Assembly (NCBI GenBank): GCA_000181795.3
Contig: CM012954.1
Span: 2,504,823 to 2,568,822, forward strand
DNA length: 64,000 nt
Reading direction: 5' to 3'
DNA from: Trichinella spiralis
Lineage: Eukaryota; Nematoda; Enoplea; Trichinellida; Trichinellidae
In this document: piece by piece, positions 1 through 64,000 of the stretch
Layout: each line of letters starts with the position of its first letter
Position numbering within the stretch: the stretch's first letter is position 1
The notes under the pieces: generated by a model
Seen by the model: only the letters and a program-made list of their open reading frames with translations
Told to the model about the DNA's origin: nothing
Database searches by the model: none
Position numbers and translations under genes: made by a program

Positions 1-1527
1 TTGCGAAAGCCCGTTGAACCCAGGTAAAACATTATTTTATTAAATTATTAATTACTTTTCATTAACAACATTTCAACACAACCAATTGATCAATTCAGTA
101 GTGGAAACAGTGCCGACTGAAACAACTACTACAGCTGAAAATTCAACCATGCCAACTGTTCCAATGATCAACGATAATTCGACTATTATTCAGCCTGCAG
201 GACCTGTCGATCCATACGCAACTGTATCACCATCAGAACAAAGTAAGAACAAAAAAACCAAAAAAGGAAAGAAATTGCAACTGTCATCAATTATTTAGTG
301 ACAGGTTATGGATCTCCGGGTGCTCATCCAATGGTACCTTCAGAATATGATGGTAGAGTATTTACTGATTTATTTTTTCCACAAACCGTTACATTTAAAC
401 GACCAATTTAAATGGGCAAGATTACTGATCATTTTTATTCGTGTTTAGCTTTCACCCATGCTCCTGGCACCAGTCCTAAAGCACCTGGCTTCGAAGGTGG
501 GACTTGCTTTTGAAAATGTATTTCAGTTCACTTTGAAATGACCATTTACGTGTTCAGATATACTTTATCCATACCATGTGAATACGAACGCTCCAAGTCC
601 GTTACCGTACAGCCCATCATCTCCCTCACCCTGTAAGTTGGAAAATGAGTGCACCAATTCAACTAGTTAAGAAGCTGTTTTTTAAGATCTTACCAACGGA
701 GAAATACCATCAAGTAACACACTTGCGCCTCAAATTGGTGAGCAGTTTTTCAACTGAAACTTAATAATGTCTTTAAATGCATTTTAATGCTTTTCTGCTT
801 TTAAGAGACCTACACGACCATTCATCATCCAGGTAGTTATCCTTATCCTCCAGCAACAGGTTAAACAGAACAACATTGTCTGATAGATATTTTTTAATCA
901 ATGAATATAATTTCAGTGGGCACAACATCTTCAATACCAGGCAGTTATCCTTACAGGCCACCTGCTGAACGTAAGCAAAATTTCAAAATTTACTTTCATA
1001 TGTACATTTCATGTCGTCATTCATCTGTCTAGCTGGATCAATTTCTGGTTCCGAACAAATATTACCTCCTGCTATCGGGCCAATTCCTGATATTATTCAA
1101 CCAAGTAATGAATAAATTGGCTTAAATAAAACAGAAACGAATTAAACAGTAATTTAACATTACAGCTCCAAGCTCGCAAGTGGAAGTTCCTTACACTGTC
1201 GCGCCGAGTCGACCTTTGCCAAGTATGAACCTGAACAAACACTTATAAAAAATAATGAATATGTTTATGTTTTCAGTGCCAGCCCTGCCGTCGCCGTATC
1301 CGCAGGATTTCGATGTGACAGAGAACCCACAAGATCCGAGGTATTGGCTCTACTGTCCGGATGGTGAAATTCCGATGCAGTACAAAAATGGCACCATGAT
1401 ACGGTGCTTGCCGGGCCAAAACATGTGCCCGTTGAAATCCAGGTGCTACTTTAACGGGCTCGACTATTTCTGTTGCTCCACTGCCACCTACGAGGTCCAA
1501 GAGCCTGCCTTGCCTTCGCCATACTAA
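1..1527 (+). CDS. Secreted proline-rich protein with C-terminal lustrin-type Cys module (5' partial)
   Basis: Exons read as 1-23, 99-242, 305-352, 449-496, 558-632, 687-737, 806-859, 917-970, 1033-1104, 1166-1222 and 1277-1527, stop TAA. Every junction after the first is phase 1, so the short exons are symmetric. They encode low-complexity Pro/Ser/Tyr segments such as PGSYPYPPAT, IPGSYPYRPP and SPLPYSPSSPSP. The last exon holds a compact six-cysteine module, about residues 20-65 of that exon, with the order C..G..P, C, CP, C, CC (CPLKSRCYF, then YFCC). This matches the nematode lustrin-type cysteine-rich repeat found in cuticle and other extracellular proteins. The C-terminal tail repeats PALPSPY, which also opens the exon. 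The N-terminus and any signal peptide lie before the window. AATAAA-like signals follow near 1718. Family assignment rests on cysteine spacing only; an extracellular structural role is inference. Confidence 0.72.
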
Positions 1528-1838
1528 GCCATTCTACTGGGCTGGGCCTTTGCCACGCCTCAATGCCCTGCCCTGTTTCTCACTTTCAGTCCGAGAGTGC
1601 GCAACATGCGCATCAAAATACATTCCTCAAATCATTCCGGCATCAAATGTACATAAATACTTGTGTGATTACTTGTAAGTATGTCGTTCTACCTTACTTC
1701 TAAACTGTATCAGTATGAATAAACTATTTGTTGTTTGTGAGTTGCTTTGTTTTATTATGAATAACTGAATTCTGTAGCACTGAACGTTCTGCAGCATAAT
1801 TCTTTCTAATTGAAAAAAATCATAAAAAAGCAAATACA

Positions 1839-2936
1839 TCAAGCCACTGGAATTAATTTCATGTAAGCAATACTTCCGAGAGTGCCGGCTAACCAGACCA
1901 GTAGCCACAAACGCCTACCAACCTGAGTGACAATAAACGGCATCGTTAAGAAGGCAACAAGTAGAACGGATGGTAAAGTTTCTCTTAGGGGAAGCGGTTT
2001 GGAATAAGATGGCTCGCCTGGAAATGCTTGCCCATTTTCATTGAACTGCTTCAAATAATTCTCTTTAGCTGCAAATCGTTGGAAAAGCCATTTCCTAAGC
2101 GGCACTTCATCCCTGGGAACATCATACAACGGGATGCAATCCAATTTGATATGAATACGAGTCGACCTCCAGTTGCAGACTGTGGTTAACATGTTCGGTA
2201 TCTGACGAATATCGTCCAAACGTTCGTACAAAATTGTGACATCGTGGACGAATTTCAAATTTTCCCTCAAATGGTTCAGTATCCAATAAAGTCCACGAAC
2301 TCGCGGAAGCAAAGTGTATTCAGGGATGGCGACACCAAATTCTTTCGCAAACTGTGCTGACTTTTCCGACGCATGCTTATTATTTGAAGAAAAACGAGTG
2401 CCTTCTGGAAATAGAACGAATGATGTAGGAACGTTAAAGTTTTTGATAAAGTCCAACTGTTGTCCAGATATTTCAGGACGAAAGCGACCAGCGCGTCGAA
2501 CATAAACGCAACCGTGTAAATAAAAATAAAAACCATACAACGGCACGTATTGAAGTGTGTCTTTCAAAATATATCTCAAACTGCCAAGGCGGCCACGTCG
2601 CACTGCAAGCATATCCCCAACGACCCAATCCAATGAACTTTGATGATTGAAAAGATAAATGATATTTCCCGATCCACGCAGTTCAACTGAACACGGATCA
2701 ATACCATAAAATATTAATTCAGCACCAGAAACGTATTCAAACAAGAAAAGAACAAATCGCTGATATATGCTGTACATCGAATCGTCTACTTTAGCCCAAA
2801 TTTGTTCGGGAAAAATAAATTTGGAAAACACGCGCCACATTATCGAGATGCAAAAATATGGCACTGAGGTAGTCATGACCATTAATGGAATGAAAAAAGT
2901 TTTCACATAACTAGACACTGTCGTGATGATGTTCAT
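1839..2936 (-). CDS. AGPAT5-like lysophospholipid acyltransferase (1-acylglycerol-3-phosphate O-acyltransferase family)
   Basis: Single-exon 365-residue protein of the PlsC superfamily, which transfers an acyl chain to lysophosphatidic acid or another lysophospholipid at ER or mitochondrial membranes. Motif I is NHQSSLDW (about residue 93), followed by a KDTLQYVPLYGFYF block, a VYVRRAGRF segment and motif III FPEGTRF (about residue 180). The N-terminus is hydrophobic (FFIPLMVMTTSVPYF), and two hydrophobic segments close the protein (LPSVLLVAFLTMPFIVTQV and LWLLVWLAGTLGSIAYM). The reading frame is open to an upstream ATG at 2993. I prefer the ATG at 2936 because the protein then aligns end to end with animal AGPAT5, about 364 residues, including the VDDSMYSIYQ and ENIIYL-like segments. 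Lack of introns is unusual next to the intron-rich neighbours and could reflect a retrocopy or intron loss; the frame is intact. It converges with the proline-rich gene. Confidence 0.9.
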   Translation of the reverse strand: MNIITTVSSYVKTFFIPLMVMTTSVPYFCISIMWRVFSKFIFPEQIWAKVDDSMYSIYQRFVLFLFEYVSGAELIFYGIDPCSVELRGSGNIIYLFNHQSSLDWVVGDMLAVRRGRLGSLRYILKDTLQYVPLYGFYFYLHGCVYVRRAGRFRPEISGQQLDFIKNFNVPTSFVLFPEGTRFSSNNKHASEKSAQFAKEFGVAIPEYTLLPRVRGLYWILNHLRENLKFVHDVTILYERLDDIRQIPNMLTTVCNWRSTRIHIKLDCIPLYDVPRDEVPLRKWLFQRFAAKENYLKQFNENGQAFPGEPSYSKPLPLRETLPSVLLVAFLTMPFIVTQVGRRLWLLVWLAGTLGSIAYMKLIPVA

Positions 2937-2993
2937 AACTGATTCAACTAATTGGATTCGTACCTGAAAATCACTTACAGTAATACAAAACAC

Positions 2994-5900
2994 TGTATTG
3001 TGGGGAATGATTTAGAAAAATAATTTTCCTAACCAAACAATTAATGAATGCATTCCTTTCTTTAAACTTTATCAATATTCTAAATAATTAAAAAATTATA
3101 AACAAGCTATACATGTAAAGGTAGAGCGAATGTACTGTATTCATAAATCGGCTAAAATCTTACGGATAGTGATTCAAAATACAAACTTATTTTCAATAAT
3201 TTAATCTTTAGTAATACCATTTCAGAAAATTATTTTACTGACAGTTAAGCTCTAACTGAATTCATATGTAGTGGACATGTTGGATCCAAATTATCTACAT
3301 CTTTAAGCCAGTCTGTTCTTAAACTGTATGAGTTTGGAAACTAATAATACTAGTAATTTAACTACAGTTTTGGTCAATCAATAAGCAATTGTGATTGGGA
3401 TTTATTGAATGAATTACTGGATACAGTGAGCATTAGTATAAATGGTACGTACTCGAGAAAATGCAAAAGCTTACTTACTGCTCAGTCATCGATTGGAATT
3501 AGCGGAAAAGACAAATGCAAAAAATGCCTTATCTTAAAATGCTCAATTCTGTTAATTACATCAGTTGAAAACTTTGCCAACATCAAAACTCGGCAACGTG
3601 ATCCAAAAAATGAGTTCTGTAAAATAATCAAGTATAATTTTTTTCATATGGTCGATTTAATCATGGTTACTATTAAAAAAAGAGAAACAAGCGTTTTTAT
3701 AATTGAAAATAATGAAATTATTAATATACAATATAAATATATACAAACAGACATAACTGTTATCAAAAAAATGGAACACTTCAAATGATCATTTTTTCTC
3801 TTAAACCGTAAAAAGGGAAATTCAACTCTAAGCAATGCAATAAGAAAAAATAATGATTAATTAAAATACTGTCGACAGAAATTTACAGACTGACGGAATT
3901 ATTTTTTTTTCAATTTGTAGACAATAAATGAAGCACTAGAGTGACAAAATAGATCAGCATGTAATGTTTTAATGTTACAGCAACGTTCTTCAGAGAATGT
4001 TGCATTTCAGCTAAAAAGAACACATGCTCCTTAGCAACAACAGAAAATTATAATCCAACATTACAGTTGATTCCAAACTGCTCAAATTAATCTAATCGGT
4101 TTTGATTTCATCATCCATACATGACAAGTACAATGACAAATGATTTTAAAAATGAAATAAACTTGAAACTGCGAAACAGTTTATCATGAACTTTGTAATA
4201 TTTAAAGAATGTTTTTCAAATGTAAAATTCTTTTTTTCACTATAAACTTAATTCTACTTGATATTTTAATTGAACTTGTCTAACCGTGTGCTTAGGTGAA
4301 AATTATTAAAGCGAACATGCGTGCATCTGTGCAGAGGCGATATCAATGTTAATTTTGCTGTCATATATGATATCATTCATCAAGTAAATTTCAAAATTGC
4401 ACGCTATGATTATCTGAAACTGAGATAAATTAATTGGTAAATTTTCCCTTTGGTAGGAAAATTTAACATCACAAATAAGGTATTAAGTTGCCTTCCTGTT
4501 AAAGGTTATTTTTAGCATATACCAATAATCAAGTTGAATAAGAATAATGCTGAGAATAGTTTTCATTAGCATCAATCGTACGTACAACTCAACTTTAAAT
4601 TGATTCCATTTTTATACGCAATACATCATACTGAGAAAAGTTTATTTCATTTAAAGGGTTTTGTTTCATTATTTTATCTATATGCCAAAAAATACTGACA
4701 AATAAATAAGTTTTCAGTTTATATTAAGAGGAGAAAAAGAAACTTTATACTGGAATTATAAAGAAAATTAATCGATCAAATAAAAGACAACACATCTCAA
4801 GTTTTTAATTAATAAACTGAAAGAAGATGAGTGTGTCAAAAAAAACATTGCGTGTATCACAAAAAAAGACCAAACGCATATAAATACGTTAACATGCAAT
4901 GTGAAATTTTGATTATCAACCTGTGGTGAAAATAATCACTTCATTCAGTCAGTTATACAGAGAAATTCAGTGATTAGACTGATAATTATAACGATGAAAT
5001 AAATCCATTCTACAAGATTTGTTGCGTTTTTGAGTTACTGAACTATTCAAAAGAACACAAGACTGAACTGCATATTCGTGTAAGTAGTATTTCAATTTTG
5101 CGCACGCTAAATATTTCATTCAACTATTTCTAAATTACATGCATGCAATTATTTTTGCATACCATTATAATTGAAAAGATATGAAAAATAAGATGCAGAA
5201 AAGATCTTATAAAATTAGTAATTTTCTCGTGTTATTTGAAAAAAGTCTGAACATCATATTGAAGAATTAATGAACGGTGAAAACATTGAAATTTGAATCA
5301 ATCAAATTACATTTGTAAGTAAATATCATTTAATGCAATATTAGACAATACTGTTTTTTTTCCTAAGTATAAATTTCACAAAAATTATTCACATAATACC
5401 ACTGCTTTCAAAAGCAGTTTTGTCAGTTCTACAAATTAAAAGTCAACAAACATATCTCTCTGTCCATAATACACAAAACATAGTACATAAAAAAAAAACA
5501 AACCTTTCGTGATATTCTACCGTTTACGTATAATGTAGATACAATAATAATGATAAGTATAAGTGAATGTACTCAATGCACCATACAGATATATTATTTC
5601 AATAATAATTTTTTGTTTGATGCAGAAATTAACGCTAGTGCAAAAACTCACAGCAGCATCAACATTTCCAGTGAAGCGGAGTAGAACAAAACCAACATTA
5701 AGAACAGCTATTAATTGCATGTTACTTTATCCACCCTTAATTGTATTGAAAAATATTTTCGCAAAGGAACGAAAACAAGAATAAATCGCAAATTCAAGAT
5801 AGAAAACAAACATATAAGAATAATAAGAATAAAAAATGAAGCGATTCCATTCTCTGTAGAGTTTTCAGTCTCCTTCCACGTCGAATATTATTTATAACCC

Positions 5901-7266
5901 GACTAATAATTAGCTTTGTGTGAGTGATTAATTTTGTAAAATTATAATTTCTTATGGATAATTTTCAACGTTTCGCTCATTGGTTGAAAAATTCTTAGCA
6001 AAAGATGTTTTACCAGTTGTTTCAAATGGGTTTGCCATCCATCATTCATTCATTGGTGATTGCTTAGGACAAAAGAATCGACTTGTAGAAATCTAATAAA
6101 GACATCAAGTTATAACAAGCCACCATTAATGAAATAATAAATAATCTGATAAATGAAATATTTGTGGTTTTATTTTTGGCGAGAAGAGAGAAATTTCTGA
6201 AAACAAAAACAGTGCACTCTTCGATTCTTCAGATTAAATTAAGAAATAACAACGGATAATTTAAGTATGAAAGTTGCATGTATAACACATTTCAAGTCAG
6301 TTTTCATGTATAACATCTCCTTTATTATTTCTGTTGAATAATTGTAAAATACAGAAACATATTGCATCATAGCTTATGAGTTACGGAAAGTTCGTGACTC
6401 TAACTAGACGAGGCGGTAATAATTTTTCGATTTCCATAAAAGTAATAAAGTTCCACAGAGACGCGTTCAAAAGAACCCCTGAGACATAAGATTAGTGAAC
6501 ACAAATGAATGTCCGTTATCAACAAAGCACGCCCTGGGATTTCAATCCTGTAAGTTCAAAAAGTTAATCTTTCCTTGATACATATACTCGTGGAAAAGTC
6601 ACAAAATCATAATTTATTGCACATAACGGTTATTGAAAAACAATAACCTTATCGCTATTAATTTGTATACATTTTTTAAAAAGCAGTGAGATGTATATGT
6701 CAACGTTGTGAAAAATGAAATGATATCAAATGACCATTAATAAAAGAAAGAGAAGAAGAAGAAGAAGAATAAAAAGAAAATTAAGAAATGGAAAAAAGAG
6801 AAGAAAGAATAAGTTCAAGAAAAATAACAGGAAGAGGAAGAATGTGATTCGCTCAAATGAAAAAGAAAAAAGACACTTAATAAATGCAAATAGCAAAATT
6901 ATACATAGAGAATATTTTGTAACAAAATAAGTGTATAACAATTATCCCAACTTTAAGATTTCAACAATGAAAGATGCAAATCGATTTTTGTAAAAGCTTA
7001 TCACGTAAATTATGAAGTCGACAAACAATCGAGTTGAGTTGTGCAGAAGAAGGAGAAGAAGAAGAAGAAGAAGAAGAAGAAGAAGAAGACGACGACGACG
7101 ACGACGACAACGAAGCTTTGCGCGTTTGCTAGCGTGTATCCGTGTCTGTGACTGAGTCACAGTTACAAGTAAGAGTAGCATGCACTTGCAGACCGGCGTA
7201 TTTCGATCATGCTGATAGCATAAATGATGCTAATAATGCAGCGCTAATGCAGCTGCGTACGAAAGC
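2994..7266. other. Intergenic region, no supported gene
   Basis: AT-rich DNA between the acyltransferase and the GPCR. Open frames here (for example 3405-3788 plus, 5517-5897 and 6726-6941) have low-complexity Lys/Asn/Ile or Phe/Leu composition, no paired splice sites and no recognisable domain. Purine-rich AGA/GAA tracts lie near 6748-6845. Confidence 0.6.
7047..7110. repeat. Compound (GAA)n(GAC)n microsatellite
   Basis: A run of GAA/AGA triplets switches directly into GAC/ACG triplets, about 160 bases upstream of the GPCR start. It could lie in the GPCR 5' untranslated region or promoter. Long Leu or Arg frames read through it are artefacts of the repeat. Confidence 0.9.
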
Positions 7267-8548
7267 ATGGAGCAGCGTTATGAAGATACAGGTTTCAAAT
7301 TTCAGCAAAAATTTCTCGAAATGGATGCGCTCACTATCGGACGAATGGCACTGCTGATTTTCCTCGAATGCTCCGCCTTCATAACTCAACTGTTGTTCAT
7401 TGGCATTGGAATTTCTCGAAGACCGCTTGAAGCTTTTCCAATGCTCATAATTTGTAAGTTACTTTTAATATTTGTCTACTTAATTACTAAAATTCTACAT
7501 AATTCTCTTATTTATCAATTTCAATGGAATAAAAACTATTTTTTATTGAAAATTCAATGTTTAATTATAATACATTTGTAATGCTTGTTAAATGTTCATT
7601 GACAGCTGATTTGAGTGCGTGCTTTCTCTTTAACTTGCATAAATGCATCAGCTATTGTTCTTTGAGTAATAACTAACTACTCATCAAAAGATCTATAATC
7701 AATTCTCTTTTGCCAAGTATTCATCTGTCGATGATCAATTTAAATGTATGCAATACATATTCACCCACATATCCTAAATATATTACCATAAAGACACTCT
7801 ATGCAATACAAGTCATTTTCAGATTTGAAAATAATAATTTAACAGATTATTTGTTTATTTATAAAGCATCTACATCATTTGAACTAGTTTCTCCATAATC
7901 ATCCTCATATGTAGATAAATAATGCAGAATAAATTCATGAACATCTGAACCAGTCTACTGAATCTCACAAGAACAAATGAAAAAATAAAGAAATAAAAAA
8001 TTTGACATTTGACAAAAATCATGACTTATGTTCGTTCAGTCAAAGGAGCAACCTTGTAATTAATCATCTTAAATTCATTCAAAAATTAAAATCATATTCA
8101 CTTTTTATTTACCGGATAACTATAACAAAAAAATGAAAATCTGTTTAACAAATCAAAGCGCTTCACTTGCTGTTATTTATTATCTGTTACATTTGAAACC
8201 CTTTCAAACTCATTGTTATCATCAAATGCCCACATTTTTACACTTTACTAATGAAGTTCATTTCACTAAAATTAAATCTATTATTGTTGCTTTTTTCAAA
8301 AAAAAAACAGATAAATTCATGCTAGAATATTCTTCAATTTCTAAAAATACATGTAGAATGCAACTAAATAGCATTTAATAAAAATATCCTAATTTTAACT
8401 GCATCAAATTTTAATTATTAATCGATGTTATTTTGCAGTGTATCCATACAATATGAATTTCAATTATTAATCAATGCAGCAGTAACACCATGTCTAGTGA
8501 AATATATCTATGGGCATATTTTAATTAAGTATCAATTGTCGGCATATA

Positions 8549-8584
<36 letters not shown>

Positions 8585-8592
8585 ACAGACAA

Positions 8593-8660
<68 letters not shown>

Positions 8661-10097
8661 GGAGGAGGAGACAGATTTATGCATTAACTTCATTATTTCA
8701 GTGCCAAATAAATTGTTAGCAGCTTCACGTTTAATAATTATCAAAGTATCAATCCGTAGTTTCATGTTGATTTTAATAAAAATAACATACGAAAAATTCA
8801 GTGCATATTGTGCAAACAATACGGTAAAATATATTTCACTGAAACTGGGTTTTAAAATTTTTAAATATTCTATTTAATTTCGAACATTTGCAATAAAGTA
8901 CACTTAAACATGTTCGCTAATTATAAAGCAATATAGTTGATATATAATGCTTACCAATATTTAAAAAAAGAAACAAATAGATAGTTCAACCTAATATTCG
9001 ATCTTGTTATGCATCATTATCAACAACAACAACAAGAATAAATTATAAAAGTATAAAAGAAAACGTAAAAATAATTCATTAAACAGCAATGCATGCAACA
9101 TAGTGATATTAGACTTTAAACCTCGGAAGAAACGATCATCACTTAAGCCCATTTATAATGAAATTTGCTTAAAATTTTCCTCCATACACGTTTGCTGCGG
9201 AGTGTCAGTTTTCTCTTTTTATCAAAAGCTTAAATCATTTACGAAGCTAACATGTCAAATCTAACAATAAACGCAACAACAATTCATTTGTGAAATTTTA
9301 ACAGTTTGTAATGCACAAATTTTTAATTATGTCTATGTGTTTCAGTTTGCAGCGCTAATTCTTGCATCATCGCTTTCAGCATGATATTCGAGTATGGACG
9401 ACGATTTTACCTGTCCAATTCCAATCTATTCGCTTATCGCCCTTTGACATGCTTGTACGCATCGCCACATCTGATAACTCGAACATTTGGTCGTAGCAAT
9501 TTTGTACTAATTGTTTTATTACTTTCCGTGGAACGTCTACTCGCCTTGTACTACCCTATGTGGCATAAGCGCTTGTTTTCAGAACGTCAGTGCCGCATGT
9601 TGATGTGCTTAATTGCGTGCAGTTCAATTTCGATTGTGATCATACTTTGCCTCTGCGCATGGAACAATTCCAACGCACTCGTCTCACCTCAGTGTTCACT
9701 TCAGCAGACGTCTTACACGTTCACGCTTGCCATGGCTTATTACTACTTGATCGGCGATTCACTGAGCTGCTTGACCAATTGTATCCTGCTTTTCAAACTT
9801 TATCGGCGTCGATCAGTGTCGACAATGAACGTCTCAATCAGAAAAAGATGGATAGTGATAATCATAATGACGAATATCATTCTAGCCTTTGGACCGGATG
9901 TTGTCAACGTTATGCGCTTATGCGGTTCAGTCAAGCGTGGTGTACAACGGCTTTGCCAATTCATGAAACAAACCTACGCCTACGTTATGGTAGCGCTTTA
10001 CTTTTTCTCTTGTACAGATTTGGCAGAAAGTATGCGACGGACTTTCCGCTGTAACAAATGCTCCCTACGCAGGCCTCCTATTTTACCTGGCAACTGA
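7267..10097 (+). CDS. Seven-transmembrane G-protein-coupled receptor, rhodopsin/serpentine-like
   Basis: Two exons, 7267-7453 and 9346-10097, give 312 residues. The donor is T|GTAAGT, the acceptor TTTCAG|TT, and the codon across the junction is TTT in frame. Seven hydrophobic helices can be read: ALLIFLECSAFITQLLFIGI, then PMLIIFCSANSCIIAFSMIF, SNFVLIVLLLSVERLLALYY, CLIACSSISIVIILCLCAW, AMAYYYLIGDSLSCLTNCIL, RWIVIIIMTNIILAFGPDVV and YAYVMVALYFFSCTDLAESM. The end of TM3 reads VERLLALYYP, a variant of the DRY-type motif like that of nematode SRSX and peptide receptors. TM7 lacks a clear NPxxY. Cysteines near TM3 and in loop 2 (PQCSLQQ) could form the usual disulfide. The start could instead be the ATG at 7321. 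The intron carries large TA and GA microsatellites. Ligand unknown; RFamide precursors lie 4-10 kb downstream. A class A-like fold is fairly secure, the subfamily is not. Confidence 0.8.
8547..8657. repeat. Adjacent (TA)n and (GA)n microsatellites inside the GPCR intron
   Basis: About 33 bases of TA repeat (8549-8582) are followed within 10 bases by about 70 bases of GA repeat (8588-8657). Both are in the 1.9 kb intron of the GPCR gene. Confidence 0.95.
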
Positions 10098-12475
10098 TTA
10101 ATCAATTTTCTACAGACTTCCTTCCAATTCGAATTTCCATCAAAACTCAATTATTAATCAATGGATTGTTACGTTCTTCTTCATAATAAAACAATATTTT
10201 ATTCGTAGTTCAATAACAATAGTAGTAATTTAATTTTTTGTACGAAGTATATTTTTCTCAAAACTTGAATTTCTCAACAATTATCTGATTTTTCGACTCT
10301 TTACATCTTCATTTAAACGATAAACAAAATAAAGATAAAAAATACCACTCTCTGCTGCTAGTCTCCTAACTGACTGATTGACACCGAGTAATTAAGAAAT
10401 CTCAGTCAAGATTCATTATTAATTTATTTGTACTTGAACATCATGCGTACTTGAACAATTTACAACTTATTCATTTTTTCCTTGTTAGTAAAACTTATAC
10501 AACTTACAAATAAAACCGCACTTTCTTTTGAAAAAAATTAATGACATTAAAAAACATCAATTAACAATGTTGCTTATGTCAGAAACAATGCTTATGGTCA
10601 AAAATAATAAAAATGCACTTACTTTAGCAGTGATTATTCAAAATTTTCACGCAGGTGTTTCAGCAATTCGAATCACATTTTGTTGTGTGTTTCGTGCTTG
10701 TTGTTTGCCCTTAAATCTCTGAAATCTGTTCTCCAGATTGAGATTATCATGGAAACCTGATTCACCTGATCATGGAAATCAAATATTTTCACATATTACT
10801 TGAAAATCAAAAACTACAGTATCCTAAAAATAAAATTGAAAAGCATTTCTGAAGCATCGATTAATTGACTACCAACTTCATCTTTCTCATATAAATTTTT
10901 TCTTACCGATCTAAGTGCGTATTGTAGAATTTATTTCGTGTCGATTAGTTGAATGACATTTGTTGTTGTGAGAGGTATATGAAATTGACATTCAACAACA
11001 TGATGCTCAATCAGAGAAACAGAGATGCCAGTGGCACGCAGATGGTCGTGTATCATGCTATGCATGCTAGCGTGCAAATGAATGCAAATATCGGCTGAAC
11101 ACTGGTTCTAAATTTCAACGAATGAGGTATTACTGTTTATGTTCATGTTTACGTCAGCAAATGCAAACAGTGAAGCAGTGAATGCTGCTGCAAATTTGAA
11201 TCTCTTTCACTAACCACTGTCCAGGGCATCGGTTTACATAGAACAACTTAATTCATAATTATAAACTAAGGTGCCTAAAAGTTCGACGTGATCACAAACA
11301 CTGCAAATGGAATGTAATAAAACATTAATATACGGTCAGTCATCAGCTGTTGAATGCAACTGTATATATGTATATACATACATACAAAAGCTGCATCTGC
11401 ATTTTTGTGGAAAAACAATAATGCAAACATCACTGTACATAAATAACCTGTACGCATATTCAAATTTCTGAAAAACTTGAATCTGATAAAACAACGATTC
11501 TGCTATTTTCATTGTGCGTGATGAGCAGCAAAGAAGAGAATAATGTGTACGAGAAAACTTCAAATAAAGTAAAAGATAATATAATGAAGTGTCACATAAT
11601 TCATTTACATGAAGAGAAAACAAAAAATAAATTTAATAAAAAAATCGAAAAACAATCTCTCCTTTTGGTGTTTATTCATTTCATGTCAGCTAAAAATTTA
11701 AATCCTCACTTGAATACAAAGGAGGCAAGTTGAATTGTTCTTTCAAAATTTAATTGACCCGAGGTCTTGTTTACTTTGTTTCACAAACCCAAACGTTGAT
11801 ATTTCGCTAAAGATAAAAGAATAAAGCTAAAGCTAAACGTTGATACTTCCCCGAAATTTATTGCGATATTCTAATCACGGATACTTATTAATTAATTTTC
11901 TTAAATTTGTACCAACAAAAATTAGTTGCTCAAATCTTACCTTGCTTTCACAACCGCATCAAATATTTTTTAATTACAGAACTAATAATCTTTACTATTG
12001 ATTATTCCACTACCGATTTAGTGGAAACCTCTTTGCCATAAGCTGTCACTACAGAATTCAAAATATGCCTGCTTCACCCATCAATAACAACATATGGAAG
12101 ATAATTATGATGAAATCTTGCATAGTCCATTCTGAGAACTGAAAATGCTTTTCACACTGCAAACAAATCAACTTTCGATTAGAATAACAGTATAAATAAA
12201 TAGTGGTAGTAGTAGCAGTAGAAAAATAAGTAATTTTTAAATAATTGCTTAAAAAATAAATTAGAAAATAAAAGTTGCCCTATTGTAATAATGTGACAAT
12301 AAGAAAATGCCGACACTTTGCTTTTCTGAATAAAAATTTAATCAGAACAAAAGCGAATCATTCGTTAATAATAAGAAGCTCATTTGATAATCATTTAGGG
12401 AGGGGGGGGGAGAATGTGCTTAATTGAAATAGGCGAAAATTGAAATCAGAACTAATTGGTGGTGCACAAATTTTG
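10098..12475. other. Intergenic region, no supported gene
   Basis: The GPCR 3' end probably lies within about 100 bases (AATAAAA near 10184). The rest is AT-rich. Small frames at 10528-10722 and 11275-11733 show no splice partners, signal peptide or conserved motif. A poly-G run lies at about 12398-12411. Confidence 0.55.
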
Positions 12476-12870
12476 CTAGTCATTTTTAAATAGCTTGCGA
12501 GTGATAAATCTGGGATCTCGCAGTGGAATAGTTTTCAGGCGTCTTGAAGTACCGAGTGCATTCATTGCTTCCATTTCTCCTGAAAATTTACAAAATTCAC
12601 CTTATTCTAGAACTGCTACAGTATTGAAAAATGAATACGAAAAATATGTAATTTAATATATTTGAAAGATGAAAAAATGCAATAAGCCGTGAGGGAAGAA
12701 GATGTTGCCAGATAAGAAAAAGTTGCTGTTTTCAGGCGCTTACTTGCGTACAAATCAATCAGATTTTTCAGATCAGCAAATGTCGGCTCTACAACGGCAT
12801 CGTCTTCGCCGCGAGCAAATAAGAAAAGCAAAGCAGCAATCAGGTGAATAAAAAGTTGCATTTTGACCAT
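12476..12870 (-). CDS. Small secreted peptide precursor, two exons
   Basis: Exon 1 is 12870-12744 and exon 2 is 12579-12476. The donor is GCAA|GTAAGC, the acceptor TTTTCAG|GAG, phase 1, and the product is 76 residues. The start has a clear signal peptide (QLFIHLIAALLFLFARG), cleaved near ARG-ED. The mature part contains a predicted amphipathic helix (FADLKNLIDLYAREMEAMN) across the splice junction, then a basic tail with possible processing sites (SRRL, ITRK) and the segment IPLRDPRF. There is no glycine before the basic sites, so no amidated peptide is predicted, and no cysteine pair. The helix followed by a PRF segment loosely recalls neuropeptide F/Y-like peptides, but I cannot assign it. 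ATG at 12861 is an alternative start. It is transcribed away from the RFamide cluster. The consistent splicing and signal peptide make a real gene likely; its function is unknown. Confidence 0.55.
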
Positions 12871-14405
12871 TCAAATGCAAACCTTTAGCAAAATTATATC
12901 TAATTTTTTCAGCTGAAATATGAGAACATCATATATTTTTTAAATTTTCAATGATTTTCTTAAATATTAGAACATAATTCTGGATTTTATTTAAAAAAAA
13001 CAGATAAAAATTCATTACTTTCTCCTGTATAAATACGGTGAATTATAGGGAGAGAGAGAAAGAGAGGTCTTTGTGATAGCTGAAAATGACAAGAGGATCG
13101 TACCAGCTACTTACTGTGAAAAGGAAATTTCAAAACGAAACGGAAATGTTGAACTTGTTCAATTTCATTAATTTAATTTGCCGGTAGAAATGTGATCGCA
13201 AAGCTAATCGCATTTGCAAAGGCCTAACACCTAAGATTATTTCCATCCATTTGCATGTTAATTGAATTCTCAATCACACACAGAGTCAACTGAGCCTACT
13301 TCACGCGTAACGTAATTGCAAAAAAATTGAAATTGCATTCAGAATATGCTCTCATTTTAGGTGAGAAATTAAAATGGAAGAAAAAAACACAGCAAAAGGA
13401 AAAACACTGTCAGTGAAATGATGAACGGAAATTAAATTTGTTACCAAGTTCACAATAACAGTGTCAGCAAAAAATATGCAAATTTCAAGACAATTCAATT
13501 TATGTTTAAAATGATGAAAAAAAAGAGCGAGCAAAAATCAGTGAACGAAAAAACCAATAATATCAAAAGTGTGTATTTTTGATGAGCTTATTTTTAATGG
13601 TGGAGGAAAACTTTCATTTACCGTTAGCATAAAGTCAATGATCACAAAATTAGCTCTTTCTTTTTTCAATTTTTCCAATGACCAATTAAATGCAATCTGT
13701 TCTGACATTTTGCATGTTCGTTGATTGCTTTTTTTAATTTTAAAATTCACCAATGTTCAAAACTTCAAAATTTGATCCTGTGCAGCATATCAATAAATGC
13801 GATGCTTGACGAAAAGCACAAATTTCCCGATCAAATAATTCGAATGATATTAAGAAATGCTTTTATAAAAAGAAAATAGACAAATTGTTCAGTGAATGAA
13901 TGAACGAATGAGTGTATTTATACTTGTCGATCATTCAATTCAATTTTCCCCTCGCACATGCATTTGGTGTCCAAAATATTCTTTCACCACACGACAAACC
14001 AATCTGTGTGCCAGTGAGAAGGAATCTTCTTCAATGAAAATAATTTATAGCATTTACTTTCATCTGCAAATTAACAAATTACTCTGCCCGTGATTGAAAT
14101 TATCTCTTAAGCATTCTGCAATAAGTTGAAATGCAATAATCCGTGCAATACGGCTTATTATATTCAATGACGACATGGCTCTTTTCAACAAAATGGTCTC
14201 TGCGATTTAAAGTCACTTTTGCTTTTTTGTTATTTTTCCATTAAATCTTTGCATTATATGTTTATAAGACGGAGAAGAAAAAAAGAAATAAAAAGCAAAT
14301 TCGAATAAATCAAGAGAATAAATTCAATTTCATTTTGCTTTGGTTAGATAATTCGAAGCAAAGCAAAATTTTGCTCGTCTCGAAATCACGCAATCTCAAG
14401 CGTCA
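12871..14405. other. Intergenic region, no supported gene
   Basis: AT-rich. The small minus-strand frame around 13538-13753 and the plus frame 13896-14093 have no recognisable domain. This stretch separates the divergently transcribed small secreted-peptide gene and the first RFamide precursor, so promoter elements of both probably lie here, but I cannot define any. Confidence 0.5.
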
Positions 14406-15028
14406 ATGTCACCGGCTGTATTGAGATCTTTCACAATTTTTGCATTTCTGTTCACATGCTCAGCAACAGATACAACAGTGGTCAGCAAAGCACAATTACA
14501 TCAACACGAAATCAAACGAAACAACAAAGCACTCTGCTCAACAGAGGATCCCAAGCAATGCCTGTTCAGTTTGTTGCAGAAAATGTTGAAAGGAAATCAT
14601 TCGAAAGGTTTGAATACATTTTTGTTTTCTCATTTCGAGAAAAACTACCTCATCACATCACATCACATCACATCTCATCTCATATATTCTGTACCATAGC
14701 ATTATTAACGAATATCAAATTCAAATTTACATTGCGCATAAATTTCAAATTGCCAACACAACTAAATAACGTTCAGTGAAAAATTACTGATTATTTTTGT
14801 ACAAGGAACAATATGCTAATATTATTCATATTTTTAGGAATAACTCTCGTAAATCCTGCCGAATTTCTCCAAACACAAAGTATGTTTCTCTGCCCCATCA
14901 TGGACTTCGTTTTGTTCGAACAGTTTCCACTTTTAGATAAACTGCTGAACAATGCTGATCATGAAAGCAGAGACAGTTTCCATATACGATTTGGAAAACG
15001 TTCAACATTTCACGATAGCAAAGACTAG
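14406..15028 (+). CDS. RFamide-type (FLP) neuropeptide precursor, cluster member 1
   Basis: Exons 14406-14607 and 14838-15028, phase 1, 130 residues. The donor is AAAG|GTTTGA, the acceptor TTTTTAG|GA, and the split codon is GGA (Gly). A signal peptide is visible (VLRSFTIFAFLFTCSAT). Just before the junction is a cysteine pair, LCSTEDPKQCLFSLLQ (C-x7-C), followed by a helical stretch. A single predicted peptide lies near the C-terminus: a monobasic R, then DSFHIRFG, followed by KR and a 9-residue tail. The glycine is the amide donor, so an -HIRFamide is expected after processing in neurosecretory vesicles. The one-peptide, C-terminal layout with a cysteine pair differs from most nematode FLP precursors, which carry several copies, and recalls insect myosuppressin precursors. 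A polyadenylation-like AATAAA lies near 15113. Paralogous to the two precursors downstream. Confidence 0.8.
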
Positions 15029-15790
15029 CAAAGATTCTATACTTCAGAGAATTACTAACTGTATTGGAGATAATGAAGTAAAATGCACCACTTGAGCATT
15101 ATGCGTCACAAAAAAATAAAAGTGAAATATAACAACTAGCTGTGAAACTAATTTAAACAAACAGATATTCACCGCCCACATACAATACATCTCTTGCACA
15201 ATATTAAATCATCACTATTCAATAGTTATTAAAATCTGTTCGCAAATATGAAAATGAAAAATTGAACATTTCAAATCAAATTTAAATGAAAGTAAATCAA
15301 AAATGCATTTGAAAAAAACTCAGATAATTAAAACACATGCTGACAAATGTTAGGCACAGTAGCGAATTGACTATGAATTTCCATTTGCCCAGTAGTGGGG
15401 TTTCATTTTTTAATTAAGAAAACGGAAAATTATTCAATGTTATTCTTACAACATGATGAAAAATATTCTACAAACAAAAATCAGATGACATTAAATTTCT
15501 ATCTCCTTTTTCTGAGCACAGTGTAGGGTTTCACATACTTGAAATGAAATAAATTTTATCACACGCACTTCGCATGCATATAGGTAGGCAAGAAAGGCCC
15601 ACAGAATAATAAATGAACGATTGGTTTGTTTCCGCGGCAGAAAAAAGTGAAAAGAAAAGAAACAATTCAATAGCTGATGAAATAATATCAAAAATATTGT
15701 GTATTAAGGTTTCGGTACTTACGGGCAAAGTCGAAATTTTCTCTGCCAATGTGAACTTCAGCCTCGGTGTAGAAAGGTGTTGGTAATTGT

Positions 15791-16466
15791 ATGATCATGC
15801 TGCTTGTAGTAAAAGTTCTTTTCCTCAGCACTTTATCGATGCAGTCGTTGTCCTTTGAACTGTTCGATAGCACAAATCCATGCAAACATTCAACAGTCGG
15901 CACAAATTCAATGAACATTCCCTGCGAGCGTGATTATTACAGAATGCGCATACTTCAGTTGCTCCAAAATGTAATCAAAAGTACTTCGAACGGTATGACA
16001 GTATAATCATGTTTCCTCCATCTGTTTGCAGCTAAAATTAACACACTCTGCTGTATAAATTATTAATAATGTTCTATAATCTTCTATAATGCTCGAAATG
16101 TTTAAATAATGATTAAAGACACTTTATAACAACGTTTCATTATTATACGTTAAAAAGAATGAAAAATTTTCAGTAAAGTATTTGTATTTTGAATCATTTC
16201 TTTTAATTCAGTTTCCTAATGTTCCCTGAATTGCATTGTAAAGTTTAAAATCAACTTTAAACTACAGGAATTGTGTTGAAAAATTTCCGTGATGTCGTTT
16301 CAAATCAACACTCAGACTATGGACTTGGTACGTAAGATGTGAAAATATTTATATTTTCAAATCAATTTTACTGCAATTTCTAGGTAAAGAATATTGGAAA
16401 GAGCCGCTTATGCAGGGAAGGCATAGCATTCACTTGCGTTTTGGAAAACGATTTCAATTCAGTTAG
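15791..16466 (+). CDS. RFamide-type (FLP) neuropeptide precursor, cluster member 2
   Basis: Exons 15791-15992, 16268-16327 and 16384-16466, all junctions phase 1, 114 residues. Exon 1 is 202 bases, exactly as in member 1, and also ends one base into a glycine codon. The signal peptide is MLLVVKVLFLSTLSMQSLSF. The cysteine pair is wider (C-x13-C: NPCKH to IPCERDYY) and is followed by a helical RILQLLQNVI stretch. The last exon encodes one peptide, HSIHLRFG, followed by KR and the tail FQFS, so an -HLRFamide is expected. Cleavage before it is likely at the monobasic R of QGRHS. A 60-base middle exon has no counterpart in members 1 and 3. ATG at 15797 is an alternative start. Same strand and 0.76 kb downstream of member 1, consistent with tandem duplication followed by strong divergence. 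Confidence 0.77.
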
Positions 16467-18333
16467 CTTGGCAAAAACCGAGTACGACTACAGGCATGGC
16501 TTAAACCCAGTAAAATTCGTCCCAATTATACATATCATAAATGGAAAATATCAATATGTATAATGGCGGAAGTTACGTTGAATTTTGCAAAAAGCGTTAT
16601 TACAAAAATGTAACTTATATATTTCTATCTAATCGAAATGATCTTTCAACAATAATGAAAATAAACCGTGAACAGCTAATAATTGTAAATATTTTTTAAA
16701 AACAATGACGCAAATGCTTCAGCTTAGTTGAAAGTAAATGCATTTTTTGTGTAATATTATTTCAATTAAGAATCAATGTGCAATTTTAAAATAAATGACA
16801 ACAAACCCCGGAGAAATTAATTTGAAATAATTTTAGCTTTTAATGTAAATGTAAATTGATTTCATTAAAGTAATACAAAACCACAAAACACTGCTTTATA
16901 AATTAAGCATTGTGTTTGAGATTTATTTCAGAAAAGAAAAAAAATATACAGATAGAAAGAAAATTCCTACATATATATATATATATAAGAATTTGAGTGA
17001 AATGATAATTTAGCTTCCCACAAAAGAAGAATATCGACTTGTAAGAAAAATTTTAGTGAAAATTGAATCAATACTACACATTTGGAACAAATAAATGAAC
17101 TGAAAATTCACCGCCAATGACTTATTTCCATTTAAATAATTTTCCTCCGATGCCAATTATCAGTATAAAAAATAATAAAATAATAATGACGGATAAAGGG
17201 GCAGAGGGAGAGAAAAAACAGTTGCTGTCAGTTGGATAGCAATTTTCTGTTTTATTGACCAAGATCCACCAAAAAAAGCAGGAATGCCAAAATGACATGA
17301 ATACAATTTCAAAAACTGTGATTTCATAAAGAAATATCAATAAGGAAATCAATTTGACATTAAACTTTCATTAATTACATGCAACAAGCATAAAAGAATA
17401 ATACAGCACATATATATTATTTTAATAAATATGACTTCTACATTGATTGTACTTTCAATTTGAATAATACAACACTATTATTTTATTTGTTAAACTTATT
17501 CCAAAAACGCGTGCATAAGATACATTAAAAAGAAAATTTTAAAAATTAACATTTGCTTATTCATCGTTTAGAAAAATTCCACATTCTGATAAACCGTCAT
17601 TAGTTTTTCAGATAATATGTTATAATGTAATATAATATAATATAATATGCAAGATGATGTGGTAATTCAGAGGAAATAATCTGCAAAATCATACAGCAAT
17701 TACAGAATTACTTTAGGATAAAAAAGTTCAAAATATTAAAAACAGTTTTAAAAATAAAGAAAAACTAAATTAATAAAAGTTACGCGATTAATCATTGGAC
17801 TAAAAATTTTTATCAGTGATTATTATTCATTAATTTGTATTTACATGCTGCATATCCATGTGCATGCATGTATATTTCATGTAGTTGCACATTAATCGAG
17901 AAAAATTGCAAAATAAATGTCAAAATTATTAAACACCATGCAAATAGAAGATTATTATCAACTGGTAAAGTTATTGTTATAAAATGAGAATGTTGCTATT
18001 TTCGAAAAGTCAAGTTGCTAAGTGCTGCTGCTAATCTGCATTGGTTGAAGAAAAACACCACTAACAAGCTGAGCATAATTATAAAACAAAATGCTTTTCT
18101 AAATTAAATTCAACAAAAGATATTTTTTCATTTAAAGCATAGAATTGAAGAGTGATACTAATTTTCACAGATTATAACACAACTAATTCTGTAATAATAT
18201 TGAAAGAAAACCAAGAATTAAAAATGTATCGTCTAAAGTTAACACAACCTAATAAAATGTTATTTCTACCTTTTCAGAGAAATTTGAAATTTTAAAATAT
18301 TACAAAAGAACCACAAATTGTTCACGTGTGAAT

Positions 18334-18374
<41 letters not shown>

Positions 18375-18849
18375 AGAGGGGGGTGGGTGAGTTTGTCTAA
18401 ATGAATCACATCATTTATGCAAATGTACAAAAGGAAGCAGTACGGAATAAAAAATTTCTTCTACTGAGTGTTGTTTTCTTTTCAAAGCTCAAAATATCAA
18501 CATAACCGTTTCGAAATGTATCGCTAACATTACAAATAAGCAATAATAATAGGATATCCAAATGGAACTGATGTCGAATGAAAAAATTCAAATAGGTCAA
18601 ATATTGTGGTTACTATTTTCATTTAACAAATAGCATCAGCGGTATTATCACACAAATGCCGGTCGAAACAAACGCAAGCAACTGTTCATGTTAATGTTTG
18701 TAGAGTATCTCTCCCCCAATACAAATAATATCAAAACAAAAAAATTAAAAATATATAATACATGTGAATAATTCCATAATTGATTATAATTTGTATTGTA
18801 CAGTTCAGCTTGTTCACTGCTGGTGAATGCGTCAACCGACAGTGGCAAT
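16467..18849. other. Intergenic region, no supported gene
   Basis: AT-rich DNA between members 2 and 3 of the peptide cluster. It contains (AT)n at about 16971-16987, TAATA repeats at about 17623-17648 and a (GT)n tract at about 18335-18373. Minus-strand frames at 17122-17352, 18415-18600 and 18648-18848 show no domain or splice support. Confidence 0.55.
18335..18373. repeat. (GT)n microsatellite
   Basis: About 19 uninterrupted GT units, ending in a G-rich stretch. Confidence 0.95.
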
Positions 18850-18889
18850 TATCTGACTAGTACTTCAATTATCCATTAGCACCAGTTGG

Positions 18890-19192
18890 TGTCGCTTTTG
18901 TTTCCGCACGTAATCACGTGATTCGCTTTCCAAGCAGGGTGCCTGCGCACTTTCTGGCCACCTTTGAATGCGATTGTGGCGTTGAGGCGTCGCGAGGGCG
19001 TTTGGAAAATTCAACTAACAGAATTTCTTGATAAGGCGCAGACCAGCACCAAGGTCGACAGTTGTGAGCTTGTCAGAGCAACACGTTATCCATCCACACG
19101 TCGGACACATCCACAAGTTTGCACATCGTAGTACAGCATTTGCAGGTCGTCAAAGCTGCACCAACAGGCTAATAAGAACAACAGCAACAACC

Positions 19193-19226
<34 letters not shown>

Positions 19227-19424
19227 TCATTCAATTATTTTTACATTATTCTATTATTCATTGCCTTTCTACAAGCAATCCGTGAACGCTTAACCGTGGA
19301 AGTCAGTCAATGAGCAGTAGCAGCAGTAACAGTACAGTGAGTTAGATAGATAGATGGTAGTTGTTGGAGGGGAAAATTTTTTTTTGTTCTTCTTTTCCAC
19401 TACAAAAGTAATGAACAATTTCAG
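18890..19424 (+). promoter_or_regulatory. Candidate promoter and 5' untranslated region of RFamide cluster member 3
   Basis: Base composition rises sharply around 18890-19020 compared with flanking DNA. A perfect 10-base palindrome ATCACGTGAT with an E-box core lies near 18916. Downstream, a GTGAGT donor near 19336 and the acceptor TTTCAG ending at 19425, only five bases before the ATG, suggest a 5' untranslated intron or a trans-splice acceptor. A perfect inverted AAT/ATT tract lies at about 19197-19229. The regulatory role is inferred. Confidence 0.35.
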
Positions 19425-19430
19425 ACGACA

Positions 19431-19857
19431 ATGCTGTGGACAGTTATTTTGTTGACAACTTTGCTGTTCAACAGTTGCTTCGGATGGGAAGGTTGGTATT
19501 GGAATCCTGAAGAAGTGGGCGACGCTCACCATGATCTGGTAAAAATATGCGGATCCGAAGATCTTCGACCTTGCTACAAACGTATCTACGAGGCAGCTAG
19601 GGAGAATTTCAGAGGTATTTTTGTCGAAGAAATTTCATCCCTGCGTGCTTACTGCTTTGTTCCTTGTTATTCAAAAAATTAAATTAACATTTTCCGTTCA
19701 AGGTGATCCGGATGAAGAAAGCATGACGAAAGAGTTTATGGAAATTTTGGCACCAATGAAACAGATCATCGACCGACTGGAAGCTAAGAAAGAGAAACAA
19801 CGTCTGAACCGCGCTACGAGAACAACAAGCTATCACATCCGGTTCGGAAGAAAATGA
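19431..19857 (+). CDS. RFamide-type (FLP) neuropeptide precursor, cluster member 3
   Basis: Exons 19431-19614 and 19703-19857, phase 1 with a split glycine codon, 112 residues. The signal peptide is MLWTVILLTTLLFNSCFG. It is followed by a Trp-rich segment (WEGWYWNPEE) and a cysteine pair ICGSEDLRPCYKRIYEA (C-x7-C with the same S/T-E-D core as member 1). Exon 2 encodes a charged helix (EFMEILAPMKQIIDRLEA), dibasic-rich sequence, and a C-terminal TTSYHIRFG followed by RK and the stop. One amidated peptide ending -HIRFamide is expected, released by cleavage at the monobasic R of ATR. Unlike members 1 and 2, nothing follows the amidation signal. The acceptor five bases upstream of the ATG fits trans-splicing or a 5' untranslated intron. 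An AATAAA lies near 20137. Confidence 0.8.
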
Positions 19858-21692
19858 AACTTTCCACTATTTTCGCACTGCACATTTTCCAAATTACTAT
19901 TATTTCTTGTTGTGTATTTGTGATGAAGTATATACAATTCAACTGGCTGAAAGCACGATGCCAACGTTGATTCGAACTGTTTATCTCCTTTTTGCCGTTC
20001 CTATTGTGCACAAACCACGCACTATTCAAGTGGTATCTGCACTCCAAGCTGACACGACTTTGTTTACACATAAAGTTTTTTCCAAGAAAACATTTGTATT
20101 TTGCGTACTCAGTTTTTAGATCTATTTGAAAAATGCGAAATAAAACATTATCCTTAAACAACATGATCGATCGATCGATCGATCGATCATCCACACGTAC
20201 AAAACCAATGTACAAATTAATAAGCAAGAATTAATTTTAAAAAACCGTTTGCAAAACCTCTCAAAATAATAAAACACTCAAATAACCAACTGTCATAAAA
20301 AGATAATGCAAAAAAGTAAAAAATAAAAATAAATTTCAGCGGAGTCTGTCGTTCATTGTTCCAAAGGCAAGCAAGTTAATTCCAGAACCATTAAGCTGAA
20401 AACGGATAACGACGACGACAACGACGAAAGCGAAATAATTGCACAATGAAGCAGCGTCGTTACTGTTCAATTACGTCAAATTAGCCTTAATTAAAACCCA
20501 TCAGGGTGTTTGTCAATAAGCAAAAATAAAAATAGTACCAATAATAACTTGCTAATGAATTGCAATTTAAATAAATGAAATGTTTATCTTAAGTAATATT
20601 TGCACGTTTAAAAAGACAATTCACCTACAATAGGCTGCTGATTTGATTAATCAAAGCACGCTGTTCCTGCTGCAGCATTTGCCAATTTCAAAAGCAGGCT
20701 CTATTCTTTCTTGGGAAATTTAATTTCATATTCACTCCTCAAATTGGAACAGTAACGCATTTGGAGAATTCACTTCAATGGTAAGATCAGTTAATTACAA
20801 CACTGTTTGTCAGTAAACTGGAATAACAAACTTCTTTTTTTTTCTACATAAAACTAACTATCCACCTCGTTGAAACTACTTGGCAGATATTTTACAGAAA
20901 ATTTAAATTTCAATAAATCTGAAGATGTGTAATTGAAAAAAAACGGTTCAGTTGTGATTTTTTTTGGAATAATTATCGTTCTTCAATTTAGTTTTTAATA
21001 AATAATCTAAAAATAGACTTTTGCAGTGGAATGAAAATCACGAAACACCTTGGTGAATGCTTTCACATTACAACAAAAAAATTAATCACCTAACGAGTAC
21101 CATTTAGCTGATTATTATTTGGCCAAAATTGAAATTTCCTTCCAATTTTTTCATATCACGCTATCAAATCGAAGAATTCATTCGTTATCTATTGTTGTTC
21201 TTTGTTAGTTTGCAAAATTATTCACTTTTGAGATGATTCAATATAGAAATTTGCATGTATTTACACGCAATTTTTATGGATTTCATTCACACTCAAAATA
21301 ATGCGATCGAAGATCTCAGATCGAATGATACACAAGACTAGACCACTTTACTCGCATAACAGAGCAGTAATTGATGGAATATTTACAACCAGACAAAAAA
21401 AATAAAAGCATCCGAACATGATATTCATTCATGTTCTAACATTGTTTTCAGTTGACTGAAATCATCGTCGAACAAGAAAATATAGCAATGTCCATTTTGG
21501 AAGAATAAAGTATTTTAAAATCTGTCTGCAACAAAATTCGTATAAATTTTCATACAATTCAACTGCCGTACTGTTAGTGGAAAAAAGTATAACCGGAAAC
21601 AAGAAAGTACCATCATCAAAAGGCAGTGAACAAATATGTTAAGCGGGAAAATAATTCATGACAACAAAACTACCCCGTTCTGTAAATAGCCG
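19858..21692. other. Intergenic region, no supported gene
   Basis: Convergent space between RFamide member 3 (plus) and the active-zone gene (minus). It contains a GATC tetranucleotide tract. No frame here shows a domain or consistent splicing. Confidence 0.55.
20164..20188. repeat. (GATC)n tetranucleotide repeat
   Basis: About six perfect GATC units, self-complementary, near the predicted 3' end of RFamide member 3. Confidence 0.9.
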
Positions 21693-24600
21693 TTAAAGAA
21701 ACTGCTGCAAAGGGTGCCATTGAGAAGCTGGCAACGTGTGCAAAGCATCTAAAGCAGATAAAATCGATCTGAAATTTCGATAGTCTCATGAAAAATTCTG
21801 CACACTACAAATGGGAAACAACATATGAGAATCTTATGGCAGAGAACGACAACTGACCACAACAGAGAACAAGCGACAAACCACACGCATACACACACAC
21901 AGCTTCACAAGAAAACACTAATTTAGTTTTATGCCTTGTTTCAAATGAGACGTAACAATAAATAAAACAATGATAAAGATGATCATTCTCCACCACCAAA
22001 AGATAAAAAATAGACAAGCAAAGCGAGAAAATTATAAATCAAACAACTTGATGAGATAAACAAAAAAATTAACAAGGTAACTTACAAAAGCAAACAACAA
22101 ATCACTGTCAGTATACGCATATAATCAGAAAACACTTACCTGAAAGATTGATGATCACTTTTCCCAGAAATGTATTCTGCTTGAAACGATCATAACTCCA
22201 GACGGTGAATTCTAACATCTTGCCGAGCGCTTGTTCCAAGTTCAAGTCTTTGTAAACCACAGTTTGGTTCCACACGGGATTGTTTGATCGAGCAATGAAT
22301 TTCGTTCGACGCTTATTTTGTACACTATCAAAAAAGCAACAAAGTCAACAGTTGAACAGACAGACGGTGTGTAAGAAAAATATGGCAATAAATTAATAAA
22401 ATGTGCATATATGTACATTCGTTCAGGAAGAATGTATATTTTTACAAAGGGATTCGGGGGTCGTCGCTTTTTCGCATCGACGTTCGGCAACCGAGCTGCA
22501 CATAATACTGTGACGAACAGCGTGTCGGATGTGTGGTCAAAGCAGACGCGCAGTTTCAGCAAGCCCCCGTTGGCCAGATCCTGAGCAAGCAGTGAATTCT
22601 GAATTATATACAATAATTCAAGTGTCAATTTTTTTGCGTATCCAATCTCCTCCTATGTGTATGCTCTTAAAAGCAACAGCAATAAATAAAGGAAAAAATG
22701 AAGAGAAACAATAATTATAAAGTATAAAATTAGCACAAATATTAGCATATGTTGTACAAATGACAACGTGAAAGATATACACTGATTTCGGTCTTGTCCG
22801 AAGCTATTTTATTTCAGAAAACAAAGAATCTCAAAAGAATAGAATAAAGAAAAAAAACAATGACAGTATAGCGGTAGGATATTACGTGCAAAAAGCAATG
22901 GACCAGAAACAGAAGCGTGAAAAAATGAATAAATATATTAGATACACGGGCAAGGAATGGTCAGAAAGAGAAAAGCAATGTTTCTGTTTCCAAAAGTTGT
23001 TGACTGACAAAAGCAATTTTGCAAATGAAAAGAAGCTGCAGCAGACAGAAAAGTAACAACAAGTATTATCAATGATAACAACAAAATCAACTACACCAAC
23101 AACAACAATAATAATAATAATAATAACAGCAGTAACAAAATAAAATAAAGCATTGAAGCAGATTTGGTATTTTTGCTAGGAAGTGTTTCAGGTTACCTGC
23201 TGCTGATTCGCAGTGAAAGGTGATCGACTGCGTGGGGTGGTGCTGAAACACGGAGAAGCTTTACCAAAATCTAGCCCTTGACAATGCCTATCATTAGCTA
23301 AACAAAAATACACCAAAACGTCAGTATTTTTGTTTCCATTTATATTCTTATTTTAGTTCATTAAAAATATAAAAGAAGGATTAAACAAATAAAATAGAAC
23401 AAAACAGAATATTTCAAAGGGAAAAGTGATTTAGAAAATACATACAGATAATAAAGTCGCAACAAAACGATTGCTTACTTTGATCGAGTCCAGTTTTTCG
23501 TTGTAATGCTAATTTGGCTAAACGAGGATGTGCCAAATTGGACAAACAGCAATCACTTTCGTAACCCTTGTCCAAACTGCTACTTGGACCTTCTTCCAAA
23601 CGATACACTTGATTTAAATTGGCATCGCTGAAATAAATATTAACAACAAAACAAATAATGAATAATAAAGCGGCTGAAGTGAATAAAAATACACCGCACC
23701 TTCGTAGAACAATCTCAAATTCCCCTTCTGTATTGTCAATAATCGATTGAACTTCTTCGTAAGTTTTGCCTGTCAACTTTATGCCATTCCATTCCAATAT
23801 TTGATCGCCTAATAATAATAATAATAATATAATCAATGAAAACAGCAATGAAATTATATTACCTTCTTTCACTTCTTCCATCAAGTCTACCAAACCACCT
23901 TTATACACAGCAGCCACGTAAGCAACTAATTCGCCGTCAGAACCAGGTAAAATTTTACCACCAATAACACGCATACCTATGCCATGACCTGAAACAAAAA
24001 TGAATTTGTTTGAAGTAGAATTGAATTTCCAGTTCCAAACAAGCAACATACCGGAACGATCACGAACGTCGCGCACAAGCAACAGCCGTTTGATATTAGC
24101 CGACAATGGAGATGAAGCCTGACGAAAAATCGACTTACCCTCCTCTAGCAAAATTTGTGACGATGCCTAGAAATGGAAAAAAACGCCCGCTTCAGTGCTT
24201 CTCTTTGTTCACATGAAAGGCATAAACTGAAAAAGTTCATCCGGCTAAATTTTGGCACGTTTTCTTTTCCACCCTCTTTTTTCAAAGCTCAATTTCCCTC
24301 TGCTGATAGTTGCCGCCGCAAATTCACATTACATTCTTTATTTTCTCTTAAACCTTCTTTCATTCCATTATTAAATGAAAACGCGTTTTATTTAAATCTA
24401 ATTCGCTCTATGATACAAACAACCAGTCAAAATCACCAATTTGTATAAGTGAAGAGATTATTTCAGAAAAAAGAAGAGAATGATTTTTCTAAAAATAAAA
24501 CTTATTAATGGAAATATAGCATTTGCATAGTCATGCTGCAGAATTAAATAAATTGCAAACAAATAAGCAAAAATTCTGAAAACAAAGCAAATAGAAATAG

Positions 24601-27600
24601 AAGGTAGATTAAAAGATAGATAGATAGATAGATTGATTGATAACAAAATGAATACGATTTACACAGGGCAAATAAAGAAAAGCTCACAATAGGTCACGTT
24701 GATGTGGCTGGTAAAGATTAGGAACGTCAAATCTTACGCGTTGTCTATGATGATTTTCAACTGATGCGTTTTGCAGGCTTGAATCGATCAAATATGGATT
24801 ATATGACTGTGTTTTCAAATCTGAAAAAACAAGAAAACAACAATTTTCATCTTCTACATCGACCATTCGAATAAATTGAACCGGATATTTGACTTCTCTT
24901 TCACACCTGCATCGTATTGAGCAGATTTGACGCCTGAATAAAGAGGCTCTTGATCCTGTTGTCTTCTGCTTCTTCTTCTTCTGCTGTTGAATGCCGGCTG
25001 CTGGGCTGTCATGGAACAATAGTCGCGTGTCGATGGGTAAGTTTCCATGGGGGCATCGGTGCGACAGCCGTGCAACGATAAACAATCGTTCAACGGTTCA
25101 TCGTACTTGTCGTATGGGAGCCGACTGGCTATCGGTTCCATCACTGAACTCGGTCTACAGTTGAACTCAGTAGAGGAATCCGCATACGGCATGCATTTGG
25201 CAGTGGAACGGTCCTCGCAAAGTTTGCCATACCCGTCGTCCAGTGCACTGGAGCGACGTAGAAAATCGTTGTGCAAATAGTTCGCATAATGTGACAGCAT
25301 ACTGCTAGATCGGGGCGTGTTCACCTGCTCAGTTCCTGCTTCACCTGAAAAAAAGGAAAACATTTCATCAAACGTTTCGGAAAAAAAGAAGAAAAAGACA
25401 AAGCACGCATGCATGCATGCATGAGCAATTATCAATCTACTCACCAAATCTACGGCCTCTGCTGTAACCACGAAATGAGCATTCAGGTTGAGAATCGAGC
25501 GATTCGTAAAGATTGTTCAAATAGGGCAGTGACGAACTGAGCGATCTCTGACCATCAATGAACCAAGGTTTCTGATCCCGCCAAGTCAAAGTGTCGTAAT
25601 TTGCACGATGAAACGCCGAATCTTGACCATCGGCAAACGAAGCCGTGTCCGATCTGTACAGTCGGTCGTACTTTTGATACGGTCTCAACGGATAGCTAGC
25701 AGAAAAGGAGGATGGTTCGTTGTCATAAAGGGCATTTCTTGACATTGGAGAATAATCGTACAGTCGATCGATGCGTGGAAGTGAACCGTAGTGGCCGGAA
25801 AAACGATTCGAAGAATACAACGAAGGTGTAATGTAATTGTTCAATTCCATCCCGTCGTCCATGTAGCGGTACGTAGAATCAGCTCTGTGGGGCGGCAAGT
25901 TGAACAAATCTTCATAAGAGCTGAACTTCTCTCTACGTCGCGCGATTTCACGACGAATTTTCGATCGTCTGCTTTCACGTGAAGCGAAATCATCATCAGC
26001 TGAGAAATAAGTAAACGATTTTGAATTCAAATTTCGCCACTTCTTATTTCCCTCTGAACGTCGTCTAGCCATCAAACGATCTTAATCATAATCACAAAAT
26101 ACAATTCGCAAAATATGACAACAATGAACAAACACAATATACCTTCATCAATTTCATCCGTGCTTGTCGATATTGTTCTGCAAGTTGGACCATCGCTAGT
26201 TGATACGCCTACATTTTTGTGCTTGCTCAAGAGAAGATCATCTTTTGGTTTAAATCGAACAAAATTTCCACTGTTCGTCGTTTCGGACGATTGTTGCACC
26301 GTTTGTGTACTTGCATCTTTGTATTTTTCCAAAACGTCTGACGTCTGAACGGTAAAATCGTTACGCTTGGTTTGCTAAAAAATATTAAAAAAACACACAC
26401 ACACTAAAAATGGCGATCCACAAAATTTTACAAATAGCAGTACCACTGAATCATCTTTTTTTACAAACGATTCCTTTTTGCGAACAAGTCGGCTATTATT
26501 CCACTGTTCTTCACCACCATAGCTACCGTAACGTGACGACTGGCCGTAAGAATTGCTGAATTCAGCTTTGGATGACTCTCGTTGTCGAATTGAAGATAAA
26601 TAACGCGATCGATCAAAATGCACCACACAGCCGCGTACCATTTCTGGAGACAAGCCGCATCGAACCACTGACGGTGCTGAATCAACGCCAGCCGACTGCG
26701 GATACACACCAGTAGCCATATATCGCTGCAATAAACCCTCTCATTATCAACTGCCTCAATGAACAAAAAAATACATTGGACAAAGAATTGCATTTTTCAC
26801 TTTGAAGTTTAGTTTAAAATTTCGACATTTCAATAATAAGAAGAAAAAGAAGAATATGCAACTAAAATGGTCAAAGAAATGGAATAACAATATAACATTG
26901 ATAATTGAAACAAGGTGGCTTTACTCCCAACGAACAAATTCTTCGTTGATGGGCTTTCAATTTTCGGCCGCTTCCAATTTTGTCCCAGTCGTTTGGTAAG
27001 CGGCTTCCCGCAGTTCTTGCTTGGAGTAGCACTCGGTGCAAGCGGTGGGGCGGCAGCAGACGTCGACATTGGTAGCCAGAGGCGTTGAATGCTGTGGCCG
27101 CAACGTTTGCCCAATGTTCTTCCACGAACTCGGCATGCTGATGNNNNNNNNNNAAGTCAAACAATTGAACAGCCAGCCGGTGTGTAAGAAAAATATGGCA
27201 ATAAATAATAAAATGTGCATATAGGTCGATTCGTTCAGGAAGAATGTATATTTTTACAATGGGATTGGGGGTCGTCGCTTTTTCGCATCGACGTTCGGCA
27301 ACCGAGCTGCACATAATACTTGACGAACAGCGTGTCGGATGTGTGGTCAAAGCAGACGCGCAATTTCAGCAAGCCCCCGTTGGCCAGATCCTGAGCAAGC
27401 AGTGAATTCTGAATTATATACAATAATTCAAGTGTCAATTTTTTTGCGTATCCAATCTCCTCCTATGTGTATGCTCTTAAAAGCAACAGCAATAAATAAA
27501 GGAAAAAATGAAGAGAAACAATAATTACAAAGTATAAAATTAGCACAAATATTAGCATATGTTGTACAAATGACAACGTGAAAGATATACACTGATTTCG

Positions 27601-30600
27601 GTCTTGTCCGAAGCTATTTTATTTCAGAAAACAAAGAATCTCAAAAGAATAGAATAAAGAAAAAAAACAATGACAGTATAGCGGTAGGATATTACGTGCA
27701 AAAAGCAATGGACCAGAAACAGAAGCGTGAAAAAATGAATAAATATATTAGATACACGGGCAAGGAATGGTCAGAAAGAGAAAAGCAATGTTTCTGTTTC
27801 CAAAAGTTGTTGACTGACAAAAGCAATTTTGCAAATGAAAAGAAGCTGCAGCAGACAGAAAAGTAACAACAAGTATTATCAATGATAACAACAAAATCAA
27901 CTACACCAACAACAATAATAATAATAATAATAACAGCAGTAACAAAATAAAATAAAGCATTGAAGCAGATTTGGTATTTTTGCTAGGAAGTGTTTCAGGT
28001 TACCTGCTGCTGATTCGCAGTGAAAGGTGATCGACTGCGTGGGGTGGTGCTGAAACACGGAGAAGCTTTACCAAAATCTAGCCCTTGACAATGCCTATCA
28101 TTAGCTAAACAAAAATACACCAAAACGTCAGTATTTTTGTTTCCATTTATATTCTTATTTTAGTTCATTAAAAATATAAAAGAAGGATTAAACAAATAAA
28201 ATAGAACAAAACAGAATATTTCAAAGGGAAAAGTGATTTAGAAAATACATACAGATAATAAAGTCGCAACAAAACAATTGCTTACTTTGATCGAGTCCAG
28301 TTTTTCGTTGCAATGCTAATTTGGCTAAACGAGGATGTGCCAAATTGGACAAACAGCAATCACTTTCGTAACCCTTGTCCAAACTGCTACTTGGACCTTC
28401 TTCCAAACGATACACTTGATTTAAATTGGCATCGCTGAAATAAATATTAACAACAAAACAAATAATGAATAATAAAGCGGCTGAAGTGAATAAAAATACA
28501 CCGCACCTTCGTAGAACAATCTCAAATTCCCCTTCTGTATTGTCAATAATCGATTGAACTTCTTCGTAAGTTTTGCCTGTCAACTTTATGCCATTCCATT
28601 CCAATATTTGATCGCCTAATAATAATAATAATAATAATAATATAATCAATGAAAACAGCAATGAAATTATATTACCTTCTTTCACTTCTTCCATCAAGTC
28701 TACCAAACCACCTTTATACACAGCAGCCACGTAAGCAACTAATTCGCCGTCAGAACCAGGTAAAATTTTACCACCAATAACACGCATACCTATGCCATGA
28801 CCTGAAACAAAAATGAATTTGTTTGAAGTAGAATTGAATTTCCAGTTCCAAACAAGCAACATACCGGAACGATCACGAACGTCGCGCACAAGCAACAGCC
28901 GTTTGATATTAGCCGACAATGGAGATGAAGCCTGACGAAAAATCGACTTACCCTCCTCTAGCAAAATTTGTGACGATGCCTAGAAATGGAAAAAAACGCC
29001 CGCTTCAGTGCTTCTCTTTGTTCACATGAAAGGCATAAACTGAAAAAGTTCATCCGGCTAAATTTTGGCACGTTTTCTTTTCCACCCTCTTTTTTCAAAG
29101 CTCAATTTCCCTCTGCTGATAGTTGCCGCCGCAAATTCACATTACATTCTTTATTTTCTCTTAAACCTTCTTTCATTCCATTATTAAATGAAAACGCGTT
29201 TTATTTAAATCTAATTCGCTCTATGATACAAACAACCAGTCAAAATCACCAATTTGTATAAGTGAAGAGATTATTTCAGAAAAAAGAAGAGAATGATTTT
29301 TCTAAAAATAAAACTTATTAATGGAAATATAGCATTTGCATAGTCATGCTGCAGAATTAAATAAATTGCAAACAAATAAGCAGAAATTCTGAAAACAAAG
29401 CAAATAGAAATAGAAGGTAGATTAAAAGATAGATAGATTGATAGATTGATAACAAAATGAATACGATTTACACAGGGCAAATAAAGAAAAGCTCACAATA
29501 GGTCACGTTGATGTGGCTGGTAAAGATTAGGAACGTCAAATCTTACGCGTTGTCTATGATGATTTTCAACTGATGCGTTTTGCAGGCTTGAATCGATCAA
29601 ATATGGATTATATGACTGTGTTTTCAAATCTGAAAAAACAAGAAAACAACAATTTTCATCTTCTACATCGACCATTCGAATAAATTGAACCGGATATTTG
29701 ACTTCTCTTTCACACCTGCATCGTATTGAGCAGATTTGACGCCTGAATAAAGAGGCTCTTGATCCTGTTGTCTTCTGCTTCTTCTTCTTCTGCTGTTGAA
29801 TGCCGGCTGCTGGGCTGTCATGGAACAATAGTCGCGTGTCGATGGGTAAGTTTCCATGGGGGCATCGGTGCGACAGCCGTGCAACGATAAACAATCGTTC
29901 AACGGTTCATCGTACTTGCCGTATGGGAGCCGACTGGCTATCGGTTCCATTACTGAACTCGGTCTACAGTTGAACTCAGTAGAGGAATCCGCATACGGCA
30001 TGCATTTGGCAGTGGAACGGTCCTCGCAAAGGTTGCCATACCCGTCGTCCAGTGCACTGGAGCGACGTAGAAAATCGTTGTGCAAATAGTTCGCATAATG
30101 TGACAGCATACTGCTAGATCGGGGCGTGTTCACCTGCTCAGTTCCTGCTTCACCTGAAAAAAAGGAAAACATTTCATCAAACGTTTCGGAAAAAAAGAAG
30201 AAAAAGACAAAGCACGCATGCATGCATGCATGAGCAATTATCAATCTACTCACCAAATCTACGGCCTCTGCTGTAACCACGAAATGAGCATTCAGGTTGA
30301 GAATCGAGCGATTCGTAAAGATTGTTCAAATAGGGCAGTGACGAACTGAGCGATCTCTGACCATCAATGAACCAAGGTTTCTGATCCCGCCAAGTCAAAG
30401 TGCCGTAATTTGCACGATGAAACGCCGAATCTTGACCATCGGCAAACGAAGCCGTGTCTGATCTGTACAGTCGGTCGTACTTTTGATACGGTCTCAACGG
30501 ATAGCTAGCAGAAAAGGAGGATGGTTCGTTGTCATAAAGGGCATTTCTTGACATTGGAGAATAATCGTACAGTCGATCGATGCGTGGAAGTGAACCGTAG

Positions 30601-33600
30601 TGGCCGGAAAAACGATTCGAAGAATACAACGAAGGTGTAATGTAATTGTTCAATTCCATCCCGTCGTCCATGTAGCGGTACGTAGAATCAGCTCTGTGGG
30701 GCGGCAAGTTGAACAAATCTTCATAAGAGCTGAACTTCTCTCTACGTCGCGCGATTTCACGACGAATTTTCGATCGTCTGCTTTCACGTGAAGCGAAATC
30801 ATCATCAGCTGAGAAATAAGTAAACGATTTTGAATTCAAATTTCGCCACTTCATATTTCCCTCTGAACGACGTCTAGCCATCAAACGATCTTAATCATAA
30901 TCACAAAATACAATTCGCAAAATACGACAACAATGAACAAACACAATATACCTTCATCAATTTCATCCGTGCTTGTCGATATTGTTCTGCAAGTTGGATC
31001 ATCGCTAGTTGATACGCCTACATTTTTGTGCTTGCTCAAGAGAAGATCATCTTTTGGTTTAAATCGAACAAAATTTCCACTGTTCGTCGTTTCGGACGAT
31101 TGTTGCACCGTTTGTGTACTTGCATCTTTGTATTTTTCCAAAACGTCTGACGTCTGAACGGTAAAATCGTTACGCTTGGTTTGCTAAAAAATATTAAAAA
31201 AACACACACACACTAAAAATGGCGATCCACAAAATTTTACAAATAGCAGTACCACTGAATCATCTTTTTTTACAAACGATTCCTTTTTGCGAACAAGTCG
31301 GCTATTATTCCACTGTTCTTCACCACTATAGCTACCGTAACGTGACGACTGGCCGTAAGAATTGCTGAATTCAGCTTTGGATGACTCTCGTTGTCGAATT
31401 GAAGATAAATAACGCGATCGATCAAAATGCACCACACAGCCGCGTACCATTTCTGGAGACAAGCCGCATCGAACCACTGACGGTGCTGAATCAACGCCAG
31501 CCGACTGCGGATACACACCAGTAGCCATATATCGCTGCAATAAACCCTCTCATTATCAACTGCCTCAATGAACAAAAAAATACATTGGACAAAGAATTGC
31601 ATTTTTCACTTTGAAGTTTAGTTTAAAATTTCGACATTTCAATAATAAGAAGAAAAAGAAGAATATGCAACTAAAATGGTCAAAGAAATGGAATAACAAT
31701 ATAACATTGATAATTGAACAAGTGGCTTACTCCAACGACAAATTCTCGTTGATTGGCTTCAATTTCGGCCGCTTCCAATTTGTCCAGTCGTTTGGTAAGC
31801 GCTTCACGCAGTTCTTGCTTGAGTAGCACTCGTGCAAGCGTGGGCGGCAGCAGACGTCGACAATTGGTAGCCAGAGGCGTTGAATGCTGTGGCCGCAACG
31901 TTTGCCCAATGTTCTTCCACGAACTCGGCATGCTGATGACATTGTTGTAACTGCTTCCGCCAGTGATACCAGTGATGCCACTGCCGTTGGCCGTTGTCGT
32001 TGAAGAGCACACCGGTCCGGCCGACCAGATAATGTTGCACAACTGTTCGTCAACATCCTGAACAATACATTGTATTATTCTTTATTTTTCGCCTCAAATC
32101 GAATGGATTTTTTTTCACCTGTTGGTGTCGGTTGGAGGCAATTTTTGGTATATTCGGCAGTTTGCGGCGACCCATTTCACCGGGTGATGATTGGGCAAAG
32201 AATAGCCGTTCATTCTAAAAAAATTCATTAAAAAATGTTTATTATAAAAAAAGAAAAAAAGTATTTCAAAAACATCTTGTTCTGGCTTAAAAATCTATAA
32301 TAAAATCTATCATTTTAGTCAGAGCAGCTCCAGGTTTTCCTCTTACATTTGCATGATAGGAATAATGCAATTAATAATGTGCAATTTTTTCCCTTTCATA
32401 TGCAATAATAACGACAAAATAATAATAATAAGCGTTTTGCAAAACGATAAGTTTAGCCGAACGACGTGACCTACCCAGCTGTGAAAAGCAGCGCCGTGCA
32501 CAATCGATGGAATTGAACAATTGTTGTTACCCTCTCTTTACACATATATAAATATATATATATATATCTTTCTTCCCCAAGCTGGCGCGAACTTTTCACA
32601 ACGAAGCTGCAACAGCAAAAACTAGGCGAAAAAAAAATCAATCCTGCACACAATTAACTAACGGCAAACCGTTGTGAATCAAAGAAAACGATCTCTGGCG
32701 TTTGTGAAAACAAGAAAAACACTTTAATTTTTAGGGAAAGTTCATCTGCTGCTTACTTGAGAAAAGCAGTCAGCAGTCGTGTGAAATTTGAAAAATAATC
32801 AAATCTAATTATTCATCAATTATAGAAATCAGATGGATTTAGAAATTCATGAACAAATCACTGCCGTCATTAACACTTTCAAGTAGATTAATAATCCACA
32901 ATTAAATAAATTTCAAATCAAACAAGATATATATATATATATATATAGTGGACAGTTGCAGAGTAGGAATTGCTAAATGAGAGAAAAAGTGCCACAAAGT
33001 GAGTGAAATGTTATGTTAAACATCAAACAACAATCAATAAGCCGAAGTTAAAAGTGTCAAATTGTGTAGCCGTTGAAATCGATAAAATGACACAGGCGGA
33101 AGTAGATATCAGCCACAGGTACAATTTCCACTTCATTTGCCCTCTCTCCCTCTCTTGTCTTTAATTTCAATCTTGACTTTACACAATAACACTTGATACT
33201 TACTGGATATTAAAGTAAATTACAATCATTAGCTGTTATTTCAATTATCCACAAAAATGCACATCTTCGTCAAAAAAAACAAAACTCGCCCCTTTTTCTA
33301 TTAGAAAATCATTTGAAAAAATACCCAAATAATACAACAAATAATTGTATTCTTATCAAATATGAATAATAAAATGGAAATAAGAATATAAATGAAATTA
33401 AATTAAAATAAGATAAACATTTGAAAATAACTTTGAAATGAAAAAAAAATTACGAATGATATATAAAGAACAAAGATGAGTGAAAGTAAAGACGAATGAT
33501 GAGGGGTTGGATGAATGAAGTATGAATAAGAAAATTCTCTTTTTTGAAGTCAATTACCACACTGTGTGCTATTGTAAAAATGCATGCGAATAAATTTGTA

Positions 33601-36600
33601 CAAGAAATTAAAATTAAATACATACCAGAAATGTTTTGCCAGATTGCAGAGTATCGCCGCAGGAGGTGGAGGAGACGACTTTGGTCGGCGTTGGAATCGC
33701 AGAATCGATCAGACGAGACGACGGGTACGATGTCGACGAACATGCGGTCAAAGCAGACGTTGGTGTCGATTGTAGCGCCGTCTGCAAACTACCAGCCCGC
33801 AAATCGGTTTCGTTTTTGATACAGTTGAGCAACATTGCCGGTGAACGTTTCAAACGTGAAACAAACGGACCTGTGCCCGAACATTCGACCACAGCCTCGT
33901 CATCATCTGCTTCATTTGTTGTTATTAGTGTCGTTGCTGGTGCTGTTGTTGCCGTTGTACAGAGCGTGGTGGCGGCAGAATACAGCGGCAAACGGCTGCT
34001 TGGATCCGAAACATCCATATCAACCGTCCGAACAACTGGCAGAGCAAAACTGACCGCCACAGTGGAAGACGAGGGTGTGTCCGACTTCTTCTGCCCGGCC
34101 AGTATCGTCCAAGTGCTGCTGCTGCTGCTGCTGTGAACCGGCTTGAAAGCGGTACCGTTCAAGCTGCCACTGACCATTGAATCGTTCACATCAGTGGACA
34201 GTGGAACGTCAGCGCTGTGACGCCTGCCGCCTGTCGGTTTGTTAGATGTTTCTTGGTGGATCGATTTTTCAATTTTGGCATCTCTAAAATCAAGCGCCGC
34301 TTTTCAAATTTCACAAAACAGAAAAAAGGAACAAGATCCAAAATTAGATACTGTTCACATTTTGAACTAAGAAGTTCAATTAATTTAAAAAGAATCCATA
34401 ACATAATAATAATAATAATTCGACCTGTGAACAATCATCATTGGAGCAAAGAAAAAAATAAAATAATCAAACAACGCATCACAGAGGATGATGGTATTGG
34501 TGTATTCGTTGTTCCAAACGATAAGGTTCTTGTAGGATTATATTAAAAAATGCAATTGAATAAGTAATAATGACCAATAAGTAGACAACAAAAATACATC
34601 AAAATTGGAAAAAAACAGTCCCATATAACATCTGTTATTAATTTACTCGCAATTCTGCAGCTGTCAAGCCCATTTCGTTTGAATTCTTTTGAAAAAAATC
34701 GATAAAGTTGTGAAGTATTCATCAATGTGTGCTGTTGTTTTTATACACAAAAGTATTGAAAAGTGCTTTTCTCCTGTTTTGACAAAAAGGAAAACAAACA
34801 ATAAATTATCTCCAATCAAGAAAAATTGTTTGTCTAAAGGGATGTCTGAAAGTTGAAGCTAGCTAACTAGCTAATCGATCCAAACAAACGACAAAACGCG
34901 TACACAAAACCAAGCCTATCTATCCATCTGCTTTGTTGTGTTGCAGTAATGAATCAATCTCACATCATTCAGTCATGATATTTCTCCTCCATAAATAACA
35001 TAAGGTTATATAATGAAATAAAATTCTACAAAAATAGATGATTCAAAATAGAAAACGCTATATGCATCTGATGATGATGATAACATTGTTGTAAACGAAT
35101 AAAAAATGATAATTTCAACAAACAATCTCACCTTGAAATCGAATATTGGCTCGGCGGAGGAGGAGGTGGAGCTATTCGAACTGGCTTTGGTGTGAAAGTG
35201 CTGTTACTTTGTTGCACTGCTGTTAGTGTATGCGACTTGCTAGCAGTGATTGAAGTTGTAGTTGTAGAGGTGGTTGAAGTCGCAAAAAAATGTTGTACAA
35301 GAACATCAGAACTCACGGTCGAAGTCAATTGTTCAGTGCTTGCATTGCCGGAAGTTTGCATCTGTTGAGCGGGACGATCAAGACCAACATAACTGTTTGG
35401 CAGAGGAGAAGAAAAGCTGGTCAGCTGTGATTTCGACGATGAACTGCTAAGCGTGGATGACCGAGAGGCAGAAATTGCTGAAACATCTACTGTTAAACAT
35501 CTTTCGATTGACCACAATGCATTTCAATCAATATCGACATTAAACCAATATTATTAATATTAACTTGTCTGATATGACGCTGTAACCGAAAAAGTATACG
35601 CATTCTCACAAGTGATATAAGTTCTAAAATGAAGCTATTCAAAATATATTTCTCATTCTTTCGTATGCATAAAACTCGCATTGTTTTATAATAAACAGCA
35701 TTCACTATATATTGATTATGTAAAAACAATAATGTAAATTTAAAAGATAATAATGCAATTATTGCATTATTATACGAATAATGCAAATTATAAAATTTCA
35801 CTACCTGCCATATATGCAGTTTTATTTTTACCATCTTGATTAAGCTCCATGACTTCTTCGTCATCTTCCAAAATTGTGTAAACAGGTCCAGGGCGATGGA
35901 TATAAAATGGTTGTGTATTGTAATAGCGCATCGCCTAAACATGAAAAACACAACAGAAACAATATTTCATATGCAGTTGCTGTTGAATAAAAATCAGCAA
36001 AAGGAAAAAAGTCAATGCCAACCAACCTGCGCATAGTCTATCGAATCTTCTTGGGCATTATTGCTGTTAGTACTTTGACAACTCTGCTCTGGTGGAACAA
36101 TTTTGCCAAATATTTCCTCGCCTATGCTGAGTTGAACATCACTGGGAGAAGCTAAATAATATTCACATTTAATTCAAAGAACAAAAAGAACCACTTAAAT
36201 ATTTATTCACTTTCACCTTGTTCGGTTAATTTTTCAAAAGTCGGCGACTGCCCTACGCTTATTGGTACGGTTTTGAACGGATCCGTTTCAAAATTTCCTT
36301 TATCAAAATGTCCGGTGTGTTGATCATGATGATCGACTTTCCTAATTCAAATAAAATTAATAATTTTCAAACCACAAGTTTCAAAAAAAATAGAAATTGC
36401 TCATTCAGTTTCATTTCAATTCTTACCCCTCGTGCTTAGTATCGTCACACTGATCGAAATTATTCATAAAATGTTTTTCAATATCTCGAAACACTTTATA
36501 GCATTGTTTGGAATTGCTGGTAGAAAATTCTTGATCAAAATCGAGCTGCTTCACTGGCGACGAGGGTACTTCAATGACCACGTCCGGATAACTGTCAGAA

Positions 36601-36726
36601 GAATCACTAGCTTGATCGGAAATATCCGAATCAACTTCCTGTAATGAAACGTGTAACGTGAGAAGAACAGTTAGAGCGTCGTTAATTGATAAATTGCATT
36701 TCAAACTAGCAACGCAATACTATTTT

Positions 36727-36761
<35 letters not shown>

Positions 36762-39700
36762 TTATTTATTTATTTATTTATTAAAATTTTTATTTGTTTA
36801 TCACGACTGAGCTGCTCATGATAATTGATCTACCGATCACATTTTACATGGAACAGCCACTAACAGCTCAACTATAATCACCGACTGCTTTCGCATCCAT
36901 AAAATAACTATTTAATGAAATTGCTAAAAATTTCAAATTCAATAACTTTAAATTGAGTGCAATTAATTACACAACTAACAAAAAAAATAAAACATCATAG
37001 CAAGAAGAGAAAAAGCTCCATACCTGAGATTTTTCAAACGTCAGTTTCGAATTATCATCTTCAGAAATGGCTTTTGATTTCGTCGCTATAAAAATATCCA
37101 ATTACTGAACCAATAAACGCAAAATGCATATGCATCGCGATCGGGCATTACCATCACAATACCAGCGACCATTGGTTTCGGCAATATTTGAATCGCATAT
37201 GCCACATAACCATACTTTGCGCTAAATTATAAACATTTAAACAATAATTTTTATACATTACAACTGAAAAACATCGTTTGTTATAAAATTACTGCATGCA
37301 TATCATATTATTTTATATGCAACAACTTCTTCATGAACAAACACTCTAATCAAAAAGAAAAACAAAAGAAATGAAGCAATGAGTAACTGGATTATATAAT
37401 TACCCCATTTTGTTCGACAACATGACCACATTTCGAACACACAGTCAAACCACAGTTGCCGCATGGCTGACCATTGATGCTAACGCCATCAGGACGTACG
37501 TGGACTTCGGCCATCTGGCATAATGGACACATCTGCCAATCCTCGACTGAATCTGCTGATTGATTATTTTGCAACAAAAATTCAGATTCAATTTCTCTAA
37601 AAAATGAATAAATAAACAACCAATGCAAATCATATGCATAAAAAAAGAAACATAAAGAAGTACGTTATTCTTTTTTGGGCATCTTCGTCGAACTGTTCGC
37701 TGGATACCTCACTGCTGTCGTACATTTGCGTGCATGCTGACGAGTCCGGTGCAGAATCTTCAACGGTGAACAATTTTGTAATTTCATCTGCACCACTGGT
37801 CGCTATGGACTGTTGCGGTGGATATTTCAAAGGTGTCGACTCGCTAGGCAGAGGTAGGGTTTCAACTTCTTCAATTTTAGGAGTGGAATCCTTGCCCGCT
37901 TGGGATATTTCTTGGGGCCCATCTATTTCTCCGAACAGTTGCTGCGATTGTAGAGGCTCAGAAGACCAGAAACTCTGTTCAGCGATCAAATGGAACTTTT
38001 CCTGCTCGCCTGGTTCAACTTTTTCCACAATGTCCAACTGGCGCTTTTGGCCGCTGACGTGAAACGATTTTGTCAACTGATCATCAGCTAAAATTAGAAC
38101 AAAATGAAAAATGAGAAAGCAAAGTAATTTTTTTTCTTCAGATAAATTAATGAAATTTTCCAATGCATTAGGAAAATGTTCATCTACTAAAATCGTTAAC
38201 CTTGTTCGACAATCACAGAAGTAATCAACCTCTGCGAAAAAATGCCATCTTCGATGAACGGGTTGATCCTCCGTCTGGGACTTAGCGGAGCTTTCACCGT
38301 ATCAACGCCCAATTTACGACTGCTGTCGTAGGTGATCAGGAACTGAGCCCCGTCACTTCCCACTCTGTAAAATTCATCTTCCGGACTGCAACGGCTACTG
38401 TATCCTGTGTCTTCGGTCGAATCACTGTTACAGGATACGCGAAACGTGTTCGAAACCACGGGACTAGGCTGAATTCCCTTTTTGCCAACAACCGTTGCCG
38501 CCGTTGATTTCATCATAGCCTATAAAATTATTGAAAATCAGAATAAACAAAGAAAACGGTAAATCGCATTAGTTGAAATCAAATCCACTTTTGGTGGATG
38601 AAAAACAATGTTTTAATTATTTAACTAAATTATTAAATAAAAGTTATGATTGAATTTTGAAAAATTTTCAAAAAAAAGCATAATCATTCAGAACATTATG
38701 TTATGATATTGAAAAGTTGAATTATGGAAATTTTCAGCAAGACGACCTACGAAACAATTTTTGCACAAGCAACATTCAAGTGTACATCATAGATTGCACG
38801 ATATTTGCATATGATTGTGATAAATATGAAAATATTTGCAGTTTCGACGTTTGCAAAGAGTATAATGCCGGCTCAAAACAAAACAATCTCCTCCAGACAA
38901 TAATTTGAAGAAAAGAAAGAAAAATTAAGATTAAAAATTAATACGCTGCGCCCAATTCTGCTTTTATTATTATTAGACCACAGCTACATTTTGTGCATTT
39001 TGCTAAGCGAGTGTGCAACGAACGAAGAGAGAAATTCGCTGCTGTTTCAACAATTATTGGTGTCGATTCGACAGCAAACCGCAACCAATGCCTACAGAAT
39101 CAATGCAAAATAAGCAAAAAAAAGCCAACTTACCGAACTGTTGTTGTTGTTGTCAGCTTTATCGACTTCCAATGCCGACCATTGGTCAGATGACTTGTTG
39201 CTGTTAGCCAAAGCGTTGTCGGCATTGATGGCCGACGACGAGGGTGATTTTGGTGGAACTGTACACGGCTGGTTGTTGCTGTTGAATGAATCTTGAGACA
39301 TGGAGACGACGCTGGATGAGGAGAAGGACGAGGCGACCGAATCGGTTGCCTTTTTCAAAGCAGCTTCAGTGCTTTTCTTGACCGACGTGGCGAAGCTGGA
39401 AAAATCGACCTTCGGCCGGCTGAACAAGCCACCGAAATTTTTCAACGATTTTCCACCAAAGCCGTCCAACGTTGCAGATGCTATTTTATTTGCAGATTGG
39501 AGCTTAGCTTGCGACGCTGCCGGCATGCTGAACGGTTGTTTGACAGAGCGACTAGTCGTTTCTGTTAGGGAACGTCTGGTTTGACGTTCAATTACTGCAC
39601 TCGATGCAGCAACGGCAATATTGGATATTCCAAAGCTGTCAGCATGGTCGGCTACAGTTGCAAATGTTTTTTCCGCTTGTGAAATAATTTTCTCATCCAC

Positions 39701-42700
39701 TCCGAACGTATCATCATCACTAGACGGTATTGGTTCAGCTAATGCCGTAGAAAGCTGCTCATCAACAGAAGCATCGATAGCTAATTGTTGTTCATTATCA
39801 TTATTAAATTTTTCTTCATCAACTTCTTCATCCGGTTCTTCCACAGGCACTAATTCAGAAATAGCTTGATCATCGGCAAAAGATGCACCGTCTAAAAACG
39901 GATTCGAACTTTCATCCCCGTAAAACGTTTGGCTTGATGCTTCTTCGTCCATTTCAACGCCCGACGCTTTATTCATAACGCTAAAACAAATATTTCAGTT
40001 AGTTGCTCACGAAAAAAACATTTTTTGTCATAATTTATAAATTATCACTTCACAAACTGTTGTAAATTTGCTATATAAATTTATAAATAAATTTAAAACT
40101 AACTGCCTAGGGAATAATACGAAAGGGTCCAGAAATATCTTGTTCAACATTAATGAAAATATTGATTGCAGAATGTTGTTTTGCAATACATTTATAAACA
40201 TACATACATATACCTATTATAAATACATATTCTTTATAAGAAATAAGAAATTTTGTTTCAAACAACAAGAACATTCAAAAACAGTAACTGTTTGAATATT
40301 TTCTTCAAAAAATATTTATAAAAAATCAATTGCAAATTGAATCTGTTTACTATTATTTCGTTAACTAATGCAAAATCTGCAAAGTTTGCTTTCAACTAAA
40401 AAAATTATTCAAAATCAATCAATAACTCAGTGTAATCAATTGTTAATAAAAAAGATTATAAAACTGATCCTACGTGAACTATAGAAAATACACAATGAAA
40501 AAAAACAAAAGAAGAAGAAGAATGCGCCAATTCAAACATTAACTTCATGAAAAATTAATAATTATCAAGCTTTTCAGCTAGCTGATTTCTGATCAAAAAA
40601 TGCGCAGTGCTTTTTCTTTTTCATACTGACATATATTCTCATTCCAAGGCAAAACCTCACATTATTATTATTATTATTACTATTGATCTGCTAATCAAGA
40701 ATCAATACCGCAGAAAATGAGAAATAACAATAAACAAACAAATAAAACAATAAGCAAAACTAAACATGAAAAACGGATTGATTGTAGTCATTTCAGAAAA
40801 CATGACAATTTAGCAATTGTCGCCAAATCAGCTCAGCTTGCCTGCAAACGAAACTCAATTTAATAACAACCTAATCTGCTCATCCAAACTCCAGCACTGG
40901 CTGATTGGGAAAATGAAATTCGCACGATTCAACATTTTACCTTCAATACAATTATTGAATGGTCTCATTTCTCCTCTTCTTCTTCTTCCTTTTTTGTTCT
41001 CATTCTCATTTTTATAAAGCTAAACTACTATATAATGTTGAAAAAAAAGAGATGAATAAATAGTCAAAAAAGGAGAGAGGGAGAAACCGAAACAATATTG
41101 AAACTATGTTAGTGAAATTAACTATACAACATATTATTATTATTATTATTGCCTATTGAAATTTCCAACTTTTATTGTATGGAAGCTTGATCATAAGTGC
41201 AGATACTTTGATTTCAAAAAGAATTAATTACGAAAGCGCAAATGTTCAACACATAGACTAAACTTCACGCGAGGGATTCAGCCAATGGAGTGGATTCAGC
41301 AGCGGTTTTTATCTAAAAGCTGATTATTGTATTTATACGGAAGCTTTCAGCTTGTCACGAACAATCAATGCTGGCCGTGATAGTTTTCCAATAACAAGTT
41401 GGGAGGGCTGTTTAACGCCCTCCTGTCGATGCTTTATAGATTAAAGATTGGGAAAACGTGTTCAAGCATAAAGTAGAACAAATTTCGAATCATTGCAATT
41501 AATTTGAAAAATTCAATTTCAAGTGAAAAACAATTTTTAATAATTAATGAATACTTTTTTTCACTTACCTTTGATCCGTTTCGTTTGAAGAGAGTTCAAT
41601 CTCTTGGGTTTGCAAAAGTGGTTCAACGTTTGTCCATTCGGTTGGGTCGGTTTGATCGTAATTGAAAAGTGATGAAGCAGTAGTGTCGGCCGCGGGCGGT
41701 GGACTCGAAGCCGCTGGTTCGGTTTGGTAAATTGGCCTCTCATTCGACTGGCTGAAAGAGACCACTGTCGCTTGGTCATTATCATCATCATCTTCTTCTT
41801 CTTCTTCTTCTTCTTCATGTTCGCCTTCAACAGCGGTCAAAGTAATCGACGGGGTTGTGGTTGGTTCGTCGACTTCGATGCTTTTCCGAATCGGCGCCGT
41901 AAAAGATTCACCCGCATATTCGCAGTTCCACTCGTCACCACTGGACGACGGAGATTCGTCACCCCCACCAGTGGCAGCAAGCTGCAAATCTTCCTGATCG
42001 CCCGGTATTTGCACTACTGGTTCAACGACGTCTTGTGTATCCGATTCAGGAGACGAATAATGCTCAAGTTCGTCAAGACTATCTTCCTCATGTTCTTCAT
42101 CTGCATGTTGTTGCTGTCTTTCATCTTCCGCTTCTTCTCGTTCTAGTTCATTTGCATCGCTTTCATCAACAGCACCGTTGGAATTGGTCGACGGCGAGTG
42201 GACAACAATGGTCGGCTGCTCTTCAATAGATTCCTGACTGGTCAATAGCCGCTCTTGTCCAATTTCAGCGAGTCCGTCTAGCCGCATATCGGCCGGCGTC
42301 ACTTCACTCAAGCCGATTTGATCCAGATCAGGAATTGGTCCACTGTCGTCGTCGTCATCGTCGGATGTATCATCGGCACCTTCGGTTTCAGTGGACGAGG
42401 CAGACGAAGGACGAGATGGCAAGGTCGATGGTGCCAGTGATGGTGGCGGCAACGATGCAGTCGCGTCAACAGTGGAAGCGGTCGACCTAGGCAGCACCAT
42501 AGGCTGTTGCGACAGTTTGGAATCTTCATCCGCAGCGCGCCTTTGCACAGCCAAAATGTGCGCCCGTTCAACTTCGGACAGACCCGCCAACGGATCCACC
42601 GTCGCATTAAACTGAGGTGCCAATACCTGCGTCCGCAGTTGACTGGCCGTATGACTGACCGCGTGAGTGATACCACCGAACACTTTGCCAAACATCTCGT

Positions 42701-42704
42701 CCAA
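21693..42704 (-). CDS. Piccolo/Fife/Clarinet-like presynaptic active-zone scaffold (zinc finger, PDZ, one C2)
   Basis: Roughly 2,500 residues. Exons checked by phase: 42704-41569, 39980-39134, 38519-38201, 38087-37664, 37596-37404, 37221-37152, then after about 20 more approximate exons 22598-22417, 22324-22140 and 21748-21693. The N-terminus has a short helix ([16 protein letters not shown]) like the Rab-binding helix of RIM, then about 850 acidic, Ser-rich residues, then an eight-Cys FYVE-like zinc finger at about residues 920-995. Ser/Tyr/Arg-rich linkers lead to a PDZ domain (IGMRVIGGK and [17 protein letters not shown]) and one C2 domain (WNQTVVYK and YDRF, both closer to Piccolo than RIM). 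The last 56-base exon supplies the final C2 strand (QWHPLQQFL) and stop. Such proteins organise vesicle release sites. About 4.8 kb, including PDZ exons, is duplicated in the assembly, so one copy must be skipped. RIM is the main alternative identity; the domain set is secure. Confidence 0.82.
22140..22598 (-). other. C2 domain exons of the active-zone scaffold
   Basis: Exons 22598-22417 and 22324-22140, continued by 21748-21693. The first carries [22 protein letters not shown] and [12 protein letters not shown]. The second carries [37 protein letters not shown] and [11 protein letters not shown]. Typical Ca-binding aspartates are missing at several positions: the usual SDPF is PNPF, and the usual WDYDRF..ND is WSYDRF..NT. 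Calcium-independent binding is therefore likely. Confidence 0.85.
22342..27143. repeat. Left copy of a 4.8 kb duplicated segment (probable unmerged contig overlap)
   Basis: It matches 27154-31938 in the same order and orientation at more than 99% over most of its length, including introns. Observed differences are scattered single bases and microsatellite length changes: for example the AAT tract in the PDZ intron is two units shorter here, and the GATA tract near 24620 is arranged differently. Its last ~240 bases (about 26900-27143) are full of single-base insertions relative to the other copy. The N run follows immediately. Confidence 0.93.
23700..24170 (-). other. PDZ domain exons, left copy
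   Basis: Three exons (about 24167-24052, 23990-23863 and 23811-23700) encode [18 protein letters not shown], then [19 protein letters not shown] and the remainder of the fold, then [17 protein letters not shown] and FEIVLRR. The carboxylate-binding loop is the unusual HGIGM. The Piccolo/Fife-type signature [15 protein letters not shown] is intact. An AAT microsatellite sits in the intron before the last exon. Confidence 0.88.
27144..27153. other. Assembly gap (10 N)
   Basis: Ten undetermined bases exactly at the junction of the two 4.8 kb copies. A fixed 10-base run usually marks an unsized scaffold join. Confidence 0.99.
27154..31938. repeat. Right copy of the 4.8 kb duplicated segment (probable unmerged contig overlap)
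   Basis: Matches 22342-27143. Its first ~160 bases carry errors that break the C2 exon: a base is lost near 27320 so the frame shifts, another is lost near 27265, and the GTAC donor near 27220 is changed. The rest is clean, with the PDZ exons at about 28976-28505. A handful of substitutions change amino acids (for example Asp to Gly and Lys to Asn in the linker exons at about 29919 and 30032), as two alleles would. Confidence 0.93.
36728..36783. repeat. (TA)n followed by (TTTA)n microsatellite
   Basis: Intronic in the active-zone gene: about 15 TA units, then about six TTTA units. Confidence 0.93.
37152..37596 (-). other. FYVE-like zinc finger exons of the active-zone scaffold
   Basis: Exon 37596-37404 carries [28 protein letters not shown]. 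Exon 37221-37152 carries [18 protein letters not shown] and RWYCD. Together they give four CxxC pairs with the spacing of Piccolo and RIM zinc fingers. The GRWY segment matches the conserved tryptophan that follows the finger in RIM. The junction is phase 0 and splits the finger between the third and fourth pairs. Confidence 0.85.
41401..41424. other. Short GC-rich hairpin in an intron
   Basis: The arms GGAGGGC and GCCCTCC are separated by an 8-base loop within the 1.6 kb first intron of the active-zone gene. The stem stands out in AT-rich surroundings. No function is assigned. Confidence 0.5.
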
Positions 42705-45283
42705 GTTTTTGATTCTTGTTTTTTTGCTTATTACTTTCTCAAATGCTAATGCTTCACTGTCTCATTAAGTAAGTTAACCAACTCTGGGCAGAATGAAGCG
42801 CTCAATGACGGCTGCTTCGACAGAGCCGGCTGGCGGAAATGGTGGCAGCCAGTCGAACTCCCATTCGAGTAGTCGGTAGACGTTTGTGAATCGATCGATG
42901 CGCACAAGCCAGTGTGCGGCATCTTTATTCACTGCTCCAGTCCGACTGAAAAGTCGATAAAAGCGTGCACGAATCAACACCACAAAATATCAATCAATCG
43001 CACCCAACATGCCTGGAACCTCTGCCCTCAACCGTCTGACCAAAACACATACAAACATCCTAAACTGAAAATCAAAAATGCTACATCATTCAATGCGACC
43101 AATTTTCATTCATTGAAAAAAAATTCTTTTTTATAACAAATGAGAAAAAGTATTCATTGCTTGTATGCATTTTCAACATTTATGACAGATTAAAAATTTT
43201 TTTAAGTAAAACATTAAAATCATAATCAAAGACACAATTTTCTCATATCAAGCAGAAAAATATAGATCTATTTGAAAAATTTCCATTTCACCTCTTGCAC
43301 TTGCTGATCACAATCATTGCCAGATCTTCAATCAGGCGTCTAATTTCAACTCACATGCTTGGAATCACCGCATTTCATTTAAAAATGAAAACTATACTAT
43401 CAGGAGAATAGCAATAAATTTTGAACAGCAATGCAAATTGAAATTGTTATTGGCATTATTAACAACACTGTTCAGAATTATTTGATTTATATTATAGTTT
43501 AGGTAAATTTTTCTTCACTCAATTCAACGAAATGAACTGTTATTTCATGGATGTTTAGTTTACATAGAACATATACAACTTCATAGCTTATACACTTTTC
43601 TCTTTTCATAATTGAATTCGTAATAATTTTCCTATAAATTATGCTTCGTATAAAATTATATTTAAAAAAAAGAGGAATTATTTATTTATTTATCCACCAA
43701 ATTTCAATCATCAACTATCTTGCGAAATGTAGATTAAACTGATACTGGAGCATCAAATTACAGGAGGCAAATTTTCAACCGCTTTTTTCACCAAAAAAGT
43801 ACCATTTGTACTTTTATTGGCGTCACCAAAGTGCACATCAATTAACACAAAATCCACTTGACAGTCATGGGCTTCAAGTTAAAATCAACTCGTCGATTCA
43901 TTTTGAAAATTCCACCTTCCATTGAAGGACTTGCTCAGCATAGTTACAGTAATCAAAATTGCAAGTACTTTTTCCGTGGTTGTGGTAGTATCTTTTTTAA
44001 TAAAAATAAATTTCCAATCATTATGAATTTTCTTCAATTTATCAATCGAATAGCAATATCTCTAGCCAATGTCAACAAAATTGAATTCAAATTCTTCACG
44101 CGCGTACACACTTATATACGTTAAAAGATAAAAGCTGCTATGACGTAATAATTCAAAATTATCAGCGAATGTTTTTCGCTGTTTAATAAAATCAAATTCA
44201 ATGATGTCGACAAAGTCTCACAGTTTTAAGCACATAATAAATTGCCTTTGATTATAAAAAATACGTCAGGATCAAACGTGGACAAATCAAAGGATTGAGA
44301 ATTTTGTTTTGTTTTGTTTGCTTTGAAAATTAAAAACATATTTCACGATGAACGCTTTTACGTCATCTAATTACGCTGCCAAATGGGATGTTTGACGATG
44401 AATCAAACCTGCACGCGGGGCACTTCAGTGCATTGATCTACTAATTAGACGTAAAACAAAAAAGAAAAAATAAATTGCACGTCCTCTTTGTCTAATAAAA
44501 CAACAATTCACAAACTGCAACTGCTGAGATTTTGTGCTGCTGCTTTGCTTCAGGCGGTGCTAGTTTTTAATTTTGTTTACGACTTTTTGATATTCAACGA
44601 CGTTCGACTGTATGTGATCAAAAATGATATAATTTCCACCAACTACAGCAGCAATAAATTTCCCATAATTTTGCTCACAATTGAATAAATGGAAAAAGTG
44701 CAACAGAACACAACAATCAGGCAAAGTAGGTAAAGAACAAAAAACAACATTTACATAATCTCATTTGGACAACTGCTTTTCATTTTTTAAATTTTGCGTA
44801 ATGTTCGTTTGTGGGCAGTCAATTTGCTGATAAAAAATCAAAAAACATTTCAACATATCAAGCAGTAAAGTGAACAAGTGAAATTTCAACCTACGACGCT
44901 GCTGTGACAATGTTGAATATGCAAAATAGCGTGTAGAATACAATACAAATTCTGCTCAAACTCCCCCTCAAAAGGTGGAATAAACAAGAAATATGTTAAA
45001 AACAAATAAGTAAATAAAAACAACCACAATCAAGGAAAGAATATTATTATTAGCCGACGATTCGGGTTTCAGTTCAATTCAAGTATGCATCTTCCAAACG
45101 CATCTGCTTGAAACGGAATACGAAAGCAGTAAAAAGCATTTAAACTTCTCTTCGGCTTGTTTTGCGTTCTAAGAAGGAGTACAAATGCACCAATGCCAGC
45201 CTGATCACTCTGACGTAACTGGTTTATTGCCCAAACCGTAAGAAAATGGTGATGATGTAATAATCATCTTTTCGTTCTTGTAG

Positions 45284-45810
45284 AAAACTAACGTTGTCAA
45301 TGCTCAACGTCAAATCGACCCGACATTTGTGTTAGCGTTTGCTTTCAGCGCTTCAAAATCAACACAACTACCCACCACCACCACCATTCGTTCACTATTT
45401 CCAATCAATCCAATGGAATTGTTGTCTACCTCTCGGTAAGTAGAATTCATTAATTTTCCAACAATCACTGGTAATAATTTTCAAGTTGAAATCAAATAAA
45501 ATTCACAAGTTCAAAAAAACATCCTGCATTTGTCAAATAAACTTTCCCCAATAGACAGACAGATATGCATATCTATTTTGCACATTTGCAAAATATTATA
45601 GTAAAATATATTATTGAAGATAATGCAGTATGTTTGCCAGATCAATGCACGGATGTGTCATTTGATCCAATGGAGTGCCTTTTTCACCTGCGCGAATTCA
45701 TGTTTGCCGTTCACGCGTTCAAACAACTGCTAACGAACGAAACAAACGTGTTCAGCGTTGTAAACAGGGCAACTGTGCAGAATATCATAAATAACAACAA
45801 ACGCTTATAG
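45284..45810 (+). CDS. Weak candidate small gene with Cys motif
   Basis: A frame open from a possible acceptor at 45283 runs to a donor CTCG|GTAAGT at about 45432. The next acceptor AATAG|AC at 45554 continues the frame (phase 2) to a stop at 45810. The second exon contains QCTDVSFDPMECLFHLREFM, which resembles the LCSTEDPKQCLFSLLQKM segment of RFamide member 1 in cysteine order and the CLF-L core. No RFG peptide follows and no good signal peptide starts the frame; the only early ATG (45412) gives a hydrophilic start. It may be a decayed or distant relative, or chance. Confidence 0.22.
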
Positions 45811-47570
45811 CATGCTTCAGCAGAAGAAAAACAGTCACATTCAGAAGAAGATCCATTCTGTTCTAGTTTCCATGCGATAATTGAAAAGTAAATTTTCTAA
45901 TATCGAAGTTTACAGAAATAAATAGCTGCAACACTTTTCTGCTTCACCAAGTGCACAGTTATATGAATATTGATAAAATGCTTGAAAAGTAAATCTATTG
46001 ATCACGGTAAAAATTCCAACAGGCCAAAAACAATTACCGCTCAACAGTCTCTTACTACTGCAAAAGCGCGTATCCCCAAAAATTAACTTCACAACCTGTA
46101 AATCAATATATCATTACCGTACGAAAATTTTAAATTTTTTTGGCTTTTGTTCAAAATAAATCAAAAATATTCTTTCCTATTTTAAAAATCATCTCTTTAA
46201 CAAAAAAGTCAATTTTTTTAACATAACCAACTTGCTTTCCTTCTTAATACGCGACAATTAGCTTCAAATAAAAATGTACAATGAAAATACTTTTCATAGC
46301 TTCAATTATTGATATTTCAAAAAGTAGTCAATCTTTTTGTTTGAAATGAAAAGAGCTATTTGCCATTCAACTTGAAACGGGCAGTAAGCAATAAATGAAT
46401 TATATCTTATCAGTTGACAGATGTTGCAACACCTCAATTTTAGCAATTCTTTGCAGATGTGATTCAGAAGATAAAAATATAATTTTTCATGACGGTAATA
46501 CGATTCTTTGCATGCAGAGAAGAATGTCATTGTCGAAAAATGCATACTCAAATTTCCACTTTCATTATTTGAAAAAAAGAATTGCATGGAAATAGCTGTG
46601 AACTTTTGGCACCAATATATACATGTACACATGAATGTTATTATACAGCCAGATTTTAGATTTATGTTTTACAAACAGGAAATTGTAAAGTATTGTTATG
46701 TGAAATTTTAAAGTTTACATTTACATCTTCTGACGTTCGAAATCTTCTGCAAAGCAACTTCTTAATTAGTTTGTTCGTAGTGGGGAGATTGAAATAAAAT
46801 TTCAAATTATTCCATTATTAAAAGTCCAATTTCATCAGAAAAAATTTCAACACTGAAAAACTATTTCCTCATTTGACGTTGCGCATGAATGCTTAGAGTT
46901 GGCGGAAATATGGTTAAAAAATTGTTTGAAAAGTCCTGAAATTGCTACGTGTTCGTTCTTCCGTCTGAAACTGAAATGATGACTCTTATGCATTTTCAAA
47001 CCTCTAAACATGGAATTTTTGCCTGTGAATATTTTCATTTCTGTATTTAAAGAAAACATTAAAATTGAAATAAAAATCAGCAAAATGGAAACTTTTTTCC
47101 ATTCAGCAGTGTTAAGCTGGCAGAGAGAAGAAATAGAAACGATCGTTCGACTTAATAACAGCATATTCATGTTATAGAAATAGCGTTGCACTTCCGTTCC
47201 TAAGGCGATGCTTTAATTTCAACTAAAATTATATCATTAAATAAGTCAAAAAGAAGGATCTTTCCTTTGAAAATAGTTAATTTGAAAATGAAAATTTTTT
47301 CCAATGACACCATACTGTTCCATTGGATTTCACTCTGAATGATAGATGTAACATGAACTCAATAATTATGAAAGAGGAATTTTACGGTAATTTCCAGAAG
47401 AAGAGGTGAAGTGAAAAATGCTTAGGTTGTCTGCAACTTTTGACGACACCAAACAACTGCCAAGATTCGTGTTAATCATCGACGGCTTCCACGCCGCTAC
47501 GTGGGTAGCAATTTTCAACACGGCCTTGTCTCAATTATATACTCGGCATTAAGCTGGCTGAGTAATTCTG

Positions 47571-47643
47571 CCGACTAGCTAGCTAGCTAGCCTATTAGCT
47601 AGCTAGCTAGCTAACGAGCTAATAGAGCTAATAAACGAGCTAC
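47571..47643. repeat. Imperfect (AGCT)n-rich tract
   Basis: Clustered AGCT/GCTA units (several self-complementary runs of four units) with decayed copies after them. It lies just upstream of the GC-richer block that may be a first exon. Confidence 0.85.
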
Positions 47644-47821
47644 ACTTTCGTTTGATGCATTATTGCCGTTGCATTTTCGGCGCAATTGGCAACGAGGTGC
47701 TCTGATTGCCTCGGGTCAGCTGCGCCGGTAGTTCCACAACTTTCAACGTTGATTTTCCTTGCTTGCACACTCGCACTGGTCAAACGTCTCAGCAAAACTT
47801 TCGCTTAACAATATATTCATC
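47640..47821 (+). promoter_or_regulatory. Possible promoter or non-coding first exon of the 841-residue gene
   Basis: A locally GC-richer block ending in a good donor, CATCGG|GTAAGA at 47821, some 320 bases before the coding start at 48142. No open frame joins the coding exon, so a 5' untranslated exon is the likeliest reading. Weak evidence. Confidence 0.25.
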
Positions 47822-48141
47822 GGGTAAGAATTGTCACCAGTAGAATAATGCATCCACTTTTATAACCAAATAATAATACTATTACTAATTTCTTCCATTC
47901 TGCACTTTCAAAAAAATTTCTTCACATCCGGCTTTTCTTTTTCACTACATTCATTTAGTTGTTTTTTCTGTTCCTCTGCTTGCTTCTCAGAAATGAAAAG
48001 TAACTCGCGTTTGTTATTTGCTATTTCGGTTCTTTTTCACGCCCACGCATCGCGCTAATCATCAAATAATTGCAATTGAAAAGCATATTGACAAACAACA
48101 CCACACTGACCACAAGAAGCAAGCCAAGCAAAATTTGAACG

Positions 48142-51100
48142 ATGATGATGATGGAGACGCTGCGTTTGGGAATGGTCAACGACCAGTCGAGTTACAAGAA
48201 CGCGTTGTTCAGGTCAGCTCAGATGATGATTGCCAAACTGAAAGGCAAGCAAGCAGCACGTGAAACACTTGACAAATTGGCTGTTTATCCCGAAATGGTA
48301 AAGTGAGTTCAAGCTATACAAGCAGAACACACGCACATACAGAAGGAGAGAGAGAGAGAGAGAATGATGAAATGGAAACGTAAAGCGACCCTTTTCTTTA
48401 TTGATGATATCTATTTATACAAAATCGGTGCCAGGCAATTGAAATTATTTGACAATAAATAATAACTCGTGTAAAATCAGTGCAGGTATCTTTCAACTTC
48501 TTCTTCTTCAATTTCATGAATACCAATCATTTATTGCCTACTTGAAACTATTCATTTCGTTCGTCACCAGCGTAGAATAAACTTTCTATAATAGTAAAAT
48601 TCTCCAATATATCGTGTGCACACGCTATTCATATGATAAACCATTCAATTCGATTCATTCGATCACTCTACTCGTTGATATGTAAAAGATAATAAATAAT
48701 TTTCTTTGCAGACTGCCCAACGCTCCAGAAGAAACAATAAAATTTCAATACGACGCTTTCACACACACCAACAACGGTCATTTGACCATTGAACAGCAAC
48801 ATCAACAACAACAACAACCTGGTAAGCTTTTGCCGTTGGTAAATTTTTGATTTTCATTTACTCCATTTACATTGCTCCAGGGGTTATCAATATTCATTTT
48901 CATTAGCCACATTAAATTAGCCGATTAGAGCAAAAGGCTGATTGATTGTTTTCCTTTGGCATAATGCTAGACGTTTTCAACAATTTTACGTCCAATAGCT
49001 GTCAGAGCTGTTCATTTCAAATGTAAACATTGAACATTCTGATCATGCAAAAAGCTTGCAACGCTTAAGCTAAGTATTGAAGAAGAAGAAGAATAAGAAA
49101 AAAAATTAATTGCTTTTTCATGATCAACATTTCAAACATATAATTTGTTACACAATCTAAGTTTCACTGAAGTAATTAGCGCCAAAAAAACAATCATTTA
49201 CATATGTACATATGCCGTATGTATGTAATGATCAGACGAGAGGAGTTCCGTTCCCACTAACTGACTAAATCGACAAACAAGAGAAGCAAAAGTTAGTTGT
49301 TGGAAATAGAAATTGGCCGTCCGTTTTGACTATTTGTAAGAAAAGCAACAAGCGCTTTAACAAAAGCATGTTTTCTGCTAACTTTCCAGTCTGAATTTAC
49401 TTTTCCTCTCGGACCACCGGTTCAGTTTACCAGATAGAGACGACCGGACGTCGAGGGTCATCGATGGGTGTGCATACCGGTAAGCGAGACTAGTTTCCCA
49501 AAGATGCTTGCCACACGCTTCCAGTTAAGCCTGGCAAAAGCGCAAAACGACCAACTGCCTGCCTTCTTGCCCTGTTGCACAATAAATAATAAGCTGAACT
49601 TAGTCGGCTTGTTTCTCCCTCCCTCCATTGATTTCTTTTTCTTTTCTCTGCTTCTTTCTGACAATTCCAATCACAGCCATGAATCTCGCATCTACTAGAA
49701 TACCTTCATGGGCAATGGATTTGTTCTTTTCAGATCGTCACTTAAATACTGAAAACAGGGATAATTTTCTTCCAACCATCGTTTATCACAACCCTAGCGC
49801 GGTGTCAAGACAATATCAACGCCCTACTGTTAATTACAACAACGACTACTCCTATTGCTTCCAAGATTACAACAATTATCCCGCCCAATCGTATTATTCT
49901 TCCGGATCGCAGACCGTCATCGACAGAGGCCGACGTCCAAGGAACATGCTGCGCATTAGTCCCAATTCAGCGTTCTCACCCATAAGGAACGAATCCAAGT
50001 ACAACGACTGGGCAGTGCATGCGGGGCATCCGCTGATCGAACCAATCGCCATCAAGCCTGTACCGGTTCACATGGACGCTGTGCACGTACATCCCGCCCA
50101 CAGAACATACCACACAGAAAAGTGGAAAGTAAGTCAAATAAATGCAACGATGTTGTTTTTCTTATTTTTTAAAAATTACTTTCATTTGAAAAATTCACCA
50201 AATCACTCGCTCACCGCTACTGCGCATGAAAATGTTCAAACTAGACAACAAATTGCTGCCATTGAAAAACTAAATCAACACTTTGTCAAATAATATGATG
50301 AAATCAAAAATTACCATTGGATCACAGATGCGTTTTTCTCAGCCAACAGTATGATAGATTTTTGTAATAGAAAAAAAAATTAAAGAAGAAACCAATTTTC
50401 CCTTATCAGATGAGAAAAAGTGACACAGAAGAATACTTATGCAAGTTCAAAACACGACAATTCATTTTTTGAAAAAAAAACAACAACTTCACTTACCGGT
50501 TGACTTTTTGCTTTTGTAGGAGCCGAAGCATTTGAAACCACCACTTTCGGAGATGTTCATTCCGCCGAGAGCTACGATGACCACGTTGGTTACTGGTAGT
50601 CCACGTCAGCCGACTTATGGTAAAACTCAGTTCGACTGGCCAGCATCTTTCGACCAAACTTTGGACTGTCCCGACGACGGATACCAGCAGACGTTGCGGC
50701 CGACCTATCGTCGGCAGGGTACGGTGCCGGACAGTTGGTCGAGCGGTCATCCGCAGTTGGCAGCGTTGTCAGTTGGCGGTCAGCAACGTAGCAGAGCTTG
50801 GACGAAGCAGACGAGTTCGTTCTGCGAACCGGACGTGGAGACGGTTCACTTTCGTCGGCGGCAACAGTACAACTATCAGCCGCCGGTCAAGCCTTCCTTG
50901 TTTACCGGTTCGTTGAATCGTCGTGCTGACAACGAGTCGTCCACGGTTCTTTCCAGCTGGCGCCACTCCGGACCCGGGCAGCAGCAGCTTAAACAGCAAT
51001 GGACGCTGTGCGACGAGCCGACGGCCAGATCGACGGTACTGCCCGTACCGTACGACGAACCGTTCACGGAGCACAGGCAGAGACGTTTGGAACGACGCGT

Positions 51101-53058
51101 CACCGTTGGTTCCGGTTCGAAAGATTTGCCGAGCTGTCGTCCAACCGAGCCCCCAATCGGTGTACGCATTCAGCCGAGAGACAGTATCGCTTTGGCCAAA
51201 AAGGACCTCAAGTTGCAAAACGGCAGATCACCAAAGTGCGTACAGTATAGTACCATTTATCGCTTCTACAGTAATACTCGTCTTTTATTTCTACGGTATT
51301 TTTTCTCCTTGGCAGGATGCGTGTGAAATCGAAACATGTCAGCTTCTTGTTGCTCGACAAGGAAGAAGACCACAATCGAAGGGTTCCGGTCGAAGCGGAC
51401 GAATTCAAAGTGACGCCGGTGCAGCGAAATGGAATTGTCGATTCAAACGTCTTCTTTCACAACGCGATCGAGTCGTTGCGCGGCGGCAACGTCACCGCCA
51501 AGACCAAACTGTTCGAAGCACTGGCCGACAGTGCCCAACGGTCAGCGGTGCGCTACGATCCGGCACGGTCACCCACCACAGATCAGTCATGCAAGGAGAA
51601 CAACAGCAATGGTCGACGGGCATCGGAATGCTGGCTAACATCGGCGGCGCGTCAATTCCATCCTGACGATCTGGTCGGTGTCGACCACCACTGGGACAGT
51701 GTGGAACCGCTGCAGTCCTACCCACTGGTGCATTACCACTCCACGCCGAACGTCCAAGTCGACCAACCGCCACTGGTACCACTGAGCCGATACCCGTCGG
51801 TCGGATCCACGCTGGCCAACGGCGCCGCCGCCGCCCCATCCTGCGTCGCTGACGAATCTGACGAACCGTACGAAGATGAGTTCAGCAAGCTGTCGCTGTT
51901 GCAAAAAGCGCGTCTGTTCGACACGACAACAGCCGCCAAATCTGTACAAAAGCGTCGCGACGACACTCGTTCAGTAACGCAACCAGTCACGGAGGTAAAC
52001 GCAACGACAAATGAAAATGACCTTCTCTCGCCACCTTTTATATGCAACATTTAAAAATTGGTGGCATACTTTTTGAGTGAACTTGAAAGTCAATAACTAC
52101 AAAGTACATTTAAAAGTTTGCATATTTTTCATAAATAGCAAAATTTCACGATAATTTAAACAGATAAATAAGAAATAAATTTTATTTTAAACAATAATAA
52201 TTGAAAAACACTATAAAAATTATTTTCAAAATTTCTATGAAGAAAAGTAGTTAATAATAAGCAGCAGCTGTAGAAAAGAAACGGGTTTTGTAGAATTGTG
52301 GAATTTTTTACTTTTTTATAATTAATTAATTTCAACGTGCAATTTGTTAAACACAGCCGGTGTTGAACGGCATGAATGAACAAAATTTCGAGTTACAGTA
52401 ATATTATTGATCGTATGACCATTTTCGAAAAAATAACAGTTCAGTTCAGTTTAAGCTTTTATTTAAATTGTAATGAAATATTTAGGAAGATTTGAAGTCA
52501 GCTCGATCGTTTGTTCATTCTTTTATCGGCTCGAAGCTGACCGGCTCTGTGGTGAATTTGACTCCAAATGTGAATTATTCGCATCAGAACGCTTCTGGGA
52601 TGGAAAAGCGTTTCACCAGTTGTAAGAGTCTATTGTTTTTTTTGTTGTTTTATTTTCTTTTTTTAAATTTTATTTAAATCACAAAAGTCACCTTTTCAGG
52701 CAACACTTTGGTAGATGAGAACGCAACACCTACCGTGGTGAACACGAAGCAAGAAACGTTGTCGTCGTCCACGTCGCCTAGTCAGCCTTCGGAACCCGTG
52801 ACTAGACGCATAATGAAGCCGAGACGGGTTGTCTACTTGCATACGGAAGAAGAAGCGGAAGCGATGTCGAAAAGGAGTGAAGTTTCATCATCGGATGCGG
52901 ATCATGATTCATCATTTCTGAAAGACTGGTACGACTTTTTTGTCTTCTGTTCGAACATTTTATGTATTGTTTTGTTGGTAATTTTGTCTGTCGACTGATT
53001 TCTTCTCTTTTTCAGGGATCTCAAAAATGCTCTGCACAGCAAAGAGACTCCTCTGTGA
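48142..53058 (+). CDS. Unrecognised 841-residue protein, eight exons
   Basis: Exons 48142-48302, 48712-48821, 49677-50128, 50520-51235, 51316-51994, 52486-52621, 52700-52928 and 53016-53058. All junctions keep one frame with GT/AG ends, stop TGA. The first ATG was chosen because TGA lies in frame two codons upstream. I do not recognise the family. The N-terminus is helical and charged (MIAKLKGKQAARETLDKL), followed by VYPEMVKLPNAPEETIKF and a Gln-rich run. The middle is Tyr/Asn/Arg-rich, without signal peptide or membrane helix. Two short similar segments occur late: TAKTKLFEALADSAQ and KLSLLQKARLFD, the second resembling short motifs in actin-associated proteins such as supervillin. The tail has RRIMKPRRVVYLHTEEEAEA and ends WDLKNALHSKETPL. 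An intracellular, mostly disordered scaffold or cytoskeletal role is inference. Exons are GC-richer than the introns, as expected for coding sequence. Confidence 0.72.
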
Positions 53059-54138
53059 AAATTGCTATTGCTATATCATTGCACAAACAAAGCTTATCTG
53101 ATTGAAATGAATCTGATTTGGCTTTACGTGTTTTGCCGCCTGATAAACTAAACTAACTTATCACTTTACTACTTTTTTCTTGAAAATGAAATAAATGATT
53201 TTCCTCATCATCACCTACTGTTGTTGTTTATGAATTTATATATTATTATTAAAAATAATGCCGTCTTGTTGTTTGTTGGTTTGAAATTATTCGAGGCGAT
53301 CAACAAACAGTATTATATTTTTTTCAAAGTCCTCTGCCAACTGGCAGCATATAACTGGAAAAAGAGCAAAAGTAGTTTTTGTATTTTTCAAATTTAATTG
53401 TGCGTGATCGTCCGTCTGCGTCTAACGGAACATTTTCAATGTTAACAAAGGAAAATGGAAGAAAGAAAATATGAAAAAAAGTAACAACATTCAACAATGA
53501 AACAACGAACCGGCGGCAGAAAGAAAGAAAATAAACAGCACTTCACAGTATCATTTTTCGAATAAATAAAACATCGTAAAGTGGAAAAATCGTTTTGTCC
53601 AACTTTTAGGCGAAAAATTTTTCCCAAAATTGCATTTGTGATTGGCGTCCCTTTGAAATTTTATTGGTTCTTTTATACGAGACGTTGTTGTTGTTGTTGT
53701 TGCTGTTGTTGCAAATTTCAAATTGTCCAGTGAAGGTGATAAAAAAATTAACTTTCAAGATACAAGAAATTTGCAGTAAAAAAAATTCCAACATTTGCGT
53801 ATGATTACTGATTGATGGAAATGACAATGGAAGTGAACCAACAACAAAAAACTGCTGCTCAATCACAAAGCTCTGTGTCCAAATCTGTTCTGAACTGAAG
53901 AGAACATCCATAGGAAAGAAAATAATTTAAACTCGTTTAAAAATATGACTAAAAAACTCGATTATCTTTAAAATGGGAAAAGGAGAGATCAAATAGACCT
54001 TGTGTAATGAGCAAGTGAACAGGCGCATTGTTTTTCACTTTATAATAATAATAATAATAATAATGAATATGAGAAAGAGGAGAAAGTAAAAAATAGAAAA
54101 GAAGAATAAAACCGACTCTGGGCAAATGCACAAAATTG
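53059..54138. other. Intergenic region between convergent genes
   Basis: 3' flanks of the 841-residue gene (AATAAA near 53191) and of the RhoGAP gene. A CAA/GTT repeat lies near 53684-53712 and a TAA repeat near 54043-54065. No supported gene. Confidence 0.55.
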
Positions 54139-55974
54139 TCAATTCAGAATTGAAGCATTCTCCAACAATACCAGCACCAAATCCTCCAACGTTTGCGTCA
54201 TCATGGCCATTTTCTCGAAACAATCAAACTGCGGTCGAACCAGGGTAGGCCAAAGGCATTTTGCCAAATTACGATGATCCATCGCATTCTCTTCTGAATG
54301 ATCGGCAATTCTGAAATTGAAGAATTCAATTCAATCAAACCACAAACCGATCCGAACTAATACCGTCGGAGATGCGTCAGAAAATAACTAAGCAAGGCGT
54401 GATTTTTCGGCGTTAGTTTACGCAAAATGTGCCGAAGTGCACCAATTCGCTCATTCTCATCTGTCAACGCTGAAAAATATCAAAATAAATTAATGTAGAA
54501 AAAACATTTTACACATATGCAACAATTATACCCATTGCTTCAATCAAAGGTTCGTATAATGCGGTAGAAATGAGCGGCTCAGATTGGTAAGCAAAGTAAT
54601 TTTTCAGCGCTGTCGTGATTACATTCACCGGTACGTCCAAATCTTTAAATGATAGATCTGAATTTTCCAAGAAACGTTGTTCCACTGCAGCTGCCTGCGA
54701 TTGGTTTCCCGGAACTCGATACACGCCTTCTGAACTCAAGCCTAAATAAAAGATTTGAAACATGGAAAGTAAATACAAATATATATTTATATTTACATTT
54801 ATATATGAATACATACCTTCTGCTTCGATAAATTCAACGCATTTTTGAACAAACAATGGTACACCGTTGTTTTCCTGAGATTCACAAACAATCCCAGATC
54901 GATCCGAACATACTGCACGATTCACTGCTGTTAATGGCGACTGTGGCCTGTTCTTGTTGATCAGATGTCGTGGATCGGATCCAGCGCGTTCGCTGCTGCG
55001 CAACTTCTACATCAATCCATATATATATATATGCACACGCATACAGAGAAAACGGTTACGGTAGTCAAGTACCTGAGCATCTTTAGAAAGTTTACGTTCT
55101 TTAATTGTGGAACGTTCTTGACCAGGACTTTTCATCAACGACGCTCGGCCCTGCACACTACACGCTGCCAGCAACTAGCAAATAAATTTGTTTTTCTTTT
55201 TGATATTGCACATTTGTACACAATTTCAAATTACCTTGGAAGATACTAACGACGACGCCGCGCTGACCAAAGCTCCAGCCGTGCTGACATCACCGGATAA
55301 ACGTTCTGAAACAGACCGAAATAACAGTGACAACAAAGCATATTGATGAAACATGCATTGAGAAAATTTAACATGCAAAACGACAACGACAACTATGCAC
55401 AGAGCTGAAAACATTGTCGAAATCAAATGAATTGTCTGTCTGCCGTTGCTTTCTAATTTTTTACAAGCGAAGCAGTCAGTCATTCTCCTGCGTTAAAAAT
55501 TTTATTTCCTTGTGCTCACTCTCTCTAGACACAGGCGAGACGGTAGTGGTGTGGGGCTTGGACAGGGCAGATGCGACTGTTAGCTGGTGATGATTGGGCA
55601 GTAGGAATGTCGTCGTCTGGTCGACAGCGGACGGCGACTGAGGCAGTGATTTGCTTTCGTCGAGCGGCGGCTTTTTCCTGCGTATACGAAACGACGAAGC
55701 GACTTTACGAGCCAAGAAGCTCGGCGACACCAGCGCCACTGCTGGCGGTGGTGCCTGCGGGGATAGCGTGGCTTGTTCGGTTTGGGTCTGGGAATTAGCG
55801 GTCAAGCAAGTATCGTCCCCTCTGACGTAAACAAAGTCAGTCGGCTCGGTGAGCAGAAACTCCTCGCTGGACGAGCGAAACGGTATCATAAAAGCTACAA
55901 CAACAAACAATACTACGACACGAGCACAATACCAAAATCACAACACAATACTAACAACAACAACAACAACAACA

Positions 55975-56026
<52 letters not shown>

Positions 56027-56370
56027 ACGCCCATTTTTTTGATGAATATTGAAATTGAGAATAATTTAAATGATTACTTTTGAAAAAAAAAGGACTCTTG
56101 GTACATTCTGTACCTTCTCGTTGGCCAAATTTTGTATTTATACCACACAGTGACCGGTTTGTTCTTTCATATGGAATTATCCTCTGCCGAGTGGGGCTGA
56201 CTAACTCGTTCCACTAGTATCATGCCGACTTCACCGATACTCCTTTTCCTAGGACCTACTGCTAGAGCTGGTGGTGCTTGTTCACCTTTGATCCTTCTCT
56301 TTACTCCTTCATCCNNNNNNNNNNCCAAAATCACAACACAATACTAACAACAACAACAACAACAACAACA

Positions 56371-56443
<73 letters not shown>

Positions 56444-56748
56444 GCCCATTTCCAAGCTGAATATTATAATAAAGAATAGTAAAAATGTATACTTTTGAAA
56501 AAGAAAGGACTCTTGGTACATTCTGTACGTTCTCGTTGGCCAAGAAGAGTCGGCGTACCAGGCAGTGACCGGGTAGCATCAGTCAAAGTGGAATTATCAA
56601 GTGCAGAAGCGAGCTGTCGAACTCGTTCCGCTATAGTCGGTCCGACAACACTGATACGCCTATTCGTAGGAGCTACTGGCCGAGCTGGTGGTGCTTGTTC
56701 ACCGTTGATCATTCTCTTTCCTCCTTCGTCCAATTCAACTGCTATCAC

Positions 56749-56780
<32 letters not shown>

Positions 56781-59700
56781 TAATGATAAGAAGAAGAAAT
56801 ACATGGATAAAAATTCAACGGTACCTCTAATGGATGACAATGACTGCCTATCGGTCGAAATTTCATCTCCATCACCATGCAGACTCTAAATTTGCAATAA
56901 ATAAAGTTTCACAACATTTCAAGCTCCAGTCAAGGGGTAATGAAAAAACAAGAGCGCAAAAATGCAATTTTAAAACTTAAGCACTTTGGTCAGCAAAGAG
57001 TCGGCAGAGATTTCGACACTTTCTGGTGTAGCCAACGGCGCCGAGGGTCGAGTGATCGCTACGTTCCTTCTACCAGACGACGATGACAGCGACGGATTAA
57101 AAGAGCATCCACTTTCGTTCAACGAATCAAACGACGACGTCGACGGACTGGCCAATGGCCGTCGACTGGATAACTCTTGACTGTCTACCGTACTGGCCAC
57201 AGCTTGGATGCGACCACCGCCGTACAACCCGGCTAAACTGTTCAAATGACGCTGATCTGATCAAAATAAAAATAATGTAAAAAATACACACGTCACAATT
57301 CAACAATAACAACAAAACAGCACGATGATGCTGATGAGAAACCAACAAAAGTCAATAAAGTTTGCAATTTTATCGAAAATCTTTTCATCAAAAATCCAAC
57401 TCTCCCCGGCTAGCTAAATCCAGCCGCAATAACAACATTCGTTAGCGGCTTGTTGGCTTGGACGAAAACACGAAAAGAAATGCCTGAATTAGATCTTCGC
57501 ATTGCCATTATACCAGTAGTATTTATTATAATCCAAATCAATTTCAATTTATGCAAATAAAAAAAACTAAAATAATGCATTCCATGTTTTGTTTTTTGTT
57601 TGACTTTAACTAAAAAATAAAAACGTGCAACTGAAAACTGAAAATAATTTATAACAGCAAAAGAGCAAATATATAATCATGCGATGCGACTACTGCTGCT
57701 ATCAGAAAACATAAAACTCATTGAATTGTTCCACTCTGTTCAAAAATGAATTTAAAAGGAAATAAAAATGAATAATCACACTTACTAGATGGACAACTGT
57801 TCTGGAAACGTTCTGAATATGGTGAAGTAGAATTTGAGGATGCAAATGCGCTTTGTTGTTGTTGTTGCTGCTGTAGACCGTTCGTCAATGCGGCATCGGA
57901 AGGAATACCACTCCAGAAGGAAGACAAGCTCATGTAATCCGGCTCTTTTGTCTCCAGAAGCTGCTCTTCCACTTCCACTGCTTTTGCTTGTTGTTGTTGT
58001 TGTTGTTCAACGTTTGCTGTCCTCTGATCGAACGACTGTCGACTGGTGGTGCTTGTTTCGGACGACGCATATGGAATAGGAGAAGTAATGTTCATTACAT
58101 AAGATCTAGAATATTCGTGCGTGTTCCTGGTGTCGGACTTGCGCAGCCAAATATCTTCATAAAATGACATGTACGCACTAGCTGAAACAGAAGAACAGAA
58201 AATAAATTCGGCTAATCAACGAAAATCGATTATAATTGAATTCAAATTTCAAACATTCCACACAACATGTAGTAAGCACGTCAAGCATGCATGCAGAAAT
58301 CTTTCCCACTGAAACACACTACTGCCACTACTACTACTACAATTCTACATTTGCACTGAAATAAAATCAACAGTGGAGTGAAGCCCATTTTTCTACATAT
58401 AATTATTTGTCAGTCATTGCTTTATGTTAAATAAAATAATGTCGTCATGGGCTGCGTATCGATTGAAATAAAAATTACATTGATCATATTATAACTAGGA
58501 AAATAAGATGAAAATCACATGAGCTCATAAAGTAAAACATACCACAATGATGAACAAAATAAAGTTAAAGTATAAAAAAACAAATCAAGCATCAGAAAAA
58601 ACAAATCGACAACAACTTTCGCTTCAAACAGCTAAACAGCTGCACAACCAAAGCACTACAACTCAAAAATTGCAAAGCTTATTTCAAAAAAACTAAACTA
58701 AAACAACAATAACACATGAGAAGAAGGACAGAAAAGAAATGCATGGCAGACACAAGGTTTGAAGAATTTCGTTTGAGATGAAAAGTAGAGTCGAGCAAAG
58801 CTCGCTGTCCTTCTTCCCCTATGGCGCAACAACAGCTGCCAATAGCCAATCTCCCGCAGACAAATGACACCAACAATAAATGACCACGTTTCCGTTTAAA
58901 ATTCAAAAACACGTTTACACATAATCGCGCAAATGATTAATCTGAAAATATTTTCTAAAAATTCCTAATCTCAATCAATGCCACAGTACCAGTAGCATTG
59001 GAATCAAATTACCTGAATTTCAAGAGAAAGCAATAATACCGTAATATAATATACCAATGTATAAAGTTAGTTTTTTTTGATTAAACAATTACTGAAAAGC
59101 AAACAATACAGACTAAAACATCAGACCAAATATTTAAAAAAATTATCATACGTGCTTGTTCGTTGGTTCGCGAGACAGTGATAAAACGAGCGCCCAGTTC
59201 GTCGGCTAGTCGACTGCCTTCGACGATGAAGCTGTTGGTCTGTTGATCAGAGAAGAAGTCGACCACTTCTCCGACGGCAACCAGCATCAACGGAATCGAA
59301 TGAGGCAATCGCTGACTCAGGCACCTGGAGTAAAAGAAATAAGCAATTTAAAATATACATATATGCAAATAAATAAATAGAAATAATTGCTTTTCTCTAT
59401 TCGAATAACAACTAGCTTACAGCAAATGGGCAAGTGAAGCACGTCGCTTGGCCGAATAGACGAGCACGTAACCGTCGAAAAATTGCCTACGCAACGTTGC
59501 TTGAAGGGCTTGATGATACGAGCCGACTGTGGCAGTGGCAAGCAGACGGCCGGACGTGTTTGGCAAAAACGCTTCAACCCGTACCCTGACAGCGCCGGCT
59601 TCGGCCAGAGGACCTGAGCCGGAACCGTTCAAACACAACGACCACAACGACGTGGAAAATGAACAGTCGGCTTGGCTGCGAGTTGGCGCCTCCAGACGAC

Positions 59701-62700
59701 AACAGTTGTGCGAATACAACAACGGATTCAACACCGTAGCTGGATCGTAATTGTCGCCGCACATCATGCAGACAAAAAAGTTGGCCATTCTCTGCCCGCC
59801 TGGTGATCTCGTCGACGAAGTTGAAGCGGTCGAACCACGACCGGGATACTGCTCCCCAGCGACGCAAACCAACGAACTCAAACAGCGGTACATCTGCTGA
59901 CCTGTCAGCAAGCCGCCCAGATGACGACGACACTCTTGATTTTGACCAACGCATCCAGTGAAATCACGCTGCTGTTGTTGTTGTTGTTGTTGTTGATGGT
60001 GGTGGTGTTGTAAGCCAATAAATTGAACCTGAAGAGGTTCACAAAAGCGAGCCCCTTGCTGTTGCAACAGCGGCATGTCATCCAAGTGAGCCGGATCGCC
60101 AGCAAATACAACCACTGCCGGTAGTCGATAGGAGAGATTTGGAGCTGCTGTATCACTGCCGAGCAAGTCAATGTCCAGCAATGTGTGCAAAATAAAATGG
60201 CGCATAACCGCAAAGGAAGCTTTGCAAGAATATGGAACAATCACCCCTGGCGGAAATAAATTTCTCATCATATTTTAAAAGTGAATATTTCAGAGATAAC
60301 ATTTTCATACCGTTTGCTTCAGTCTCGTTAACAATAGAAAAAAAACGAGAAAAATCACACTCGGCTACACATTGAAATTCCACTGACAACGTCGAACCGT
60401 GACAATCAAACAGACCCTCTGAAAGATATACCTGAAATAAAATACAAATTTACATTATACATTTTTTCGTATGTTCTGACAAAATTAACAATAATGCATG
60501 CCATTTTTACCTGAAATTCCCTTTGAATTTGATAAATCAATGGATCTCTGCCAGCAATCAACAATTTCACCTGATCGTTTACAATTGGATAAAATATATT
60601 ATAATAAGGTATGGCAAATTCGGCGGTTGAAGATTGACTTCAAAAAAAAGAACAAATAAATTATCAAATACCAAAAAAATATTTTATTTTTCCTACCTGG
60701 TCAATTTGACGGCAAGCCATTGGCGCGCCAACGTGTCCATGCAACGTGGTTTCAACGGACAATGTTGGCAAGACGGTCGATGGATAAACATTGCATATTT
60801 CTGTATGGCACTGTCTCGCCACTGATACAGACGATTCATCACCCTGTACCTGTGATCCTCTTGAAGACGTTCGTGAACGAATCGACAATCCGAATCGGAC
60901 ATTTCAGGCCCAGTCTCTGTCAAACTTTCGTTCAGTCTCAACAACGACACCGCCCTTCTTGAATACAATACACTGACAAAAACGTCCACCTTTTCCAACA
61001 ACAATTCAATAAAATCTTGCCTAGCTCGTTTGATCAAAACACGCTAAACAAATATCAACATGTTAATAAGGTGTATATTTATTTGATTGTTTCGAAAAAC
61101 TTTGCTTTACCTGATATTGATCATAAACTGCTTGCAAATCAACCTCTGGCAAAGATTCGAAAGGTTCTTTGCCCATCAAGAATAATCTTACATCAGACAG
61201 CGGTTTACCAGGCGTCACCTGACTACAGTTGGCTAGCAACTGCGAAAAATCGTTGAGGAGCCTTGAAAATTGGAAAACATTTCAATCAGTAATGCATACG
61301 CATATGAGAAATGAAGTAAGTACTTTTTTCTTGCACTTCTTGCTTCTAAATAAGCAAAATGCTGTCGAAAACAAGCTTCCGCTTCTGGAGTATAAAGAAT
61401 ATCCGGCGATAGTCGATCGCCAATATCATCGGCATTTGAATCGAGGCGAAAAATTTCACCATAATACGGCTGATTTTGCATGTAACAAACAATATCATCC
61501 CAACTTCTGCAAATGTAGGAAAAGATGAAAAAAGTGAAGCTGAAACGAGCGCACACTTATTGGAAAACTTACTTTCCACAACAAGCTGAAGAATCGGGTA
61601 AAAGTTTCAACAAAGCATCGGGCAGTTTTCGAAGCTCACTCTGGCGACGCTGTTGTTCGTAAAAAGAATACATTTCGGCTATGTATTGTTCAAAAATGGA
61701 TTTCGCTTTCACACGACCACACAAATCGCAAAAATGTTCAAAATCCGGCTCATCTGACGATAAATAAGATGATGACAAATGAAACTAAGCTAAACTAAGC
61801 TAAAACTCACTGCTGAGCACTTGGCAAAGATGAGACCAAGTCCACCGGTGATTGGGAACTGTCTTTCGAATAGCTTGCAAATAGGCGGCCGTGGCAACAT
61901 CAATAATCTCCTGCCGACGCCTGACTGCATCGTTGAACTGCGTCAAGCGTGGTCTTGCACGGCTACGATCTGCCAAACAGATCAACACCAGGAATGGAAC
62001 CTCGACATTGACACCCAGGTGAGCAGACGTTTCGACCAACGGCGCCAATGAGCGCAGTTCCCGCCTTCCAAGCAGTCGGTCCAACGCTTTCAAGCTTCTC
62101 TCGTCGGCTCGGTCGTGTTTTGTAGTGGCCAACACCACGGGCTTTTTGGTCTTCAACGCATTTTGCAGAACTGCAAGCACAAATTCGCACTGCCGTTCGG
62201 CACTTCTACCAGCTACTGAACTGACATCGAACACGCATACAAATCCATCCACGTTCGTTCGACCTTCGGGCAATGTTCGTTGTTCATAATCATGTTCAAC
62301 ACCTTCAACACACACACACACATACATATATACAAATTTGCATAATATAATATAATATAATATAATATAATATAATATAATATAACCCTTTTCCACTCTT
62401 AAAATCATGTGAATTTATTAACATGCATTTCTTAATGTTCAAATATATGATGATCACTAAAAAACGCAAAACTATATTTACGAAAACAGTGAAATAATAA
62501 ATTCTCAAGGAAAACTGTAAAGTTGCTTTGCAACAAGCAAACATGCATATATATATATATATATATGTATATACAAGGACGCCAATAAAGATGACCCAAA
62601 ATTGAATCGATCAAAACTGCAAATCACACAAAAAGCTTTAATTAAAGGTTACGCATAATGTATGACATTATACGACCAGTTTTCGGCACATTCCTACAAC

Positions 62701-64000
62701 AATGCAATGCACGAAGTGTCAAAATTGGTAACAAATTATTAATAAATGAAAACAAAACAAGACAATAATAGCAAAAGTCCAAATATGCAATTGATTGTTT
62801 AAAATAATAAATATTATTCAACTTTTTATAAAATTTTGTACACTGTCATTTTAAAATTAATCATCATGCGAGACAAAAATAGTAGTTCAGATGTTCAACC
62901 AAATAAGAAGTTTTATATAAAAATGAAAGAAGCCAAAAATAAATAAACAAACATATAAAAGCATCAAAAGCCCAAAATGTGTGAAAATTTTGACACGCAT
63001 CACCAGTCGAAAAATGCTTTATCGACTGATTAGCACCGACATAAAGCAAGCAACAAGAGAGAGAAATTCAATGAGCCGAAACAAATTGCCGCTTTTTCAA
63101 TCGGAAAAAAATTCATAAATGCAATATCAAAACGTTTGCAGCTTGTTTTTTTTATTCATGCAACAATTCTCATAACAAACCATCAATCATATTTACTTTT
63201 CATAATATTTTTTCCATTTTCTCATTTCTATTCAAATCAAATTTGCAAGATGATATGAAAAATTCATCGAATCCACTTTGTTTGATAATTTTCAATTTTT
63301 CAAATGAGATGAAGAAGAAGAAGAAGAAGAAGAAAAGCATTACTGATAAATCAAACGATGAATAATAGAAATAAGCAACACAATAAACGCCCAGACGAGA
63401 CGAATCAACAAAATAACCCCCCCCCCCCATTTACACACAACAACGTTTCACTTTAAATCATGTTTGATTTGAAAAAGAAAAATATTCATACATTAAAATC
63501 ATTACAAAAGTATAGAGAAGAAAGAAATACCGCTTCTTCATCTACTTTTTATTTACATAACGCATTCCTCAGTTGATTGTAATCAGCTTATCGAGATGAA
63601 TCAGTTTCAATTGTTAAACAAACATGGCCATGGCTGAGCAATTCAAACAACGAATAAGACACTTGCAATCAACGTGAATGTAGAATAAATCTACATTATT
63701 ATTCCCTTCCAATAACCTCAGCGAAAGCAGTTGCGAAAAATTGTCCACTGCAATACAAAATACCTCACTGATTATGCACATGCATCCCTACCCCTCAGTA
63801 GACAAATATGAACCATTGAAACGTAATGGAGATCGAGTGAGTGGATGTTGGAATTCGGAAAAGGATTGAAATGATCAATTCAACTTACCTAGTTGGTCTT
63901 TGCAAATGTACATTAGCTTGTCTGGTGAATGGAGCTTCAAAGCTGTACTGCGCTTGGGGTAGGGTTCACGTTGACTGGCGCTACCTCTGAGCGGTTGAAA
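54139..64000 (-). CDS. p190-type Rho GTPase-activating protein (5' partial)
   Basis: Turns off Rho by stimulating GTP hydrolysis. The right edge (64000-63889) encodes QPLRGSASQ to LHSPDKLMYICKDQLG, the insertion of the N-terminal GTPase domain; exon 62302-61811 continues with DGFVCVFDVSS, the G4-like TKHD and the G5-like VETSAH. FF-domain exons follow (about 61756-60698, e.g. WDDIVCYMQ, EPFESLPEVD, RARQDFIELLLE), then the pseudo-GTPase region (about 60640-59150, with a His/Gln run), then Ser/Pro-rich linkers with two poly-Gln runs. The RhoGAP domain is in exons 55004-54817, 54741-54532, 54469-54364 and 54310-54139. It has the arginine finger in EGVYRVPG, the lysine in LKNYFAY and the asparagine in NLAKCLWPTLVRP. 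Stop TGA at 54141-54139. The N run at 56315-56324 lies in an intron, and 56100-56314 duplicates one exon spuriously. Domain order matches ARHGAP35/ARHGAP5 and fly RhoGAPp190. Confidence 0.88.
55932..56314. repeat. Left copy of a ~0.4 kb duplicated segment at the second gap
   Basis: Starts with the same bases as 56325 (CCAAAATCACAACACAATAC, then AAC repeats, then AT repeats) and follows the sequence up to 56731, with many differences. The AT tract is shorter here. Confidence 0.85.
56099..56314 (-). pseudogene. Corrupted duplicate of a RhoGAP linker exon
   Basis: Read on the minus strand it parallels the intact exon at about 56742-56500: GGTGAACAAGCACCACCAGC is identical, and the stretches around the GGCCAACGAGAAGG and TGTACCAAGAGTCC segments align. 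It has in-frame stops and scattered substitutions and indels. The intact exon encodes GEQAPPARPV, SVVGPTIAERVRQLAS and SLPGTPTLLGQRERT. The corruption reaches the N run, which fits a low-quality contig end more than a real decayed exon. Confidence 0.7.
56315..56324. other. Assembly gap (10 N)
   Basis: Ten undetermined bases between two copies of the same AAC/AT-repeat-bearing sequence, within the RhoGAP gene. Confidence 0.99.
56325..56731. repeat. Right copy of the ~0.4 kb segment, with AAC and long (AT)n repeats
   Basis: Contains (AAC)n at about 56346-56372 and (AT)n of about 90 bases at 56373-56442, then the intact RhoGAP linker exon. The low-complexity repeats are a likely reason the assembler failed to merge the contigs. 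Confidence 0.9.
59960..60012 (-). repeat. CAG/CAC coding repeat (His/Gln run) in the RhoGAP gene
   Basis: On the minus strand the exon reads a short His run and then about nine Gln (HHHHQQQ... then RDFTGC), inserted in the pseudo-GTPase region. Two further Gln runs lie at about 57853-57874 and 57987-58010. The reading frame is kept. Confidence 0.85.
62303..63888. other. Large intron of the RhoGAP gene with several microsatellites
   Basis: Joins GTPase-domain exons 64000-63889 and 62302-61811; the codon across it is GGT (Gly). It holds (CA)n at about 62309-62322, (TAATA)n at about 62344-62385, (AT)n at about 62546-62566, (GAA)n at about 63311-63333 and a poly-C run at about 63418-63429. No nested gene seen. 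Confidence 0.8.

What the first reader, a model, noticed from the sequence alone, without database searches (positions are those of the whole stretch)
14406..19857. Three-gene cluster of single-copy, C-terminal -H[I/L]RFamide precursors carrying a cysteine pair
Each precursor has a signal peptide, a cysteine pair upstream of a phase-1 intron, and exactly one RFamide peptide at the C-terminus (DSFHIRFG-KR, HSIHLRFG-KR, TTSYHIRFG-RK). I do not match H[I/L]RFamide to a named nematode FLP. Most nematode FLP precursors are multi-copy and lack a conserved cysteine pair. The layout recalls insect myosuppressin precursors, which also have one C-terminal RFamide and two upstream cysteines. This could be an undescribed peptide family.
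Basis: partly seen in the sequence, partly recalled or inferred. Interest (0 to 1): 0.78.

Follow-up and report, generated by a model that had tools for sequence, protein, structure and literature searches.

The report
Three unnamed RFamide neuropeptide genes
Three neighbouring genes of the muscle worm Trichinella each appear to make one short RFamide nerve peptide; the published lists that were read do not include them, and they are built like this worm's ordinary FLP neuropeptide genes.

Summary
Window 14406-19857 holds three same-strand genes, each with a hydrophobic (signal-like) start, a cysteine pair, a phase-1 intron and one C-terminal RFamide: DSFHIRFa, HSIHLRFa, TTSYHIRFa. The genome is Trichinella: the splice models match public 'hypothetical proteins' (g1 100% T. 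patagoniensis, g2 100% T. spiralis, g3 97% T. pseudospiralis). The reading as a new, myosuppressin-like kind is not supported. Cysteine pairs and single-peptide precursors are ordinary in nematode FLPs, Trichinella's own flp-14 and flp-8 have the same layout, and the peptides lack the myosuppressin HVFLRFamide end. Best account: three undescribed flp genes with a new consensus, S[F/I/Y]H[I/L]RFa. Published lists give T. spiralis only flp-1, -8, -14 and -18, and a 2024 survey gives clade 2 nematodes 3.9 flp genes on average, found with known flp sequences as queries. The cluster would raise Trichinella's count to at least seven. Expression, peptide processing and presence in Trichuris were not tested. 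New member of a known kind; moderate interest.

The parts
14406..14607 (+). g1 exon 1: ATG, hydrophobic signal-like stretch, Cys44-x7-Cys52, helix-like segment; phase-1 donor in a Gly codon
   Evidence: identical to P0003 there
14838..14879 (+). g1 exon 2 (GITLVNPAEFLQTQ); phase-1 donor; the following 57-nt intron is retained in one public model (P0006)
14937..15028 (+). g1 exon 3: ...ESR|DSFHIRFG-KR-STFHDSKD, stop
   Evidence: DSFHIRFGKR invariant in 5 of 5 aligned rows, one of them the window's own model
15791..15992 (+). g2 exon 1: signal-like stretch, Cys31-x13-Cys45; phase-1 donor in a Gly codon
   Evidence: identical to P0002, T. spiralis T01_2633
16268..16327 (+). g2 exon 2 (GIVLKNFRDVVSNQHSDYGL); phase-1 donor
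16384..16466 (+). g2 exon 3: ...QGR|HSIHLRFG-KR-FQFS, stop
   Evidence: identical to P0002
19431..19614 (+). g3 exon 1: signal-like stretch, Cys40-x7-Cys48; phase-1 donor in a Gly codon (a 5' exon may add residues, as in P0001; not resolved)
19703..19857 (+). g3 exon 2: helix-like spacer, ...ATR|TTSYHIRFG-RK, stop
   Evidence: g3 97% identical to P0001

Best explanation
The cluster is three FMRFamide-like peptide (flp) genes of Trichinella without a name. Each precursor would enter the secretory pathway by its signal peptide (inferred from hydropathy). The Cys pair and helical propeptide would fold and help sort it into dense-core vesicles (inferred, as PMC11658156 proposes for other FLPs). 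A convertase would cut at the GKR or GRK site, and probably at a single Arg upstream, and the Gly would be used for amidation, giving DSFHIRFa, HSIHLRFa and TTSYHIRFa (inferred). These would act on RFamide GPCRs of the DMSR/FRPR type (inferred). Origin: g1 and g2 look like tandem duplicates; the set shares gene architecture with flp-14 and flp-8 and probably comes from that stock; g3 is more diverged.
For: Gene models and intron phases; independent annotation, and conservation of g1 in several Trichinella species. Own flp-14 (C-x19-C, phase-1 intron in Gly) and flp-8 (C-x10-C, three exons, two phase-1 introns, as in g1 and g2) have the same architecture. Outside the RFamide g1-g2 are similar, shuffle p 0.006; exon 2 anchored at the intron: g1-g2 p 0.0011, g1-flp-14 p 0.0044, g2-flp-14 p 0.037. 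The genome holds two partial Cu2_monoox_C matches over cut-off (amidation-enzyme family) and 11 Srw-family 7TM matches; that DMSR-type receptors match Srw is recalled.
Against: No expression, peptidomic or receptor data. Unanchored alignments of the three with flp-14 and flp-8 are not significant (6 of 6 pairs, p 0.26-0.92), g2-g3 are not similar (p 0.78) and g1-g3 only marginally (p 0.056). Post-Cys segments: 10 of 10 pairs p at least 0.29; g3's exon 2 resembles none of the others (p 0.63-0.98). The p values are uncorrected, over 15 and 20 pairs. No dibasic site precedes the three peptides. AlphaFold models are low confidence (mean pLDDT 44.0 and 56.8).
Confidence: 0.85

Rival explanations
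1. They are orthologues of arthropod myosuppressin: a single C-terminal RFamide after a Cys pair, acting on a myosuppressin receptor.
For: Single C-terminal RFamide and two upstream cysteines (insect layout recalled); nematodes have DMSR receptors related to Drosophila myosuppressin receptors (PMC5241116 passages; PMC8515059 passages).
Against: The peptides lack HVFLRFamide (lobster form pQDLDHVFLRFa); the layout is shared by Trichinella flp-14 and flp-8 and by other FLPs.
Confidence: 0.05
2. They are fast-evolved orthologues of a named crown-clade flp gene with a Cys pair (such as flp-6, -12 or -17), not a new gene group.
For: Conserved propeptide stretches, some with cysteines, are reported in several FLP prepropeptides (PMC11658156 section 9); single-peptide genes such as flp-12 exist (section 7).
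Against: No motif of PMC4058706 Table 1 ends in S-x-H-[I/L]-RFa; the 2024 survey, with those genes as queries, found 3.9 flp genes on average in clade 2; the profile search returned only Trichinella proteins at E<=10. The search tool needs shared 5-residue words, so distant orthologues could be missed.
Confidence: 0.09
3. Chance RFG-basic strings in non-coding DNA.
For: RFGKR-type strings are barely above chance genome-wide: 135 against 110 for the reversed control pattern.
Against: Clustering, splice sites, signal-like exons, public gene models and an unchanged g1 peptide in several Trichinella species.
Confidence: 0.01

Closest known systems
Trichinella flp-14 (KHEYLRFa precursor, L067)
   Same: Signal-like start, Cys pair, helix-like segment, phase-1 intron in a Gly codon; exon 2 begins GIIFDIPAEIL against GITLVNPAEFL in g1
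   Different: Three RFamide copies (KHEYLRF, KHDYLRF, KHEYLRF) after KR sites; unanchored similarity not significant
Trichinella flp-8 (KNEFVRFa precursor, L065)
   Same: Three exons, two phase-1 introns, Cys pair in exon 1, an RFamide at the C-terminus
   Different: A second RFamide (KALFVRFG) in exon 2; different motif; no significant sequence similarity
FLP-13-like precursors of some other nematodes
   Same: One copy ends in -PHIRFG (6 of 104 proteins)
   Different: Those 6 carry six or seven RFamides; a Cys pair in 0 of 21 FLP-13-type hits
Arthropod myosuppressin
   Same: One C-terminal RFamide; Cys pair (recalled)
   Different: HVFLRFamide end is absent here

Membership tests
Nematode FMRFamide-like peptide (FLP) precursors | C-terminal Arg-Phe followed by Gly and basic cleavage residues | tested here: met
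   RFG-KR, RFG-KR, RFG-RK
Nematode FMRFamide-like peptide (FLP) precursors | N-terminal signal peptide | tested here: inconclusive
   Hydrophobic N-terminus in all three; no signal-peptide predictor available
Nematode FMRFamide-like peptide (FLP) precursors | Secreted, amidated peptide shown by mass spectrometry or activity | not testable with these tools
   Expected [M+H]+ 920.474, 908.521, 1023.537
A named flp gene | Peptide motif of that gene | tested here: not met
   No motif of PMC4058706 Table 1 fits; supplements of the 2024 survey were not readable here
flp-14/flp-8 stock | Cys-pair exon ending in a phase-1 intron within a Gly codon | tested here: met
   3 of 3 cluster genes, flp-14 and flp-8. 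Not shown for all FLPs: flp-1 could not be joined in frame, and the flp-18-like locus L035 was not modelled; its signal-like ORF has two Cys, 20 and 27, at the end of the hydrophobic stretch
flp-14/flp-8 stock | Significant sequence similarity outside the RFamide | tested here: inconclusive
   Exon-2 anchored p 0.0044 (g1) and 0.037 (g2) with flp-14, none for g3 or with flp-8; unanchored not significant
Myosuppressin | C-terminal HVFLRFamide | tested here: not met
   Peptides end SFHIRF, SIHLRF, SYHIRF; lobster myosuppressin pQDLDHVFLRFa
Myosuppressin | Activates a myosuppressin receptor | not testable with these tools
   No assay possible

The most novel reading that the evidence does not exclude
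The cluster is a remnant of an old single-copy, Cys-loop RFamide gene group that predates the split of FLPs from myosuppressin-type precursors. Clade 2 nematodes kept or expanded it while crown nematodes lost it, so the four-gene ancestral flp set in print is an artefact of searching with crown-clade queries.
Probability: 0.12. Interest if true: 0.65.

Novelty: new member of a known kind. Interest (0 to 1): 0.42.

Why it matters
A 2024 survey of 108 species gives clade 2 nematodes 3.9 flp genes on average and infers an ancestor with at least four, using C. elegans flp queries and one Meloidogyne query (PMC11658156 sections 5, 17, 18). Three more flp genes in Trichinella would nearly double its set. 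They would show that lineage-specific FLPs escape such searches, and would give missing ligands for the RFamide receptors of a parasite of people and livestock.

Tried and rejected
[quoted passage not shown] 1 legend); here the 4 glutamate synthase matches lie on C1 near 9.99 Mb, not near the cluster on C2. Rejected as an orthology clue.

Other HxRFG sites as further family members: L002, L022 and L031 are dibasic-flanked, but no ORF like the precursors' first exon was seen in the 1.5 kb upstream; short hydrophobic ORFs with scattered Cys do occur there. Window 45541-45810 recalls the Cys exon, but the scan found no RFG-basic site on the + strand from there to the window's end.

Structure: both AlphaFold models are low confidence, so no fold search was made. 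Pfam gave nothing useful for the three precursors (one E 0.14 match of g3 to an iron-hydrogenase model, below cut-off, taken as chance).

Literature: at least two of HIRFG, HLRFG and nematode: 0 papers; HIRFamide with neuropeptide: 0; SYHIRF, SFHIRF, SIHLRF or three gene names: 23 papers, the 20 listed matching only one gene number by accident, 3 not listed. Listings for Trichinella with FLP terms showed no paper on these genes by title or abstract start; I did not open most of them. Most subscription journals and all supplements were out of reach, so an earlier report cannot be excluded.
Full report
Observation. The stretch 14406-19857 was read and translated in the three + frames; the whole window was scanned for RFG-basic strings on both strands. 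It holds three genes on the + strand. With GT-AG introns they translate to 111, 114 and 112 residues, each with one RFamide at or near the C-terminus: DSFHIRFG-KR, HSIHLRFG-KR, TTSYHIRFG-RK. The five introns are phase 1, and the first intron of each gene splits a Gly codon. The three peptides share S-[F/I/Y]-H-[I/L]-R-F-G. None is preceded by a dibasic site; each follows a single Arg.

Organism and independent support. The window lies on contig C2 of an unnamed 53-Mb genome in 14 contigs. The g3 protein is 97% identical to a T. pseudospiralis hypothetical protein. A profile of the three found 6 proteins at E<=10 among 65 candidates, all Trichinella. P0003 (T. patagoniensis) equals my g1 model and P0002 (T. 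spiralis) equals my g2 model letter for letter. The genome is therefore Trichinella, most likely T. spiralis or a close relative. g1 relatives from T. zimbabwensis, T. pseudospiralis and T. nativa keep the Cys pair and everything from the peptide to the C-terminus unchanged, while the N-terminal part varies. One of them (P0006) retains the second intron, which is in frame. For g2 no second public protein came up, and for g3 only P0001.

More than chance. A degenerate DNA pattern for H-[ILMF]-[R/S]-F-G-x has 33 sites in the genome, the reversed control 20. I read 30 of 33 on both strands (which replaces the one-strand reading); 22 of the 30 read H[ILMFV]RFG. The other dibasic-flanked ones (L002, L022, L031) lack an exon like the precursors' first exon in 1.5 kb upstream; the cluster's three genes and flp-14 and flp-8 all have one. 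Six sites with a single basic residue, and three sites not cut out, were not pursued. Three sites in one 5.45-kb strand stretch are expected 1.6e-5 times per genome under a Poisson model.

What it is. That contrast fails. A bait search returned 104 FLP-like proteins at E<=10 of 3146 candidates. By peptide class, a Cys pair precedes the first RFamide in 8 of 10 FLP-8-type, 6 of 7 FLP-6-type, 3 of 3 FLP-1-type, 3 of 36 FLP-2-type, 0 of 21 FLP-13-type, 0 of 9 SSYxRFG-type and 0 of 18 other proteins. The criterion was loose (two Cys after residue 12, 3-30 apart), so some pairs may include a signal-peptide Cys. The bait was my choice and does not sample all FLPs. PMC11658156 (abstract and sections 5, 7, 9, 17, 18 read, the rest as passages) reports conserved cysteines and helical propeptides in several FLPs and lists nine single-peptide flp genes.

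In the same genome I found genes for the four flp types that are published for T. spiralis (PMC4058706 Table 1): flp-14 at C1:12.98 Mb, flp-8 at C1:13.30 Mb, flp-1 at C2:4.48 Mb and an flp-18-like gene at C1:1.19 Mb (read). flp-14 and flp-8 have a signal-like start, a Cys pair and a phase-1 intron in a Gly codon, and flp-8 has the same three-exon, two-phase-1-intron plan as g1 and g2. In flp-1 a C-x3-C exon lies before the RFamide exons, but I could not join it to the signal exon in frame. The flp-18-like gene was not modelled; its signal-like ORF has two Cys (20 and 27) at the end of the hydrophobic stretch and none beyond. So the shared layout is shown for two of the four known flp genes. 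The survey of RFamide genes is not complete: of 135 RFGKR-pattern sites only part was cut out and read.

Relationship. Outside the RFamide, g1 and g2 are similar (local-alignment shuffle p 0.006; exon-2 anchored p 0.0011). g1 and g3 are marginal (0.056), sharing a C-x-x-E-D-x-x-x-C segment; g2 and g3 are not similar (0.78). Exon 2 of flp-14 resembles g1 (anchored p 0.0044) and weakly g2 (0.037). The remaining comparisons, including the six unanchored ones with flp-14 or flp-8 and the ten post-Cys ones, are not significant. These are 15 and 20 pairs without correction. So tandem duplication of g1 and g2 is fairly well supported, descent from an flp-14/flp-8-like stock rests mainly on gene architecture, and g3's place is open.

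Mechanism. Shown: open reading frames, splice signals, cysteine pairs, amidation and cleavage motifs, and conservation within Trichinella (best seen for g1). Inferred: secretion, folding by the Cys pair, cleavage at a single Arg, amidation, and action on RFamide GPCRs. The genome has two partial Cu2_monoox_C matches over cut-off and 11 Srw-family 7TM matches. T. spiralis is reported to keep 22% of the C. elegans neuropeptide-GPCR set (PMC8515059 passages), and DMSR receptors are related to Drosophila myosuppressin receptors (PMC5241116 passages). Which receptor these peptides use is unknown.

Novelty. The motif is in no row of the published table I read. The 2024 survey credits clade 2 with 3.9 flp genes on average after BLAST with C. 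elegans queries plus one Meloidogyne flp-31 query; its main text does not name Trichinella, which the 2014 papers do (PMC4405611, PMC4058706). I could not read its supplements or search Trichuris proteomes further, so I claim 'undescribed as far as searched', not 'absent from print'. It is a new member of a known kind.

Noticed in passing
window 22342-27143 and 27154-31938: A 4.8-kb direct repeat, 98.8% identical, its copies separated by 10 N (27144-27153), next to C2-domain coding sequence at 22108-22344; probably an assembly duplication.
   Followed up: partly
window 12870-12476 (-): A likely two-exon gene for a small protein with a signal-like start, next to the cluster on the other strand; no RFamide; possibly another secreted peptide.
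   Followed up: no
window 45541-45810 (+): An ORF with three cysteines and a helix-like run that recalls the Cys exon of the cluster; no RFG-basic string on the + strand from there to the window's end.
   Followed up: partly
window 9327-10097 (+): A 7TM-like ORF about 4 kb upstream of the cluster, weak Srx match (E 0.033, below cut-off); receptor type not settled.
   Followed up: no
L084 (G000 C2:4484163): Trichinella flp-1: the signal exon and the C-x3-C exon do not join in frame with the splice sites I looked at; one more exon or another donor is likely.
   Followed up: partly
P0011, P0014, P0023, P0024, P0031, P0041: FLP-13-like precursors of other nematodes carry one -PHIRFG copy, so the HIRFamide end is either old or arose more than once.
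   Followed up: no
L031 (G000 C3:4202250): A string GRHHLRFGKRWR before a stop, without a precursor-like first exon in 1.5 kb upstream; probably chance.
   Followed up: partly
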